From positions 186,001-250,000 of the forward strand of contig NZ_FWYE01000001.1 of assembly GCF_900176435.1 (NCBI RefSeq): a DNA stretch of 64,000 bases, written 5' to 3'. Made by a program: the position numbers and the translations under genes. A model generated the notes under the pieces. It had not been told where the DNA came from. It searched no databases and saw nothing but the letters and a program-made list of their open reading frames with translations. Below, piece by piece: positions 1-64,000 of this stretch. Position 1 is the first letter of the stretch, and each line of letters starts with the position of its first letter. The stretch is from Picrophilus oshimae DSM 9789 (GTDB lineage Archaea > Thermoplasmatota > Thermoplasmata > Thermoplasmatales > Thermoplasmataceae).

Positions 1-1
1 T

Positions 2-346
2 TTATTCTTATGGGCCTTTGCCGGCCTTTATGCCATAACCGCATACTATATTGAGAGATCTAAGAATAAAAAGGAAAAAAGTGAAAAAAATGATGATAAT
101 ATAAATGATATGAATAATAATTATAACGAGGTAAATAATTACCAGAGAAGCTTTAATGCAAAAATGCCGGATCCAGATACATTATGGATAAGGAGCTCAT
201 GCCCTGAATGCAATGGTGTTGATTTTAAAATTAATGATGATATGAGCCTGGAATGCCTGAGATGCCATTACAAAATTGATAAGGATGCGCATGGAATATA
301 TAATATAAGATACAGCGATAATTTAAAACGTTTGAACAGATATTAA
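2..346 (+). CDS. Membrane-anchored zinc-ribbon protein, 3' part
   Basis: The reading frame is open from the left edge, so the true start lies outside the window; the first ATG at 110 is probably internal. The visible N-terminal part is a hydrophobic segment (LFLWAFAGLYAITAYYI) followed by a Lys/Glu/Asn/Asp-rich linker. The C-terminal 50 residues hold a CPEC...CLRC pair of knuckles, a small zinc ribbon. This suggests a membrane-tethered protein with a cytoplasmic metal-binding domain, but no function can be named. Its stop shares the tetranucleotide TTAA with the stop of the convergent HAD gene. Confidence 0.7.
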   Translation, partial: LFLWAFAGLYAITAYYIERSKNKKEKSEKNDDNINDMNNNYNEVNNYQRSFNAKMPDPDTLWIRSSCPECNGVDFKINDDMSLECLRCHYKIDKDAHGIYNIRYSDNLKRLNRY

Positions 347-957
347 ATTTCTATATTTATACCATAGTTTATGGCTTTTACAATATTTATTAGTTCATCG
401 AATTTATATACGGTAAAATCAGCGTTTTTTATAACATTATAATCAAATGGATTAAATGCCACGAAGTATTTTGATGATTTTTTCATTGATGCGTCGAATA
501 CTGTGTCGCCAACTGATAATGCCTCATCCTTTTTTATTTTATAGAGCCTCAGGAACCTGTCAAGGTTTAGATTCTTTTTCGATGGATCGACATTTTTTAT
601 GAAATTTATATATCCATTTTTAATTATTATATCGTTTCCTATGTAATCATCAAAGCCGTATATGTTTGCTATCTTCTCCGCGAATGAATGCACTCCGGCT
701 GATATTATAACCATCTTTATGTTTGTTCTCTCCCTGAAATCATATAATTTATAAAGATCGTTGTTTATGTCATTCACATCGAAGCTTTTTGATATATGTC
801 TTCTTATGTTTATTTCCTCTGGAATTTTTATACGTTTTTTTGAAAGCCCCTGAAATGTGTACTCCTTGAAATCAAAAAGGTTTGAAAAAACCCTTTCCCA
901 GGAGTTCCTGTGTTTTAAAAGAACCCCGTCCATATCAAATGCTATTAATTTTATCAT
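343..957 (-). CDS. HAD-superfamily phosphatase (phosphoserine-phosphatase-like)
   Basis: A 204-residue protein with the HAD motifs in order: nucleophile loop FDMDGVLL at residues 7-14, motif II serine in MVIISAG near residue 85, and acidic motif III SVGDTVFDAS near residue 148. HAD enzymes hydrolyse phosphate esters through an aspartyl-phosphate. The helical cap between motifs I and II fits the SerB/phosphoserine-phosphatase-like group, but substrate cannot be read from sequence. It overlaps the upstream MFS gene by 4 nt and is probably translated from the same mRNA, so the pair may take up and dephosphorylate, or otherwise process, one substrate. That link is inference. Confidence 0.8.
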   Translation of the reverse strand: MIKLIAFDMDGVLLKHRNSWERVFSNLFDFKEYTFQGLSKKRIKIPEEINIRRHISKSFDVNDINNDLYKLYDFRERTNIKMVIISAGVHSFAEKIANIYGFDDYIGNDIIIKNGYINFIKNVDPSKKNLNLDRFLRLYKIKKDEALSVGDTVFDASMKKSSKYFVAFNPFDYNVIKNADFTVYKFDELINIVKAINYGINIEI

Positions 958-2333
958 TCTATTACCTCTATATTTCTCATTTCATTTAGCTCTCCGGACG
1001 TCTTTTCAAGAGAACCTTTTGTTTCAGGTATTATTACCCATGTTAGTATCCCGGCTATTATTGCAAGTGCTGTTAAATAGTAAAATGCAAAGCTTTCCCC
1101 AAAGGCTATGAACATGTACGGGAAAACAAAAGATGACAATGATGCACCTGTTCTTCCAGCTGCAACTGTATATGACTGTATCTGTGATCTTATCTTTGTG
1201 GGTGCCAGCTCAACACCAAGCATACCCGAGGCGCTTATTGATCCTGGACCATACTGGTTTGCAAAGTTCTGCATGCCGTATAGCATTAATCCAAGGAATG
1301 CCGGAAGCAGTGAAAAGTCCTTTAGTATTCCAAATGATAACAGGAATACGCCCATTAATATAAAGCCTGAAACCTGCAATGGCTTTCTTCCAACACGGTC
1401 TATCAATGATACTGCAACTATGCCGCCTGGTATTGTAAATGCAAGCTCCATTACAAACTGAAAGATATCTGATGGTATTCCAAGACCTGATGCTATTAAA
1501 CTTGGGCCAAAAAGTATGCTTGAATATGCTATCTGGTCGTATAAAAACCAGAGTATCATGGCCGTTATGTAAAATCCGGCATATCTTTTAAAGTAGTGCA
1601 TGAATGTATTATTATCTTTTATCTCGCCGTTTATTTTTATTTCCCTGTTTGCTATGTACTTTACCTCGTTAATGAATTTGTCCTTATCGCCAACGATCCT
1701 TGCTATGAACCTTGGTGTCTCAGGCATCCTCCTTCTTAAATAAACAACGGCAAGTGCTGGCATTGCACCGGCTGATAGAACAATTCTCCATAGAAGGTCT
1801 GGTGATACCAAAGGTGCAATTAATAGATAAACAACGGCTGCCAGTGTTGCACCGAAGCCCCACATTAAACCAAAGCCGAATGCTATTGTCTTTCCGCGAT
1901 CCCTTGAATTGGAATGCTCTGCCATTATCATTGGTGATAGAACATAATCTGCACCAACACCGAGACCAAGAATGAACCTTATTACTATTAAAAATGTTAT
2001 GTTTGGTGAAAGTGCCTGTAATAAAGCACCGATTCCAAGTATTGCAACATCAATACCGTAGAACCTCTTTCTTCCGCGCCTGGCAAGCTCGCCAAAGACT
2101 ATTGCACCAACTGCAGCACCAATAAGTGCAGAGCCTGCAAGAAGGCTTGTAACAATTGTATAATCAGGTGAGCTCTTTCCTATACCGTAAAATGAAAGCA
2201 CAAGCAAAAGCACAAGGCCAATCGATGAAAGATCATAGCCATCAGTGAAGACACCCATGCCGGTCGTTATCATTGATTTGAGGTGAAACCACCCAAATCT
2301 TTTTTCATCAAGATCCCTGTATATATCTGACAT
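954..2333 (-). CDS. MFS transporter, sugar/phosphate porter type
   Basis: About 459 residues with twelve predicted membrane segments. The early segment carries the GYDLSSIGL signature of the phosphate:H+/sugar porter branch. The loop 2-3 region is GELARRGRKRFYG and the RFILGLGVGADY motif follows in TM4, with a second RVGRKPLQ in the middle loop. Such carriers are usually proton symporters. The start is placed at ATG 2333; a TTG three bases earlier is possible. A TATA-like CTATAAAT lies about 29 nt before the ATG, typical of a leaderless mRNA. The substrate is unknown. It is probably co-transcribed with the HAD gene. Confidence 0.88.
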   Translation of the reverse strand: MSDIYRDLDEKRFGWFHLKSMITTGMGVFTDGYDLSSIGLVLLLVLSFYGIGKSSPDYTIVTSLLAGSALIGAAVGAIVFGELARRGRKRFYGIDVAILGIGALLQALSPNITFLIVIRFILGLGVGADYVLSPMIMAEHSNSRDRGKTIAFGFGLMWGFGATLAAVVYLLIAPLVSPDLLWRIVLSAGAMPALAVVYLRRRMPETPRFIARIVGDKDKFINEVKYIANREIKINGEIKDNNTFMHYFKRYAGFYITAMILWFLYDQIAYSSILFGPSLIASGLGIPSDIFQFVMELAFTIPGGIVAVSLIDRVGRKPLQVSGFILMGVFLLSFGILKDFSLLPAFLGLMLYGMQNFANQYGPGSISASGMLGVELAPTKIRSQIQSYTVAAGRTGASLSSFVFPYMFIAFGESFAFYYLTALAIIAGILTWVIIPETKGSLEKTSGELNEMRNIEVIE

Positions 2334-2398
2334 CAAGATGATTATATTCGCAATATTTATAGAGTTAATCCAAATAATATATATAAGTATATATATTG

Positions 2399-2410
2399 AT
2401 ACATATGTAT
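2399..2410. promoter_or_regulatory. Perfect 12-bp palindrome in divergent promoter
   Basis: ATACATATGTAT lies in the 119-nt region between the divergent MFS and secreted-protein genes. It sits about 43 nt before the secreted-protein start, just upstream of that gene's probable TATA element. The region is very AT-rich, so such a palindrome could arise by chance; an operator role is only a possibility. Confidence 0.25.
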
Positions 2411-2452
2411 ATAGTAAATCCTAAATAATTTTTATATCTTAATATTTTAATT

Positions 2453-3352
2453 ATGAAATTCTTAACTTTAATCTTAACATTAATTATAATATCATCGTTA
2501 ATTTATACAGGTAATATTTATAAAAATAATGGCCCAGATGATTACAGGACAACCTTTATTGAGCATGGTCTGCCAGAGGGAACAGAATGGTATGTAAATA
2601 TTACATGTTTTGTTTATGATTCTGGAAATGTATCAATAAAAAATTTTACGATTTACAGCATTAACAGCACAATAATTTATTATAGTCTGAATGGCAGCCT
2701 GAATTATTACAACGCATACGCTGAAGATTCAAGATACATATCATCAGGCGGTTCATATTTTGCAACAAAAAATATAACGGAGAACATAACTTTCAATTAT
2801 GGCTACAGCGTAACTTTTAGTGAGCATGGACTGCCACCATGGGATAAATGGTACGTCTCCGGTTCTTTTGGAATGACCTTTCCAACATCATGCAGTTCCA
2901 TTAGCTTTTTGTACGTAAAAAACGGTAGCTACAGCTATCATGTTTCATGGGCTGGCAAAAATTACAGGCCGGTCAATGAAAACGGCAATTTTACTGTTAA
3001 CGGTTCAAATGCAACCGTAAATATATTTTTTAATCTTATAAAATATAATGTTACATTCATTGAAATAGGACTTGCCAGGAATTATACATGGCACGTTGAT
3101 TTTAAACTTTCCTGCAGCAATTATATATTCACATCAACCGGCAATAAAATAACGGTAAAGCTTGCAAACGGCGTTTATAATTATAATATAACTTCTAAAA
3201 ACTATATAGCATTTCCTGCCATGGGCCATGTCAATGTAAATGGAGGCAATATAAATATAATATTGATCTTTATTCCGGATAATGCCCCTGATCTTTATAA
3301 TTACATTATTATTTTTAATATAATATCTTATATAATGAATTTAAATAAATAG
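2453..3352 (+). CDS. Secreted protein with three FxExGLP...W repeats
   Basis: 299 residues with an N-terminal hydrophobic signal/anchor and many N-x-S/T glycosylation sites. Three repeat units begin with FIEHGLPEGTEWYVN (about residue 35), FSEHGLPPWDKWYVS (about 123) and FIEIGLARNYTWHVD (about 201). Each is followed by beta-rich sequence ending in an NGSYxY or NGVYNY-type turn. This repeat is recurrent in secreted or cell-surface proteins of acidophilic archaea, including thermopsin-like ones; here no catalytic domain is present. A surface or matrix role is likely but unproven. The C-terminal 20 residues are hydrophobic and could anchor the protein. It overlaps the convergent membrane-protein gene by 12 nt. 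Confidence 0.8.
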   Translation: MKFLTLILTLIIISSLIYTGNIYKNNGPDDYRTTFIEHGLPEGTEWYVNITCFVYDSGNVSIKNFTIYSINSTIIYYSLNGSLNYYNAYAEDSRYISSGGSYFATKNITENITFNYGYSVTFSEHGLPPWDKWYVSGSFGMTFPTSCSSISFLYVKNGSYSYHVSWAGKNYRPVNENGNFTVNGSNATVNIFFNLIKYNVTFIEIGLARNYTWHVDFKLSCSNYIFTSTGNKITVKLANGVYNYNITSKNYIAFPAMGHVNVNGGNINIILIFIPDNAPDLYNYIIIFNIISYIMNLNK

Positions 3353-3925
3353 AAACAGAACTGTTATGCCAAGTATTATTGAAACAATATAATCTATGTG
3401 CTGTGGCTTTAGTTTATTAATGTATTTTGATATAATCCTGCTTAATGATACTGTTACTGCAAGAAGTGCAAGTGCTGATGCAAGAATAAAAACAATCATT
3501 GCAAAGTAAACAAAGTTTATACCGTATATCAATGCTATTAATATTATCGGCACAAATGCAGGATCAGGTATTACGCTTACAAGCAGTATCGAATCATTGA
3601 TACCTGTTTTTTCTGATTCATAATGCGCATTTATAATTATATAAAAAATAACAAGGATTAGTATGACCGCGGCAAGGATTTTTACATACCTTTCAGGGAA
3701 TATGTAAAAGCCAAGAACTGCTATACCAAAGGATAATAACGATGAGAATATACCATGAAGCATACCCAGTGAAAATGAGATGCCTGCAACCCTCTCTTTT
3801 TTGATTCTTTTTTGAAGCGAGTATGATAGTATTGGCTTCCAGTGGTCAGGTGCAACCATGTGAAGCACCGCTATAATAATTGATATTGATATTATTGTAA
3901 TTGGCATTAATAAATAGAGTATCAT
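3341..3925 (-). CDS. Six-TM membrane protein, NicO/UreH-like
   Basis: 194 residues, almost entirely membrane segments (about six). Near the N terminus is HMVAPDHWKPIL, which resembles the HxxxxDH-type metal motif of nickel/cobalt transporters of the NicO and UreH families; a second conserved-looking segment is SFSLGMLHGIFSS. The resemblance suggests metal-ion transport, but the fit is only by motif. The start ATG 3925 is clear. It is convergent with the secreted repeat protein and overlaps its 3' end. Confidence 0.65.
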   Translation of the reverse strand: MILYLLMPITIISISIIIAVLHMVAPDHWKPILSYSLQKRIKKERVAGISFSLGMLHGIFSSLLSFGIAVLGFYIFPERYVKILAAVILILVIFYIIINAHYESEKTGINDSILLVSVIPDPAFVPIILIALIYGINFVYFAMIVFILASALALLAVTVSLSRIISKYINKLKPQHIDYIVSIILGITVLFLFI

Positions 3926-4004
3926 GGAATTTTATAATATTATTATATAAATATCTTTTTGATTTTTGAATAAAAATTTAATATTTGTTAAATGATAACA
4001 TGGC

Positions 4005-5150
4005 ATGGATATAAACGATTATTTAATAGAAACAAGGAGATATTTCCATAGAAATCCTGAGCTCAGCTTTAAGGAATACAAAACCGCAGGTAAAATAGAG
4101 GAGGAATTAAAAAGCATGGGTTTAAGGCCTGAAAGGATAACAGAAACTGGAATTATAGCAGACATAATAAATGATAAAAACAAGAAGACTGTTGCAATAA
4201 GGGCCGATATCGATGCGCTGCCCGTAACCGAGGAAAACGACGTTGATTATAGATCATTAAATGATGGAATTATGCATGCCTGCGGCCATGACACACATAT
4301 AACAATGCTTCTTGGGGCCGCCAAAATGATAATAAATGATTTAAAAAATTTCAATGGTAATGTAAGGTTAATATTCCAGCCTGCAGAGGAATCACCGCCT
4401 GGGGGTGCCATTGAAATGATAAAGAACGGTGCGCTGGAAAACGTTGATTATATAATAGGCCAGCACATATGGGGCTCCCTTGATGCAGGAAAGATAGGAA
4501 TATATTACCATGAAATGATGGCAAATGCCGATCAGTTTAACATAAAAATACATGGAAAAGGCGGCCATGGATCGGCACCGCATGAGGCAATAGATACAAT
4601 TTACATATCATCACATTTAATAAACATGTTAAATAATATAATATCAAGGGAGATAGATCCACAGGAGCCAGCAGTTTTAACCGTTGGAAAGATCAATGCA
4701 GGTTACAGATACAATGTAATAGCAGCGCATTCAGAACTATCAGGTACGGTGAGGACGTTTAGCAGGGATGTTCAGGAAAAGATTAAAAAAAGGATTGGTG
4801 AGATACTTGAAGGATTAAAAATGATATATAATATAAATTACGAATATGACTATGAATATGGTTATCCTGTTCTTGTAAACAATGAAAATATATCAAAAAT
4901 AATCGAGGAAACAGCATCAAGCATCCTTGGAAATGAAAATATAGTGCATCCAAAACCAAACATGGGAGGCGAGGATTTTGCCTATTATCTTGAAAAGGTT
5001 CCAGGGGCATACTATGTTCTTGGCGGCGCATTTCCAGGAAAACATATAGGAAATCATTCACCATTGTTTAACATAGATGAGTCTGTGCTTTACAATGGTG
5101 CATTGATATTAAAGGAATCTGCAAGAAATATTCTTTTAAAAAATCCATAA
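4005..5150 (+). CDS. M20-family amidohydrolase/aminoacylase
   Basis: 381 residues of the M20D peptidase family, which hydrolyses N-acyl amino acids, hippurate-like compounds or indole-acetic-acid conjugates in the cytoplasm. Metal-site motifs are present: HACGHDTHITMLL near residue 90, PAEESPPGGA near 127, GQHIWGS near 151, and the C-terminal GGEDFAYY near 322. The dimerisation/lid domain lies in the middle (GGHGSAPHEA near 188). Length matches the family. The start ATG 4005 is the only in-frame ATG before the conserved RRYFHRNPELS segment. It stands as a single gene followed by an MFS transporter that may import its substrate. Confidence 0.92.
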   Translation: MDINDYLIETRRYFHRNPELSFKEYKTAGKIEEELKSMGLRPERITETGIIADIINDKNKKTVAIRADIDALPVTEENDVDYRSLNDGIMHACGHDTHITMLLGAAKMIINDLKNFNGNVRLIFQPAEESPPGGAIEMIKNGALENVDYIIGQHIWGSLDAGKIGIYYHEMMANADQFNIKIHGKGGHGSAPHEAIDTIYISSHLINMLNNIISREIDPQEPAVLTVGKINAGYRYNVIAAHSELSGTVRTFSRDVQEKIKKRIGEILEGLKMIYNINYEYDYEYGYPVLVNNENISKIIEETASSILGNENIVHPKPNMGGEDFAYYLEKVPGAYYVLGGAFPGKHIGNHSPLFNIDESVLYNGALILKESARNILLKNP

Positions 5151-5213
5151 TTTTGGTAATTTTTTTTCCAATTTTGATCATAAAATTTAAGTATTTGCAT
5201 GTTAATTACTTTC

Positions 5214-6446
5214 ATGGAAAACACTGTCATAGCTAACATAAGGCGGAGCAGGGCAAGGCTGATACTATTGGCCGGAATTGTTGTCTTTGGCATGTTCCTT
5301 GATGGCTTTGATGCTGATCTATTCTTTTTCGGCGGAACCTTTATATTAAAAATCATACACATAAATGGATTCTTACTTGGTGTTGCAGCAACTGGCTTCG
5401 CTGGTGGAATAGCGGTTTTCAGCTTTATAGGAGGCTACGTCTTTGACAAGATGTCAGTTAAATACGGATTAATAACAGCATTAATATTATTTTCCATATT
5501 TTCCGCATTAACAGGCTTTGTTACAAACGAATACGAGCTAGTGGCATTCAGGTTCATAACCGGTTTCGGCGTCGGCATGGTGCAGCCATTGATATATACA
5601 TTCATGGGGGATTTAATACCATCATCCAGGGGGAGATTTCTTGCAATGCCTGCGGTGCTATTCGGGCTTGGGCTCTTTGTCGCACCATACGTTTTCAATA
5701 TATTCAGTTCCAAGACAACCTTTGATGTGCCATTTATAATATCCGGCATACTTGGCATGATTTTAATAATACTTACATTCTCTGTAATGCCAAAATATTA
5801 TATGGCAAAACAGAGGCCAAGAAAGGGCTTTTACAGGTATCTTAAGATGGATTTAATGCTTGCGGTGCTATCAATGTTTGCCTGGGGCATTGGTTATTTT
5901 GCATATAATAGTTACTACTCATCATTCCTTGTCAGCATTGGATTAAGTGCAACACAAGATACATTGGTTTTCTCTCTCTTTGGCATAGGTTTAATAATCA
6001 GTGCCATACCGGGTGCATTCATTGGTGATAAGATCTCAAGGAAGTATGCACTTTTACTTGCAGCATTTTTATATGTTCTATCCACGGGTCTAATGTTTTT
6101 AACGCACATGACCTACATTGAGGCGATAATTGCAACCCTGATCTTTGGCCTTGGCTACGGAATCTATGGCGTGAATATCTCTGCAATAGTGCAGGAATTT
6201 GTTGAGGTTTCATGGACCGGATCTGCAACCGGGTTTTTGCTTGGCATATTTAATATAGGTGCACTGCTTGGCGGGCCATTATTTGGAACGGTTCTTGGTT
6301 TAACACATAGCTATTTCAAATCCGGTGAGATTACAATATTTATACCAATGATGGCTCTAATGATAATGCTTATAATTATGAAATCACCTGATTACAAAAG
6401 CATCGATGCCGAGGACGAGAGAATGGAGCTTGGTGAAAACGCATAG
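5214..6446 (+). CDS. MFS transporter
   Basis: About 410 residues with twelve predicted membrane helices. The TM1 signature is FLDGFDADLFFFGG; GGYVFDKMSVKYG in the 2-3 loop is a weak form of motif A; FRFITGFGVGMV follows in TM4. The frame also opens at 5199, but ATG 5214 is preferred because an AT-rich TATA-like stretch (AAAATTTAA near 5184-5192) lies about 25 nt upstream, the usual leaderless spacing here. It probably works as a proton-coupled organic-solute carrier. Substrate unknown; the neighbouring M20 hydrolase is a weak hint of acyl-amino-acid uptake. Confidence 0.87.
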   Translation: MENTVIANIRRSRARLILLAGIVVFGMFLDGFDADLFFFGGTFILKIIHINGFLLGVAATGFAGGIAVFSFIGGYVFDKMSVKYGLITALILFSIFSALTGFVTNEYELVAFRFITGFGVGMVQPLIYTFMGDLIPSSRGRFLAMPAVLFGLGLFVAPYVFNIFSSKTTFDVPFIISGILGMILIILTFSVMPKYYMAKQRPRKGFYRYLKMDLMLAVLSMFAWGIGYFAYNSYYSSFLVSIGLSATQDTLVFSLFGIGLIISAIPGAFIGDKISRKYALLLAAFLYVLSTGLMFLTHMTYIEAIIATLIFGLGYGIYGVNISAIVQEFVEVSWTGSATGFLLGIFNIGALLGGPLFGTVLGLTHSYFKSGEITIFIPMMALMIMLIIMKSPDYKSIDAEDERMELGENA

Positions 6447-6578
6447 GTTTAATTTATAAGCAAAAATATTTTTATTAATTATAATTGTTTTTAAAATTTG
6501 TAAATATATTTTTATATTTTAAAATTCTATTATAATGAATGATAAATTCTTATTATGGTAATTTTGATTATATTAGGT

Positions 6579-6863
6579 TCAATCCTTAATTGATTTTTTC
6601 GTTACCTTCTGATAAAGATCCTCGTTTATAACATGCAGTGTATATACATCTGCCCATGGCTTTATGAGCTGTAAATATGTTAAATATGCTTCCTCTGAAT
6701 CATCATCTCCCCTAAGATATGTTATTGTATCATAGATACCATATGTATGGTGAACCTCTATTTTTAAACCCTTTTTAACACTTTCATCCACAATCTTATT
6801 GGCTTCCTCAAGTTCTTTCTTCGTTGGCATTCTTTTAAATTTAAATAACATTATTAGCTCCAT
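6579..6863 (-). CDS. Small conserved-type hypothetical protein
   Basis: 94 residues from ATG 6863; the frame can extend to a TTG at 6881, but a TATA-like TTTATATA at about 6884-6892 places the leaderless start at 6863. The predicted alternation of helix, strand and helix (ELEEANKIVDESVKKG, IEVHHTYGIYDTITYLRG, EEAYLTYLQLIKPWADV) looks like a ferredoxin-like or dimeric alpha-beta barrel fold. No catalytic motif and no cysteine were seen. Its neighbours give no functional clue. A small protein with a similar predicted layout is encoded at 25480-25755. Confidence 0.55.
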   Translation of the reverse strand: MELIMLFKFKRMPTKKELEEANKIVDESVKKGLKIEVHHTYGIYDTITYLRGDDDSEEAYLTYLQLIKPWADVYTLHVINEDLYQKVTKKSIKD

Positions 6864-7170
6864 AAAATTACATAATATCAATATATATAAATATTTTCGT
6901 ATATAAATATTATTATATTATATTATATAAATATTCGTATTTGATAAAATATATTTTATAGATTTAGATTAATTTATTAGTAAATTTAAAAAATTTGAGC
7001 GCAATATTTAATAAATATAATTATTATACATATAATTATATTACATATTTATAATAATATAAATCACAGAATTATAATTAACTGCCATACATTATAAGAT
7101 CTTCTATAAATAATGTTTAAAGTAAATCAATTAAGAAATTGTAAAAATTTCAAACATAACAAAATGGCCA
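6864..7170. other. Gene-free AT-rich stretch
   Basis: About 300 nt, nearly all A and T, holding the TATA element of the minus-strand gene at 6863 and no ORF with coding character. No repeats or RNA gene were recognised. Confidence 0.5.
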
Positions 7171-8685
7171 TTAAATGTTTTTATTCTGTTTTATTATATT
7201 TATTGACTCAATTAATATTGTATTCGCATCCCAGTTATGATTTATAAAATCCTTTATATTTATTGGAATATCCGGCCTAATGGTATAAAACATGGGCTTA
7301 TCAGGATATTTTAACATCAGTTTTGATGATACATTTCCTTTAAGCCCGGAATTATCAAGTGAAAATGCTATGGTATTTATAAATGCATTTGCTGCCTGGG
7401 ATGGCTCAATCCCGATAACAATGGCACCACACCTTTTTAGCATGTCCAGAAGATCGAAACCAGCGCTGAAGGTCCTTGCAGAGCATAGTGCATAAACATT
7501 GATGTTATCTTGAACGTGATATTTTTTATAATAAGCACTGAACGTTTTTGATATGTTAACAGTTTCCACCCAGTCATCATGATCTATTTTTCTATTTCCG
7601 GATAGCCATTCATGCATTTCCTGAAAATTGTAACCACCTAAAAACCATATATCATTAACCTTGCTGTATTGATTTTTATACCATGATGAATATCTTTCTA
7701 TGTCATATCCCGATTCCATTTCATATATTTTATTTCCATACAAAAAATATGTTAGTATATAGGCAAGATATGAATTACCGCCACGGTTATTGCGCAGATC
7801 TATAATTATATCATTTATATTGTTTTTATTCATTGTGCTAAGCAGTTCTATTATCGATTCAGAAGCAGATGGTATTTTTGATATTATTTTATCAATATCC
7901 CCAGAAGATTCAAATCCATTGGCCGCAAGCATTTCTCTTATAAATGATTCATCAGCACCGAAGTTTAATATTGATTCATAGGCCTCCCTGTATCTTGTCA
8001 TTGAATCTATTCTTAAATAACCTGTATTATTAATTATACCGTATGAAATATCCAATTTTGATTTAACATTAAAAACTGTGTTATTTTCTATTAAAGCACC
8101 AGGTGGATCAATGCTAAATGATAATTTAACATCTTTTAATGAATTATCTTCAATGGACATTAATGTAAGATTTACATAATTAATACCATCCTGGCCTGTT
8201 ATGTATGACATTGTGTATTTATCGTAAAAGGCATTAATAAGATGGGCAAGAGCATCATAAATGCTGTTTGAGGCTCTTATTTCATGCATTTTGGATAATA
8301 ATTCTTTAACATTTATGCCATTAACGGCAATCAGCTCATGACCGATAATGTCATTCAAATTTTTTTCATAGACACCAAGAACTATAATTTTTTCATCTAT
8401 GATCTCAAATTCAATCCAGATTCTGCTATTATCAAATCCTGGATTTTGCATAAACGTGTGTGAATCACCTATTAATGCCGTGATTTTTCTTGTGATATTG
8501 TATAATTCAATAATATCAATATTTTCATTTATTTTGCCAATAATTTCATCAATCATCATATAAAATTTTATTTGGGACCCAAGATTCATGAATGGATCAG
8601 GATGGGTTTCAGTGATTATTTTAACAAGTTTGTATAAATCAGAAAGAGCCTCTTCCTTTGTAAATCTTTTTAATTCTTCTTGCAT
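7171..8685 (-). CDS. S41-family serine peptidase
   Basis: 504 residues. The C-terminal half carries the S41 (tail-specific/tricorn-core type) peptidase features: INDIIIDLRNNRGGNS near residue 300 and the nucleophile region CSARTFSAGFDLLDML near 400, where the serine of FSAG is the likely nucleophile. The N-terminal half resembles the helical cap of bacterial S41 proteins. There is no signal peptide or membrane segment, so it is predicted to be cytoplasmic, unlike most bacterial S41 peptidases. It may act in late peptide degradation as tricorn does; no PDZ or beta-propeller domain is visible. It appears monocistronic. Confidence 0.8.
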   Translation of the reverse strand: MQEELKRFTKEEALSDLYKLVKIITETHPDPFMNLGSQIKFYMMIDEIIGKINENIDIIELYNITRKITALIGDSHTFMQNPGFDNSRIWIEFEIIDEKIIVLGVYEKNLNDIIGHELIAVNGINVKELLSKMHEIRASNSIYDALAHLINAFYDKYTMSYITGQDGINYVNLTLMSIEDNSLKDVKLSFSIDPPGALIENNTVFNVKSKLDISYGIINNTGYLRIDSMTRYREAYESILNFGADESFIREMLAANGFESSGDIDKIISKIPSASESIIELLSTMNKNNINDIIIDLRNNRGGNSYLAYILTYFLYGNKIYEMESGYDIERYSSWYKNQYSKVNDIWFLGGYNFQEMHEWLSGNRKIDHDDWVETVNISKTFSAYYKKYHVQDNINVYALCSARTFSAGFDLLDMLKRCGAIVIGIEPSQAANAFINTIAFSLDNSGLKGNVSSKLMLKYPDKPMFYTIRPDIPINIKDFINHNWDANTILIESINIIKQNKNI

Positions 8686-8988
8686 GGTTTAAATTACATT
8701 ATTAATATTTAAACATTGCCTGATTTATATATTATTATCGATGCTGAATTATTTTTCATTTTAAGAATAATAAGCTTTATAATAATTATGGATTTTAATG
8801 CCGGGCTCATCTTTTTGGAATTAACATAATAACCACAATTGTAATTGATAAATCACATGTTTAGAAATATATCCTTTAAGGCAACAATTAATGTATAGAA
8901 ATGTTTTCTATATTCTAATTGATGGCTTAATATTTAAATTTATTGAAATAAATAAAATTTTACTGTATAAAAATAAATTATATAAGTT
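8686..8988. other. Gene-free stretch
   Basis: About 300 AT-rich nucleotides between two minus-strand genes. It contains the promoter of the S41 gene and scattered short ORFs with no coding character (the longest runs on as an antisense shadow of the next gene). Nothing else recognised. Confidence 0.45.
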
Positions 8989-9375
8989 CTACTGTGCAAT
9001 GGCCTCAAGCTGCTGCATTAATTCCTTTTCAACGTGCTCGTTCCATACCATTTCAGGTACATCAACGAATATAAAAAGCTCAGAAAGGAATATTACCTCA
9101 AGTGCCGTAACTCCAAGATCCATAAGCCATTTTGAGACACCAACGTTTACCTTTAATTTTCCATTGTCGTCCTCCATTGTAAATGTCAATGCGCGCTCCG
9201 CTGCGACTATGTCTCTAAGTATGCCGGCCTTCTGTGCCTGGACTATTGCCTTATTGCCCTCAACCTTGCTCTGTGTTTTCCATCCATTTTCCTTTAAAAA
9301 GTTCTCAAAGCTTGATGTAACAGTCTGTAGATCCTTGGATGTTGTTATTTCTATTTCCTTTTTAAATACTCCCAT
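8989..9375 (-). CDS. Hypothetical 128-aa protein
   Basis: A 128-residue protein with clear coding character and a well-placed ATG. It has an alpha/beta N-terminal part (EIEITTSKDLQTVTSSFENF) and a hydrophobic segment near residues 87-108 (LMDLGVTALEVIFLSELFIFV), ending in a charged helix. The layout suggests a lipid-binding or START/SRPBCC-like small domain, but no diagnostic motif is present and I do not recognise the family. It is followed downstream on the other strand by the tRNA cluster. Function unknown. Confidence 0.6.
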   Translation of the reverse strand: MGVFKKEIEITTSKDLQTVTSSFENFLKENGWKTQSKVEGNKAIVQAQKAGILRDIVAAERALTFTMEDDNGKLKVNVGVSKWLMDLGVTALEVIFLSELFIFVDVPEMVWNEHVEKELMQQLEAIAQ

Positions 9376-9475
9376 GAAAAAACAAAGGTAATTATTATAT
9401 ATAAATGGTTTGTTATATTATAATATAAAAGCGTAAAAAGTAAAATTTATACGTTATAGATTAATACGTGTATTA

Positions 9476-9547
9476 GGGCCGATAGATCAGAGGTAGATCG
9501 CTTCCTTGGCATGGAAGAGGGCGGGGGTTCAAATCCCCCTCGGTCCA
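9476..9547 (+). tRNA. tRNA-Ala (GGC)
   Basis: A full cloverleaf: acceptor GGGCCGA pairs with TCGGTCC (one G:U), D-arm GATC...GATC, anticodon stem CTTCC/GGAAG with loop TTGGCAT giving anticodon GGC, T-arm GGGGG TTCAAAT CCCCC, discriminator A. CCA is not encoded. A TATA-like AAAATTTATA lies about 26-35 nt upstream. Confidence 0.95.
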
Positions 9548-9857
9548 TTTAACCAAATATTTTTTATATCTTAAATAACGTTCTTTACAGGAATTAATTT
9601 TTATTTTTGTCCTTAAAAATAAGCATATTGTCCGACCTTTTATTATTAATTAATAGGAATATGTATGGATTATAATATATATCATAATTCACCTTTATAG
9701 AGAGCTGAAAAGCCCTCATAAAATGGACGTAAGTTTTAATATTAATTTTAATAATATTTTTAAAAGTATATTATATACATGGATTAATTAAAAATTACTA
9801 TAAAAAGGCGGAAAATAGAAAAAATTTAAAAATAAGAATGCAATTACTAATAACAGT
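9548..9857. other. Spacer between tRNA-Ala and tRNA-Asn
   Basis: About 310 nt without an ORF of coding character. It contains one notable stem-loop at 9694-9723 (listed separately) and a TATA-like run before tRNA-Asn. No box C/D pair was recognised. Confidence 0.4.
9694..9723 (+). ncRNA. Possible small structured RNA (GNRA hairpin)
   Basis: TTTAT, GAG and GCT pair in order with AGC, CTC and ATAAA around a GAAA tetraloop, leaving one bulged A and one A:C mismatch. A TATA-like ATTATAATATATA lies about 15-25 nt upstream of the hairpin. It is outside any gene. It could be part of a small RNA or simply a chance fold in AT-rich spacer; there is no other evidence for transcription. Confidence 0.2.
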
Positions 9858-9930
9858 GCCGCTATAGCTCAGTAGGTAGAGCACTCGGCTGTTAACCGAG
9901 CGGTCGTCGGTTCAAACCCGACTGGCGGCG
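9858..9930 (+). tRNA. tRNA-Asn (GTT)
   Basis: Acceptor GCCGCTA pairs with TGGCGGC, D-arm GCTC...GAGC, anticodon stem CTCGG/CCGAG with loop CTGTTAA giving anticodon GTT, T-arm GTCGG TTCAAAC CCGAC, discriminator G. No encoded CCA and no intron. Confidence 0.95.
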
Positions 9931-9973
9931 CTCATTGAAAAAATTTAAAAAGAAAGAAATAATTAGGTGCAAG

Positions 9974-10047
9974 GGGGTTGTAGCTCAGCTAGGTAGAGCG
10001 CCTGGCTCATAACCAGGTGGTCGTCGGTTCAAACCCGGCCAGCCCCA
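9974..10047 (+). tRNA. tRNA with CAT anticodon (elongator Met or Ile2)
   Basis: Acceptor GGGGTTG pairs with CAGCCCC, D-arm GCTC...GAGC, anticodon stem CCTGG/CCAGG with loop CTCATAA, T-arm GTCGG TTCAAAC CCGGC, discriminator A. The anticodon stem lacks the three consecutive G:C pairs of initiator tRNA, so this is either elongator tRNA-Met or the modified-C34 tRNA-Ile. Sequence alone does not decide between them. Confidence 0.88.
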
Positions 10048-10595
10048 TTAAGTATATATGTATGTTTTTCCATTTTTGGCTTTTTTCATTCATACCTTTC
10101 AACTCACAAAAAGACTATGAGGTTTTGTTCTAAGACCTTTTGGTATATCCGTTAACCATGCATGAGAAGACTTATTTTCAATGAAATTTATTTAAAGTAT
10201 GTTGGAAATTATGTTTATAAATATATCACCTGTGGGCCAAGACATGGATTATGCTGGAGCCCTTGTATTTAATTCCGGCTATTAGTTTTTGATTTCATCA
10301 TTATTTTTATATCATGAAACGAGTCATATTTATAAAGAATAAAATATTTAATTCATATTTAAATGTATAAATAATAAAAATCTGGATATAATTTAAAGAT
10401 CTAAAATAGTTATATTTAAAAAATTTATTCATACAGGAAACATTTATCATTAATAATGAAATTCATAAAGATGTCTTTGAATCGATTATAACAACATTTA
10501 TTTGTTTTTAATAACTTAAAAATGTTAAATGATAGAACATTAAATGATTTTTCAAACGAAAACTTTTATATATTTTAGTATAATACTCATTTCAT
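10048..10595. other. 548-nt gene-free region after the tRNAs
   Basis: No convincing ORF. The first half is less AT-rich than most spacers and includes a 28-codon ORF (about 10200-10286, ending GYstop) with gene-like codons, which could be a remnant of a lost gene. The second half is AT-rich promoter DNA for the permease operon. No terminal repeats or transposase remnants were recognised. Confidence 0.4.
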
Positions 10596-12161
10596 ATGGA
10601 TATTGCTAATAAAGAGAAGATTGATGGTTTATACAAGCTAAAAAGGGGCGAGGTAAGCACATGGGGTGCCATTGCGGAGGAGATTGCTGCCATGGCACCT
10701 GCATGCGATTCCATAGCCTTTGTCGTATCATCCGCCGCATTTGCATTAATATTAACGCCTCTTGCATTTATAGTTGCAACATTAACAATGTTCCTTGAGG
10801 TAAATACTTTATATCATTTATCAAAGAGGCATGCAAGTGCAGGTGGCTATTATGGATATATAGCAAATGCCTATGGACCTGTACCTGCGGTTACCGCAGG
10901 TTTGATGTACCCAATGTATCAAATAGTAAGCACTGCTGCAATACCGGTCTTTGTTGCTGGCGTGTTCCTGCCAGGTGTTGTTAAATATTTCACTGGATAT
11001 GCAATGCCTGCATGGATCTGGATTCCTTTTATATTAATAGTTATAATAGTTCCGATAGTAATAGCAATAGTTGGCATAAGGCCGCAGATGAAATACATAA
11101 AATACGCTTCATTCTTTGAATTAATCTTCCTTGTGGTTCTATCTGCAATAGAGATAATAAGGGCACCTGACAACACACTAAATGTCTTTAATCCATTTGC
11201 ATGGCCACAGTTCAATTTAATGTTTAACGAGCATGGAGGTGTCTTTGCAGGCCTGGGCCTTGGCATGGTCTTTGGCTTAACCAGCTTCATAGGCTATGGT
11301 GGTTCGGCACCTCTTGGAGAGGAGGTAAACCATCCAAGGGCAATTACCAGGTCACTTTCAGTTGGATTGCTAATGGTGGGCCTTGTGCTAACGGAGGTTG
11401 CATATGCCCAGATCGTGGGCTGGGGAACATCGGTACCATTAATAAAGAGCTTTTTAAACCAGTCAATACCAGGAGTCATAGTTGCTGTAATTTATACCGG
11501 TGTTATAGGCGGTGTTATGTTCACCTTAATAGCATTTAATTCTGCTTTTTCAGATGCCGTTGCCATGCAGGCAAATGCAGGCAGGGTCTATTTTGCAATG
11601 GGCCGTGATGGAATACTTCCGGAATTCTTTGGAAGGATCAATAAAAAGTATGCAACACCGTCAAATGCACTCTGGTTCGTTGCAATAATGTCCTCGATTA
11701 TATCAATAGCCGTAACCTTTATAATAGGCATGGCCTCAAATGTAAGCATAAATGATTTGATCTTTGACAGGGCCACGAATCCTGCTGTTGTACAAACACT
11801 TGAAAACTCATTCGATTTCTTAACAACAATGGCCCTTGGTGGTTTAATAATAACGCATATACTGCTTAACACAAGTGTTATGACACTGTTTAGAAGATTA
11901 AAGGAAAGGCACACCAGTATAACGGACTTTGTTGTACATGGAATATCACATTATGTATTTCCAATAATAGCAACAATCATATTTGCATTCGTTCTTTATG
12001 AATCTGTTGTTCCACCGGTTTTCCCAATAACAGAGGCCTTAATTGTCATTGCACTTTACACCTCATTTTCAATTTACTACGCATTAAGAATGAAGTATAA
12101 AAAACCAGAATTAATGGCAAGGGCCGGAAAATCAGTTAACCTTGTGGACGAGGAGCATTAA
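10596..12161 (+). CDS. APC-superfamily amino acid permease
   Basis: 521 residues with about twelve to fourteen membrane helices. The TM1 region is EIAAMAPACDSIAFV, with the small-residue break typical of the LeuT/APC fold, and TM6 is FGLTSFIGYGGSAPLGEE, matching the helix-break region of amino-acid permeases. These act in the cytoplasmic membrane as proton-coupled amino-acid or amine carriers. The stop codon overlaps the next start by one base (TAATG), so translation with the downstream ABC ATPases is coupled. That pairing is unusual because APC carriers do not need ATP. Confidence 0.88.
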   Translation: MDIANKEKIDGLYKLKRGEVSTWGAIAEEIAAMAPACDSIAFVVSSAAFALILTPLAFIVATLTMFLEVNTLYHLSKRHASAGGYYGYIANAYGPVPAVTAGLMYPMYQIVSTAAIPVFVAGVFLPGVVKYFTGYAMPAWIWIPFILIVIIVPIVIAIVGIRPQMKYIKYASFFELIFLVVLSAIEIIRAPDNTLNVFNPFAWPQFNLMFNEHGGVFAGLGLGMVFGLTSFIGYGGSAPLGEEVNHPRAITRSLSVGLLMVGLVLTEVAYAQIVGWGTSVPLIKSFLNQSIPGVIVAVIYTGVIGGVMFTLIAFNSAFSDAVAMQANAGRVYFAMGRDGILPEFFGRINKKYATPSNALWFVAIMSSIISIAVTFIIGMASNVSINDLIFDRATNPAVVQTLENSFDFLTTMALGGLIITHILLNTSVMTLFRRLKERHTSITDFVVHGISHYVFPIIATIIFAFVLYESVVPPVFPITEALIVIALYTSFSIYYALRMKYKKPELMARAGKSVNLVDEEH

Positions 12162-13072
12162 TGTTAACGGTTAAAAACCTGGGCTCTGGCTATAAAACCA
12201 CTGATGGGTACATTAAAATATTAAATGATATAAATTTTTATTTAAACAAAAATGAAATAGTTGGTATAATTGGAGAGATAGGCTCAGGAAAAACAACACT
12301 TTTAAGGGCCATAAGGGGAGATTTATACATAGACAGTGGTGATATTCTATACAATGGAGAGAGCATATTCTCAAGGGAGGTTTATAAACGCTACAGGGAA
12401 AAGGTTATCTATGCAAGGCAGGACTCATTAAATATATTAAAACCGGGTTATTCTGTTGATTTTCAGATAAAAAAGCTTTTTGGCCATGGCAAATACGATT
12501 TAAATTATGTAAAAAGGATCTTTGATTATCTTGACCTGCCCATGGAAACTTTAAATAATATTCCTTCAAGGCTGAGTGACGGTACAAGGCATAGAGTTGT
12601 AATCGCCATGTCTTTAATGATCAGGCCCGAGATACTTTTACTGGATGAGCCGTTCACCGGTCTTGATATTGATGCAATCACCGGACTCCTAAAACTTTTA
12701 AAGGAGATTAAGGATTACACATCAATAATAATTGTGAGCAGCGATGTTGTACCATTATTTAGAATATGCGACAGGATCTATGCAATGAGGAATGGAATGA
12801 TCCTTGAGGATGGAAAATGGTCTGAAATTCTTTATAAACCACACCACCCATACGTTTACGATATTATAAATGCGATACCTTCATTTGAAAACAGGAATAG
12901 AGAATTTACCTTTACAAATAATATGGTAAACAATGGCTGTGTTTACATAAAAAGATGCAGGTTCATGAATGAATCGTGCAAATCTGAAATTTTATATAGA
13001 TATGATAATGACCATGGATACAGATGCATAAGATATCCGGACTGGTACAATGATAGAGATAAAGAACGTTGA
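12161..13072 (+). CDS. ABC transporter ATPase, DppD/OppD-like
   Basis: 303 residues. Walker A is GEIGSGKTT near residue 41, the signature is degenerate (LSDGTRHR rather than LSGGQRQ) near 143, and Walker B is ILLLDEPFTGLD near 165. The C-terminal tail, about 45 residues, contains the cysteine cluster characteristic of oligopeptide/dipeptide ATPases (NGCVYIKRCRF...CKS...YRCIRYPDW). In known systems this subunit energises peptide uptake with a partner ATPase and two permeases. Here it starts on the last base of the APC permease stop and its 3' end overlaps the second ATPase by 23 nt; no ABC permease or binding protein is in the operon. Confidence 0.87.
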   Translation: MLTVKNLGSGYKTTDGYIKILNDINFYLNKNEIVGIIGEIGSGKTTLLRAIRGDLYIDSGDILYNGESIFSREVYKRYREKVIYARQDSLNILKPGYSVDFQIKKLFGHGKYDLNYVKRIFDYLDLPMETLNNIPSRLSDGTRHRVVIAMSLMIRPEILLLDEPFTGLDIDAITGLLKLLKEIKDYTSIIIVSSDVVPLFRICDRIYAMRNGMILEDGKWSEILYKPHHPYVYDIINAIPSFENRNREFTFTNNMVNNGCVYIKRCRFMNESCKSEILYRYDNDHGYRCIRYPDWYNDRDKER

Positions 13073-13766
13073 TAAATATTATATAAAAAAGGGAATTCTA
13101 AAAAGGGATGTATTCTACGCATTGAAGGATGTTAACATTTCATTTTATCCTGGTAAGATATACTCCATTTTTGGAAAGTCTGGTTCCGGAAAGACAACAC
13201 TGGCAAATATAATATCAGGATATAAAAAACCTGATAAAGGCTCGGTTTTATACAAGAACGGTATTAAGATAAGATATGTATTCCAGGATCCTTATATATC
13301 TTTAAACATAACAAAGGATGTTAAATGGCATATAGAGACATCAGCAGGATTAAATAATATAGATTTAAATTATGCCTGGTATATTTTTAATTCAACAGGT
13401 CTGGACAAAGATTTATACGAGTACCGGAGCGTCGAATCCCTATCAGGTGGTGAGAGGCAGCTTCTGGCCTTTGCCATGGCATATCTTCAAAAGCCTGATG
13501 TTATTGTCCTTGATGAGGCCTTTTCATACCTTGACACATTAAACCTTAGAAGGGTCTTCGAGGTATTAAAAAGAACAAAAAATAATATACTTTACATATA
13601 TTTTGACAATGATATTAACAGATGCCTTTTCCTGTCTGATTTCATCTACGTTTTAAACAATGGATCATTAGTCGAATCCGGAACGCCGGATATGATGATA
13701 AAAAATCCAGGAGCATTTATGAGGAATATTATTGAAAAAATGCCTGATTATAGAAAAAGGATTTAA
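13050..13766 (+). CDS. ABC transporter ATPase, DppF/OppF-like
   Basis: 238 residues with Walker A GKSGSGKTT near residue 41, canonical signature LSGGERQL near 131, and Walker B DVIVLDEAFSYLD near 151, where the usual DEP is DEA. It lacks the C-terminal cysteine domain of its neighbour. It is the natural partner ATPase of the preceding gene, with which it overlaps by 23 nt. The membrane partners of the ATPase pair are not nearby. Its stop shares TTAA with the convergent acetyltransferase gene. Confidence 0.86.
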   Translation: MIEIKNVDKYYIKKGILKRDVFYALKDVNISFYPGKIYSIFGKSGSGKTTLANIISGYKKPDKGSVLYKNGIKIRYVFQDPYISLNITKDVKWHIETSAGLNNIDLNYAWYIFNSTGLDKDLYEYRSVESLSGGERQLLAFAMAYLQKPDVIVLDEAFSYLDTLNLRRVFEVLKRTKNNILYIYFDNDINRCLFLSDFIYVLNNGSLVESGTPDMMIKNPGAFMRNIIEKMPDYRKRI

Positions 13767-14242
13767 TTCAATGATTTTTCCATTATTATTATATCCTTCC
13801 ATGATGAATCATAATAATTTTTACCGGTGCTCCTGTATCCCAGGGATTCATAGTAATCCTCAAGCTCTTTAATTGCCTCTATCTCTATCTTTTTTATCCC
13901 GAGCTGAGACGCTATGGATTCAACGGCCCTTAATAAAAGGTAACCGGATCCTGGATTATTTGCTGCAAAGTTCCTGGCAAGCATCTCTATTACAATTCTA
14001 TCAGGATCTTTTATATCCGGCTCAAATCTGAACATTATAATGCCATCTATGTTTCCCCTTGATTCCTTTATTAAAACAACATTGTTTTTTTCAAGGCCCC
14101 ATTCATAGAAGTATTTTAATTTATAATCACGCATGTTTTTATCATTTGATTGAAATCTTTTGTTTACATCGTATTTATTAATTAATCTGTAACCCCGTGG
14201 CAGGTTAACATAGATATCATTTTTAAGATTTATCACTGGCAT
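13763..14242 (-). CDS. GNAT-family N-acetyltransferase
   Basis: 159 residues with the layout of a GNAT fold: a beta strand segment GIIMFRFEPD, the core strand IVIEMLARNF, an acetyl-CoA loop NNPGSGYLLLRAVESIA around residues 95-110 in place of the usual Q/RxxGxG/A, and the late strand KKIEIEAI followed by YYESLGYRSTG. Substrate unknown. It is a single gene convergent with the ABC operon, sharing a 4-nt stop overlap. Confidence 0.72.
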   Translation of the reverse strand: MPVINLKNDIYVNLPRGYRLINKYDVNKRFQSNDKNMRDYKLKYFYEWGLEKNNVVLIKESRGNIDGIIMFRFEPDIKDPDRIVIEMLARNFAANNPGSGYLLLRAVESIASQLGIKKIEIEAIKELEDYYESLGYRSTGKNYYDSSWKDIIIMEKSLN

Positions 14243-14325
14243 AATATATAAAAAATCATGAATGAATTGATAAAGCTTTTGGATTATACATTTTTTATTA
14301 TAAATAATAAAAATATTTTATAAAC

Positions 14326-15123
14326 CTAAAAGAAACAGCAGTAACAGCCATCTCCCGTATAATAGACCTTGAAGCTGCCGTTGTTTATTATATTTCCAGG
14401 CTCTGCAATTATACCAGAATTTGAGACCATTGTTATGTTTTCATATTGAAACGACGATATTGGGGCGGTCTGGCCATTTACAGTTGCATAATCACTCATT
14501 GATAATCCTGTATAATATCCACCATAGTAGGCCGTGCCAAAATCCGAAAGGCAGCTGAGCTGACCGTTTATCTCAGGCCTTTCCTCAATCCATTCTGCGG
14601 AGAGCATTGATGAATTATAGTAAACCTCTTTGAAGAATCTTTCATTTTCTGAAGTATCATTTAGATATATATACCAGAGATCCGGCGATTTTGCAAGGAA
14701 TATATGAACATTTATAATGTTTCCTGGATATACAGTCATGTTTATTGGTGTTTCAGCGGCAGGGAGTATTTCATACCAGGCTGAAAATGAGGCGCCACAG
14801 TCATACTGTGATGTTGTTCCTGCCTGTATTAATGATGAATCACCATTAAAGAAGCCACCAATACCAACCCACTGCGCCGAGTATGTGCATGAACATGATG
14901 TATTAACATTCTGTACAATCCAGGAACCGCTGACACCTGTAACCTCTGGCTTTGGGCTGCCAAAACCTGTTGCGACAACGTAGCCGGCCCAGTTTGATGA
15001 ATCCACTCCATTTCTTTCAACGTTTGTTCTCTTAATGTTATTATGCAATGGCATTATTGAAAATGCAAGGATTAAAATCAATATAATTATTATAATCCTG
15101 TTTGCCATGACATTATAAATCAT
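14326..15123 (-). CDS. Secreted G1-family glutamic peptidase (eqolisin)
   Basis: 265 residues with an N-terminal signal peptide or anchor (IIIIILILILAFSIM). The mature part begins with SSNWAGYVVATG and carries the two catalytic residues of eqolisins: Gln in YSAQWVGIGGF near residue 84 and Glu in LSAEWIEERPE near 176. Eqolisins are acid proteases best known from fungi; an extracellular role in acid fits this organism. Several cysteines and the C-terminal CYCCFF could form disulfides or a processing tail. ATG 15123 is preferred over 15108 because TATAAATTA lies about 30 nt upstream. Probably monocistronic. Confidence 0.87.
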   Translation of the reverse strand: MIYNVMANRIIIIILILILAFSIMPLHNNIKRTNVERNGVDSSNWAGYVVATGFGSPKPEVTGVSGSWIVQNVNTSCSCTYSAQWVGIGGFFNGDSSLIQAGTTSQYDCGASFSAWYEILPAAETPINMTVYPGNIINVHIFLAKSPDLWYIYLNDTSENERFFKEVYYNSSMLSAEWIEERPEINGQLSCLSDFGTAYYGGYYTGLSMSDYATVNGQTAPISSFQYENITMVSNSGIIAEPGNIINNGSFKVYYTGDGCYCCFF

Positions 15124-15165
15124 GGAGATATTTTAATTTTTTGAAATTAATTTATAGGGACTAAT

Positions 15166-15749
15166 TTATAGAAACTGGCAGAAGAACTCAATTTCAAGAT
15201 TTACAGTATTGCCAAATACATTAATGACATCATCGTTTATCACAGAATTATCAATAATATTCCTCATGAAATCAACAAATCTTTTAAGATCGTTTGAATC
15301 TTTTCCCATTCACCTATGTAAATATTTTTTGAATTTTTTCCTGAAAAGGTTTCAAGATAGATCCATTCGCCTGCAAGCAGCATGGATAAAATTAATATAA
15401 AATCATCCTTTTCAATGATGCTTTCCATGTAATCTATGTATTTCCTGGTTGTTTTTGATATCTCTATTTTTTTTATATCTATATTATTTTCATAAAAGAA
15501 TCTATTAAAGAAGTTCAGTTCATCGTTGTTTATTAATGACATGAACCATGAAAACATATTTTTATCTTCAGATAATTCAATAAGTTTTTTTAAAACCTTT
15601 AAATCCTCAAGAACAAAGAAATAATCCTGTTCAAAATAATCGATTAATGACCTTTCAGTGATTCTGTTTTCAATAAATAATCTTGAAAATTCAGTGTTTA
15701 AGGCCCTTTTAAAATCAGATTTATTAACAAGAAAATCTGAGTTGTTCAT
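15166..15749 (-). pseudogene. tenA: TenA-family thiaminase II, frameshifted
   Basis: TenA proteins cleave or salvage thiamine pyrimidine precursors and are all-helical. Residues 36-52 (LIDYFEQDYFFVLEDLK) match the TenA helix with its YxxQDYxFL core. The frame closes at 15264 after 161 residues, too short for TenA. Adding one A to the run of four at 15301-15304 restores a frame that continues EKDSNDLKRFVDFM... and ends at 15166 with VFGNTVNLEIEFFCQFL, the expected C-terminal TenA helix containing E-x-x-F. The gene is therefore a full-length TenA broken by a one-base deletion in a homopolymer, a real mutation or a sequence error. The usual catalytic cysteine of TenA_C was not identified. Confidence 0.75.
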
Positions 15750-15791
15750 ATTCTTATATTTAAAAACATGATTTATATTTTATTTTAAAAA

Positions 15792-16679
15792 TTATGATCT
15801 TTCAAGCAGTTCTTTGTAATCCATCATTGCAGAGATTATTTTATCCTCGTTTATCATTGTTTCATTATTGTTCAGTTCCATGCAGGCCCTTGATATGTTT
15901 CCTATGATCCTTTCAGGGTTCAGCCATGATTTGTACTCGCCAAGATCAATTGACCTTGCAGCAGCAATGACATCATCACTGGAGTTTAAAATTTTTGATG
16001 CCTCTGATTGAACGAATTTAAAATATTTTAACGCTGCATCGATTTTTTCTGTTCCGTATGAAACAGGACCGTGTCCTGGAACATATACTCTTGCCCTTAG
16101 ACTCTTTAAAAACTCCAGGGCCATGATGCTTCCGCGGATGCTGCCTGTCATTGCGAAGGGTGTGCATGGTTTTGAAAATAGAATGTCGCCGGTAAAAACT
16201 ATCTTATTATCAGGTATGTATGCTATTAAATCCCCGGATGTATGCGCATTTGGCAAATGCATGACCTTTATCTCCTTTTCATCGATGTATAATGAGATGC
16301 CATGGCTCACGGTTATATCAGGAACACTGTACCTTGACCTTGAAAAATCAAAATCTGGAAAGTATTTTGAATAAAGCTTTTCCGTTGGGTCATTTATAGA
16401 TTCCAGGTAATTTGATTGTGCTATATTTATTGCGTTCTCAAACATGTAATTTGTCCATGCATGATCCCCATGGGCATGCGTATTTACTATGATTCTTACA
16501 GGCACATTTGATATCCTTGATATCTCATTTATGTAATTTTTTGCCATGTCCTCGGTTGCAAGTGAGTCTATAACGATGTTCATTTTATTGCCTTTTATAA
16601 AGCCACTGTTGCCGCGGAACCATGTGCCAGGCTCATTTATGTACGCATAAATATTATCATCAATGTTTATCATTTCCAT
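15792..16679 (-). CDS. Metallo-beta-lactamase-fold hydrolase
   Basis: 295 residues with the MBL metal motif THAHGDHAWTN near residue 67, a further metal histidine in LPNAHTSGD near 140, KIVFTGDILF near 154 supplying the bridging aspartate, and YVPGHGPVS near 200. This arrangement is typical of the SoxH/glyoxalase-II-like branch; substrates range from thioesters to lactones. The C-terminal 90 residues are helical and may dimerise. It is not fused to rhodanese, flavodoxin or RNA-processing domains. The gene is flanked by the TenA remnant and an isochorismatase-fold gene. Confidence 0.85.
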   Translation of the reverse strand: MEMINIDDNIYAYINEPGTWFRGNSGFIKGNKMNIVIDSLATEDMAKNYINEISRISNVPVRIIVNTHAHGDHAWTNYMFENAINIAQSNYLESINDPTEKLYSKYFPDFDFSRSRYSVPDITVSHGISLYIDEKEIKVMHLPNAHTSGDLIAYIPDNKIVFTGDILFSKPCTPFAMTGSIRGSIMALEFLKSLRARVYVPGHGPVSYGTEKIDAALKYFKFVQSEASKILNSSDDVIAAARSIDLGEYKSWLNPERIIGNISRACMELNNNETMINEDKIISAMMDYKELLERS

Positions 16680-16733
16680 TTTATCAAATAATATAATTTT
16701 TAAAGGTTATTATCCTTTTTGTTTTTTATAAAT

Positions 16734-17264
16734 CTATTTTTCATAGAGCCATTTAAAGACATCGCCATAGCCTATAAAACCTGAATCACCAAGAACCTTT
16801 CTTATAATAAAAAGTCCGGCATCCTGGCCCTTATCACCGTATATTGAGTAAACAAGATCCGGGCATATTAAAACATGTATTCCAAGATCAAATAATTCCA
16901 TGGCTGCAAGAAGTACAGATGCATCTGTTTCAACGCCTGTTATTAAAAATTCGTTTATATTGTATTTTTCTATTTCGTTTAGAAAATCATCGTTGATTAT
17001 TGAGTATCTGTTATGGTAATATGTTTTATATCCATTTATGTCAATGTTTTGAATTACATCTGTATCTGGCGATCCATGAAAGGCATTCCACCATTCCATG
17101 TTCCTTCTAAATGGAGATTTTTCGTCATTTAAAAATAGAAATATGTATACCTTTAAATATTTTGAATAGCCGTTCCTTAAAATGTCAAAGATTCTATAAA
17201 ATGTTTTTAATGTGCCCGGGTTCTCGAATCCCTTTTGTGGATCTATTACTATTATTCCCTTCAT
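16734..17264 (-). CDS. Isochorismatase-fold hydrolase lacking the Cys nucleophile
   Basis: 176 residues. The family features are GIIVIDPQKGFENP at the N terminus with the catalytic-type Asp, YHNRYSIIND near residue 85, and EFLITGVETDASVLLAAMEL near 107. In cysteine hydrolases of this fold (nicotinamidase, N-carbamoylsarcosine amidase) the last motif reads GxxTDxCV; here serine replaces the cysteine. True isochorismatases also lack it, so this may be a vinyl-ether hydrolase, an inactive relative or a serine variant. It overlaps the upstream MFS gene by 4 nt, suggesting transport and conversion of one compound. Confidence 0.78.
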   Translation of the reverse strand: MKGIIVIDPQKGFENPGTLKTFYRIFDILRNGYSKYLKVYIFLFLNDEKSPFRRNMEWWNAFHGSPDTDVIQNIDINGYKTYYHNRYSIINDDFLNEIEKYNINEFLITGVETDASVLLAAMELFDLGIHVLICPDLVYSIYGDKGQDAGLFIIRKVLGDSGFIGYGDVFKWLYEK

Positions 17265-18556
17265 ATGGCATCAAGAGGTTTCTTCTTGGTTTCTGGTGCA
17301 TATCTTACTGTAACAATAAGACCAATAATCTCAAAAACTGCAAAGAAGAGCATTGAGTATTTAAAACCAAAGCTGTACATTATTATTGGAAATGCAACAA
17401 CACCAAGAATTGCACCTATTCTTGATGATAGTGTTGCAAAGCCCATGGCAGTTGACCTTATTCTTGTTGGAAAGATCTCAACAGGGTATGTAAATGTTAA
17501 TTCTCCAGGACCAAGATTATGTGAAAAATGCATAAATCCGAACATAAAAAATAGTATTAAAAAGCCCATGTTGCCGGTGAAATAAAGTAATAGCATTGGT
17601 ATTAAAGGCAGAAGAAAACCAATGATCTCCATTCTTCTTCTGCCGGCACGCTCTATCAAATACCATAGAACGATGAAACCGAGTATGACAGGAACCTCCT
17701 CAAGAAGAGAACCAAGAACGCTGATTATATATGATGATGTGTCAGAAAACAGAGATGGTGTATAAGTCCATATTCCATAGCTTGCAACGTCGTATGAGAA
17801 CCATGCAATTGAAACAAAGATTGTGTATTTTAGATACTTTTTGCTGAACAATTCCCTTATTTCCGTTCTGCCACCGTTTACATATGGATTTTTTACGTTT
17901 TTATAAAATTCATTTTCTACTTTAATTGCAGATTCATAATGGCCTGATTTTATTAAATAGTATGGTGACTCTGGCATTGATCTCCTTAAAAGCACAACGA
18001 TCAACGGTATTGCCGCAGCACTTATGTACATGTACCTCCAGGCATTTAATCCTGTATAAAGCACAAAGAATATTGAAACGATGTAAAAGGCTATAAAGCC
18101 AATATTCCAGTTGAATATATTGTATATAAGATATTTACCCCTGACGTTTCTCGGTGAGAACTCTGCCTGTATCGATGAGCTTATAGGATAATCCGCGCCT
18201 ATGCCTATTCCTGCAAGTACCTCAAAGATTATGAATTCAATAACGTTCCTTGATAACCCTGTTAAGAATAAAAATACCGATGTTATTAAAAGGTCGTATT
18301 CATATATTTTTTTCCGCCCAAATCTGTCAGATAAATAACCAAACGTTAGTGATCCAAAGAACATTCCAAGAAGCGCGGAAGATGCCATTAATGATATTTG
18401 ATACGGCAATGGCATAAAATAGTTTTTTAAATACAATAAGGCTACTGCATATATGCTTAAAACATAGCCATCCATTATAACACCGGCTGATGATAACAGC
18501 GTTATCTTTAACAATTTTCTGCTGGCCGGTATCTCGTCAAAGGAAACGCTTTCCAT
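17261..18556 (-). CDS. MFS transporter, sugar/phosphate porter type
   Basis: 431 residues, twelve predicted helices. Signatures are GVIMDGYVLSIYAV in TM1, FGYLSDRFGRKKIYEYD in the 2-3 loop (strong motif A), EVLAGIGIGADYPI in TM4 and ERAGRRRMEIIG in the central loop. It is similar in layout to the MFS protein at 954-2333 and probably paralogous. It is the first gene of a two-gene operon with the isochorismatase-fold protein. The promoter has a TATA element near 18580-18589 and a dyad just before the start codon. Confidence 0.88.
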   Translation of the reverse strand: MESVSFDEIPASRKLLKITLLSSAGVIMDGYVLSIYAVALLYLKNYFMPLPYQISLMASSALLGMFFGSLTFGYLSDRFGRKKIYEYDLLITSVFLFLTGLSRNVIEFIIFEVLAGIGIGADYPISSSIQAEFSPRNVRGKYLIYNIFNWNIGFIAFYIVSIFFVLYTGLNAWRYMYISAAAIPLIVVLLRRSMPESPYYLIKSGHYESAIKVENEFYKNVKNPYVNGGRTEIRELFSKKYLKYTIFVSIAWFSYDVASYGIWTYTPSLFSDTSSYIISVLGSLLEEVPVILGFIVLWYLIERAGRRRMEIIGFLLPLIPMLLLYFTGNMGFLILFFMFGFMHFSHNLGPGELTFTYPVEIFPTRIRSTAMGFATLSSRIGAILGVVAFPIIMYSFGFKYSMLFFAVFEIIGLIVTVRYAPETKKKPLDAI

Positions 18557-18559
18557 ATA

Positions 18560-18573
18560 CGAACAGAAGTTCG
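18560..18573. promoter_or_regulatory. Dyad CGAAC-N4-GTTCG before the MFS start
   Basis: CGAACAGAAGTTCG lies between the TATA-like element (about 18580-18589) and the ATG of the minus-strand MFS gene at 18556. It stands out for G+C in an AT-rich promoter. A protein bound there would cover the transcription start, so a repressor site is plausible. Confidence 0.35.
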
Positions 18574-18698
18574 GTATTATTTATAAATTTTTCTTTTATT
18601 TCAATGTTAATTATTTATTACTAGAATTAATTAAAAATTATGTATAATATTTATAATATATTAAATATATTTTTATAAACAAAAATAATTTGTTTACA

Positions 18699-19709
18699 AT
18701 GAAGGCTGCATTATTATATAAAAATGAGAAAAAACTGAGAATAGAGGATGTTCCTGTTCCAGAGATAAACGACGATGAGGTTCTAATCAAGGTAAAGGCT
18801 GCAGGGATATGCCATACAGAGTTACATTTCATTGATAATGTTTTAAATGCCGGTAAATATCCGATTATACCAGGGCATGAGGTTGCCGGAATAGTATACA
18901 AAAAAGGTAAAAATGTGAAGAGTCTTGATTTAAATGATAAGGTGCTTTTATATTATTACCGTGGCTGCGGTAAATGTGATTTCTGCATTAATGGCCAGGA
19001 GAACCTATGCACAAATCCGGAAATGGAGTATGGATTTATAAATGACGGCGGCTTTTCAGAATATATAAAGGCCAGGGAGACTGACCTTGTAAAGCTCAAC
19101 GATGATATCGATATATATTCAATTGCCCCAATAGCATGCAGCATAAGCACCGGAATACACGCATTAAACATGGCCAAACCGGAATTGAATGACAGGGTTC
19201 TTGTTTACGGTGTTGGAGGCGTTGGCTTTGGATTGATACAGCTTAATAAATTAAGGGGCTGCAGGGTTTTTTCTGCATCAAGAAATGATAAAAAACTGGA
19301 CATTGCAAAGAAGCTCGGCTCTGATTATAATATAAATACATACAATGAGAATATAGTAAATAAAGTAAAAAGCATGGGCGGTGTTGATATTATATACGAT
19401 CTTGTTGGTTCAAATGAAACAATAAAGAATGATATAGAAATGTTAAATAAGGCTGGTAAACTGGTATTAATAGGCTATGACGGCAGTAATGTAAATATAA
19501 ATCCGCTGGATCTGATAATAAATGAAATAAAAATAATATCATGCGTTGGCAATACAAGATACGAGCTGGAAGAAGCTGTAAGATTATTTAACGAGAACAG
19601 GATAAAAATTGTAATAGACAGATTTGATGAATTAAAAAATATAAACAATGACCTTGAGATAATAAGAAATGGCCAGGCCATGGGCAGAATCGTAATAAAA
19701 TTTGATTAA
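18699..19709 (+). CDS. Zinc-type medium-chain alcohol dehydrogenase
   Basis: About 336 residues. The catalytic zinc ligands are in AAGICHTELHFID (Cys) and IIPGHEVAGIV (His-Glu) within residues 35-70. The structural zinc loop is RGCGKCDFCINGQENLC with four cysteines. The Rossmann motif VYGVGGVGFGLIQ is near residue 168. It is thus an NAD(P)-dependent, zinc-containing alcohol/polyol or aldehyde reductase; substrate not determinable. The ATG at 18699 is preferred to an upstream TTG because TTTTATAAAC lies 24 nt upstream. Its stop shares TTAA with the convergent epimerase gene. Confidence 0.93.
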   Translation: MKAALLYKNEKKLRIEDVPVPEINDDEVLIKVKAAGICHTELHFIDNVLNAGKYPIIPGHEVAGIVYKKGKNVKSLDLNDKVLLYYYRGCGKCDFCINGQENLCTNPEMEYGFINDGGFSEYIKARETDLVKLNDDIDIYSIAPIACSISTGIHALNMAKPELNDRVLVYGVGGVGFGLIQLNKLRGCRVFSASRNDKKLDIAKKLGSDYNINTYNENIVNKVKSMGGVDIIYDLVGSNETIKNDIEMLNKAGKLVLIGYDGSNVNINPLDLIINEIKIISCVGNTRYELEEAVRLFNENRIKIVIDRFDELKNINNDLEIIRNGQAMGRIVIKFD

Positions 19710-20503
19710 ATTAGATTTATTGTGTATGAACAGTGAAACGATTCCCCTTTATTTAATTCTATGAGACCTATTTTATTGTTATAAACATCAGGCGCACCCG
19801 TCATTGGTTCAACAGCAATTGATTTTGTTTTTTCATACAGCCCGGTATATATAACCAGATAATCCATGTTTTCCCTATCGATTCTTATTTTTTTATTGCC
19901 TTCTAATATTACAGGGCCATGAACATAAAAGCAGTTATCAATTGATAATTTTGATATATCAGATCCATTTATGCTTGTATCAGATAATGTTCCATCCGGA
20001 AAATATTCATCTAAATAATTAAGCATCATGATCTTTCCGGATCTAAAGATGCATTTATCCGGAAAATAGAAATATGGATGAAAACCGATTTCAACCGGTA
20101 TTTTCTCATTCTTTGATGTAACCGTAAAATCTGTTCTAAACGATCTTTCATTTAATATGTATGAAACATTTATAAATGCATTTCCCGGATATGATTCATC
20201 ATTAAAGTCCATAAAAAATTCGATTTTATTACATAATACAATAACATTAAAGATTTTGTCCCTTACAAGGCCGTGTATGCTGTTTTCACCATTGTTTTTA
20301 GGTAATTTATAATTTATATTATTATATTTATATTCCGCGTTTCTTATTCTATTTCCAAATGGAAAGAGCACTGCAGAACCGCCATGTGTATCATTTCCAT
20401 CATGGCTATCATTTATTATTTTTTCACCATCAAGAACCAAAGATTTTATATACGCCCCGGTGCTGGAAACTTCCAGAAGGCTCCTGTTAAATGATATGAT
20501 CAT
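19706..20503 (-). CDS. Aldose 1-epimerase family protein
   Basis: 265 residues of the galactose mutarotase fold. Family landmarks are GGSAVLFPFGNRIRNAEY near residue 42, the catalytic-type histidine in NSIHGLVRD near 75, the second histidine in VEIGFHPYFYFPD near 140 and the late glutamate in SIAVEPMTGAPDV near 225. It would interconvert alpha and beta anomers of hexoses in the cytoplasm, feeding sugar oxidation. The convergent alcohol dehydrogenase may use related sugars or polyols, but this is inference. Confidence 0.88.
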   Translation of the reverse strand: MIISFNRSLLEVSSTGAYIKSLVLDGEKIINDSHDGNDTHGGSAVLFPFGNRIRNAEYKYNNINYKLPKNNGENSIHGLVRDKIFNVIVLCNKIEFFMDFNDESYPGNAFINVSYILNERSFRTDFTVTSKNEKIPVEIGFHPYFYFPDKCIFRSGKIMMLNYLDEYFPDGTLSDTSINGSDISKLSIDNCFYVHGPVILEGNKKIRIDRENMDYLVIYTGLYEKTKSIAVEPMTGAPDVYNNKIGLIELNKGESFHCSYTINLI

Positions 20504-20581
20504 AATAATATATATAAATAAATTATAAAAATTATTAAAATAGGTACATAAATTATTTTAAGGCATTTTATATAATAAAAC

Positions 20582-20998
20582 ATGCAGCATAAGATTGAGA
20601 ACAACGTAATATTTGCAAAGTTTGAGTCAGGTGAGGATATAATAAATGATCTTGATGGTCTTGTATCATTTTATAAAATAAGGTCAGCGAGCATAGACTT
20701 TGCAATAGGCATGATGAAGAATGCAAGGTTTGCCTACTGGAACATTGATCATTACGATGAAACCTTTATAGATGAAAGAATTGAACTTGTTTCATTTCAT
20801 GGAAGCATTGCCGATGATGAGATAAAATATCATATACACATGGCAGGCGCAAAAAACGATCATAGAATATACGGCGGCCATTTTATTTCAGGTATTGCAG
20901 ATCCACTTATGGAATTAAGAATAACTGTGTTCAATGATATAAAATTAAAGAGGTCATTTAATGATGATTCACATCTAAGGGAGATAAAAATAGATTAA
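20582..20998 (+). CDS. PPC (DUF296) domain protein
   Basis: 138 residues forming a single PPC domain, the trimeric fold also found in plant AT-hook proteins. Features include FAKFESGEDIINDLD at the N terminus, ASIDFAIGMMKNARFAYW, the histidine-containing strand IKYHIHMAGA near residue 90 and the diagnostic YGGHFISG followed by MELRITVF. There is no AT-hook. Archaeal members are proposed to bind DNA or nucleotides, without firm function. It is convergent with the CARF regulator gene and shares a TTAA stop overlap. Confidence 0.85.
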   Translation: MQHKIENNVIFAKFESGEDIINDLDGLVSFYKIRSASIDFAIGMMKNARFAYWNIDHYDETFIDERIELVSFHGSIADDEIKYHIHMAGAKNDHRIYGGHFISGIADPLMELRITVFNDIKLKRSFNDDSHLREIKID

Positions 20999-21624
20999 TA
21001 CCTTCCATTTATAATCTTTTCCCAGGTTTCATTTGTATTAAAAATATATTTTTTGCCATCCCTTTTTACATCTATAAGATTTAAATTCTTAAGCCTCTTA
21101 AGTTTTCTTGATACCGTTGATTTATCCATGTTAAGATCCCTTGATATATCATTTATTGTTTTATTCCCGTTTTCCATGCTATGAAATATTGATTTCTCAT
21201 TGCTTGCATATTTTAAAAACTTGTCAATAACCTCAACCTTTATTATCCTTGTTTTATTGCTTCCCTTTGAATATGATACCAGTTTTATGCCGTTCTGTAT
21301 TGCAAAGACGACCATGGCGGAAACACCGACACCGGTTCCGGCAGAGCAGTTTATCCATGATGGCATGTATCCAATTTTATTTACAACACTCATTATTGTA
21401 ACATAGATATCGTAAAAGTCATAGATATCGTTGATCCATGCAGGCATAACATTTATATTAAAACTTAAGAGACTGGATGAGATTTCATCTATCAATGACC
21501 TTGATTTCTCATCTTCTGTTGTTAATAGCACATAATAATCTATTAATGATAATCTATACTCCATTAAGGGCATTAAAACGATCTTTTTATCAAAACCCAG
21601 CAATGATATTGCATACTTATCCAT
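20995..21624 (-). CDS. CARF-wHTH transcription regulator, Csa3-like
   Basis: 209 residues. The first 130 form a Rossmann-like CARF domain: GFDKKIVLMPL, then DYYVLLTTEDEKSRSLI, and the ligand-loop strand WINCSAGTGVGVSAMVV, corresponding to the GTK-type loop of CARF proteins. Residues 135-209 are a winged helix (TINDISRDLNMDKSTVSRKL...LKNLNLIDV). This architecture matches Csa3, the CRISPR-associated regulator of type I-A systems thought to sense a cyclic oligonucleotide. It is divergent from a cas6 gene across a 108-nt region with TTGCAA elements, so it likely controls both itself and cas6. Confidence 0.83.
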   Translation of the reverse strand: MDKYAISLLGFDKKIVLMPLMEYRLSLIDYYVLLTTEDEKSRSLIDEISSSLLSFNINVMPAWINDIYDFYDIYVTIMSVVNKIGYMPSWINCSAGTGVGVSAMVVFAIQNGIKLVSYSKGSNKTRIIKVEVIDKFLKYASNEKSIFHSMENGNKTINDISRDLNMDKSTVSRKLKRLKNLNLIDVKRDGKKYIFNTNETWEKIINGRY

Positions 21625-21732
21625 TTATATACGCAATATTGCAATTTTTATTTAAATTTTTGCAATGTATAAATAAAAAGGCAACAAAATGCAATAACAT
21701 TGTCTTTATTTAATATTAAAAAATAGATTTTT
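21625..21732. promoter_or_regulatory. Divergent promoter with TTGCAA operator-like elements
   Basis: Between the regulator and cas6 are GCAATATTGC (perfect palindrome, 21633-21642), the overlapping ATTGCAAT (21638-21645), a second TTGCAA at 21660-21665 centred 20 bp away, and TGCAAT at 21690-21695; another ATTGCAT is inside the regulator start (21608-21614). The first two sites flank the regulator's TATA-like TTTAAATA (about 21648-21655). The cas6 TATA-like TTATTTAA is near 21706-21713. Autoregulation by the CARF-HTH protein is the simplest reading. Confidence 0.5.
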
Positions 21733-22422
21733 ATGAAGCTTGTTATTGAGCTTACACAGAATCAAAAAACCATCTCATACAGTGATATATATTCAATCTT
21801 TGAAAATATTATCTTTGAAATAGGCAGATCAAAACCATTGATAAAAAGTGCCATGATTGATGATTTTTCATACTACTGCGGCAGCCATCCATTACCGTAT
21901 AAGGGAAGAATCAGTAACAATACGATTTCCTATGGTAAATACAGAATATACATTTCAAGCGGTTATTACAAAATAATAGATGATATAATGGATGCAATAA
22001 AATCCGGTAATGTAAAACATAGATTGATGAGGATAAATTCAGTTAAAATGGAAAATAACAATTGTTTTTTTGATACGGCCAATATGATATCAAGATCTCC
22101 TGTGATAATTAAATACAACGGTGAGTACATAGATGCCAATAACAGGAATTTTGTCGATGCCATTAAAAATGATATAATAAAAAAATACAGTTTCACGGGT
22201 TTAAATGGATATATAGATTTCATAAAGATCATACATTTTAAGACCTTAAATTTAAGGATAAATAATGAGGATATAAAGGCATCAATGATAAAGTTTACAA
22301 TAATGTCTGATAATAAAATAATAAACAATATTCTAAATACCGGCATTGGAGAACTAACAAAATCCGGTTTTGGATTCATAGACGAGGAAAGGATGCCGCT
22401 GGACTTTGGAATCATGTATTAA
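21733..22422 (+). CDS. cas6: Cas6-family CRISPR RNA endoribonuclease
   Basis: 229 residues with the two-RAMP layout of Cas6. The middle has ISYGKYRIYISSGYY followed by a helix and INSVKM, and the C terminus has the hallmark glycine-rich loop NTGIGELTKSGFGFI. Cas6 cuts CRISPR precursor RNA within repeats. A general-base residue cannot be assigned with confidence; candidates are Tyr or His in the first half. No other cas gene or repeat array is in the window; the only partner is the divergent CARF regulator. It starts at ATG 21733 with a TATA element about 25 nt upstream. Confidence 0.85.
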   Translation: MKLVIELTQNQKTISYSDIYSIFENIIFEIGRSKPLIKSAMIDDFSYYCGSHPLPYKGRISNNTISYGKYRIYISSGYYKIIDDIMDAIKSGNVKHRLMRINSVKMENNNCFFDTANMISRSPVIIKYNGEYIDANNRNFVDAIKNDIIKKYSFTGLNGYIDFIKIIHFKTLNLRINNEDIKASMIKFTIMSDNKIINNILNTGIGELTKSGFGFIDEERMPLDFGIMY

Positions 22423-22451
22423 AATGTTTAATAGAATAAACATTTAAAATA

Positions 22452-23111
22452 TTATCTTCTTGCAAGCTTTGCAGAAAGCTCAAACAATGATATGCTGTGA
22501 AGCCAGACCTTTCCAGGACCGGTCATATTTGCAAAGAATAAGCCCTCGCCCTCAAGACCGCCAAGAATCATTGTCTTTAAGCCGCCTATTCTTACCACGT
22601 TATAACCAACGGTTTCCTCAAAGGCAAGAACATGGCTGAGCTCTACCTGTATTTCCTCACCCGGTTTTAATTCCCGTTCAATAACCTGACCGTGGCCGTG
22701 CATCATTACAGATCCGGTGCCGCTGAATTTCTCAAGGAATAAACCCTCGCCGCCAAAGACACCCTGCCAGAGACCTGCAAATTTGGTTGAATAATTCACG
22801 GTGGAATCCATGCATAAAAAGGCGTTGAACTCTGCAATTATCGAATTATTATTTAATTCTATTTTAAAGACCTTGCCTGGCAAAAAGCCCGCACTTGCAA
22901 CCTCACCTGGGCCATCAACCTTTAAAAGAAAGACGTCAGAGCCTGCAAGCATGTGTGAAAATGCACCCCTGAGGCCACCAGCACGCACATCAAGTCTGGC
23001 AGATGGGCTTTTGTATATGAGATGGCCGGGCTCAACGTACATTGATTCACCCTCATTTAGGATGCTTTTAAGGTACTGGACATCGCCGCCAACAATTTCA
23101 TAATTTACCAT
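22452..23111 (-). CDS. AIM24/TIGR00266 family protein
   Basis: 219 residues from ATG 23111; the frame runs further upstream, but TTTATATAAAC about 28 nt before this ATG fixes a leaderless start. The family landmarks are YVEPGHLIYKSPSARL near residue 25, the glycine-rich RAGGLRGAFSHMLAG, FGGEGLFLEKFSGTG near 130 and GLEGEGLFFANMTGPG near 195. The fold is a double-psi beta barrel built of internally similar units. Homologues occur from bacteria to yeast mitochondria, with no established biochemical activity. It stands alone between cas6 and a small hypothetical gene. Confidence 0.87.
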   Translation of the reverse strand: MVNYEIVGGDVQYLKSILNEGESMYVEPGHLIYKSPSARLDVRAGGLRGAFSHMLAGSDVFLLKVDGPGEVASAGFLPGKVFKIELNNNSIIAEFNAFLCMDSTVNYSTKFAGLWQGVFGGEGLFLEKFSGTGSVMMHGHGQVIERELKPGEEIQVELSHVLAFEETVGYNVVRIGGLKTMILGGLEGEGLFFANMTGPGKVWLHSISLFELSAKLARR

Positions 23112-23285
23112 GAGGCATAAACATCTATTGTTTATATAAATTGTTGTATTCCAATAATAATACAATTGTTTTTTATATATCTAATTTTATATCATTGAAA
23201 AATTTTTGAATTTAATATTATCCTGAAGATAAAATTTTTTTGTATGATAAACGAAAAATTCTTTTACTGTTATCTATTTATTGAA

Positions 23286-23654
23286 ATGATAATCATGAAT
23301 ATTGTTGAAATAGCAAGAATGCCTGAAAATGAAAGAAAAAGTGAAATGATGGATCTTTTTAAAAATCTAATGTCAAAGAATGATGCAGAAATGTTGTCTT
23401 CAATGAAGGATCTTATAACAGAGATGTGCAGGGATGCAAATGAAAACGAATATATTAACCTGTGCCTGACAAACATGTCAATTGTGCTTTCAATGGATGA
23501 CCGGTCACTAAAATCATTTATAAAAATAAGGATGAAGGCAAACTCAGAACTTAATGACAGTTATAAATCAAGGGATATGGAAATGATTGAAAAGGCAATG
23601 GAAAGGCTACCTGAAAATGATAGAAAAAGGCTTATGGCTGCAATGGGGCAGTGA
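23286..23654 (+). CDS. Small helical hypothetical protein
   Basis: About 120 residues, all predicted helix and highly charged (ARMPENERKSEMMDLFKNL ... MERLPENDRKRLMAAMGQ), with repeated PENxRK segments near both ends. The frame opens at 23244, but the first 14 residues look non-coding; starts at 23286 or 23295 are more likely. The shape suggests a four-helix bundle. No motif or neighbour gives a function. Confidence 0.55.
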   Translation: MIIMNIVEIARMPENERKSEMMDLFKNLMSKNDAEMLSSMKDLITEMCRDANENEYINLCLTNMSIVLSMDDRSLKSFIKIRMKANSELNDSYKSRDMEMIEKAMERLPENDRKRLMAAMGQ

Positions 23655-23748
23655 TTTATAAACCATTTTAATTAATAAAAAATCCTAAAATTATTTCTCT
23701 TGTTCCTACAGAGGGGAATCAATTCATAAAAAGAATTAAATAACTTCG

Positions 23749-24919
23749 GTGTTAAGGTTGCACTTGAATTCTGATTGGAGATTATTTTACAAATTTTGGC
23801 TTTCTCATAATTTTGTAAGAATTAATGTAGCATTCTTTAATGTATACTTTATCTGGTTTGTATACCAGCATACTATGTCGGTCTTCTTAACAGGTATGAT
23901 TCCTTTTTTTTCCTTGGGTATTGTCATCTTTATACCTTGAGGGTTACCTTATTGATAGATTTAATAGGAAAAAATTATTTTTAATATTCAATGTCCTTCT
24001 ACTTTTTATTTATTCTGCACTTGCCTTTGAAAGGTCTTTAATGTGGTTGTACAGTGTTTCATTTTTATCTCAGGCAATAACTGCTATATCAGTTGATTCT
24101 TTTAGAGCTATTACCAAAGACATTTTAGATAAAAACGAAATGTCAAATGGTATATCAATTTCTCAAATAGGAAGAGGGCTCTCATATATATTGGGAGATC
24201 TGTTGGCCGGGGCTTTTCTAATATTTTTTCAAAGAACTTTTTTTGTTTTTTTTATTATAATGGCAATTTTGTCAATAATTATGCTTTATAATACAGGGTT
24301 AAAAGATGTAAAACCTGCACCAAAACATAAAAAAACGAAATATCGGGATGCCTTCCCATATATTCTGGCAGTCTTACCGGTTATGGTATTAAGTTTTATA
24401 TTAGCGGGAAGTTCTTCAGCATTAGACGTATACAGTGCTTATATTATTTCTACCTATTTGAAGTCTGGTATATTATGGTATACTTTATTTATAGTGGCAT
24501 TTCCATTTGGTAGCATTATCGCTGGCTTTTATATTGCAAGCCATAGGAAAAATATTAGCAGGTTTTTTGTTTTGTTAATGTTACCCTTTGCATTTTTACT
24601 TTTGTTCATATCCATTTCAGCTTATGCCTTTGAAATAGTGATTGCGGCTGTTTTACTTGGCATAATAAGTGCATTTATTAATATTAAAATAACAGCGTAT
24701 ATTACCATAAATACTCCAGGGGAAATGATTGGCAGGGTGAATGCACTCTACTATACGATGATAGCCTCTAGTGCACCTCTGCTAACATTTGTATATAGCG
24801 CATTGGGAACATTTTTTAATCCTATGATAATTATCTTTTGCACTGGAATTGTTGTCATTCTTTTGCTCATTCCAATTTACATTTATGTTGAAAGGTATTT
24901 AAGGAATCATCCTTCCTAA
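23749..24919 (+). pseudogene. MFS transporter, frameshifted
   Basis: The first frame (23749-23940, GTG start) encodes the N terminus and TM1-TM2 (FFNVYFIWFVYQHTM, GMIPFFSLGIVIF) and stops. A second frame then continues to 24919 with LYLEGYLIDRFNRKKLF, a standard motif A, and ten further helices. Removing one base near 23932 gives a continuous ...GIVIFYLEGYLIDRFNRKK... of about 389 residues. The break is thus a one-base insertion in an otherwise intact MFS carrier of the MFS_1 type. The gene is adjacent to tRNA-Val and may be an acquired, decaying gene, or the indel may be a sequence error. Confidence 0.75.
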
Positions 24920-24975
24920 ATATTTAAAATTGATTGCCCATTTCTATTTTCAAGATAAAAGATTGCTTATAGAAA

Positions 24976-25047
24976 TGGGCCCGGCCGGATTTGAACCAGC
25001 GACCACCGCCTTGTAAGGGCGGCATCATACCACTAGACTACGAGCCC
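24976..25047 (-). tRNA. tRNA-Val (TAC)
   Basis: On the minus strand: acceptor GGGCTCG pairs with CGGGCCC (one U:G), D-arm GTCT...GAT, anticodon stem CCGCC/GGCGG with loop CTTACAA giving anticodon TAC, T-arm GCTGG TTCAAAT CCGGC, discriminator A. CCA is not encoded and there is no intron. Confidence 0.94.
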
Positions 25048-25098
25048 TTTAGCCCATAATTATAAATATGTATATATTCTTTATCACAATGTTGTAAC

Positions 25099-25488
25099 GT
25101 GCCCGGAAAGATAAAGATCCCTGGAACGGTATTTCTCGATGGTAATGAGCTTGAGGATGCATTAATATACATACATGTAAAGGGGTATTCCAGGGCCCGT
25201 GTAACACACATAGACATTGAATCCAGAGCGTTAAAATCCGTTATAAGGCCAAGGCACAGCTCGTATCCGGAGGTAAACTGGTCATTATCAACATCAATTG
25301 ATGTTAATGGTCATGAAATAGTCATAGTTTCAGAAAGGCTTGCAGAAATTATACATTTAAATGGTAATTTGTATGTTGGCGGCAAGGGAAAGGGCATATT
25401 CCTTGGATTTCATAGGGAACAGATATCAGAAATGGAAAAATTCGCATCAAAAATAGGTATAAAACCAAAAAAATTAAATTTAAAATAG
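25099..25488 (+). CDS. Hypothetical 129-aa beta-rich protein
   Basis: 129 residues with a GTG start at 25099. The N terminus (MPGKIKIPGTVFLDGNELED) and repeated strand-turn pattern (ARVTHIDIESRAL, HEIVIVSERLAEIIH, GNLYVGGKGKGIFLG) suggest a small beta-barrel domain with a positively charged surface and a helical tail. The Arg/His/Lys content (IRPRHSSYP, FHREQIS) would allow nucleic-acid binding. I do not recognise the family. The 3' end overlaps the convergent gene by 9 nt. A TATA element lies about 25-30 nt upstream between it and tRNA-Val. Confidence 0.6.
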   Translation: MPGKIKIPGTVFLDGNELEDALIYIHVKGYSRARVTHIDIESRALKSVIRPRHSSYPEVNWSLSTSIDVNGHEIVIVSERLAEIIHLNGNLYVGGKGKGIFLGFHREQISEMEKFASKIGIKPKKLNLK

Positions 25489-25755
25489 ACCCTTTTTGAA
25501 TGTTTCCTTTACCTCAAAGGCATCTATATTCCATGTTGGTCCAAGTGTTTTTGCCGTTTCAAGGAGATGGTTTATTGAATCGACCTCCCACTTGCACACG
25601 GCCTCGTTTTTGTTCTCTGCAAGATCCATGCTGAGCAATTTAAGACCTGCCGGAAGTTTCTTTGACTTTGCCATATCCGTTACCTTTTTTGCAAACTCCA
25701 TAACCTTATCCTTCTGGTCATCATTCCATGTGTGTACTACAATTACCTCTGCCAT
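25480..25755 (-). CDS. Small alpha-beta hypothetical protein
   Basis: 91 residues from ATG 25755; six extra residues of the open frame are unlikely to be translated. The sequence MAEVIVVHTWNDDQKDKVM, then KLLSMDLAENKNEAVCKWEV, shows a strand-helix-strand-strand-helix order fitting a ferredoxin-like dimeric alpha-beta barrel, with a conserved-looking W and one cysteine. Related small proteins are common in Thermoplasmatales-type genomes without known activity. It overlaps the convergent gene by 9 nt. Confidence 0.6.
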   Translation of the reverse strand: MAEVIVVHTWNDDQKDKVMEFAKKVTDMAKSKKLPAGLKLLSMDLAENKNEAVCKWEVDSINHLLETAKTLGPTWNIDAFEVKETFKKGLF

Positions 25756-25909
25756 AATTAAACAATACAACATAGATATATAAAGTTTTTTTATAAAAAC
25801 TTTTTTTATTGAAAAACGGATAATTAAAAAATAAAAAAATAAAAATAATGACGGCCATAATTTAATAAAACCAAAAAATGTTTATTCATAAAAGGTTATA
25901 CACATACAA

Positions 25910-28171
25910 ATGACGTTAAATTTGATAATAGCTGAAAAGATGGATGCGGGCAGAAGAATAGCCTATATATTATCAAAAAAGACATCAAAACAGAAGAGGT
26001 CAAAGGGTTCATTTTACATTGAATTTGAATCAAACAATGAGAGAAACGTCCTTGTGCCATTAAGCGGGCATGTACTTGAGGCAGATTTCCCTTCAGATTT
26101 TAAAGACTGGTTAAAATCGGATTTAAATCTATTAATAGATTCAAGAATAGTTTATAATGTTAAAAACCAGCGTGCAATAAACACATTAAAGAATTTCAAG
26201 GATGCGGATAATATAATAATAGCAACCGACTATGACCGCGAGGGTGAATTAATAGGCACAGAGGTTCTAAAATTTCTAAATGCGAAAAATATTAAAAGGG
26301 CAAAGTTCAGTGCGTTAACAGAGAAGGAGATAAATGATGCATTTTCAAACACAATAAACGTTGATTACAATCTTGCAGATTCCGCCCAGGCCAGGGAGGA
26401 GATTGATTTAATCTGGGGCGCGGTTCTTACAAGGTTCTTTTCAATAGCAAGCAACAGGTTATGGAAGGATTTTATATCTGTTGGCAGGGTTCAAACGCCA
26501 ACGCTCGGCCTCATTTATAAGCGTGAGATGGAGATAAGATCCTTCGTTCCTGAGAAGTATTATAAAATAAAGATAACATTCAATAAAAATAGGGATTTTG
26601 ATGCATATTATAATAATGAACTAAAGGATAGGAAAACAGCAGAAAAAATATTTTCTGAGGTAAAAAATATGCCGGGAAGGGTAAAATCTTTTGATAAGGA
26701 GGAATATTACATATACAGGCCGGCACCTTTTAATACAAATGAATTTCTCAGGGAGGCTTCATATCTTGGTATATCACCTGCAAGGGCCATGAACATAGCC
26801 GAAAAGCTTTACATGCAGGGATTAATAAGCTATCCAAGAACAGATAACACCGTTTATAATAAATCGATAAATCTAAAATCAATAGTTGAAAAATTAAAGA
26901 AATCAGAGTTTTCAATGGAGGCTGATCTTGTTTTATCACAGGAAAAAATATTGCCATCCAGGGGTAAGACCGAGGCCACTGATCATCCGCCAATATATCC
27001 TGTATCTGTTCCATCAAAGGAGTTAACAGGCGATTACAAAAAGATCTATGAATTAATTGTAAGGCGCTTCCTGGCAACACTTTATAAAAATGCCGTTGCA
27101 GTAAGATCTACTGCATTAATAGATGTAAACGGCCATGATTTTATATCTGAAGGTAACATAATAAAGGAAAACGGCTGGTATGACATATACAAATATAAAA
27201 GCTACAGGGAATACTTTGTTCCTGATCTCGAAAAAAACGAGGTTTTAAACGGCAGGGACTATGAGCTGCAGGAAAAGGAAACAGAGCCGCCAAGGAGGTA
27301 CGATGTATCATCACTTTTAAAGGCAATGGAATCATTGAACCTTGGAACGAAAAGCACCAGGCACGATATAATAGACAAGCTCTACAGCAGGAATTTTGTT
27401 ACAGGAAACCCTGTTAAAATAACGCCGCTAGGCGAAGGATTTATAAAATCAATTATTGATACCAATCCAAGGATCAGTGAGCCGGAGATGACAGCGGAGC
27501 TTGAAATGGATATGGATAAAATAGCATCTGGAACGAAAACAAAGGACGACGTTGTAAACGAATCCAGAAGGATGCTGCATTCAGTTTTAAACGATTTCCA
27601 GGGCAGGACCAGCGAGATAAATAAAACGATAAATGATTATTTAAACACCGGCGAGAGCCTTGGAAGGTGCCCACTGGATGGCAATGAATTATTTTTAATA
27701 AAATACCGTGATCATTATAAAATAAAATGCGGGGACGAAAACTGCAGGATAGATTTTAATATATATTCAAACGGCAGGATACAATTAAATGATTCAAAAT
27801 GCCCTGTATGCTCCCTGCCAATGATAAAGATAATAAGAAAAGGGCAGTCTCCAGAGGTTAAATGCATTGATCCTGCCTGTGATTACAATAAAGAAAAGGA
27901 CATATATGGAACATGCCCGGCTGATGGTGGAAACCTGGTTTTAAGGCAGTCCAGATACGGAAAACGCTTCCTGGGATGCTCAAACTATCCAAAATGCACG
28001 GTTACATACCCGTTGCCGCAGAAGGGGATTTTAAAGAAAACGGATAAAAAATGTCAGTACTGTGGTGCGCCAATCATTGTTTTAATAAACGGGAGGCGCC
28101 ATTTTGAGTTCTGCCCGAAAATAGACTGCGAGTTCAACAGGGGTGGTAAAATTGAGAAGAATAAGGTCTGA
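25910..28171 (+). CDS. topA: DNA topoisomerase I (type IA, archaeal)
   Basis: 753 residues. The Toprim domain is at the N terminus (NLIIAEKMDAGRRIA; ATDYDREGELIGTE near residue 105). The catalytic tyrosine is in QGLISYPRTDNTVY near 303. The C terminus has four zinc-knuckle units: CPLDG...CGDENC, CPVCS...CIDPAC, CPADG...CSNYPKC and CQYCG...CPKIDC. The enzyme relaxes negative supercoils by nicking and rejoining one DNA strand. Length and domain order are normal for archaeal topoisomerase I; there is no reverse-gyrase helicase. Its last 29 nt overlap the downstream membrane protease gene. Confidence 0.96.
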   Translation: MTLNLIIAEKMDAGRRIAYILSKKTSKQKRSKGSFYIEFESNNERNVLVPLSGHVLEADFPSDFKDWLKSDLNLLIDSRIVYNVKNQRAINTLKNFKDADNIIIATDYDREGELIGTEVLKFLNAKNIKRAKFSALTEKEINDAFSNTINVDYNLADSAQAREEIDLIWGAVLTRFFSIASNRLWKDFISVGRVQTPTLGLIYKREMEIRSFVPEKYYKIKITFNKNRDFDAYYNNELKDRKTAEKIFSEVKNMPGRVKSFDKEEYYIYRPAPFNTNEFLREASYLGISPARAMNIAEKLYMQGLISYPRTDNTVYNKSINLKSIVEKLKKSEFSMEADLVLSQEKILPSRGKTEATDHPPIYPVSVPSKELTGDYKKIYELIVRRFLATLYKNAVAVRSTALIDVNGHDFISEGNIIKENGWYDIYKYKSYREYFVPDLEKNEVLNGRDYELQEKETEPPRRYDVSSLLKAMESLNLGTKSTRHDIIDKLYSRNFVTGNPVKITPLGEGFIKSIIDTNPRISEPEMTAELEMDMDKIASGTKTKDDVVNESRRMLHSVLNDFQGRTSEINKTINDYLNTGESLGRCPLDGNELFLIKYRDHYKIKCGDENCRIDFNIYSNGRIQLNDSKCPVCSLPMIKIIRKGQSPEVKCIDPACDYNKEKDIYGTCPADGGNLVLRQSRYGKRFLGCSNYPKCTVTYPLPQKGILKKTDKKCQYCGAPIIVLINGRRHFEFCPKIDCEFNRGGKIEKNKV

Positions 28172-29006
28172 GATCTCAATAATAATAATGTTTATATTAT
28201 CATCTTTATTCTCACTTTACATCTCATCTAACTTAATTGTTTCAAATCCATCATTAAAGGGCAGCGGCGATGCCATGGCCCCGGTTTATATAATATATTA
28301 TTTAATAGCGGTCATTGCATTCACAGTTTTAATACTGTTTTTGATAAAAAGATATGCAAAGGCAATAAAATACATCTTTGTTTTATTAATTATATACATG
28401 ATCTTCTTTGTGTCTGCAATAATAGCAGGCATTGTTTCAACGTCTTTAATAGAGTACTTTTCAATAATATTATTTATAACAGGATTGTTTGCATATTTAT
28501 TAATATTCCACAATGAATGGTACATTATGGATGCGGCGGGATTTTTAATGGTTTCAGGTGCTGCAGCCGTTTTTGGAACGTTTTTAAATCCATACTATGC
28601 CATGGTGCTTTTAATTGCCTTTGCAATCTATGATTATGTATCTGTCTATAAAACAAAGCACATGGTGACACTTGCCAGGGCGGCAGTTGATAATTCATAT
28701 CCATTGCTGTTCGTCATGCCATCCAGATCAGGATTAAAGCTTCAGAATTTAACATTTGACAACCGCGGTGAAAACAACGTTTTAATGCTCGGCTTTGGTG
28801 ATATGGCAATACCCGAGATACTAATAGTTTCATCCTATATCTTTGACCAGAGATTAATATTTATTATATTGCCGCTTGCCGGTGCGATAATGGCATTAAT
28901 AGTGCTCTTCTTCTTTAACAATGGAAAGCCAGCACCAGGATTGCCATACATAAACACAGGTGTAATAGCAGGCTTTTTATTATCGCTTTTAATATCTTTC
29001 ATTTAA
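28143..29006 (+). CDS. Presenilin/signal-peptide-peptidase-like aspartyl protease
   Basis: 287 residues with nine predicted membrane segments. The intramembrane aspartates are in AFAIYDYVSVYKTKHMV near residue 160 and MLGFGDMAIPEIL near 218, and the conserved PAL-like element appears as GKPAPGLPYINTG near 262. Such enzymes (archaeal PSH) cut transmembrane helices within the bilayer. A long hydrophilic loop lies between the two aspartates, as usual. The GTG start at 28143 lies inside the end of topA in another frame, so translation is probably coupled. Natural substrates are unknown. Confidence 0.9.
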   Translation: MVKLRRIRSEISIIIMFILSSLFSLYISSNLIVSNPSLKGSGDAMAPVYIIYYLIAVIAFTVLILFLIKRYAKAIKYIFVLLIIYMIFFVSAIIAGIVSTSLIEYFSIILFITGLFAYLLIFHNEWYIMDAAGFLMVSGAAAVFGTFLNPYYAMVLLIAFAIYDYVSVYKTKHMVTLARAAVDNSYPLLFVMPSRSGLKLQNLTFDNRGENNVLMLGFGDMAIPEILIVSSYIFDQRLIFIILPLAGAIMALIVLFFFNNGKPAPGLPYINTGVIAGFLLSLLISFI

Positions 29007-29010
29007 AAAA

Positions 29011-30495
29011 TTAATGTAAAAATACCCTTTTACCGGTAAAGTAAAGCGGTATTTTATATTCAATGGCCTTTTGTATTACATCATTATCGCGTATTGAGCC
29101 ACCGGGCTCAATGATTGCCTTTATTCCGTTTTTATTTGCCTCTATTATGGAATCATTAAACGGTATAAAGCCATCAGATGCCATAACAGAGCCCTTTGCA
29201 TTTCCATTTGATCTCTGAACGGCTATTCTCAATGACTCTATTCTTGATGTCTGTCCAGCACCTATACCTGTTGTTGTGAGGTTTTTTGCAAGCACTATTG
29301 CATTGCTTTTGCAGTGCGCAGAGACCCTCCAGGCAAATAAAAGATCCTTCTTTGTTCTTTCATCTGCCTCGATGGTCATGCATTTCATCTCGGTAAAATC
29401 TGATCTTAGCGGGCTCTGCATTAATAAGCCACCAGGTATCGATTGAAAAACGTAACTGTTATTTCTTCTGAAAACAGCCTTTAATATTCTAAGGTTCTTT
29501 TTCTTCTTTAATATGTTCAGTGCCGGCTCATCATAGTCAGGTGCTATTAAAACCTCTATATAATGCTTTGATAGCTCCATGGCCGTTTCCTCATCAACTT
29601 TTCTGTTTAATGCAAGAACAAAACCGTATGCCGATTCCTCGTCAGATGAATATGCATTTATAAATGCATCCCTGATATTATCTGCTGATGAAACGCCTGA
29701 GGGCGTCCTGTGCTTTACTATAACAGCGGTAGGCTCATCGAATTCAAGGACCGTTTCAAGGGCCGAATCTGCATCTATTATATTATTATATGATAATTCC
29801 TTTCCGTTTAGCTGAACAGCATTTGGTATTCCATATTCATCATCTGTTCTGTACAGGAAGCCTGCCTGATCTGGATTCTCGCCGTATCTTAACTTTGTTC
29901 TGTCGTAACCATGGATAAAAAGCTCCTCTGGCTCATCGTTATTCAACCTCTTATAAAGGCTTTTGTATATTATCATATCATAGTACGCCGCCCTGGCGAA
30001 TGCCCTTAATGCCAGGGTTTCCCTTGTCCTTAATGATATTTCACCATCCCTTAGATCCTTTATTATAATGTTATAATCCTCAGGACTTGATGCAACGGTA
30101 ACATGCTGATAGTTCTTGGCAGCAGCCCTGATTAGTGATAGCCCGCCGATATCAATATTTTCTATCATATCTTCTATGGATTTATCTATATATGATTCAA
30201 AGTTGTATAAATTGCATATAACAATGTCAAAATCAAAATAATTGTATCTTTTTAAATCGGCCTCGCTCTGCTCGTCCCTCCTTGATAGAATGCCTGAAAA
30301 AACGGCAGGATGCAGTGTCTTTACACGGCCATTTAAAAGGTCATCGAAGCCTGTTATATCAGAGATTCTTTTTGCCTTTATTCCTGAATCAGATAAAAAT
30401 TTAAACGTGCCTGGCGTTGCATATACATCTCCATTTAAATGCCTTAAAAGATCTGTAAGTCCGGATGTGTCAGATACACTAACAAGTATATTCAT
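29011..30495 (-). CDS. purH: Bifunctional AICAR formyltransferase/IMP cyclohydrolase
   Basis: 494 residues, slightly shorter than bacterial PurH. The N-terminal MGS-like cyclohydrolase domain begins ILVSVSDTSGLTDLL and includes RVKTLHPAVFSGILSRRD. The C-terminal transformylase domain includes the KHRTPSGVSSADN region and SDGFIPFNDSI. It performs the last two steps of purine synthesis, from AICAR through FAICAR to IMP. It is divergent from the SAM synthetase gene with a dyad between them, 37 nt from the purH start. Confidence 0.95.
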   Translation of the reverse strand: MNILVSVSDTSGLTDLLRHLNGDVYATPGTFKFLSDSGIKAKRISDITGFDDLLNGRVKTLHPAVFSGILSRRDEQSEADLKRYNYFDFDIVICNLYNFESYIDKSIEDMIENIDIGGLSLIRAAAKNYQHVTVASSPEDYNIIIKDLRDGEISLRTRETLALRAFARAAYYDMIIYKSLYKRLNNDEPEELFIHGYDRTKLRYGENPDQAGFLYRTDDEYGIPNAVQLNGKELSYNNIIDADSALETVLEFDEPTAVIVKHRTPSGVSSADNIRDAFINAYSSDEESAYGFVLALNRKVDEETAMELSKHYIEVLIAPDYDEPALNILKKKKNLRILKAVFRRNNSYVFQSIPGGLLMQSPLRSDFTEMKCMTIEADERTKKDLLFAWRVSAHCKSNAIVLAKNLTTTGIGAGQTSRIESLRIAVQRSNGNAKGSVMASDGFIPFNDSIIEANKNGIKAIIEPGGSIRDNDVIQKAIEYKIPLYFTGKRVFLH

Positions 30496-30531
30496 AATGC
30501 ATCATAAAAAACATGCTAAAAAGTTTGCGGT

Positions 30532-30550
30532 AAATTACTAACAGTAATTT
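30532..30550. promoter_or_regulatory. Dyad AAATTACT-N3-AGTAATTT between purH and SAM synthetase
   Basis: Eight-base perfect arms separated by AAC, beginning 37 nt before the purH start codon, with an extra half-site CAGTAATTT at 30562-30570. It lies upstream of both basal promoters, the place for a regulator of either gene. No regulator can be named; the half-site resembles, but the spacing differs from, the riboflavin-gene dyads in this window. Confidence 0.4.
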
Positions 30551-30619
30551 TAAAATTCAATCAGTAATTTAATGAGCCTGTTTACAAAAACTTTAAAAAT
30601 ATATGTATATAATGGCTGC

Positions 30620-31828
30620 ATGGAAACCTTAAAAACAAGAAACATACAGGTAGAGGCAATAAAACAGAGCCCGACGGCAAGCAGGGAAGTTGAAATTGTT
30701 GAGAGGAAGGGCATAGGACATCCTGACAGTGTTGCTGATGGTATTGCAGAGGCCGTCAGCAGATCACTTAGTAAATATTATATTAAAAACTACGGAAGGA
30801 TTTTGCATCATAATACAGACCAGGTGGAGGTCGTTGGCGGCCAGTCAGACCCAAGATTTGGTGGTGGCGTCGTTCTTGAGCCTTCATATATATTAATAAG
30901 CGGAAGGGCGACATCAACGGTAAACGGTGAGAGAATACCTGTAAAATCCATTGCAATAAAGGCAGCAAAGGACTATTTAAGAGAGCATTTCAGGGATCTG
31001 GAGATAGACAGCGATGTTATGATAGATTCAAGGATAGGCAACGGATCAATAGATCTTAGGGGCCTCTATGACACAAGGAAGTTCAAGGCCAATGATACAT
31101 CCTTTGGTGTCGGCTTTGCACCATTTACAGATACGGAAACAATAGTTAAGGCAACAGAGAAGTATATCAATGGTGATTTAAAGAAGTCACTGCCACAGAT
31201 AGGATACGATATAAAGGTTATGGGATTCAGAAAGAACAGGACAATAAACTTAACAGTTGCAGCTGCATACGTTGATAAATATGTAAAGGATCCAGATGAA
31301 TATTATTCAGTAAAGGAGGAGCTTGTAAATAAAATAACAGATAATGCATTAAAATACACAAACAATGATGTACAGGTCTTTGTAAACACCGGTGATATAA
31401 AGGATGACAAGGTTTATTACCTAACTGTAACAGGATTATCCATGGAGAACGGCGATGACGGCTCTGTTGGCAGGGGAAACCGTGTCAATGGTTTAATAAC
31501 ACCGTACAGGCCAATGAGCATGGAGGCCGCTGCAGGAAAGAACCCTGTAACACATGTTGGAAAATTATACAATGTATTATCAAACATAATAGCAAACGAT
31601 ATAGTAAAGGAGGAGGGCGGCGACATAAAGGAGGTTCTTGTAAGGATAGTTTCACAGATAGGCAGGCCTGTTGATGAGCCCCATGTTGCAAGCATACAGG
31701 TCATCTATGAGGATAACGTTGACCCATCAAAGCACAAAAATAATATAACGGCAATAGCAGACGATAGAATAGCACATATATCTGATTTAACAAATATGTT
31801 TGTCGATGGAAAACTTGATGTTTTCTAA
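30620..31828 (+). CDS. mat: S-adenosylmethionine synthetase, archaeal type
   Basis: About 402 residues of the archaeal MAT family, unrelated in sequence detail to bacterial MetK. Landmarks are VEIVERKGIGHPDSVADGIAE near residue 25, NTDQVEVVGGQSDPRFGGG near 67, and the C-terminal SQIGRPVDEPHVASIQV. It makes SAM from methionine and ATP. The frame opens at 30572, but ATG 30620 is preferred: it gives the family length and has a TATA-like TTAAAAATATA about 25 nt upstream. Related to the deaminase-type amidohydrolase at 48004, which may handle SAM by-products. Confidence 0.95.
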   Translation: METLKTRNIQVEAIKQSPTASREVEIVERKGIGHPDSVADGIAEAVSRSLSKYYIKNYGRILHHNTDQVEVVGGQSDPRFGGGVVLEPSYILISGRATSTVNGERIPVKSIAIKAAKDYLREHFRDLEIDSDVMIDSRIGNGSIDLRGLYDTRKFKANDTSFGVGFAPFTDTETIVKATEKYINGDLKKSLPQIGYDIKVMGFRKNRTINLTVAAAYVDKYVKDPDEYYSVKEELVNKITDNALKYTNNDVQVFVNTGDIKDDKVYYLTVTGLSMENGDDGSVGRGNRVNGLITPYRPMSMEAAAGKNPVTHVGKLYNVLSNIIANDIVKEEGGDIKEVLVRIVSQIGRPVDEPHVASIQVIYEDNVDPSKHKNNITAIADDRIAHISDLTNMFVDGKLDVF

Positions 31829-31830
31829 TT

Positions 31831-32283
31831 TTATATTATTTTCCACATCAGATATGCATCAGATAGATCACTGTAATAATTTTTGAGTGTTGATGTTATT
31901 GAAAAGCCATTCTTTTTGTAGAATCTTATTGCAGATTCATTATCTGTCCTTACCTCAAGCCTCATTGTTGATAAACCATCTGATAGCATAACCTTTGTTA
32001 TCTCATTTAAAAGGTATGTTCCTATACCGGATGACCTGTACCTTTCATCCACGGCAAATAGTAGTATTCTTCCCTCGGTGCCTGAGTACCTTGAACCAAT
32101 GATAAATCCAAGAACCGTTGTAAAATTATCATATACAAGAAATGCATCAGGCCATGCACGGTATAAATCCAGTATTAGACCCTTTGTATAGTATTCTGAA
32201 AGCGATGATTTTATTATTTCCATTACCCTATCTATGTCCCTGGGCTCGAATTTCCTAACATAGCCGAAAAAATTTATGGCCAT
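31831..32283 (-). CDS. RimI-like GNAT N-acetyltransferase
   Basis: 150 residues with a full GNAT core: ILLFAVDERYRSSGIGTYLL near residue 75-95 provides the acetyl-CoA loop (RxxGIG), followed by STMRLEVRTDNESAIRFYKKNGF, the motif B typical of RimI/Ard1 N-terminal protein acetylases. It probably acetylates protein N termini in the cytoplasm, as in other archaea. The start at ATG 32283 is close to a TATA element about 25 nt upstream. It ends two bases from the convergent SAM synthetase stop. Confidence 0.87.
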   Translation of the reverse strand: MAINFFGYVRKFEPRDIDRVMEIIKSSLSEYYTKGLILDLYRAWPDAFLVYDNFTTVLGFIIGSRYSGTEGRILLFAVDERYRSSGIGTYLLNEITKVMLSDGLSTMRLEVRTDNESAIRFYKKNGFSITSTLKNYYSDLSDAYLMWKII

Positions 32284-32368
32284 TTGATATTAATCTTATT
32301 AATATTTATAAAGATTATCATATGGCGGTAATAGATATATTTATAATATGATTAAACATATAAAAACG

Positions 32369-33394
32369 ATGATTAAAGTAGGCATCAACGGTTACGGTAC
32401 CATAGGTAAAAGGGTTGCATACGCAGCTTCAATGCAGGATGATATCCATGTATCTGGCATTGTAAAAAATACACCTGATTACATGGCTTACCTTGCATCA
32501 AGGTCATTTAATATATACGTGCCCGATGATGATAAAATAAAGGAATTTGAGGATCATGGCATAAAGGTAAAGGGAACATTAAACGATTTAATGGAATCTT
32601 CAGACATTATTGTTGATGCAACCCCCGAGGGTATGGGCATGGAAAATATAAAAATTTACAAAAAGAAGGGGGTCAAGGCCATATTCCAGGGTGGTGAAAA
32701 ATCAAACATTGGTGATGCAAGTTTCAATGCATATTCAAATTACAATGAATCATTTAAAAGGGAATACACAAGGGTTGTTTCATGCAATACAACAGCACTT
32801 GCAAGGACCTTATATCCCATTTTAAACGATTATGGTATAGAGAATTTGAATGTTACATTAATAAGAAGGGCAACGGATCCAAATGATAATAAGAAGGGAC
32901 CAATAAACGCAATAGAGCCTTCAATGTCCTTTCCATCGCACCATGCTGATGATTTAAAAACTGTTTTAAATTTAAATAATGTTTATACAGTTGCATTAAA
33001 GGCACCAACAACATTGATGCATGTTCATTCAATAGAGGTTTTATTGAAAGATGATGCAAAAATTGACGATATTATGGAATCCTGGCTTAAATACAATAGA
33101 ATACTTTTAATAGAAGGTAAGGATAATTTCAAATCGACTGCACAGATAATGGACATGGCAAGGGAGCTTAGAAGGGATCGTGGTGATTTATACGAGATAG
33201 CCATATGGCGTGATAGTGTAAAGGTGATCGATAAAAGGCTTTATTACGTTCAGGCTGTTCATCAGGAAAGCGATGTCATACCAGAGAATATAGATGCCAT
33301 AAGATCATTGTCTGGCATAGATAAAAACGAATCAATAGAAAAAACTGATAAAAGTTTAATGATATCCGGAGGCATATTTTATGGAAAAGAATGA
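32369..33394 (+). CDS. gap: Glyceraldehyde-3-phosphate dehydrogenase, archaeal type
   Basis: 341 residues from ATG 32369, chosen because the family begins [18 protein letters not shown]; an ATG at 32348 is in frame. The Rossmann loop is [11 protein letters not shown] and the catalytic cysteine is in [16 protein letters not shown] near residue 140. The enzyme interconverts glyceraldehyde 3-phosphate and 1,3-bisphosphoglycerate, most likely in gluconeogenesis in these archaea. The 3' end overlaps radA by 14 nt, making a two-gene operon of unrelated functions. Confidence 0.95.
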
Positions 33395-34352
33395 TAAAGA
33401 AAAGAGGGAATTAACAATTGAGGATCTTCCCGGCGTTGGTGATGCAACCGCAGAAAAGCTCAGGGAGAGCGGATACGATGACATAATGACCATAGCAGTT
33501 GCATCTCCAAAGGATCTTGCCGAGATAAGCGGCATAGCCGAGGGTGCTGCAATAAAGATAATAAACGCCGCCAGGAAGTACGCTGATGTTGGAAACTTTG
33601 AGACCGGTGAGGAGATACTTAATAAAAGAAAGGAGATAAAAAAGCTGACGACTGGAAGCAGTAACCTTGACAATCTGCTTGGTGGCGGTCTTGAAACACA
33701 GTCAATAACGGAGTTTTTTGGTGAGTTCGGCTCGGGAAAAACCCAGATCATGCACCAGCTTGCCGTGAACGCAACAATGCCCGTGGAAAAGAATGGCTTT
33801 GATTCTGATGTTCTTATTATAGATACAGAGAATACCTTCAGGCCGGAAAGGATTATTCAAATGGCCAGGGCAAAGGATCTTGATCCTGATCAAACGCTTG
33901 AAAGGATACATGTGGCAAGGGCCTATAACTCACATCACCAGATACTGCTTGCCGAGAAGGCCGCTGACATGGCCAGGGAATATAGGATAAGATTGCTAAT
34001 AGTTGATTCATTAACCTCGCATTTCAGATCAGAATACGTTGGCCGTGGTTCCCTGGCCGAGAGGCAGCAGCTGCTGAACAGGCACATGCACGATCTTCTA
34101 AAGTTTGGAACAATATACAATGCGGTCATAGCCGTTACAAACCAGGTCTCTGCAAATCCTGCAGTATTTTTTGGCGATCCAATGAACCCTATAGGCGGTA
34201 ACATAGTTGGACACACGGCAACATTTAGAATATATTTAAGAAAGGCCAAGGCAGGTAAGAGAATAGCAAGATTAATAGATTCACCGTATCTTCCCGAGGG
34301 TGAAACGGTCATAACAATAACGGAATCCGGAATAACTGATGGTGAAAAATAA
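33381..34352 (+). CDS. radA: DNA repair and recombination protein RadA
   Basis: 323 residues, the archaeal RecA/Rad51 homologue. The N-terminal helix-hairpin-helix is [19 protein letters not shown], Walker A is [15 protein letters not shown] near residue 113 and Walker B is [14 protein letters not shown] near 205. The protein polymerises on single-stranded DNA for strand exchange; the polymerisation motif FxTG-like segment [10 protein letters not shown] is present near residue 74. There is no intein. It overlaps the gap gene by 14 nt at its start. Confidence 0.97.
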
Positions 34353-34419
34353 TTATTAATATTTTTTTAAATTTTTATTATGAAAAATACATTTATACAA
34401 GTTAAAAATCAGATATAAA

Positions 34420-35937
34420 TTGAGCGATGAGATAAAAGATATAAGAAAACTTGAAATAAAATACGTTTTCGAGTTATATCCTGTATTCAGGAGATACATT
34501 AAGGATAGAAAGAGATCAAGGAGCAACGATTATAATTACGATATAGAAAGGCATGGATTAAGGGCTGTTAATACATTTATAAGGCTTGGCCCGACGTTTA
34601 TAAAGCTTGGCCAGGTGCTTTCCGCAAGACCGGATCTTCTGCCAAAGGAGTATCTAAAGGCCTTTGAGATGCTCCAGGATAATGTCCCGCCAGATCCATT
34701 TGAAAAGGCCTATGAAATAATAAAAAGGAATATAGATGTTAATGAGTTAAATGACCTTAATAAAAATGCGATCTCTGGCGCCTCCCTTGGCCAGGTTTAC
34801 AGGCTTAAATACCATGGCAGGGATGCAATAATAAAGGTTAATAGATATAATATAAACTATATTTTAAAACGCGATATTATAATAATAAAGAGATTGCTTA
34901 GAATAGCAAGGCACTTCATGGATAATTTTTTGTATATAAGCATATACAACGTTATAGAGGACTTTTCAACAAGGATATACGAGGAGGCAAACTATGAAAT
35001 AGAGGCAAATAATCTTGAAAGGATAAAAAACAATCTATCATACAGGAATGATATAATAATACCTGAGGTTCTTTATGTAACAAAGGAGGTAATGATACTT
35101 GAATACAGACCGGGAATAAAGGTAACCGATGTAAAAAGGCTAAAGGAAAAAAACATAGATTTAAAGGATCTTGCATACAGAATCGATTTAATATTCTTAA
35201 GGATGCTTCTCCGGGATGATATATTCCATGCAGATCCGCATCCAGGGAACATAGCGGTTTCTGATGATGGAAATATAATATTATACGATTTTGGCATGGT
35301 TGGAAAGCTTGATGACGATACAAGGTTCGAGCTCTTAAAATTATATGATGGCCTTGTAAACAAGGATCCTGATGCAATAATAGATTCGCTTTTATCGTTG
35401 AATGCACTCTCTCCTGCTGCCAACCGTGGAATAATAAGAAAAGCAATAGAGATATCAATTGCAAACTTCTCAGGCAGGGATGTGAACGAGATCGATATAA
35501 GAGAATTACTTGAGGTTGCAAACAACGTTATCTTCGAGTTTCCATTTCATCTGCCCAGGGAGCTTGTCTTATATATAAGAATGTCATCACTTTTAGAGGG
35601 TATCTGTAAAACCCTTGATCCAAACTTTAAGTTCGTTCGTGTTTTAAGAACTATATTATACGATGAGGGCATGCTTGATTATTTATATAATAGAGAGCTG
35701 TCAGAATTTATTAAAAGGGCTGTTGCATCAATAGAGAAGGGCCTTGATGTTCTTCCATTGATGAAGCGCCGCCTTGAGGAGGAAAATACAAAAAGGGATA
35801 AAACACCTTTAATAATCCTTGCAGGCTCAATCTTCATAGCAATGGCGGTCTTCTCTGCAAGGCATCCATTGATATCCTATATAATAATGGCGCTTGATTT
35901 AATACTATCTTTTTATTATATAAGAAAAATGCATTAA
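34420..35937 (+). CDS. ABC1/UbiB-family atypical kinase
   Basis: 505 residues. ABC1-kinase landmarks are present: the KxGQ motif LGPTFIKLGQVLSARPD near residue 60, the AlaGlyrich substitute loop SGASLGQVYRLKY near 120, DIFHADPHPGNIAV near 270 carrying the catalytic-loop residues, and ILYDFGMVG near 290 in place of DFG. Two C-terminal membrane helices (LIILAGSIFIAMAVF and ISYIIMALDLILSFYYI) anchor it. Family members support isoprenoid-quinone synthesis as ATPases/kinases. It starts with TTG at 34420; a TATA-like ATTTATAC lies 25 nt upstream, so this is a leaderless TTG start. Confidence 0.9.
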   Translation: MSDEIKDIRKLEIKYVFELYPVFRRYIKDRKRSRSNDYNYDIERHGLRAVNTFIRLGPTFIKLGQVLSARPDLLPKEYLKAFEMLQDNVPPDPFEKAYEIIKRNIDVNELNDLNKNAISGASLGQVYRLKYHGRDAIIKVNRYNINYILKRDIIIIKRLLRIARHFMDNFLYISIYNVIEDFSTRIYEEANYEIEANNLERIKNNLSYRNDIIIPEVLYVTKEVMILEYRPGIKVTDVKRLKEKNIDLKDLAYRIDLIFLRMLLRDDIFHADPHPGNIAVSDDGNIILYDFGMVGKLDDDTRFELLKLYDGLVNKDPDAIIDSLLSLNALSPAANRGIIRKAIEISIANFSGRDVNEIDIRELLEVANNVIFEFPFHLPRELVLYIRMSSLLEGICKTLDPNFKFVRVLRTILYDEGMLDYLYNRELSEFIKRAVASIEKGLDVLPLMKRRLEEENTKRDKTPLIILAGSIFIAMAVFSARHPLISYIIMALDLILSFYYIRKMH

Positions 35938-35938
35938 T

Positions 35939-36319
35939 TTATTCAACCTTTATGGATTTTACATCCTTTGCAGGTATTGATAGATGCAGAACGCCGTCCT
36001 CATATTTTGCAGAGACATCAGCGTTTTTATCTGGCTCTCCAGGCAGCTGTATCCTCTTAAAGACCTTTGATGGCCTCTGGTTCTCAAAGACTGTTCCGCC
36101 TTTGTTTATCTCCCTGCTTGCATTTATAACAACGTATGATTTCTCCAGTGTAACAGAGATGTTATCCTTTTTAAATCCCGGCATGTCAAGATCTATGTAT
36201 ATATAGCCATTTTCCTGGTACATCGTCATTGGAGGGTATAAAAAGCTTATTATCTCCTGCGCCCTATCATTTATATTCTTAATAAATTCATTCGAATAGA
36301 ATTTTAATGGTCTGTACAT
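35939..36319 (-). CDS. Small heat-shock protein, Hsp20 family
   Basis: 126 residues with an alpha-crystallin domain: GYIYIDLDMPGFKKDNISV begins it near residue 37 and ends with YEDGVLHLSIPAKD. The N-terminal arm (about 35 residues) contains aromatic residues for oligomer assembly; the usual C-terminal IxI motif is weak (IKVE). It binds unfolding proteins to prevent aggregation without ATP. It is convergent with the UbiB-like gene. Confidence 0.93.
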   Translation of the reverse strand: MYRPLKFYSNEFIKNINDRAQEIISFLYPPMTMYQENGYIYIDLDMPGFKKDNISVTLEKSYVVINASREINKGGTVFENQRPSKVFKRIQLPGEPDKNADVSAKYEDGVLHLSIPAKDVKSIKVE

Positions 36320-36402
36320 ATTTAAATATCATTAATTATTACTAAAAGTTTGCGTTTTTAAAAAATACAAAAAATTCCTAATATTAATTTGTATTAGCAT
36401 TC

Positions 36403-36855
36403 ATGGACGAATACTGCGATATTATTGATGATTATATAGATATAAGGAGCCCGTACTTTGCATACAGAGAGGAGATAAACCTGACCATGGCCTTTCTTGG
36501 CCTTGCGGTATCAGAGGGTTCAAAGGTCCCTGAAATAAAGGAATGCATAGATATACTTGATGTATTAACACAGCATTTGTATGATAAAAACGTCGTTTTA
36601 AAGGACAGTGTGAGAAAATCACTGAACCATGAGGATGAGAGCTGGCTTGACATAACTGAAAAGATGGAAAATGGTAACAAAACAACGGCATACATGTTTG
36701 CAGCTGCAGCCCATCTCAGACTTGCAATAAATTATATAACTGACATGGAAAACGATGAAAGATTTAAGGATTTTATCGATGATTATACAATAAACTACAT
36801 GCTAAAGCTTGTTCTTAGAATAAAAAACACAGGTATTTCAGAGGTTTTAACATAA
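36403..36855 (+). CDS. Hypothetical helical protein
   Basis: 150 residues, mostly helical and acidic, starting MDEYCDIIDDYID. Segments NLTMAFLGLAVSEGSK and TTAYMFAAAAHLRLAINYI resemble paired helices of a small repeat or bundle domain. There is no signal peptide. No catalytic motif is seen and I do not recognise the family. It lies between Hsp20 and an epimerase-like gene, with one base separating its stop from the convergent gene. Confidence 0.6.
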   Translation: MDEYCDIIDDYIDIRSPYFAYREEINLTMAFLGLAVSEGSKVPEIKECIDILDVLTQHLYDKNVVLKDSVRKSLNHEDESWLDITEKMENGNKTTAYMFAAAAHLRLAINYITDMENDERFKDFIDDYTINYMLKLVLRIKNTGISEVLT

Positions 36856-36856
36856 A

Positions 36857-37699
36857 TTAAAAATTTTCAAGATCAGAATTTTCTATAAAATCACGGTATT
36901 TAACAGGCTCCCTTACAAACCTGTAAAGCGATGTGTTCTCCCTGTAGTAATCAAGCTTTAGCATTTCAAGCTGATCCCTTGTCATTATACCACGCTTCTC
37001 AAGACGGCCTATGGCCAGAGAGAAGAACCTTGGGGATATCTCCCTTACAGGCTTCATGCCAAGCTTTTGTCTTATTATATTAAACATATCAGCAAAATGC
37101 ATATTTTCCCTTGAGCATATATTAATTGTTCCACTGAAATCCAGCATGTTTTTTAAAACTGTTATAAGATCGCCTATGTAAACCGGATTCATGTTACCGC
37201 TCCTTGGGAGGAATGGTGGATTCATCCTTGCAGCCGAGATGAGCATTCTTGTAAATGCATCCCCGGGGCCAAAGATAATCGATGGTCTTACTATAAGCGA
37301 GTTCTTTAGAAGCTCGGCGTTAACCTCTGCAAGCCTCTTTGACCTAAAATATGATGTGTCACCCTTTTCAGCATTTATCGCCGAGAAATAGATTAATTTC
37401 TGCCCGGATGAGTTCTTTTTTATTGCGTTTACAATGTTTTTTACACCGTTTACGGCAACATCCTCGTGTTTTTCCTCGTTTTCATTTAAAACATCAATTG
37501 CATGGACTATAACATCATAATTCTTTATTGCGTTTTCAACGTCCTCCGGCTTCCTTATATCACCAGGAATGTACTTTATATCTTTTTCATCAAGAAACTT
37601 TGAGTTTTTTCTTGAGAAATAGGCCTTTTCATCGGCATCAAGGCCTGTTAATATGTTCCTGCCGACGAATCCTGAGCCACCCATAACTATGATCTTCAT
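36857..37699 (-). CDS. NAD(P)-binding atypical SDR (NDUFA9-like)
   Basis: 280 residues. The N-terminal Rossmann loop is IVMGGSGFVGRNIL; further on are KLIYFSAINAEKGDTSYFRSK, with a displaced YxxxK-type site (YFRSK) near residue 118, and LIVRPSIIFGPGDAFTRM near 137. This pattern fits atypical short-chain dehydrogenases of the NDUFA9/complex-I-associated group more than sugar epimerases. It probably binds NAD(P)H in the cytoplasm. Substrate or structural role is unknown. Confidence 0.82.
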   Translation of the reverse strand: MKIIVMGGSGFVGRNILTGLDADEKAYFSRKNSKFLDEKDIKYIPGDIRKPEDVENAIKNYDVIVHAIDVLNENEEKHEDVAVNGVKNIVNAIKKNSSGQKLIYFSAINAEKGDTSYFRSKRLAEVNAELLKNSLIVRPSIIFGPGDAFTRMLISAARMNPPFLPRSGNMNPVYIGDLITVLKNMLDFSGTINICSRENMHFADMFNIIRQKLGMKPVREISPRFFSLAIGRLEKRGIMTRDQLEMLKLDYYRENTSLYRFVREPVKYRDFIENSDLENF

Positions 37700-37780
37700 A
37701 AAACATTATATTCAATGTTTATAAAAATATAACGTTAAAATTGATCATTATATTTTTATATACTTTTATGCTAATCCATT

Positions 37781-39298
37781 ATGGATTTTTCAAATTATGA
37801 CAGGGATGTCTTTCTAATAAAAACAGACAAGATGATAGACCGTGGTGCGCTGATGTCAAGATACAGCAGAACAGCATCCCTTGATATACGTGATTTATAT
37901 AAAAAGGAGTTCAATGACCCTGAAAGGGCAGGCGATTTCTATAGACGAATCTTTATAGAGTACGGTGACGAATCAATATCAGAGCTTGTAACAGCGCAGA
38001 TGGGAATACAGAACATATCGAACATAGCATCAAAGATAATAGAGGAGCAGAGAATAGGTTTATCATACCTTGAAAAATCCTCAAGGTATGTACGATACGA
38101 TAAAAAGACATCTGACGGTTATTTATACCTAAAGCCAGATAGGGCCGGCATAGGATATAAAAGCAATGAATATGAGAACATCTGCAACAGCCTTTTTGAT
38201 TTCTACTCATCAATTTATAATGAAATGCTCGATTACTTTAAGGAAAAATACCCTGTTGAATCATTTACCTTTGAAATAGGAGATTCATATTATAAATATT
38301 CTGATATAAATAATCTTGATGATAATATTATAAACAAATCATATAAATCAGCATTAAGGGCCGCGGTTCTTGATGAGATAAGGTACGTGCTGCCAGCCTC
38401 AACGCTGACAAACCTCGGAATCTCTGGAAACGGCCGTGCGTTTATATCAATGATACAGAGACTTTACAGATACAATTTACAGGAAACAAAGGGGCTTGCA
38501 GAAAGCATATACAATGAGCTGAGGCCAGAGATGCCAGGCCTTATAGACGATGCATTTTCAAAACATGGCTATGAATCCATTGAATATAAAAAATGCAGGT
38601 ATCCAGTGGATTTATACAAAAGGTACAGCGATTTAAATGAGGTTTCACTGATATCATATAACAGCGAGGATGAGGAGATAAAAAAGGCCTCCAGGCTTAT
38701 GATGTACAATTCCTCGGGTTCATATGATTCCATAGAATATAATGATTTAATTGATGATCTTTACATTAAAAGAAAGAATAGAAGGGACAAGCTTGGCAGG
38801 GCCTTTGAATCCATAAACTATCTATTTGAGGTAAACACAAACTACGGTGCCTTCAGGGAGCTGCAAAGGCACAGGTTTTTATCAATAATAAGAAAACCGC
38901 TGTCTGTTTATTACAATTATGATATACCAGAGAACATATCCGAGGTAGAAAGCATAAAAAAGGATTACATATCATTAATGGATGAGGCAAGGGATGTATA
39001 TAATAAAATACTGGAATCAAACGGTTATTTAATTGCGCAGTACGTTGTGCCATTTGCGTACAAATATCCTGTTGTTTTCTCAGCCAATCTCAATGAGCTG
39101 GCTTACATGATAGAGCTTAGAACCACACCGCAGGCCCATCCTGATCTAAGAAGAATATCAATAAAGATGTACAATGAGTTAAAAAGGGTACATCCAAGAT
39201 TGTCAAGGCTGATAAAATTCGTTGATGTTAATGATTACCATCTTGGCAGGCTGCCGTCTGAATTTAAAAAGGAAATAAAAAGAAATGATGTAAGATGA
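37781..39298 (+). CDS. Tandem two-domain ThyX-like protein
   Basis: 505 residues containing two ThyX-type domains. Domain 1 (about residues 10-250) includes EYGDESISELVTAQM and EEQRIGLSYLEKSSRYVRY, matching the SxxExSxRY half of the ThyX motif. Domain 2 (about 270-500) includes NYGAFRELQRHRFLSII, matching the RHRxxS half, and ends with ELRTTPQAHPDLRRISIKM, like the ThyX C terminus. ThyX makes dTMP from dUMP with FAD and methylenetetrahydrofolate as a homotetramer with sites at subunit interfaces. This protein could supply both halves from one chain; whether it is a thymidylate synthase is not shown. Confidence 0.82.
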   Translation: MDFSNYDRDVFLIKTDKMIDRGALMSRYSRTASLDIRDLYKKEFNDPERAGDFYRRIFIEYGDESISELVTAQMGIQNISNIASKIIEEQRIGLSYLEKSSRYVRYDKKTSDGYLYLKPDRAGIGYKSNEYENICNSLFDFYSSIYNEMLDYFKEKYPVESFTFEIGDSYYKYSDINNLDDNIINKSYKSALRAAVLDEIRYVLPASTLTNLGISGNGRAFISMIQRLYRYNLQETKGLAESIYNELRPEMPGLIDDAFSKHGYESIEYKKCRYPVDLYKRYSDLNEVSLISYNSEDEEIKKASRLMMYNSSGSYDSIEYNDLIDDLYIKRKNRRDKLGRAFESINYLFEVNTNYGAFRELQRHRFLSIIRKPLSVYYNYDIPENISEVESIKKDYISLMDEARDVYNKILESNGYLIAQYVVPFAYKYPVVFSANLNELAYMIELRTTPQAHPDLRRISIKMYNELKRVHPRLSRLIKFVDVNDYHLGRLPSEFKKEIKRNDVR

Positions 39299-39347
39299 CA
39301 ATAGAAATATTTATATTGAAGAACATATTTACTATCTTGGTGTAACT

Positions 39348-40988
39348 ATGATAACGGGTCAGACGCCTATATTAATATTAAAGGAAGGTACAGAAAGGCA
39401 GCAGGGCAAAAATGCCCAGAAGAACAACATTGAGGCCGCAAAGGCAATAGCCGATGCAGTAAGAACGACGCTTGGTCCAAAGGGCATGGACAAGATGCTT
39501 GTGGATTCCATTGGTGATATTGTAATAACAAATGACGGTGCAACAATTTTAAAGGAGATGGATATAGACCACCCAACGGCAAAGATGCTTGTTGAGGCAT
39601 CAAAGTCACAGGATACCGCTGTTGGAGACGGTACAACAACGGTCGTTGTCCTTGCCGGTGAGCTGCTCAAGCAGGCAGAATCATTGCTTGAACAGGGTGT
39701 CCATTCAACAGTTATAGCATCAGGATACCATCTAGCTGTAACAGAGGCAAAGAGGCAGCTTGACAGCCTTGCAATAAAGGCTGATGATGAAGAAACACTA
39801 AAGAGGATAGCAATCACAGCATTATCAGGAAAGAACACAAGTGTTGCACCAGAGTTTCTTGCAGACCTTGTTATAAAGGCTGTTAACGCCGTTGCAGAGG
39901 AGCGCGACGGAAAGGTTATAGTCGACACTGCAAACATAAAGGTTGACAAGAAAAACGGCGGAAGCGCCACAGACACACAGTTCATATCAGGTTTAATAAT
40001 AGACAAGGAGAAGGTTCATTCAAAGATGCCATCTGTAGTAAAGAATGCAAAGATAGCATTAATAAACTCAGCACTTGAGATAAAGAAGACCGAGATCGAG
40101 GCAAAGGTTCAGATAAATGATCCATCAAAGATACAGGAGTTTTTGGATCAGGAAACTGACACATTCAAGGAGATGGTTGAGAAGGTTAAAAAATCCGGCG
40201 CAAATGTTTTATTATGCCAGAAGGGCATAGATGATACTGCACAGTACTACCTTGCAAAGGAGGGCATATACGCTGTTAGAAGGGTAAAACAGAGCGACAT
40301 GGAAAAACTTGCAAAGGCCACTGGAGCAAAGATCGTTACGGATCTTGATGATCTGACACCGGATTCACTGGGAACAGCAGAGAAGGTCGAGGAAAGAAAG
40401 ATAGGCGACGACAGGATGACATTCATAACAGGCGCAAAGAATCCAAAGGCAGTAAGCATATTGATAAGGGGAGGCACAGAACACGTTGTCGATGAAATTG
40501 AAAGGGCGCTTCACGATGCAATAAGGGTTGTTGCAATAACAAAGGAGGATGGAAAGTACCTGCCAGGCGGTGGTGCAATAGAGGCAGAGCTTTCAATGAA
40601 GATAAGGGACTACGCAAACAGCGTTGGCGGCAGGGAGCAGCTCGCAATAGAGGCATTTGCAAAGGCCCTTGAAATAATACCAAGAACCCTTGCAGAGAAT
40701 GCAGGCATGGATCCAATAAACACATTAATAAAATTAAAGGCAGAGCACGAGAAATCAAACAGGAACTATGGAATAAACCTCAATGAGAACAAGATAGATG
40801 ACATGGTAAAGCTTGGTGTCTTTGACACATACCGCGTTAAGCAGCACGCACTGGAAAGCGCCGTTGAGGTTGCATCAATGATACTAAGAATAGATGATGT
40901 GATAGCAAGCAAGAAGTCGGCCCCATCAAACAACCAGCAGCCACAGGGCGGCATGGGTGGTATGGGCGGCGGAATGCCACCATATTAA
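39348..40988 (+). CDS. Thermosome subunit (group II chaperonin)
   Basis: 546 residues, full length. The equatorial ATP motifs are present: RTTLGPKGMDKMLVD and TNDGATILKEM near residues 40-65, GDGTTTVVVLAG near 92 and GGGAIEAELSMKIRDYA near 405. The C-terminal tail is Gly/Met-rich (QQPQGGMGGMGGGMPPY), as in most thermosomes. It assembles into double-ring ATP-driven folding chambers. A GGTG element about 10 nt before ATG 39348 indicates a message with a Shine-Dalgarno leader, and the codon choice looks optimised for high expression. Confidence 0.97.
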   Translation: MITGQTPILILKEGTERQQGKNAQKNNIEAAKAIADAVRTTLGPKGMDKMLVDSIGDIVITNDGATILKEMDIDHPTAKMLVEASKSQDTAVGDGTTTVVVLAGELLKQAESLLEQGVHSTVIASGYHLAVTEAKRQLDSLAIKADDEETLKRIAITALSGKNTSVAPEFLADLVIKAVNAVAEERDGKVIVDTANIKVDKKNGGSATDTQFISGLIIDKEKVHSKMPSVVKNAKIALINSALEIKKTEIEAKVQINDPSKIQEFLDQETDTFKEMVEKVKKSGANVLLCQKGIDDTAQYYLAKEGIYAVRRVKQSDMEKLAKATGAKIVTDLDDLTPDSLGTAEKVEERKIGDDRMTFITGAKNPKAVSILIRGGTEHVVDEIERALHDAIRVVAITKEDGKYLPGGGAIEAELSMKIRDYANSVGGREQLAIEAFAKALEIIPRTLAENAGMDPINTLIKLKAEHEKSNRNYGINLNENKIDDMVKLGVFDTYRVKQHALESAVEVASMILRIDDVIASKKSAPSNNQQPQGGMGGMGGGMPPY

Positions 40989-41045
40989 ATTTTTTCTTTT
41001 GCTCAAATATTTTTTATATTATATATCGATAATTAAGTGATAATT

Positions 41046-42005
41046 ATGATGAATTTCAACATTCGTGGAAACGAGAGAAATTATGAAACAGATTATGATG
41101 TTATAATTATCGGTGCTGGTGCTGCAGGCTATTCAGCGGCAATATATGCAAAAAGATCCGGTTTAAATGTTGCAATACTGGAACGCGAGGCCGTTGGCGG
41201 TGGTAATACAGCAGTATCGCCACTTGTTGAGAATTACCTTGGCTTCAAGGCCATTGAGGGAGCCGATCTTGCAAGGGAATTCGAAAAACACGCCAGGGAG
41301 TATGCAAAGATAATTACAGAGATCGAGGCAAGATCCATTGAAAAAACAAGCGACGGGTTTAAAATAAAAACAAACCGTGAGGATTTTACATCAAGATACA
41401 TTATAATAACAACCGGTACAACACATAGAAAGATAGGCGTCCCTGGTGAGAACGAGTACTATGGCAAGGGCGTTTCATACTGCTCCACATGCGATGGATA
41501 CCTTTTTAAGGATAAGAGGGTTGCCGTGATCGGCGGTGGCAATTCCGGTGCAATATCTGCAATATATTTAAATGGTATAGCCAGTGATACAAGGATAATA
41601 TCACATTCTGATAGATACAAATGCGAGGATGCATATGTCGAGACAATAAAGGAAAAGAACATACCATTTATATTAAATGCTGAGACAACGGAGATCATAG
41701 GAGATGGCAAAAAGGTCACCGGTCTTAAATACACTGATAAGAAAACAGGCAAGGAAAATGAGATAGAGGTTGATGGAATATTTGTATACGTCGGAATAGT
41801 ACCACAGACTGAATTTCTTAAGGGTTCCGGCGTTAAGATGGACGATCGCGGCTTCATAATCGTTGATGACAAGATGAGGACCTCTGTTCCCGGAATATAT
41901 GCCGCCGGTGATGTTGTAAAGGGCAGTGAGGAGCAGATTGCAACGGCCGTTGGTGACGGATGCCGGGCCGCAATAACAATGTACACTGATAATATGCATA
42001 AATAA
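41046..42005 (+). CDS. trxB: Thioredoxin reductase-like flavoprotein
   Basis: About 319 residues. The FAD loop is VIIIGAGAAGYSAAIYA, the redox-active disulfide is VSYCSTCDGYLF near residue 146, and the C-terminal FAD motif is VPGIYAAGDVV. The second dinucleotide loop is VIGGGNSGAISAIY, but the basic HRRxxxR segment that holds the NADPH phosphate is replaced by ISHSDRYKCED. The Thermoplasma enzyme is known not to use NADPH well, so another electron donor may apply here too. The frame opens at GTG 41037; ATG 41046 or 41049 fits the TATA spacing better. Confidence 0.9.
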   Translation: MMNFNIRGNERNYETDYDVIIIGAGAAGYSAAIYAKRSGLNVAILEREAVGGGNTAVSPLVENYLGFKAIEGADLAREFEKHAREYAKIITEIEARSIEKTSDGFKIKTNREDFTSRYIIITTGTTHRKIGVPGENEYYGKGVSYCSTCDGYLFKDKRVAVIGGGNSGAISAIYLNGIASDTRIISHSDRYKCEDAYVETIKEKNIPFILNAETTEIIGDGKKVTGLKYTDKKTGKENEIEVDGIFVYVGIVPQTEFLKGSGVKMDDRGFIIVDDKMRTSVPGIYAAGDVVKGSEEQIATAVGDGCRAAITMYTDNMHK

Positions 42006-42020
42006 ATTTTTACGATTTTA

Positions 42021-43343
42021 ATGAAAAATAAATACAAGGTACTTTTTGTAACGACCCTAAGCACGGTAATGGCCGCAATAGATTCAACGATAATATACCT
42101 TGCACTTCCGTTCATTGGAAGGGATCTTCATGGAAGCATATCTGAATTAACCTGGCTCCTTGTTTCATATATTATATCATCAACGATAATATTAATACCC
42201 GGTATAAAGATAACAGCAAGGATTGGCAGAAGGCTATCTTACATCTATGGCTTCCTTTTATTTTCATTATCCTCCCTGGGCATAACAGTATCACCATATA
42301 TTATATTGTCAATAATACTTAGGTTCATTGAGGGGCTTGGCGCCGGTATACTTTCAATTACAGATATACCTGTCATACTTGATGCCTTTGATGATAATAA
42401 ATCAACGGCAATAGGCATAAACTCAATATCATGGGGTATAGGAACAATTGCAGGCCCTTTAATAGGTGGTTACCTATCATCAATAGACTGGCGTCTGATC
42501 TTCCTTATAAATGTACCAATAGGCATTATTGCGATACCATTTGCATACAGGTATATACCATCTGTAAGAAGCATGGAAAACCCTGATTCATATTCTATAA
42601 TAGCAGCCGCAATGATGATACCTTTGATTGTTGGCATAACCTTTATAAATAAATATTTTATAATAGCTGGCATAATATTAATAATACCGGCATTGATAAT
42701 ATACAGAAGGCATCCTTTTATATCAAGGAAGCTGTTGAATTTAAGAATTTTTTTGCTTGGATTATCGATCTTCTTTGAGGCTTTTGCCTTTTTTGCGGTC
42801 ATCTATATTTTATCATTATACTTTGAGGCTGATCTTGGCTATAATCCCATTTATGCATCGTTGTTAATAATATGGTATCCTGTTTCTTCTTTGATATTTA
42901 ATCCGGTTGGAGGATATATATCAGATTATATAAAAAAACCATATTTAATAATGGGCATTGGTGCCCTGGCCGAATCCCTACCGATAATATTTATAGGTAG
43001 GTTTATGTTTTACATACCTGAGATGCTGTTTATCTCTGGTGCCGGTGGATCAATATACTGGCCACCATCAACAACGGCCCTGGCGGATTCATATAGCGAT
43101 GCAAGAACAGATGCAAGCAGCCTGCTTTTTATAATAAGAAACACATCATTATTATTATCAATATCATTGATACCGCTGTTTATATTTTTTTATTCCGGGA
43201 TAGATATCTCCCTTGGAAATCTCTTCATTTTAAATGAGCGTTTAAACATTTATAACTCGGTATCATACTTTTTAATCTTTATAGGCGTTGTAAACATGCT
43301 TTCCATTATTCCATTAATTATATTAAGAAAACAAAACTTTTAA
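42021..43343 (+). CDS. MFS multidrug-type transporter (DHA2-like)
   Basis: 440 residues with about thirteen or fourteen membrane helices. TM1 and the following segment (TVMAAIDSTIIYLALPFI) and GSISELTWLLVSYII are typical of EmrB/QacA-type drug:H+ antiporters. The 2-3 loop is KITARIGRRLSYIYG and motif C appears as SWGIGTIAGPLIGGYL near residue 140. It starts 15 nt after the thioredoxin reductase stop, so co-transcription is likely. Substrate unknown. Confidence 0.87.
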   Translation: MKNKYKVLFVTTLSTVMAAIDSTIIYLALPFIGRDLHGSISELTWLLVSYIISSTIILIPGIKITARIGRRLSYIYGFLLFSLSSLGITVSPYIILSIILRFIEGLGAGILSITDIPVILDAFDDNKSTAIGINSISWGIGTIAGPLIGGYLSSIDWRLIFLINVPIGIIAIPFAYRYIPSVRSMENPDSYSIIAAAMMIPLIVGITFINKYFIIAGIILIIPALIIYRRHPFISRKLLNLRIFLLGLSIFFEAFAFFAVIYILSLYFEADLGYNPIYASLLIIWYPVSSLIFNPVGGYISDYIKKPYLIMGIGALAESLPIIFIGRFMFYIPEMLFISGAGGSIYWPPSTTALADSYSDARTDASSLLFIIRNTSLLLSISLIPLFIFFYSGIDISLGNLFILNERLNIYNSVSYFLIFIGVVNMLSIIPLIILRKQNF

Positions 43344-43364
43344 TGATATTAATTATATCCATGC

Positions 43365-44270
43365 ATGAAGAGAGATATAATATCAGTTTATGATATGAAG
43401 GATGATCTTGAGGATATTATAGAGCTTTCAATAAAATTAAAAAAGGACAGGACAATAAAATTCTCTGAAAAAAAGATTCTTGCAATGATCTTTGAGAAGC
43501 CCAGCACCAGAACAAGGAACTCGCTTGAGGTTGCAATGGAGCAGCTCAACGGCCATGCAATATATTTAAACCCAAATGATATGCAGATCGGCCGTGGGGA
43601 GACCATAGCAGATACCGCCAGGGTTCTTTCAAGATTTGTTGATATAATATCCTACCGCGCATTTAACCATGATGATGTTGTTGAGCTTGCAAGGCATGCA
43701 ACAGTTCCTGTATTGAACGCCCTTGATAATCTTGAGCATCCAATGCAGATCGTTGCAGATTTCATGACTGTTTACGAGAAAAAGCATAGGTTAAAAGGTC
43801 TTAAACTGGCATACATAGGCGACGGAAATAACATGGCAAACTCACTTCTGCTTGGTTCATCAATTCTTGGGGTTGATATATCAATAGCCTGCCCAAAGGG
43901 ATTTGAGCCAAATAAGGAGATATTGAGGCAGGCCAGGGAGATATCACTTAAAACCGGAAATAAAATAGAGATCACGGATGATCCAAGGATAGCTGTTGAG
44001 GCTTCTGATATAATATACACGGACGTCTGGGTATCCATGGGTGAGGAGAATGAAAGGGCTAACAAGGAAAGGATATTCATGCCATACCAGGTAAATGAGG
44101 ATCTAACAGAAAATGCGAACAGGGACTATATATTCATGCACTGCCTGCCGGCGCACCGTGGGCTTGAGGTAACTGCAGGCGTAATAGACGGCATACACAG
44201 CGTTGTTTTTGATGAGGCCGAGAACAGAATATATTCAGAAAAAGGAATAATATATAAATTATTATCCTAA
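43365..44270 (+). CDS. argF: Ornithine carbamoyltransferase
   Basis: 301 residues with the carbamoyl-phosphate motif FEKPSTRTRNSLE near residue 44, the second binding segment NALDNLEHPMQ near 122, and the ornithine-binding MHCLPAHRG near 260; SMG near residue 224 is the expected partner loop. It forms citrulline in arginine synthesis. Length matches the family. No other arginine gene is adjacent. Its TAA stop shares CTAA with the stop of the small convergent ORF at 44267. Confidence 0.94.
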   Translation: MKRDIISVYDMKDDLEDIIELSIKLKKDRTIKFSEKKILAMIFEKPSTRTRNSLEVAMEQLNGHAIYLNPNDMQIGRGETIADTARVLSRFVDIISYRAFNHDDVVELARHATVPVLNALDNLEHPMQIVADFMTVYEKKHRLKGLKLAYIGDGNNMANSLLLGSSILGVDISIACPKGFEPNKEILRQAREISLKTGNKIEITDDPRIAVEASDIIYTDVWVSMGEENERANKERIFMPYQVNEDLTENANRDYIFMHCLPAHRGLEVTAGVIDGIHSVVFDEAENRIYSEKGIIYKLLS

Positions 44271-44425
44271 TCCCTTTTTGACTCTGATACTGAATAAGTA
44301 AATATTACTATGCCTAAGAAAAGCATTATGAATGATATTGTCTCATTGTTTTTAAAATCAAGGAAATCAACAGCTATTATTGTTATTGATGCGGGAATTC
44401 CAAAAAACATCCTGAAATGAGACAT
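44267..44425 (-). CDS. Possible 52-aa two-helix membrane protein
   Basis: A short ORF starting MSHFRMFFGIPASIT and ending SVSESKRD, with two hydrophobic segments (about residues 7-22 and 30-45) joined by a charged turn DFKNNET. Support for a real gene: a TATA-like TTTATAAG lies about 27 nt before the ATG, the usual leaderless spacing, and the stop shares the exact 4-nt bidirectional overlap CTAA with argF that other convergent pairs here use. The frame is also open for about 19 codons upstream without a standard start. No family recognised. Confidence 0.42.
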   Translation of the reverse strand: MSHFRMFFGIPASITIIAVDFLDFKNNETISFIMLFLGIVIFTYSVSESKRD

Positions 44426-44511
44426 TGTCAGACATACATCATTGAGGCTTATAAACTTATCTATTCTTCCAGATATCTTTATTTTGATATTTTATAATAT
44501 ATTCTGGAATT

Positions 44512-45234
44512 TTAATTTTCACGCCAGCGTATTGCAAACCTGCCAAGAACTGTATAAAAAACTGTTTCTATGATTATAATATATATCATGTTTTTAAAAA
44601 GCGGTGCCAGATGAAAAACACCCTGAACAAGAACGGCCGCAGGCGTTGTTGGTGACAGCGATAAGAGATATAAAAATGGCCTTGGAACATAGTAGTACGG
44701 ATAAAATGTCGGTGGCAGTATACTTGTTAATATCGATAGTATTCCTGTTATGCCCCAGATGTTCCTTAGATGATTTATTGAGCCTGCTATTATAAACGAT
44801 ATCGATGTCGTTGTCAGTATTAATGATATCATTATTAACAACATGTAAATTGAGTTATAAAGATTAAAAAGATGGTAATGCATGCCAAGTGCAATGTATA
44901 AAATTATCCCTGGAACGGAAAAAACAAGATAACTCAGTGTAAAGGCCATCATGTAATCAAATGGTTTTATATTGCTTGCAACGTACATGTCCTGAACCCT
45001 GAGCTGCAGCCTCATGAACGCTGCATCGCCTGCACTGGAGAGACCGACTGATCCAACAAAGGCTATTAATCCACCAACAATTGCGTATTTTACAAGTGTT
45101 CCATGACTAAGCACAAAGACCAGAAATAGCAGTGTCAATGGTGTTGCAAGTGATGCTATCAAATATGATGGACCGCGCTTTATTGCCTTTATTCCGTAGT
45201 ACCATGCCATTAAAAGTATGAATCTAAGATTCAA
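44512..45234 (-). CDS. ABC-2 type transporter permease
   Basis: 240 residues with six predicted membrane helices, the layout of ABC-2 export permeases (drug, polysaccharide or lipid exporters). Features are the N-terminal YGIKAIKRGPSYLIASLATP with TM1 after it and LSLSPTTPAAVLVQGVFHL near the C terminus, typical of the DrrB/NodJ branch. It is the membrane partner of the ATPase encoded just upstream, which it overlaps by 11 nt. Cargo unknown. Confidence 0.85.
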   Translation of the reverse strand: MNLRFILLMAWYYGIKAIKRGPSYLIASLATPLTLLFLVFVLSHGTLVKYAIVGGLIAFVGSVGLSSAGDAAFMRLQLRVQDMYVASNIKPFDYMMAFTLSYLVFSVPGIILYIALGMHYHLFNLYNSIYMLLIMISLILTTTSISFIIAGSINHLRNIWGITGILSILTSILPPTFYPYYYVPRPFLYLLSLSPTTPAAVLVQGVFHLAPLFKNMIYIIIIETVFYTVLGRFAIRWREN

Positions 45235-46060
45235 GAGTTACACCCCTCATTATAAAAAGATCCTCTATTGAAACTGGCTTTACATTATAATCCATTTTTA
45301 TGTACCTGTAGGCCTCGGATTTATCAACGTACTTAATGTAAAGCGAGCCTATTGTATATGAATTCTCCATTGGTTTGTATGATTCTATTCTAACAAGGTT
45401 CCTCATATTTGATATTAGCTCATCGACTGAGCCGGACTTTATAATTTTCCCGGATTCCATCATGTATATCTTTTTTGATAGCTCCTCGGCCTCCTCCATG
45501 TAATGCGTTGTTAATATAACATTGCCATTTAATTTTTTTATTGCTGACCAGACCTCGAACCTTGATAGCGGGTCAAGACCTGTTGTAGGCTCATCCAGGA
45601 AAACAGTATCTGCGTTTGCAGCCAGGGCTATGGCAACGAACATCTTCCTCTTCATTCCACCGGATAATGTATCTGTAGGCTTGTGCATGGCATCAAGACC
45701 GACGTCCTTTAAGGCCTTTATTGCCGCATTTTTTGCCTCATGGAATGAAAAGCCCCTGGCGGCAAGGAACATATTTACCTGCTCGTAAGCCGTTAATATG
45801 CCTATGGGCGAGGCCTCCTGTGGTATGCTGACAATCTTTTTTCTTACCTTTTCAGGCTCCCTTACTATGCTTATTCCGTCTATTAAGGCATCGCCTGAGC
45901 TTGGCCTGAGCTGCGTCGACAGCATTCTTAGCAACGTCGTCTTTCCGGCGCCATTCCGGCCTATTATCGAAACAATACCGCTATCAATCTTATAATTTAA
46001 ATGATCAACAGCAACCTTTCCATCAGGATAGGTTTTGCTTAAATTTATTAGCTCAATCAT
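45224..46060 (-). CDS. ABC exporter ATPase
   Basis: 278 residues of the drug/antibiotic exporter (DrrA-like) type. Walker A is GRNGAGKTTLLRML near residue 34, the signature is TLSGGMKRKMFV near 130, Walker B is ADTVFLDEPTTGLDP near 151, and the switch histidine is in VILTTHYMEEAEEL. It energises the ABC-2 permease encoded downstream in the same operon. The C-terminal 70 residues form the regulatory tail common in this branch. Confidence 0.93.
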   Translation of the reverse strand: MIELINLSKTYPDGKVAVDHLNYKIDSGIVSIIGRNGAGKTTLLRMLSTQLRPSSGDALIDGISIVREPEKVRKKIVSIPQEASPIGILTAYEQVNMFLAARGFSFHEAKNAAIKALKDVGLDAMHKPTDTLSGGMKRKMFVAIALAANADTVFLDEPTTGLDPLSRFEVWSAIKKLNGNVILTTHYMEEAEELSKKIYMMESGKIIKSGSVDELISNMRNLVRIESYKPMENSYTIGSLYIKYVDKSEAYRYIKMDYNVKPVSIEDLFIMRGVTLES

Positions 46061-46102
46061 AAATTTAGATGAAATGCCTTGTTATTATATAATAATTTAC
46101 AT

Positions 46103-46954
46103 TCAGAACCTTGATACAAAAGATATAATATTCCCGTACCTTTCCTTTAATGATTTTTTGTTAAACCTTGAAACGTAATGATCTATCATTGATGTTTCCT
46201 CGCTGCTTAAATTAATGTTCATGGACTTTACATTTTCTATTACATGTTCAGGAACATTACTTTTTGGTATCGCAAAGAAGTTCTTTGATAAGATCCATGC
46301 AAGGATTACCTGTCTTACAGTTGCATTTCTTTTATTTGCTATTATATTAAACGGGCTTTCATCCTTTGAAATGGCATCAATATCATGGCCATGCATTAAC
46401 GGGCTGTATGCTATAATTGAAATGCTGTTTTTCCTGCAGAATTCAGATATCTCAGGTTCTATGTATCTAACCAGTGGATTGTATTCAACCTGGTTTGACA
46501 CAATTTCATATTTTGACATTGCGGACATTGCGCTTTTTAATTCGTTTACATTAAAATTGCTGACACCTATGTATCTTATCATACCGGTATCTACAAGGTG
46601 CTCCATGGCTTTCATTGTTTCCTTTATATCGACGTGCCTGTTTGGCCAGTGTAACTGGTAAAGATCTATTGTTTTTACATTTAACCTTTTAAGGCTGTTT
46701 TCACAGGCTCTTATTAAGCTATCATATTTAAAATGATTCGGAAATACCTTTGTGGCTATAAAAACTTCCCTGGATTCTATGGCCCTTCCAACCATGGCCT
46801 CGTTTCTGTATGCCTCGGCAGTGTCCACAAAGTTTGAGCCGGCGTCCAGACCTGCACGTATTGCCATTATGCTTTGATCGTTGCTTTTCATCTGCCATGT
46901 GCCAATTCCTATTGATGAAATCCTTTCACCGGTCTTCCCAAGATAAAATTCCAT
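46103..46954 (-). CDS. Aldo/keto reductase
   Basis: 283 residues forming the AKR barrel. The catalytic tetrad can be traced: Asp and Tyr in NFVDTAEAYRNEAMVG near residue 45, Lys in FIATKVFPNH near 72 and His in LYQLHWPNR near 103. The NADP(H)-binding C-terminal region is AIPKSNVPEHVIEN near 236. It reduces aldehydes or ketones, or oxidises sugars, in the cytoplasm. Single gene, substrate unknown. Confidence 0.93.
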   Translation of the reverse strand: MEFYLGKTGERISSIGIGTWQMKSNDQSIMAIRAGLDAGSNFVDTAEAYRNEAMVGRAIESREVFIATKVFPNHFKYDSLIRACENSLKRLNVKTIDLYQLHWPNRHVDIKETMKAMEHLVDTGMIRYIGVSNFNVNELKSAMSAMSKYEIVSNQVEYNPLVRYIEPEISEFCRKNSISIIAYSPLMHGHDIDAISKDESPFNIIANKRNATVRQVILAWILSKNFFAIPKSNVPEHVIENVKSMNINLSSEETSMIDHYVSRFNKKSLKERYGNIISFVSRF

Positions 46955-46995
46955 AAATTTATAATATAAATGTAAATAAAATACTTTTCAAAAAT

Positions 46996-47601
46996 TTATT
47001 CTGTTTTTATATACCAGGTTTTATTGCCCTCCCTTATTCTCTGAAGTGCATCCTCTAATGTTGATGGCGGTGGCAGTATTCCCTTATCTCCAGGCCTCCA
47101 GTTCACCGGTGTTGCTATTTTCCTTGACCAGTTGGCCTGCAGCGCCTTTACTGACCTTAATATCTCATCTATGTTTCTGCCAGTTTCTGCAGGATAGTAT
47201 ATCATCCATCTTACGGTCTGGTTTGGATCTATTATAAATACTCCGCGAACGGTATTTCCGGCGTTCTCGTCGATTAGATTGTATTCCCTTGCTATCTCCT
47301 TATTTATATCAGCTATAACAGGAAACTGTATCTCTATACCAAATTTTTCATAGATGTCCTTAAGCCATTCGATATGGCTTTGCAGGCTGTCAACGCTCAG
47401 ACCTATCAACTCGACGTTTAATTCCTTAAAATCGTTGTATCTCCTTGAAAACTCAATAAATTCTGTTGTGCATATTGGCGTAAAATCTGCAGGGTGTGAG
47501 AACAAAAGCACCCATTTGTTTTTGTAATCTGATAGCGATATTACACCACGCGTTGTGTTTGCCGTAAAATCCGGGGCCCTTTTACCAAGATACACAGGCA
47601 T
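46996..47601 (-). CDS. 1-Cys peroxiredoxin (Prx6-like)
   Basis: 201 residues with a single cysteine, the peroxidatic Cys44 in SHPADFTPICTTEF. The absence of any other cysteine makes it a 1-Cys enzyme that must be reduced by an outside partner. The C-terminal extension (VNWRPGDKGILPPPST) is typical of archaeal Prx6 proteins. It reduces peroxides in the cytoplasm. It is upstream of, and may act with, redox genes such as the thioredoxin reductase at 41046, but that link is inference. Confidence 0.95.
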   Translation of the reverse strand: MPVYLGKRAPDFTANTTRGVISLSDYKNKWVLLFSHPADFTPICTTEFIEFSRRYNDFKELNVELIGLSVDSLQSHIEWLKDIYEKFGIEIQFPVIADINKEIAREYNLIDENAGNTVRGVFIIDPNQTVRWMIYYPAETGRNIDEILRSVKALQANWSRKIATPVNWRPGDKGILPPPSTLEDALQRIREGNKTWYIKTE

Positions 47602-47767
47602 TCTATCACCAGTATGTGATCCGTAAAAAATATAATACAGTTATCAAAGGTGCAATTGCACCAATAGATATATTTTAATATTAAAAAATATTAATATCAT
47701 TATTTTTAAAATTTCCTTATTTTAATTGCTAAATTAAGTTTATATCTATTTTATAAATAAATTATAT

Positions 47768-48001
47768 ATGATAATAGATGATAGACGTTATATATCATGC
47801 GGTGGTGATTCATTAACATATCTTAAATCACTTTTAAAATCATGGAGCATTGATATTGATGATGATGTGATGCTTTATTTATCAAGGGAGAAATTTCCAT
47901 ATAAAAGGGAGGTTTTTGAGAAATTATGTTTAATGTACAACCTGAGGATTATAAAATTTGATGATGATAATGATATATCTATATTATTTCGAAAAATATG
48001 A
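47768..48001 (+). CDS. Small hypothetical protein
   Basis: 77 residues, beginning MIIDDRRYISCGGDSLTYL and ending in DDDNDISILFRKI. It is acidic and of mixed alpha/beta character with two cysteines. A TATA-like GTTTATATC lies about 30 nt upstream, supporting expression. No motif or family was recognised. It is convergent with the amidohydrolase at 48004. Confidence 0.5.
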   Translation: MIIDDRRYISCGGDSLTYLKSLLKSWSIDIDDDVMLYLSREKFPYKREVFEKLCLMYNLRIIKFDDDNDISILFRKI

Positions 48002-48003
48002 TT

Positions 48004-49242
48004 TCAAAGGAATTCTGCATCAATAAATTCATCAGGATTAAAGTTATTTAGCCTGCCATTTTCCTTTAATATTTTTCCGTTTACAATTACATAAAGTACA
48101 TTTGATGGATTTCCGGAGAAAACGATGTTCTTTATAAAATCATTGCCCGGAATCATGTTAACAGCCCGTCTGTCAATTATTATTAAATCGGCAATGCTGC
48201 CGGGCTCAATTATTCCACCGTTTAGATTTAATGCACTGTAGCCATTCAATGTTGCCATTCTAAAAATGTCACCGGATTTTATTATTGACGGGTCCCAGCG
48301 CTCATTGTTTATTGATAGCAATGAGAACTTCATTTCCTGGAACATATCAAGTGAGTTGTTGCTTCCGGAGCTGTCCGTTCCAATTGATACATTTATGTTA
48401 TTATTAAGCATTTCCGGTATGGGTGCGTTGCCCCCTGATGCAAGCTTCGCATTGCTTACAGAGTTCCATGAAACCTTTACATTGTTTTTTGAGAGCATCT
48501 TTATCTCATTGATTGTTACCCAGACGCAGTGTGCCGCAATCAATTTATCTGAAAGGAAGTTTATTTTATTTAAATGCTCAACAGGCCTCTCACCGTAGCG
48601 TTTTACCGTATCATAGACTTCCTTCCTGGTTTCCGATAAATGTGTGTGCATCATAACATTGTATTTTTTTGATAGATCAAGAACCTTCATGTATGTTTCA
48701 TCAGATGATACATATATACCTTGAACACCGATCATTGGTGTTACATTTTCAGGGTGGTCCATTGTTATAAAATGTTCGGCATTCTTTACAGGGCTGCCCT
48801 TCTGTGTTGTGTACTCATCGTCAAGAACGGCCCAGGCAAGGTATGCGCGTATACCTGTTTTCTCTGCAGCCCTTTGTATTATATCCTCTGAATAATATAA
48901 ATCAACAAATGTTGTTATTCCTGAATTTATCATTTCATACATGCCAAGAAGTGACGAGTTATATATACCGTTATCTGTTCTTGAAGAATCAAGATCACCG
49001 GATTTTTCCAGAAAATCACTTAAAACAGTATCGTCCAAAAGACCCTTGAAACCTGTCATTGCAACATGGGCATGGGTATTCACAAACCCTGGTATTAAAA
49101 GATTGCATTTTGCGTCTATAATATAATCTGCGTAATCTTTTATCTCACCTGTTTTTTTTATTATATTACCATCTATTAATACATCTGATTTTATGAATTT
49201 TAAATCCCTTAAAATCATTGCATTTTTTATTAAAATTGACAT
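48004..49242 (-). CDS. Amidohydrolase, 5'-deoxyadenosine/SAH deaminase type
   Basis: 412 residues of the MtaD/DadD branch. Metal ligands follow in order: FVNTHAHVAMTGFKGLLDD near residue 55 (HxH), MMHTHLSETRKEV near 196 (His), LIAAHCVWVT near 234 (His) and IGTDSSGSNNSLDMF near 280 (Asp). Enzymes of this group deaminate 5'-deoxyadenosine, methylthioadenosine or S-adenosylhomocysteine to inosine forms, recycling SAM by-products. Lid residues distinguishing these substrates cannot be judged here. Single gene between a small hypothetical and arcS. Confidence 0.87.
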   Translation of the reverse strand: MSILIKNAMILRDLKFIKSDVLIDGNIIKKTGEIKDYADYIIDAKCNLLIPGFVNTHAHVAMTGFKGLLDDTVLSDFLEKSGDLDSSRTDNGIYNSSLLGMYEMINSGITTFVDLYYSEDIIQRAAEKTGIRAYLAWAVLDDEYTTQKGSPVKNAEHFITMDHPENVTPMIGVQGIYVSSDETYMKVLDLSKKYNVMMHTHLSETRKEVYDTVKRYGERPVEHLNKINFLSDKLIAAHCVWVTINEIKMLSKNNVKVSWNSVSNAKLASGGNAPIPEMLNNNINVSIGTDSSGSNNSLDMFQEMKFSLLSINNERWDPSIIKSGDIFRMATLNGYSALNLNGGIIEPGSIADLIIIDRRAVNMIPGNDFIKNIVFSGNPSNVLYVIVNGKILKENGRLNNFNPDEFIDAEFL

Positions 49243-49272
49243 TATTTTGTATCTTTTTTAATTATTAATTTT

Positions 49273-50817
49273 TTATCTTACCTTAACACCGGCACCATGA
49301 TCGAGATCAATCATTGCCCTGTAAGATATCAGTGCAGTGCCAACACCGCGGATCTCATTGTTGTGAACTATTATAACCTCATCCCCGGGTTTTATATCGT
49401 CTGTTGCATCTTTTATACCGGCATTGAAGACATAGGATGTTGGCTTAAAATCATCAATGTAAACAATCTTTTTACCTGCATTTAAAAATATACATGCACC
49501 GTTTCTATTTATCGTGAACCTGCCAAGTTTTTCATTGAATACAAAGAGGGCCCTGCCATTCCTTGTTACCATATCCATGTTATAGCTCCTGCTTATTTTT
49601 ATATCATCTAGATAATCTTTTATCCATGTTCCAAACTGGTATGATAGCATGCTTTTATAATTGAATAAATGATCCATTTTTGGAGAGTTTATCGTTAAAT
49701 CCCTAAGTGTTGATTCAAGCTCGGAAAGTTTTTCCTCTGATAGTATATTACCCTCAATTAAAATGATGTTTCCAGAGCTTTTTATAAAGTTTAAATCCTC
49801 ATCTATGTATGCTACTATGTTTTTATATCTATTTTTTAATAAATAGGATTTTAAGAGATCGTTTATCATCTTCTTTTCATCCTCGTACCAGAGGCCTATG
49901 ACCGGGATATCATAGAAGGCCGCAGGGTACATGGATTCAAGCTCCCTCGGAACCAGACCAACAGGCGAGGTTACTATTAACTCGTGTATGTATTTTCTGT
50001 ATTTTTCTATCCTGGAAAGTATCTTTTTATGGCTCTTTGATTTTGAATATGGTTTTTTTGCTGAGCATGGGAGTATTAAAAGATTTTCAACGTCAGGTTT
50101 TGAATAATCATTTTTTATGTAGTTCCTGTAAGATACTATGTCAGGCCTGTTTAATGATTCTATGGTGTTTGCCTTTATATATGGTGTATATACCGGAAAT
50201 ACCATTGAATAATCTGAAAAATAATCATTATCAATTATTCTTAGCATCTCAATTGCCCTGCTTGAATACTGGAACTTCTCAACGAATTCCCTTAGTGTAC
50301 CTGTTTTTATTGCGGATCTTAATAATGATATAATATCGTTGGCGAACTTAAGGTTATCATTTATATTATTATCAGATGATTTTGTTTTGCCCATCATTGT
50401 GTATTTTATATTATTAATGCTCTCCTCTTTTATGTATATATCATCAAAGAGGTCAGCACCGGCATAAACAAGAACAGGTATAATGTATGGATCACCTATG
50501 CCAGGAAGGTATATTAATTTTGAAAAACCGTATTTTTTTCTTAAAGCCATTAATGCCTTTATTATAAGCCTTGGCCTCTGTATTAGCTCAACGGCATTGT
50601 AAACCATTACTATATCACCGGATTCAATGCAATAAAGGGAGGACATAAAATATGGATATTTTATCTCTGCATTGAATTCATTGCCAAGAACATAAAATTT
50701 ATCTGATCTCTTAAACTGGTTTATATCATCAGTATTTATGATAAGAGGTGTTTCGTAATCCTTATAGTAAAGACTTAATGCGTTGCCAAATGTGAAGACG
50801 TTATCCTTTTTTTCCAT
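49273..50817 (-). CDS. arcS: Archaeosine synthase ArcS
   Basis: 514 residues. The archaeosine-synthase signature PCSAKKPYSKSKSHKK is near residue 245; the N-terminal half is a degenerate tRNA-guanine transglycosylase-like domain, and the C-terminal 75 residues are a PUA RNA-binding domain (RFTINRNGACIFLNAG ... DEVIIVHNNEIRGVGTALI). ArcS helps convert preQ0 at position 15 of tRNA to archaeosine. Its presence is a strong archaeal marker. The TGT enzyme itself is not in the window. Confidence 0.9.
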   Translation of the reverse strand: MEKKDNVFTFGNALSLYYKDYETPLIINTDDINQFKRSDKFYVLGNEFNAEIKYPYFMSSLYCIESGDIVMVYNAVELIQRPRLIIKALMALRKKYGFSKLIYLPGIGDPYIIPVLVYAGADLFDDIYIKEESINNIKYTMMGKTKSSDNNINDNLKFANDIISLLRSAIKTGTLREFVEKFQYSSRAIEMLRIIDNDYFSDYSMVFPVYTPYIKANTIESLNRPDIVSYRNYIKNDYSKPDVENLLILPCSAKKPYSKSKSHKKILSRIEKYRKYIHELIVTSPVGLVPRELESMYPAAFYDIPVIGLWYEDEKKMINDLLKSYLLKNRYKNIVAYIDEDLNFIKSSGNIILIEGNILSEEKLSELESTLRDLTINSPKMDHLFNYKSMLSYQFGTWIKDYLDDIKISRSYNMDMVTRNGRALFVFNEKLGRFTINRNGACIFLNAGKKIVYIDDFKPTSYVFNAGIKDATDDIKPGDEVIIVHNNEIRGVGTALISYRAMIDLDHGAGVKVR

Positions 50818-50901
50818 AAAAGCTAATGGCTAAAGCATAGATATATTTTTACAGTTTGTGTGTATAAAAAACTTAATAATGTATAAATAATTTCTATATG
50901 A

Positions 50902-51462
50902 ATGCATGGAAGTATATCATACCCGGGTGACGTCATAGCAAGTGAGGAGGAGTACCTACCAGGCAAAAACACCATTGAGGATGCTGGGAATATAATATCT
51001 CTATGCTATGGTGAGGTCGTAAAGGATGACAGGAACCTTGTTATATCTGTCAGGCCAATGAAGCATGAAAGGGCATTAAAGGTAGGCGATATTGTTTACG
51101 GGATGGTTCTCAAGGTAACAAACAATGAGGCAACGGTACATATCTACGCTGTTGAGGATAATAGGTTAATCCCTGTGGAAAAGGACGCAAAGCTGAGACT
51201 GCCAATACTGAACAGGAATTATACCCAGATGGTTTCACTTGGGGACATGTTAAGGGGAAAGGTGTTAACGACAAAACCACTTTACATAACAATATTCTCC
51301 ACGCATCTGGGCGTTCTCAGAACAAGATGCACCGTTTGCCGCAGGGAGATGGTGATAAAAAATAATGTGCTTTACTGTACAAACTGTAAAAGAATAGAGA
51401 GGAGAAAGATCTCGGATGATTATGGCAATATAAATATAGGTGATAATAATGAAGGAAGGTAA
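50902..51462 (+). CDS. csl4: Exosome RNA-binding subunit Csl4
   Basis: 186 residues with the Csl4 domain order: N-terminal barrel (PGDVIASEEEYLPGKNT), S1 domain in the middle (VGDIVYGMVLKVTNNEATVHI), and a C-terminal zinc ribbon (CTVCRREMVIKNNVLYCTNC). Csl4 sits on the cap of the archaeal RNA exosome and links it to DnaG and RNA substrates. It starts a three-gene run with a coiled-coil miniprotein (14-nt overlap) and an Lsm protein, a set concerned with RNA. Confidence 0.93.
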   Translation: MHGSISYPGDVIASEEEYLPGKNTIEDAGNIISLCYGEVVKDDRNLVISVRPMKHERALKVGDIVYGMVLKVTNNEATVHIYAVEDNRLIPVEKDAKLRLPILNRNYTQMVSLGDMLRGKVLTTKPLYITIFSTHLGVLRTRCTVCRREMVIKNNVLYCTNCKRIERRKISDDYGNINIGDNNEGR

Positions 51463-51601
51463 AGTAAAGGATGTTCAGGAGTTATCCAGGGAGGTAAATG
51501 ACATGAGAAAGGAGCTTGACAGCATGAAGGAAGTTGTTAGGGGCCTCCTTGAGATAATGATGAGCAGGGAAGAATATGATGATGGTGATGAATATAATTG
51601 A
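51449..51601 (+). CDS. 50-aa coiled-coil miniprotein between csl4 and lsm
   Basis: A short ORF, MKEGKVKDVQELSREVNDM onward, ending EEYDDGDEYN. Residues 6-40 have a heptad pattern of Leu/Val/Met typical of a parallel coiled coil, and the tail is acidic. It overlaps csl4 by 14 nt and has its own Shine-Dalgarno AGGTGA about 9 nt before ATG 51449. Its stop overlaps the GAGGTGG ribosome site of the downstream lsm gene. The tight packing argues for real translation and for a role with the RNA proteins on either side. No named family recognised. Confidence 0.72.
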   Translation: MKEGKVKDVQELSREVNDMRKELDSMKEVVRGLLEIMMSREEYDDGDEYN

Positions 51602-51610
51602 GGTGGTTTT

Positions 51611-51826
51611 ATGGCGCTATTACCAATGAAGATGCTTGAGGAGAGTTTAAATAAGAAGGTATCACTGCTTTTAAAGGACAACAGGGTTCTTGAAGGCACC
51701 CTTGCAGGCTATGATGAGTACATGAACATGACGCTTGATGATGCCGAGGAGAGCGGTGAGACCCAGAGAAAGCTTGGAACTGTTGTTATAAGGGGCAGCA
51801 ACGTTGTAAGAATTGCCCCAAAATAA
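51611..51826 (+). CDS. Sm-like archaeal protein (Lsm)
   Basis: 71 residues, a complete Sm fold. Sm1 is KKVSLLLKDNRVLEGTLAGYDEYMNMTLDDAEE and Sm2 is LGTVVIRGSNVVRIAPK, with the uridine-binding RGSNV turn. Archaeal Lsm proteins form heptameric rings that bind U-rich RNA and tRNA-related RNAs. GAGGTGG lies 5 nt before the ATG; it is the third gene of the csl4 run. Confidence 0.95.
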   Translation: MALLPMKMLEESLNKKVSLLLKDNRVLEGTLAGYDEYMNMTLDDAEESGETQRKLGTVVIRGSNVVRIAPK

Positions 51827-51829
51827 TTT

Positions 51830-52726
51830 TTATTTTATTATTTCTATAATGTGTATAATCATAACAATGAAAAAGACAAAGGTCAGATATGGAGCCGTGT
51901 AGATAAATAGCCTCATGGAGGCTTTCTTTGTGGGCTTTTTTATGAAATTTACTGAATATATTACAATTGGTACTGATAATATTAATATAACCAGAAGGTA
52001 AAGATAATTAAAAAAACCAAGAAAATATGGTATTACAGAAAACAGTATAAGAAGCATTGATGATAATGATATTGAAACTGCTGTTTTCCTATCCGAGTAA
52101 ACAACTGGAAGCATTGGAACCCCGGCCCTGTAATAATCATCACGGTACTTGTATGCAAGGCTCCAGACATGAACCGGGATCCAGAACATTACAAGGAAGA
52201 ATAATATAAAAGGTATCCATGAAAATCTATCAGTGACTGTATACCAGCCTATAAGTACCGGAAATGCACCTGAGAACCCACCAAGGATTATGCTGTACGG
52301 GGTTCTCCTTTTTAAAAGGTAGCTGTAAATAAAAACGTTATCGAACAGGCCAAGGAACATAAATAGTGCTGCAAGGTATCTTTTAAATATTAATAATATA
52401 AAAATAGAGAAGAGCGATAGTATGATTCCAAACAAAAAGGCACCCTTTTCGCTGATTTCGCCTGATGGCAATGGCCTGTTTCTTGTTCTCTCCATTATTG
52501 AATCCATATCCCGGTCTATGTAATTTGTAAGACCCTCGGCACCCATTGAACCGGTCATGTTTGCAACAAGGGCGACAAGTAATAGTATTATTAAATATGA
52601 TTTAAATGAGTTTATCGCAAGTATTGAACCTATTAATCCTATAAAGACTAAAAGCCACCATACCTGTGGCTTTGAATAGATGAAATAGGCCCTTAATTTA
52701 TTCATATACATGTATGCTTTATTCAT
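51830..52726 (-). CDS. ctaB: Heme O synthase (protoheme IX farnesyltransferase)
   Basis: 298 residues with about eight to nine membrane helices. The polyprenyl-diphosphate motif is LTNYIDRDMDSIMERTRNRP near residue 65-85, followed by LPSGEIS, and the second Asp-rich loop is YKYRDDYYRAGVPMLPVVY near 190, both characteristic of CtaB/COX10. It farnesylates heme B to heme O for a terminal oxidase. No oxidase or heme A synthase gene is nearby. Start 52726 or 52705. Confidence 0.91.
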   Translation of the reverse strand: MNKAYMYMNKLRAYFIYSKPQVWWLLVFIGLIGSILAINSFKSYLIILLLVALVANMTGSMGAEGLTNYIDRDMDSIMERTRNRPLPSGEISEKGAFLFGIILSLFSIFILLIFKRYLAALFMFLGLFDNVFIYSYLLKRRTPYSIILGGFSGAFPVLIGWYTVTDRFSWIPFILFFLVMFWIPVHVWSLAYKYRDDYYRAGVPMLPVVYSDRKTAVSISLSSMLLILFSVIPYFLGFFNYLYLLVILILSVPIVIYSVNFIKKPTKKASMRLFIYTAPYLTFVFFIVMIIHIIEIIK

Positions 52727-52877
52727 AATTAATTCTTTTTAAATATTTTTTCATAAAATCCTTAAATATTTTAAAAATGGTAATATCGACATTAATTATA
52801 ACTATATAAATTAACACGTATAATTTTTGGCTAACAAATTTGTGAAAAGTTTATATCTTAGTTATAGATGAAACCAT

Positions 52878-53180
52878 ATGGCCGGAAACGATATTAACAA
52901 GATTATAGAATCATACAGGAACAAAAATCCATTAAAAGACATACCAACTGTCCTTGTTCCGGTTTGGCAGATAAAGATAAAGGAGAGATTTGGAATAAAC
53001 GTTGACAGGGAGATAGCAGAATACATTGTCCTTGCTGCCCATGAGAGCGGAACCTGGAAGAAGCAGAGGGCTATAAGAAAGATAGAGCAGATATTAATAA
53101 CAAGGGGAGAGAACAGGGAGAATGCAAAAAAGATGGCAAGAAACATAGTGGAGATGGCGGTTGGCAATATACAGGAATAA
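52878..53180 (+). CDS. Conserved-type hypothetical, linked to rRNA methyltransferase
   Basis: 100 residues, basic and helical, beginning MAGNDINKIIESYRNKNPLKD and rich in Lys/Arg through KKQRAIRKIEQILITRGENRENAKK. There is a TATA element (AGTTTATATC) 25-28 nt upstream of ATG 52878. Its stop overlaps the next start by 20 nt, so it is translated with the methyltransferase. The charge suggests RNA or ribosome binding. No family name can be given. Confidence 0.65.
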   Translation: MAGNDINKIIESYRNKNPLKDIPTVLVPVWQIKIKERFGINVDREIAEYIVLAAHESGTWKKQRAIRKIEQILITRGENRENAKKMARNIVEMAVGNIQE

Positions 53181-53775
53181 GATTAATAAAAGGCAGCTTG
53201 AGATAAGGCTTCAGGGATTGATGCTGCCGGAGAATTACGATATAAATCTCGAGCAGTATCCGACGGATGCTTCCTCGGCATCTTCAATTATTATAAGCGC
53301 ATATTTAAATGGTGATATTTTAAACAAAAGGGTGGCCGATCTTGGCTGTGGTTATGGTGTATTCGCCATTGGTGCCTCGCTAATGGGAGCTCTGGAATCA
53401 AAGGGCTTTGACATAGACCAGGAAATGATAAAACTCTCAGTTAAAAATAATGAGATTGCAGGTGCCAGTGCAAGATTTTTTAATATGGATGTTTCTAAAA
53501 TAGATGAAACGTTCGATACAGTTATAATGAATCCACCATTTGGCTCTGTTATAAGGGGCAGTGATATGAAATTCCTCGAAAAGGCTCTGGAAATATCAAA
53601 AAATATATATTCAATACATAATGCCAGGGCATACGATTTTATAAGGAAATTTTACACGGAAAATGCCGAGATCATGGATGAGAGCTTTATGTCAATTGAG
53701 ATCCCAAGGATATACAAACATCATAGGCATGATAGATATAAAATAGACTCAGTAATTTTTTATGTAAAAAATTGA
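53161..53775 (+). CDS. METTL5-like N6-adenine methyltransferase
   Basis: 204 residues. The SAM motif is VADLGCGYGVFAIGASLMG near residue 60, the acidic motif is FDIDQEMIKLS near 87, and motif IV is DTVIMNPPFGSV near 120, whose NPPF identifies an adenine-N6 methyltransferase. The group METTL5 methylates a conserved adenosine of small-subunit rRNA. It starts with TTG at 53161 inside the preceding gene. Substrate is assigned by family resemblance only. Confidence 0.83.
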   Translation: MAIYRNKINKRQLEIRLQGLMLPENYDINLEQYPTDASSASSIIISAYLNGDILNKRVADLGCGYGVFAIGASLMGALESKGFDIDQEMIKLSVKNNEIAGASARFFNMDVSKIDETFDTVIMNPPFGSVIRGSDMKFLEKALEISKNIYSIHNARAYDFIRKFYTENAEIMDESFMSIEIPRIYKHHRHDRYKIDSVIFYVKN

Positions 53776-53811
53776 AAAAATAATTATATTGAATTGCAAT
53801 TAACCATTAAT

Positions 53812-53885
53812 GGCCGGGGTGGGGTAGTGGCACATCCTTGGGGACTGTGGATCCCCGGACCCGGGTTCAATTCCCGGTCCCGGCC
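53812..53885 (+). tRNA. tRNA-His (GTG)
   Basis: The gene encodes the extra G-1 (53812), paired with C73. Acceptor GCCGGGG pairs with TCCCGGC, the anticodon loop CTGTGGA gives GTG, and the T-arm is CCGGG TTCAATT CCCGG. CCA is not encoded. Confidence 0.94.
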
Positions 53886-53961
53886 CTTTTGTATTCTTAA
53901 ACTTTTAAACTTAAATATAAAAATATATAAAGACTGAAAATATTAACCACAGGGTGTTAGA

Positions 53962-54351
53962 ATGAGCTGGACTGAAGCAGAGGTAAGAGAATTAAAGGTT
54001 GGAAGATACATATTAATTGACGATTCACCATGCAGGATCGTTGACATTACAATGTCAAAGCCAGGGAAGCACGGTGAGGCAAAGGGAAGAATAGTTGCAA
54101 TAGGGGTCTTTGATAATCAAAAGCACAGTGTGGTTTATCCTGTAAAGCATAAGGTTAAGGTTCCGGTAATTACAAAGAAGAATGCCCAGGTTCTATCAAT
54201 AGCAAACAATGAGGTTCAGTTAATGGACTCTGAGACATTTGAAACCTTTGTTATACCGGTTGATCCTGCAGACCTTGAGAAGATTAAACCAGGAATGGAG
54301 GTGCCCTATTGGGAGGCAATGGGTCAGAGAAAGATAATGCTTCAGAACTGA
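53962..54351 (+). CDS. eif5A: Translation initiation factor aIF5A
   Basis: 129 residues. The hypusine loop is [12 protein letters not shown] near residue 33-44, with the lysine before HG being the modified one; the N-terminal SH3-like domain and C-terminal OB domain follow the normal order. The factor helps ribosomes through difficult sequences such as polyproline. It forms a one-base overlap (TGATG) with a downstream agmatinase-family gene, tying the factor to polyamine metabolism needed for its modification. Confidence 0.96.
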
Positions 54352-55205
54352 TGCAGCACTTTTCGTATCTTAAATTACCTGATGCATTATCTGATTATAA
54401 AAATGCAAGGTACGTTCTCTTCGGCGTACCTTTTGACAATACATCAAGCTATAGAAGGGGTTCAAGGCTATCACCAAATTATATAAGATACGCATACAAT
54501 AATCTAGAATCCTTCGAGATAAATTACAAGTACAATATACCTGACGCCGGCATATGTGATCTTGGAGATCTGCCTGTTTACGAGGATGTTGAGTACGTTC
54601 TTAGCGAGGTGGAAACTGTAACAAGAACAATATTCAATGATAAAAAGGTGCCAATAATGCTTGGTGGGGAGCATTCAATAACAATTGGTGCTGTGAGAAA
54701 CCTCAGGAACGTAAAGATGCTGATAATCGATGCACACTCGGACTTCAGGGATTCTTACATGGACAATATTTATAATCATGCATGCGTTACAAGAAGGTGC
54801 CTTGACATTCTGGGAAGGGATAGTATAGTTTCCGTTGGCACAAGGTCAACATCCCTTGAGGAGTACGAATCGCCGGAGTACAGAAATGTCCGTTTTGTAT
54901 CATCTGAATATGTGCTAGAAAATGGAATAAAAAGCGTTTTGGATGAGCTTGATGAATTTATCGGTGATTCCAGGATATATTTCTCAATAGATATGGATGG
55001 TATAGACCCGGCCTATGCACCCGGCGTTGGTACACCTGAGCCATATGGCCTAAGAGACACTGATGTAAGATCAATAATAAGGAGATTTTCAAAGAAAAGC
55101 ATAGGATTTGACATCGTTGAGATGACGCCATTATATGATAATGGAAACACATCAATGCTTGCGGCAAAGATGATACAGGATTTTATAGCAAGCAGGGAAA
55201 AATAA
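54351..55205 (+). CDS. speB: Agmatinase/ureohydrolase family protein
   Basis: 284 residues from ATG 54351, which overlaps the aIF5A stop; the frame is open 14 codons further upstream. The manganese-site motifs are MLGGEHSITIGAVR near residue 105, LIIDAHSDFRDSYMDN near 125, and SIDMDGIDPAYAPGVGTPEP near 220. The family hydrolyses agmatine to putrescine and urea. In another archaeon an agmatinase-like gene is needed for hypusine formation through a deoxyagmatinylhypusine intermediate. The operon with aIF5A favours that role, which should be tested. Confidence 0.9.
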   Translation: MQHFSYLKLPDALSDYKNARYVLFGVPFDNTSSYRRGSRLSPNYIRYAYNNLESFEINYKYNIPDAGICDLGDLPVYEDVEYVLSEVETVTRTIFNDKKVPIMLGGEHSITIGAVRNLRNVKMLIIDAHSDFRDSYMDNIYNHACVTRRCLDILGRDSIVSVGTRSTSLEEYESPEYRNVRFVSSEYVLENGIKSVLDELDEFIGDSRIYFSIDMDGIDPAYAPGVGTPEPYGLRDTDVRSIIRRFSKKSIGFDIVEMTPLYDNGNTSMLAAKMIQDFIASREK

Positions 55206-55218
55206 ATAAAATATATTT

Positions 55219-55749
55219 TTAAATACCAAGGCTTTCAGTGATCTTGCTGCCCTTTGTGACAACAACCTTGCACGGTGTTGGCAGTTTTATTGATGCCTTG
55301 TGCAGGGCATCCTTTAAAAGCTTTGCATTGTTTCTGTCAACCCTTCCGACCATTATGATCTGGCCTGGATAAACCCTTGCAGCCGTGCCAACAGGCCTGC
55401 CAAAGGCTGCCCTCATACCGCTTGATATTCTGTCTGCACCGGCGCCGGTTGCCATTTTATGCTCCCTTATCACCTGGTGCGGGTACGGCCTTATCTGCAG
55501 GAAATAATTATCCGATCCCGCAGCATCAAGAAGCTTTCTGTTTACCGATACCCTTGCGGCCTCTAGGGCGGTATGCCTTATCTGGCACGCCTCCTCGGCA
55601 ACAAGCATCATTTCAATTTCAAAGTCCTTCTTTTGATTGCCCTGAATAAACGTTGTGATTTTTGGATATGGTACACCGCCCATAAACTCCTTTCTTGTGT
55701 ATGCCGGGCCGGTGATTCTTGTATACATTCTTGCTGGTTTTGTTACCAT
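55219..55749 (-). CDS. rpl10e: Ribosomal protein L10e (uL16)
   Basis: 176 residues, beginning MVTKPARMYTRITGPAYTRKE and containing FLQIRPYPHQVIREHKMATG, AGADRISSGMRAAFGRPVGT and GQIIMVGRVDRNN, the landmarks of archaeal L10e. It belongs to the large ribosomal subunit near the tRNA-binding centre. Convergent with the agmatinase gene; probably monocistronic. Confidence 0.96.
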   Translation of the reverse strand: MVTKPARMYTRITGPAYTRKEFMGGVPYPKITTFIQGNQKKDFEIEMMLVAEEACQIRHTALEAARVSVNRKLLDAAGSDNYFLQIRPYPHQVIREHKMATGAGADRISSGMRAAFGRPVGTAARVYPGQIIMVGRVDRNNAKLLKDALHKASIKLPTPCKVVVTKGSKITESLGI

Positions 55750-56108
55750 TATTATCCATTCTAAAATTCTTACATGTATAAAATATTTTTTAATTTATTT
55801 ATTCCTTTTTTATAAGCGTTGCAGCTATGTAGATTTGTGATAACTGGTAATTATCTTTTATACCATGGTATTGAGCATGTTAAGGCAATAAAGCAACAAT
55901 GAAATGATGCATGTTTGAATTAAAAATCAAATATATCTATTAATATTTTCAGTGCAATTAACAGTTAATTATTATTCAATTTTTATTTCATGTTTTATTG
56001 AATTTATATTTATTAAGCCTGAAAATGATGTTATGTATTTGTTAAGATGCAATGGTCCATGACATAACAATTATAAAAATGACTTTTATTTATAATAAAA
56101 ATTTCTTA
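55750..56108. other. Gene-free stretch
   Basis: About 360 nt with the L10e promoter near its left end and no ORF longer than about 25 codons of coding character. A short open stretch near 55820-55890 has gene-like codons and may be a remnant. No repeat or RNA gene recognised. Confidence 0.4.
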
Positions 56109-56519
56109 TTAATTTGATTTTAGTAATTTAATCATCTTAACGCAGCTCTCAACAGCCTCCTTTGCCATATCTATCCTTGCCTCTGCCTGGAGCCTTGATT
56201 CTCCAGGACCTGAAATACCAAGGGCCACAGGCTTATTATACTCCAGACTTAGATCTGTTATCTTTCTTGAAACGTTGTCCATTATGATTTTATGATGATC
56301 CGTTTCACCTTTTATAACCGCGCCTATTGTTACAACGCCATCGATATCATTATCCATAAGCAGCTTTTTAATTGCTAGTGGCATATCAAATGAGCCCGGA
56401 ACCCTTAGTATTTTATGCACCTCAACACCAAGAAATTCAGCATACGATCTTGCCCTTTCAAGCATCATCATTGTTATATCATAATTGAATTCTGCAACAA
56501 CCATTCCTATTCTTATCAT
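56109..56519 (-). CDS. ribH: 6,7-dimethyl-8-ribityllumazine synthase
   Basis: 136 residues from ATG 56519, preceded by AGGTG about 9 nt upstream. Family features are IGMVVAEFNYDITMMML, KILRVPGSFDMPLAIKKL near residue 45, VTIGAVIKGETDHHKIIMD near 70 with the catalytic histidine, and PVALGISGPGESRLQAEAR. It condenses the ribityl-aminouracil with dihydroxybutanone phosphate to form lumazine. Third gene of the ribB-ribC-ribH operon. Confidence 0.95.
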   Translation of the reverse strand: MIRIGMVVAEFNYDITMMMLERARSYAEFLGVEVHKILRVPGSFDMPLAIKKLLMDNDIDGVVTIGAVIKGETDHHKIIMDNVSRKITDLSLEYNKPVALGISGPGESRLQAEARIDMAKEAVESCVKMIKLLKSN

Positions 56520-56528
56520 GATAAACAC

Positions 56529-57676
<1,148 letters not shown>

Positions 57677-57714
57677 GATGGATTATTGCATTATATTATT
57701 TAATATATTGGTAT

Positions 57715-57732
57715 CTACTCATTATTAAGTAA
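57715..57732. promoter_or_regulatory. Riboflavin-operon dyad before ribB
   Basis: Read on the minus strand, TTACT-N8-AGTAG, an 18-bp dyad with its near edge 39 nt from the ribB start. It overlaps the last codons of the adjoining amidohydrolase. The same dyad with the same spacing and offset stands before arfC (58784-58816), which argues for a shared regulator. Confidence 0.55.
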
Positions 57733-58707
57733 TATTGCCTCATGGTAGTGCCTCTTTGTCACTATCTGATATGGATTCAACAGCTCATTCCTAAAAAATA
57801 TGTATTTTTCAGCTATTTTTATTCCTTTTTTAAGCATGAATTCCCTTGGATTGTCTATAACCATCCTTAGTATATCCTCTGGTGATATGTATCCATTAAA
57901 TCTCTGGTATCTGTATAAGAAATCCATCTCCATGAAAATGTCAGGTATTGATGTAAAGACATTATCAGTGCCAAGCATAAGCTTTATTTTATGCCTTAAA
58001 AATTTTGAATAATCAGGCCTTTTTCCATAGAAGATGTTTGACCTTGGCGTTATTGATAAATATATGTTCCTGCCTGATATTTTATCCAGATCATCGTCGC
58101 TGGCCTCTATGCCATGTATAAGAAGATCCGGTTTTAAACCAAGAACCATGTTTATATCCTCCCGGGTGTTCTCGCTGAAGTGCAATGCCATGATCTTTTT
58201 ATTTTTGTGTGCCAGTTCAGATATGTTCAGTGCGGCATCGTAATCAATATCAGATACAGAACTTAAACCAATACCATCTGATATTTTAATAATGTCATTA
58301 GGATCGTCATTTTTATATGGCCTTCCAAATATCAATGGTACTATGTATTTCCTTCTTGTATTCTTTAATAGGTTTATGCCATTTATACCGTTCTCACGAA
58401 AATCAAAAAATGCCAGTGTTCCTGTATTTTCCATGTACCTTTCTGATTTTTCCATGTATTCCTTTACTTTATATTCATCTGCAGATTCCAGCGCCCTGTG
58501 CTTTAAGCCACCAGGGCCAACTATTTCAGGCAGCGTGCCTGCAGGCTCGTCCATTATAAATGAGTCACCGATATGTGTATGTGCATTTACAGGCATTGGT
58601 ATCAATGTTCCTTTAATACCGGTTTTTTCAGTTAATTCCATGGAGCTGGTATCAAAGTTCCCTTTTATCATGGAACCTTTAAAGTATATATTTCCTGAAA
58701 TGATCAT
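57715..58707 (-). CDS. Deaminase-type amidohydrolase within the riboflavin cluster
   Basis: 330 residues of the amidohydrolase superfamily, in the cytosine/adenosine-deaminase-like branch. All metal ligands are in place: MPVNAHTHIGDSF near residue 38 (HxH), IMALHFSENTRED near 172 (His), LLIHGIEASDDDL near 193 (His) and LMLGTDNVFTSIPD near 248 (Asp). It is only distantly similar in layout to the 48004 deaminase. It lies between ribB (39 nt downstream) and the divergent arfC. Archaeal riboflavin synthesis needs a pyrimidine deaminase whose archaeal gene is, to my knowledge, not established; this position and active site make it a candidate. Function otherwise unknown. Confidence 0.8.
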   Translation of the reverse strand: MIISGNIYFKGSMIKGNFDTSSMELTEKTGIKGTLIPMPVNAHTHIGDSFIMDEPAGTLPEIVGPGGLKHRALESADEYKVKEYMEKSERYMENTGTLAFFDFRENGINGINLLKNTRRKYIVPLIFGRPYKNDDPNDIIKISDGIGLSSVSDIDYDAALNISELAHKNKKIMALHFSENTREDINMVLGLKPDLLIHGIEASDDDLDKISGRNIYLSITPRSNIFYGKRPDYSKFLRHKIKLMLGTDNVFTSIPDIFMEMDFLYRYQRFNGYISPEDILRMVIDNPREFMLKKGIKIAEKYIFFRNELLNPYQIVTKRHYHEAILLNNE

Positions 58708-58783
58708 GGTACTGTATTTATTTAAAATATAAAATATAATAATTTATTTCAGATTTACAATATAATTATATAAATTTTAGTTA

Positions 58784-58816
58784 TTACTTATAGATAAGTA
58801 ACTTAATTATAAGTAA
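58784..58816. promoter_or_regulatory. Two overlapping riboflavin-gene dyads before arfC
   Basis: Copy 1, 58784-58801: TTACTTATAGATAAGTAA, perfect arms TTACTTAT/ATAAGTAA. Copy 2, 58799-58816: TAACT-N8-AGTAA. Both have the TTACT-N8-AGTAA form. The near edge is 39 nt from the arfC start, exactly as at ribB, just upstream of the arfC TATA-like GTTATATTA (about 58829-58837). A riboflavin regulator such as RbkR, known from Thermoplasma, is a natural candidate. Confidence 0.65.
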
Positions 58817-58854
58817 TATCCCAAAATTGTTATATTAGATTTAAATTAACCATT

Positions 58855-59412
58855 ATGAGGCCTTATGTAATAATCAACGTTGCCATGTCTCTAAACGGAA
58901 GGATCTCGTCTATAAATGGCTCCATTAAAATATCCGATGATTATGACTGGAACAGAACCATTGACCTCAGAAAAAGCGTGGATGCGGTTTTAATAGGTGC
59001 CGGAACGGTCATGGTCGATAATCCGGAATTAAAACACGCCAGATCAAGGATAATACTCGACGGAAATTATAAATTAAATGATAATTATAAGGTCTTTGAT
59101 GGTGGTGTACCTACATACATCATAACAGGTGTTGATGTTTCATTAAAAAATGTCATTGTAATAAAATTAAATGACCTTGACATGAAAAATATATTGAACG
59201 TTCTTTATGAACACGGCATAAAAAGCATACTTGTTGAGGGCGGGGCCAATGTTATATCACAGTTCTTTTTAAATAAACTCTATGATGAATTTTATATCTA
59301 TATTAATCCGGGTATGATCTTATCCGGAATGCCAGTTTTCAATGGTTTTGAGGCATCCGTTAATTATAATATATTAAAGCTTGGAGATGGCATATTATTA
59401 AAAATAAAATGA
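58855..59412 (+). CDS. arfC: 2,5-diamino-6-ribosylamino-pyrimidinone 5'-phosphate reductase
   Basis: 185 residues of the RibD C-terminal reductase family, a little shorter than usual (about 210-220) through shortened loops. The start is PYVIINVAMSLNGRISSING; DAVLIGAGTVMVDNPEL is near residue 42 and ILVEGGANVISQFF near 123, the NADPH-site elements. In archaea this reductase acts before deamination. It is divergent from the deaminase-type amidohydrolase and shares dyads with ribB. Confidence 0.92.
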   Translation: MRPYVIINVAMSLNGRISSINGSIKISDDYDWNRTIDLRKSVDAVLIGAGTVMVDNPELKHARSRIILDGNYKLNDNYKVFDGGVPTYIITGVDVSLKNVIVIKLNDLDMKNILNVLYEHGIKSILVEGGANVISQFFLNKLYDEFYIYINPGMILSGMPVFNGFEASVNYNILKLGDGILLKIK

Positions 59413-59466
59413 TTTTAACGGAAAACAATAATTAAAGATTATATAGAATTACAGTATATAAAATAA

Positions 59467-60711
59467 ATGTACGGTATCTCTGATTCACTGCTTGCATTGA
59501 TCTTTATAGGTGCCTTATTATTCCTTGCAAAAATGGGTGAGGAACTCTTCGAAAGATTTAAGCTTGTGCCATACGTTGCCGCGGTTTTCATTGGAATAGT
59601 TATTGGCCCTGGTGTTCTTGGCCTTATAAAGATACTGCCAAACATAACGCTCTTTATATCACTTGGGATAAACTTCCTGCTTTTTGCTGGTGGTTCACTC
59701 GAATTTAAGGATATAAATACAAAGGAGCTTTTAAAAGTAAAGAATATTATTATAGGCATTCTGGAATTTATAATACCGTTTTCTTTAATATCTTTCATTG
59801 TTTATTACATATTTCATAATATTATTGTATCAATGGTTACAGGTATAGTAACTGGAATGTCCAGTGCAGGGCCGCTAACAAGACTTTTAAGCGATACAGG
59901 ATTAAATAGAACGCAGGACGGGAATTCAATATTCAGGCAGGTTGTTGCAATAGAGATAAGTGCTGTTGTTTTGTTCTCGTTCCTGTCAGATGTTTACAGG
60001 GAAAAGATAACATTGATTCATATATTAATAATAGCAGCCGAGCTTTTTGTATCAATATTGCTTATAATACTATTTGGAAAGTACATTTTAAAGGGTTTTT
60101 TGGAAAAAATGGATATAAGTTCAAAGGCGCATGAAACAATAATAGCGATAATCATATCATTTATACTTATACTTGGGTTCGTTGGCCAGTACTATGGATT
60201 TAACTCTGCAATAGTTGCACTGTTTCTTGGTATAATTCTAAGGGATTTCATAAATGACAGGCCATTAATAGCAGAAAAGGTGTCAACCGTAACATATGGA
60301 TTCTTCGAGCCACTATTTTTCATAGGTCTCGGCCTTTACTTTGTAAAAGTAAGCCTGTCATTGATAATCCTTGGGATAATCATATTTGTGCTTGGTCTTC
60401 TTATAAAACCAATTGCAGGAATAATATTCTCAAGATTCATTGGAATAAAGGCCCTAAGAAATGGCCTTGGCACCTCTGTAAACGGCGGTGTTGACGCGGC
60501 ACTGCTTGTTGTTGCACTTTCAATTTCCATAGTAACAAGGTATCAATATTCTATAATAATGTTTGCAATATCATTGCTAACGCTTGCAGTGCCATTGCTA
60601 TTTAATATTGAAAATCCGGTGATACCATCAAACAACTCAAGGTATGTATGGAACATTGTTGAGCAGCAGTTTAAAAACCTGAAGGCATGCGATATAGCAA
60701 AAACGCTTTAA
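59467..60711 (+). CDS. CPA2-family cation/proton antiporter
   Basis: 414 residues with about twelve membrane helices. Landmarks of Na+/H+ or K+/H+ antiporters are present: LVPYVAAVFIGIVIGPGVLG, TGMSSAGPLTRLLSDTG in the middle helices and VNGGVDAALLVVALSI near 345. The chain ends NLKACDIAKTL and then a TAA stop; in the same frame the sequence continues into the CBS protein at 60721. The end therefore looks like the beginning of a CBS domain cut off by a nonsense codon. Membrane ion exchange for pH balance is likely. Confidence 0.87.
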   Translation: MYGISDSLLALIFIGALLFLAKMGEELFERFKLVPYVAAVFIGIVIGPGVLGLIKILPNITLFISLGINFLLFAGGSLEFKDINTKELLKVKNIIIGILEFIIPFSLISFIVYYIFHNIIVSMVTGIVTGMSSAGPLTRLLSDTGLNRTQDGNSIFRQVVAIEISAVVLFSFLSDVYREKITLIHILIIAAELFVSILLIILFGKYILKGFLEKMDISSKAHETIIAIIISFILILGFVGQYYGFNSAIVALFLGIILRDFINDRPLIAEKVSTVTYGFFEPLFFIGLGLYFVKVSLSLIILGIIIFVLGLLIKPIAGIIFSRFIGIKALRNGLGTSVNGGVDAALLVVALSISIVTRYQYSIIMFAISLLTLAVPLLFNIENPVIPSNNSRYVWNIVEQQFKNLKACDIAKTL

Positions 60712-60720
60712 ACAGTCTCT

Positions 60721-61068
60721 GTGAATAAAAGGAATCCATTAAGCTTTGCATTTAAGATGTGCATGGATCTAAATGCCAGGGCCGTTGTTGTGATAGATAA
60801 TAATAACTATGTCCTTGGCCAGATAACATTGAGCGATATGATCTCTCTGGGCGAGGGGAAATTGCAAACACTAAGGGTTTATGAGGCGGGCATAGTTCCA
60901 GTTATAAGAGTACACTGCAGTGCGCCTGCAACAGATCTTATAAGGATATTCAGGGATAAGGACCCGCCAATAGTGGCTGTGGTTGACAGCAACGAAAAAT
61001 TTGTTGGAACAATACTTGAAAGGGAGATATTAAAGTATATATCAGATGTTCTGGATACAAAAAATTAG
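60721..61068 (+). CDS. CBS-domain protein, probable severed antiporter tail
   Basis: 115 residues from GTG 60721, in the same frame as the antiporter and three codons after its stop. It contains ARAVVVIDNNNYVLGQITLSDM (end of CBS 1) and PPIVAVVDSNEKFVGTILERE (CBS 2). The first part of CBS 1 lies in the antiporter C terminus (KACDIAKTL), so the original gene probably encoded an antiporter with a regulatory CBS pair that senses adenine nucleotides. It may still be made separately from GTG. Confidence 0.75.
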   Translation: MNKRNPLSFAFKMCMDLNARAVVVIDNNNYVLGQITLSDMISLGEGKLQTLRVYEAGIVPVIRVHCSAPATDLIRIFRDKDPPIVAVVDSNEKFVGTILEREILKYISDVLDTKN

Positions 61069-61101
61069 AAAATTTAAATAAATAAATTTCAATCCTATGC
61101 C

Positions 61102-63894
61102 ATGTATGACATACCAGAACCGGAGGTTGGCCCTGAAAGGCCCAGATCGAAAGCAGCCAAATGGTATGCCATGATCGTTGTCATTATAGTTATAATTTCA
61201 GCTTTTGGTATAATATCACTTGATCACCCTGCATTTCCAAGGCCATATATCAGTGCAAGCTATTCCAGGGATGCATCCATTGGCCTGCCATACACAATAA
61301 CGGTAAAAACGAGCTCGCCATTTAAAAATATAACAGTATTCTGGGGTGATGGTACATACAACACGATTTATTATTCAGGATCTGATGTATTTAAAATATC
61401 GCATATCTATAAATATCCCGGTGAGTATTATATATATTATACAGGAAACTTCACAAATGGATTTTATAATGGTAATAAAAGTTTGATTCCGGTTTACATA
61501 CCGTTTAAAAACACATCAAATATAAGCGCACAGGGCATACTTTCAATTATATATAACAGGAACAATCATGTCGAATTATCTGCCACAACCACGGGAAACC
61601 CTGTTAATAAAAACTATTCAGTTATTTATCAATCAATAACATTGTTTAAAAATGGGTCCTACCTTAATAAATACAATTTAACATACGTTTACAATGAATC
61701 ATTGGGCTATTACACGCCTTTAAACAATACATTATACCTTGATCTTAAAAATGGCTATTATAACGCATATCTATCCACAACGTCCGGAGAGATCATCAAG
61801 AGCGTTAATTATTATAAAATTTATGCGGTCAATACAAGACTAAACGGCCTTGTTTATAACAATGCAAGTAACATTTCTTCGTTATATTACATAAATGGCA
61901 CGGCAGTTTATAAAAATAACACCTGCGCCCGCATGGCCGGTAATGGATCATTTTACTATTCCGGTGGCATTGATATAAAAAATGACATAGTTTATATATA
62001 CAACGGCACAACGATAAATGGAAATCTATCAATGGATATTATAGGTTCCACAAGAATATCAAACAGGACCATAACGGGAAACTTCTCAACGAATAATAAA
62101 ATTAAATTCGATTCAGGCACACTTGCCGTTATAAAAGATCTTTCAGGAAAATTATCTGGAAATATCTTCCTTTTTAATGGCGATAAATTTAAGATTCTTA
62201 ATAATACAATGGTATCATTCAACAATGACAATATAACATATATGAACAGCTCATATATAAATTATAATAAAAGCCATGCGGTAAAATACGTTTATAAATA
62301 TTATTATAAGATATCCGGATACAAGAATGAGACAAAAACAGGCTATTACCTGGACTTCTTTGTTGGAAACAGCTCTATATCAAGCAATTACATGGGATAT
62401 TCAATAACCTATGGTGCTGTATCACCATATAATAACCTGGACCCACAGCTTGCATCATCACCTGCTGACCTGGAGATACTTTACAATACGTACAGCACTC
62501 TTGTTTCAGATATAAATGGAACCTATGTACCGGATCTTGCAGAGTATCTGCCTGCTCCGGGCCATGGCATCTCTGGCAATTACACAAATTACACGTTTAA
62601 AATAAGACCGGATGCCCAGTTCCAGAATGGCTCAAGGGTGACGCCGTGGGATGTTATGTACTCAATTGCAAGGGATATTTTATTATCAAACAGAACGGGT
62701 TCACCTGGATGGATCGTGGCAGATTATCTTCTTGGAAATTACAATGACCATAATTTCTATAATATAACTGGTGCTATTACAATAAACAATTTAACAGATG
62801 AGGTGACATTTCATTTCAAACAGCCCATAAGCCCGGAAAGGGCCTTCATGATATTCTCATCTCCCGGAACTTTTATAATTGATCCTCAATGGTTAAAATC
62901 AATAAACGCATCCTTTGCATGGTCCCCTTCAGGATTTAGCAACTACTCAAAATATTATAATAAAACAATAAAAAGCGTCTTTTCAGACGGCCCTTATGAG
63001 GTATACTATTCAATACCGGATTACAAGATTGTCCTAATAAAAAATCCATATTACATAGGTAGCAAGATCAATGAGAATGCCCCATACATTGTAAGGATTG
63101 TCTACGAGGATTCCGAGTCTGATCTTTATCAGTCAATAAGAAGCAACGAGACGCAGATAATAGAGACCAGCTATTATACAGGCACAATGTACAACATATC
63201 TGCAGGAAGCTTTGTTAACATAATCTCATTTTCGGATAATGTAAATGGAACGTTGCTTTCAAGGTATTCATACTATAATTTTCCATTGAATATATTTTCA
63301 AACTACTATGCAAGGAACATGATATACTCAATATATTTATACACGGTTACACATGATAAATCATACCTGAATGAATCTAAAAACGACTGGTCTTACATTG
63401 TAAAATTGGATAAAAATATAACATATGCTTCAGGCATTTATCTTTACAATGGAAAAAAGATTGTAATACCAGTATTTTCAGGTTATTCACAGCCTGATAC
63501 GGAACTTACATACATAAGTGGTTACCTTTCAGATATCATTAAGGGCGGTTCGTTCCCAATAATTCCCGTTCCATCATCATATATATATTCAAATAATAGC
63601 TACATGCCGTTATATGATATTTCGATTTACAATACAACGGAAGACATTACAGGCATGGTAATAAACCATCTAAAATCAATGAATCTAAACAGTACAGAAA
63701 TTAAAATGATATATAATATAAGCAGGGATTACATGAAAAATATTAATAATTATCCTTTAATAAAAAATATGTCATATCAATATAATTTATTCATTATTTC
63801 AAAGAGCTACAGGAGTAATATAATATACAATCCGCATTACAGCTTAAATGATGCCTGCAATGGTTACATAATATATTTCAACTATGTATCATGA
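61102..63894 (+). CDS. Family 5 (peptide) solute-binding protein with PKD domain
   Basis: 930 residues. After a short cytoplasmic tail a membrane helix (AMIVVIIVIISAFGIISL, about residues 24-41) anchors it. A PKD-like domain follows (VFWGDGT near 77, YPGEYYIYY near 107), then a Tyr/Asn-rich domain, and the peptide-binding core from about residue 440 (PYNNLDPQLASSP, PDLAEYLPAP, TPWDVMYSIARDILL, VTFHFKQPISPERAF). Dozens of N-x-S/T sites indicate heavy glycosylation outside. No ABC permease follows; the next gene is on the other strand. It probably delivers oligopeptides. Confidence 0.85.
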   Translation: MYDIPEPEVGPERPRSKAAKWYAMIVVIIVIISAFGIISLDHPAFPRPYISASYSRDASIGLPYTITVKTSSPFKNITVFWGDGTYNTIYYSGSDVFKISHIYKYPGEYYIYYTGNFTNGFYNGNKSLIPVYIPFKNTSNISAQGILSIIYNRNNHVELSATTTGNPVNKNYSVIYQSITLFKNGSYLNKYNLTYVYNESLGYYTPLNNTLYLDLKNGYYNAYLSTTSGEIIKSVNYYKIYAVNTRLNGLVYNNASNISSLYYINGTAVYKNNTCARMAGNGSFYYSGGIDIKNDIVYIYNGTTINGNLSMDIIGSTRISNRTITGNFSTNNKIKFDSGTLAVIKDLSGKLSGNIFLFNGDKFKILNNTMVSFNNDNITYMNSSYINYNKSHAVKYVYKYYYKISGYKNETKTGYYLDFFVGNSSISSNYMGYSITYGAVSPYNNLDPQLASSPADLEILYNTYSTLVSDINGTYVPDLAEYLPAPGHGISGNYTNYTFKIRPDAQFQNGSRVTPWDVMYSIARDILLSNRTGSPGWIVADYLLGNYNDHNFYNITGAITINNLTDEVTFHFKQPISPERAFMIFSSPGTFIIDPQWLKSINASFAWSPSGFSNYSKYYNKTIKSVFSDGPYEVYYSIPDYKIVLIKNPYYIGSKINENAPYIVRIVYEDSESDLYQSIRSNETQIIETSYYTGTMYNISAGSFVNIISFSDNVNGTLLSRYSYYNFPLNIFSNYYARNMIYSIYLYTVTHDKSYLNESKNDWSYIVKLDKNITYASGIYLYNGKKIVIPVFSGYSQPDTELTYISGYLSDIIKGGSFPIIPVPSSYIYSNNSYMPLYDISIYNTTEDITGMVINHLKSMNLNSTEIKMIYNISRDYMKNINNYPLIKNMSYQYNLFIISKSYRSNIIYNPHYSLNDACNGYIIYFNYVS

Positions 63895-64000
63895 TACAAT
63901 TATTATGGAAACACCAATATTTTTATATATATCAAGATATTTTTCAAGTATTTCATCATGGTCCTTTACAATGATTATGCTTGGTGATTTTATTATGGAG
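63889..64000 (-). CDS. 3' end of an unidentified gene
   Basis: Thirty-seven codons of a reverse-strand frame, open to the right edge, ending ...KYLDIYKNIGVSIIIVS and a TGA that overlaps the binding-protein stop within TCATGA. The fragment SIIIVKDHDEILEKYLD has a strand-helix-strand character. Too little remains for identification. Confidence 0.5.
   Translation of the reverse strand, partial: SIIKSPSIIIVKDHDEILEKYLDIYKNIGVSIIIVS

Follow-up and report, generated by a model that had tools for sequence, protein, structure and literature searches.

RbkR (TA1064 in Thermoplasma acidophilum), its ligand logic and its archaeal regulons have been published (Rodionova et al. 2017, NAR 45:3785), and RbkR regulons often include rbkR itself. 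The T. acidophilum protein is said to have been crystallised with its operator (5TRD). The riboflavin operon PF0061-PF0064 of Pyrococcus furiosus is predicted to be under the control of the RbkR protein PF0988 (PMC10746257). Here, we describe 18-bp dyads at riboflavin genes in a 64-kb stretch of the genome of Picrophilus oshimae DSM 9789 (the window; GC content 35%). Judged by sequence comparison, these dyads are very likely operators of RbkR, a bifunctional CTP-dependent riboflavin kinase and winged-helix regulator, and this assessment covers the explanation as a whole, including likely activation.

The first gene of a ribB-ribC-ribH operon is ribB (57005-57676, minus strand; PF00926, 2.7e-50; TIGR00506 above cut-off). 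Its end is overlapped by ribC for the archaeal riboflavin synthase (56529-57008, minus strand; TIGR01506, 1.8e-56, above cut-off), which is followed by ribH for lumazine synthase (56109-56528, minus strand; TIGR00114, 2.5e-42, above cut-off). The arfC gene (58855-59412, plus strand), annotated as 2,5-diamino-6-ribosylamino-pyrimidinone phosphate reductase, scores above the Pfam cut-off for PF01872 (6e-30) and below the cut-off of TIGR01508 (7.9e-34). These Pfam and NCBIfam matches confirm the gene identities given in a preliminary description of this DNA. An amidohydrolase gene (57715-58707, minus strand; PF01979) is located upstream of ribB and is divergent from arfC.

At both ribB and arfC, the dyad WACT-N8-AGTA spans -56 to -39 relative to the start codon. 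The TTACT-N8-AGTAG dyad that the preliminary description placed before ribB is present as TTACTTAATAATGAGTAG (57732-57715, minus strand). This putative RbkR-type operator is separated by 38 nt from the ribB ATG (57676) and abuts the predicted BRE/TATA region of the ribB promoter (ataccaatatattaaata, 57697-57714, minus strand); at its far end, it runs into the final codons and the stop (57715-57717) of the amidohydrolase ORF. On the arfC side, the two overlapping copies described earlier were found as TTACTTATAGATAAGTAA at 58784-58801 and TAACTTAATTATAAGTAA at 58799-58816, with 3 bp in common and their centres 15 bp apart. The claim that dyad spacing agrees between ribB and arfC holds for one copy per gene and fails for the copy at -71. 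Only putative operator copy B (TAACTTAATTATAAGTAA, plus strand) lies at -56 to -39 from the arfC ATG at 58855, where it is followed by the arfC BRE/TATA region (tatcccaaaattgttata, 58817-58834, plus strand), which is nearly invariant in g1, g2, g11 and Acidiplasma.

Copy A, which starts at -71 from arfC, is a putative operator of the amidohydrolase promoter when read on the minus strand (TTACTTATCTATAAGTAA, 58784-58801) and is followed in that direction by a BRE/TATA-like region (taactaaaatttatataa, 58766-58783, minus strand). The plain reading of the overlapping copies is one operator per divergent promoter, back to back. That both copies serve arfC was considered and rejected, as only the proximal copy has the canonical distance and the other one, in the congener G069, stands at this distance from the amidohydrolase. 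Each RbkR site would thus consist of an 18-bp dyad with a consensus of about TWACTYA-N4-TRAGTAR directly upstream of the BRE, and in the divergent region the offset between the two operators would correspond to ~1.4 helical turns, where both copies may be occupied at once.

Measured from its first base, the dyad stands exactly 56 nt before the ATG of ribB, of arfC and of an MFS transporter gene on another contig, the latter counted from the ATG at the sixth codon and not from the first in-frame TTG. The amidohydrolase of the window is the one exception to this spacing, with its start codon 94 nt from its own dyad. This start codon is 38 nt further downstream than that of the G069 gene, and a leader of ~38 nt is predicted, given that the TATA-like stretch is at the usual place after the dyad. 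The amidohydrolase, with its own copy, and the MFS gene are two further predicted targets which were outside the preliminary description.

The dyad is conserved before both ribB and arfC in relatives. Among 30 ribB upstream regions from families f1, f4, and f5, the window genome included, 23 contained a dyad scoring at least 12/14 compared to 0.63 expected from shuffles, and 21 of those 23 were located 56-59 nt from the start codon. For arfC of g1, g2, and g11, seven of eight upstream regions contained the dyad, all at exactly 56 nt. The control upstream regions, those of arfC and amidohydrolase in other genera, contained it in 0/22 each. Conservation at these two genes, on which the earlier reading depended, is thereby borne out. 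In the alignment, the dyad ends immediately before a conserved TACY-AAA/BRE element and the TATA. Wherever the sequence of an aligned relative was usable, the arfC-proximal copy stood at -56. In G069, the spacing is 56 nt exactly at ribB, arfC, MFS, and amidohydrolase. Both G069 and Acidiplasma aeolicum also have two overlapping dyads, 15 bp apart as here and with the second copy at -71; this second copy stands exactly 56 nt upstream of the amidohydrolase ATG in G069 and about as far upstream in Acidiplasma. The Ferroplasma group has a single dyad in a shorter intergenic region.

Within the distant family f5, the ribB promoters L034, L037, and L038 carry a near-perfect palindrome such as TAACTCAAATTTGAGTAA at 58-59 nt before a GTG start. 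The ribB promoter of G058 (E-plasma; L024) contains the variant dyad TTACCAAATTATTGGTAT, in which the half-site is TACC/GGTA in place of TACT/AGTA, possibly reflecting a change of RbkR specificity in that lineage.

In the window, YTACT-N8-AGTAR has two exact matches against 0.23 expected, and at least two were reached in 2 of 100 shuffles. The pattern TWACT-N8-AGTAR gave four hits, which represent three sites since one is counted on both strands, and none of 100 shuffles reached four. A reversed-motif control was set aside because the ATGA within it skews it towards start codons. Specificity across the genome was assessed via a 40-nt profile of the dyad and the following BRE/TATA, for which 20 sites were used, all from other genera, and the window genome was left out. 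Among the best 150 of 1654 candidates scored in the genome itself, the profile retrieved the promoters of the MFS gene (E = 1.8e-5), ribB (1e-4), arfC (copy B, 2.5e-3) and the amidohydrolase (copy A in the amidohydrolase direction, 0.028), and no other promoter at E<=1 except the mirror image of the ribB site (0.8). The amidohydrolase match is independent, as the profile contains no amidohydrolase promoter. A separate pattern search led to the MFS site as well. A motif spread over intergenic DNA in general would speak against the preliminary description, and this is not what we see, the profile being specific to four promoters among these 150 candidates.

Seventeen further genomic places with WACT-N8-AGTW were read, most of which are within ORFs, and only the one at C2:284999 (MFS) has the same layout. 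A site at C2:355733, between radical-SAM-like and gamma-glutamyltransferase-like genes, is without the BRE spacing and absent from the profile list, and was rejected. Within the scope of these searches, the regulon of this genome would comprise four promoters, which serve the ribB-ribC-ribH operon, arfC, the divergent amidohydrolase, and the distant MFS transporter.

The genome has a single CTP-dependent riboflavin kinase gene, which encodes a full wHTH-kinase fusion of 221 aa (PF01982, 1.4e-39; weak HTH-domain matches). This protein aligns with the T. acidophilum protein (3CTA/5TRD) over residues 4-215 (phmmer, 1.2e-60) and is identical to it at 102 of 217 positions (47%), and the recognition helix SQQ-x-x-S is invariant across 31 RbkR proteins. 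In G025, which we take to be T. acidophilum, CTACTAATTCACGAGTAA, presumably nearly the DNA present in 5TRD, is followed by TTACTCAAATATTTTTATA before an MFS gene, with dyad and promoter layout both as in the window. The 150-nt stretches preceding rbkR, the neighbouring PIN-like ORF, and the aIF2-beta-like ORF contained no dyad, and an rbkR site was likewise absent from the genome profile search among the best 150 of 1654 candidates scored. The specific promoters, the same element before the Thermoplasma MFS gene, and the full-length RbkR encoded in the genome lend support to the earlier suggestion that RbkR would be the natural binder.

The MFS protein (sugar-transporter family; G000:C2:283637-284974, minus strand, L191:638-1975), whose gene has the same operator dyad at the 56-nt spacing, is ~27-30% identical to the T. 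acidophilum MFS protein behind the same element and is likely a riboflavin transporter. The dyad and promoter element precede an MFS transporter gene in Thermoplasma (G025, G010, G049), G052, and G066. Of these genomes, G025, G010, G049, and G052, as well as G022, are without ribB, arfC, and the amidohydrolase, G066 being outside the ribB search. An element kept at a transporter in genomes without ribB is what a riboflavin regulator would be expected to show in organisms that scavenge the vitamin.

The dyad could instead be a general core-promoter element or a chance match in an AT-rich genome, and the bare YTACT-N8-AGTAR pattern is indeed not overrepresented genome-wide, with three palindromic sites in 1.53 Mb, two of which are in this window. 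We regard this explanation as negligible. A chance palindrome is ruled out by the window shuffles, the held-out profile, and the conservation controls, in which the position stays fixed from genus to genus and from family to family, in contrast to shuffles and control genes. A general promoter element is ruled out by the profile, which found no further promoter at E<=1 among the best 150 of 1654 candidates, unless many promoters of lower score carry the element too. It is also conceivable that the dyad is recognised by a winged-helix regulator other than RbkR, given that other HTH proteins exist in the genome. This is improbable, as the RbkR gene occurs in 37/37 near-complete genomes that were searched within the order, also where the transporter alone has the site, and as every identified target is a riboflavin gene or an MFS transporter. 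The complex of T. acidophilum RbkR with its operator, reported under 5TRD, argues in the same direction.

With RbkR as the binder, the mode of regulation can be considered. In the work of Rodionova et al. 2017, FMN reportedly weakened the binding of RbkR to DNA. An RbkR operator would be bound more strongly with CTP and less strongly with FMN. If FMN releases RbkR, an activator makes sensible feedback on biosynthesis, whereas a repressor does not, since synthesis would switch on when its product is plentiful. At low FMN, the RbkR dimer would bind and help TFB/TBP onto the promoter, and as FMN builds up, RbkR would leave and the genes would go quiet. Archaeal activators usually bind upstream of the BRE/TATA and repressors within or downstream of it (PMC5937170; PMC4706686). 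For TrmBL1, sites upstream of the BRE activated 2/3 templates, whereas downstream sites repressed 9/9 (PMC4706686). The fixed position of the dyad directly upstream of the BRE thus favours activation, and RbkR probably acts as an activator at these promoters. As a repressor, RbkR would keep TFB/TBP from the neighbouring BRE and come off only with a ligand, which gains some credit from the fact that the dyad abuts the BRE, so that a footprint only a few base pairs larger would overlap it. A site wholly upstream of the BRE/TATA with rigid spacing is, however, typical of activators (PMC5937170; PMC4706686), and repression therefore appears unlikely. The preliminary description had left the mode open, with both fitting equally; a repressor keeps a minor chance, but the position tips the balance towards an activator.

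The amidohydrolase is present in 32/32 genomes with ribB and in 0/5 without it (37 near-complete genomes, the five spanning two genera). It adjoins arfC in g1, g2, g11, and Acidiplasma and also in the methanogen-lineage loci L265 and L270 (Methanosarcinales, Methanotrichaceae), where a relative of the amidohydrolase is divergently adjacent to arfC without the dyad. The best NCBIfam model is NF005552/PRK07213 ("chlorohydrolase"; 2.5e-59), to which MJ0699 presumably belongs, and with 201 bits against an equivalog cut-off of 294, the window protein resembles this family as a relative below the cut-off, for which reason we call it a candidate deaminase only. Its metal-site residues (HTH43-45, H176, H198, D248) are invariant, the AlphaFold model has a pLDDT of 92, and the top PDB matches are TM0936 and aminofutalosine, adenosine, and guanine deaminases. 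According to PMC8305020, MJ0699/HVO_2483 has been predicted by Rodionova et al. 2017 to fill a gap in the riboflavin pathway. On the strength of co-occurrence and the deaminase fold, the co-regulated and co-lost amidohydrolase is a candidate for the archaeal riboflavin deaminase step, where it would remove the 2-amino group of the reduced pyrimidine; its predicted substrate would be 2,5-diamino-6-ribitylamino-4(3H)-pyrimidinone phosphate. The broader proposal that RbkR in Thermoplasmatales is a position-locked activator, with its dimer at -56 to -39 touching TFB, and that the co-regulated amidohydrolase is the missing archaeal riboflavin deaminase is put forward tentatively, as a sizeable possibility.

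GCH III (ArfA) was absent from 61/61 genomes of the order, and Thermoplasmataceae had neither GCH III nor creatininase-type ArfB matches, which raised the idea of the amidohydrolase as a substitute ArfB deformylase. This is less likely, short of firm exclusion, given that a GTP cyclohydrolase II-type protein (PF00925) is encoded at G000:C1:373716-374201 and in all 21 family-f1 genomes searched, and that the fold matches nucleobase deaminases. Moreover, families f3-f5 carry the amidohydrolase too, in f4 and f5 mostly or often together with a creatininase-family protein. In families f4 and f5 (e.g. G004, G009, Aciduliprofundum group), ribB and arfC are present and neither GCH III nor GCH II was found. 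The PF00925 protein is kept even in Thermoplasma genomes without ribB, arfC, and amidohydrolase, which suggests that it has another function in addition to riboflavin synthesis.

Together, these promoters would make up the whole of a small RbkR regulon, open to experiment, in an acidophile which makes its own riboflavin. To the extent that this could be checked, what is new is the strictness of the 56-nt spacing, the account given of the overlapping copies, and the full set of four promoters in the regulon. The tables of Rodionova et al. 2017 may list these very sites. The geometric rule, by which the dyad lies 56 nt before the start codon, speaks for activation, the opposite of the usual riboswitch-type shut-off, and regulatory, co-loss, and structural evidence is added for the amidohydrolase as a candidate enzyme of an archaeal riboflavin step.

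The MJ0699/HVO_2483 family is likewise an amidohydrolase family linked to riboflavin synthesis, and the likeness of the window protein to it is by a family model, with a score under the model cut-off and with membership of MJ0699 presumed. P. furiosus RbkR PF0988 belongs to a different lineage, and the likeness is that of a riboflavin operon predicted to be under RbkR. TrmBL1 and TFB-RF1 of P. furiosus activate from sites upstream of the BRE/TATA, as proposed here, with proteins and ligands unrelated to RbkR. Unlike in many RbkR regulons, there is no site before rbkR in the searches made here, and in contrast to Thermoplasma, which is without ribB and arfC, the targets are the genes of de novo synthesis together with a transporter. 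One close likeness is to the RbkR regulon of T. acidophilum (TA1064), which has the same combination of wHTH and CTP-dependent riboflavin kinase, targets in riboflavin synthesis and transport, and the same TACT-N8-AGTA dyad and BRE/TATA layout before its MFS gene.
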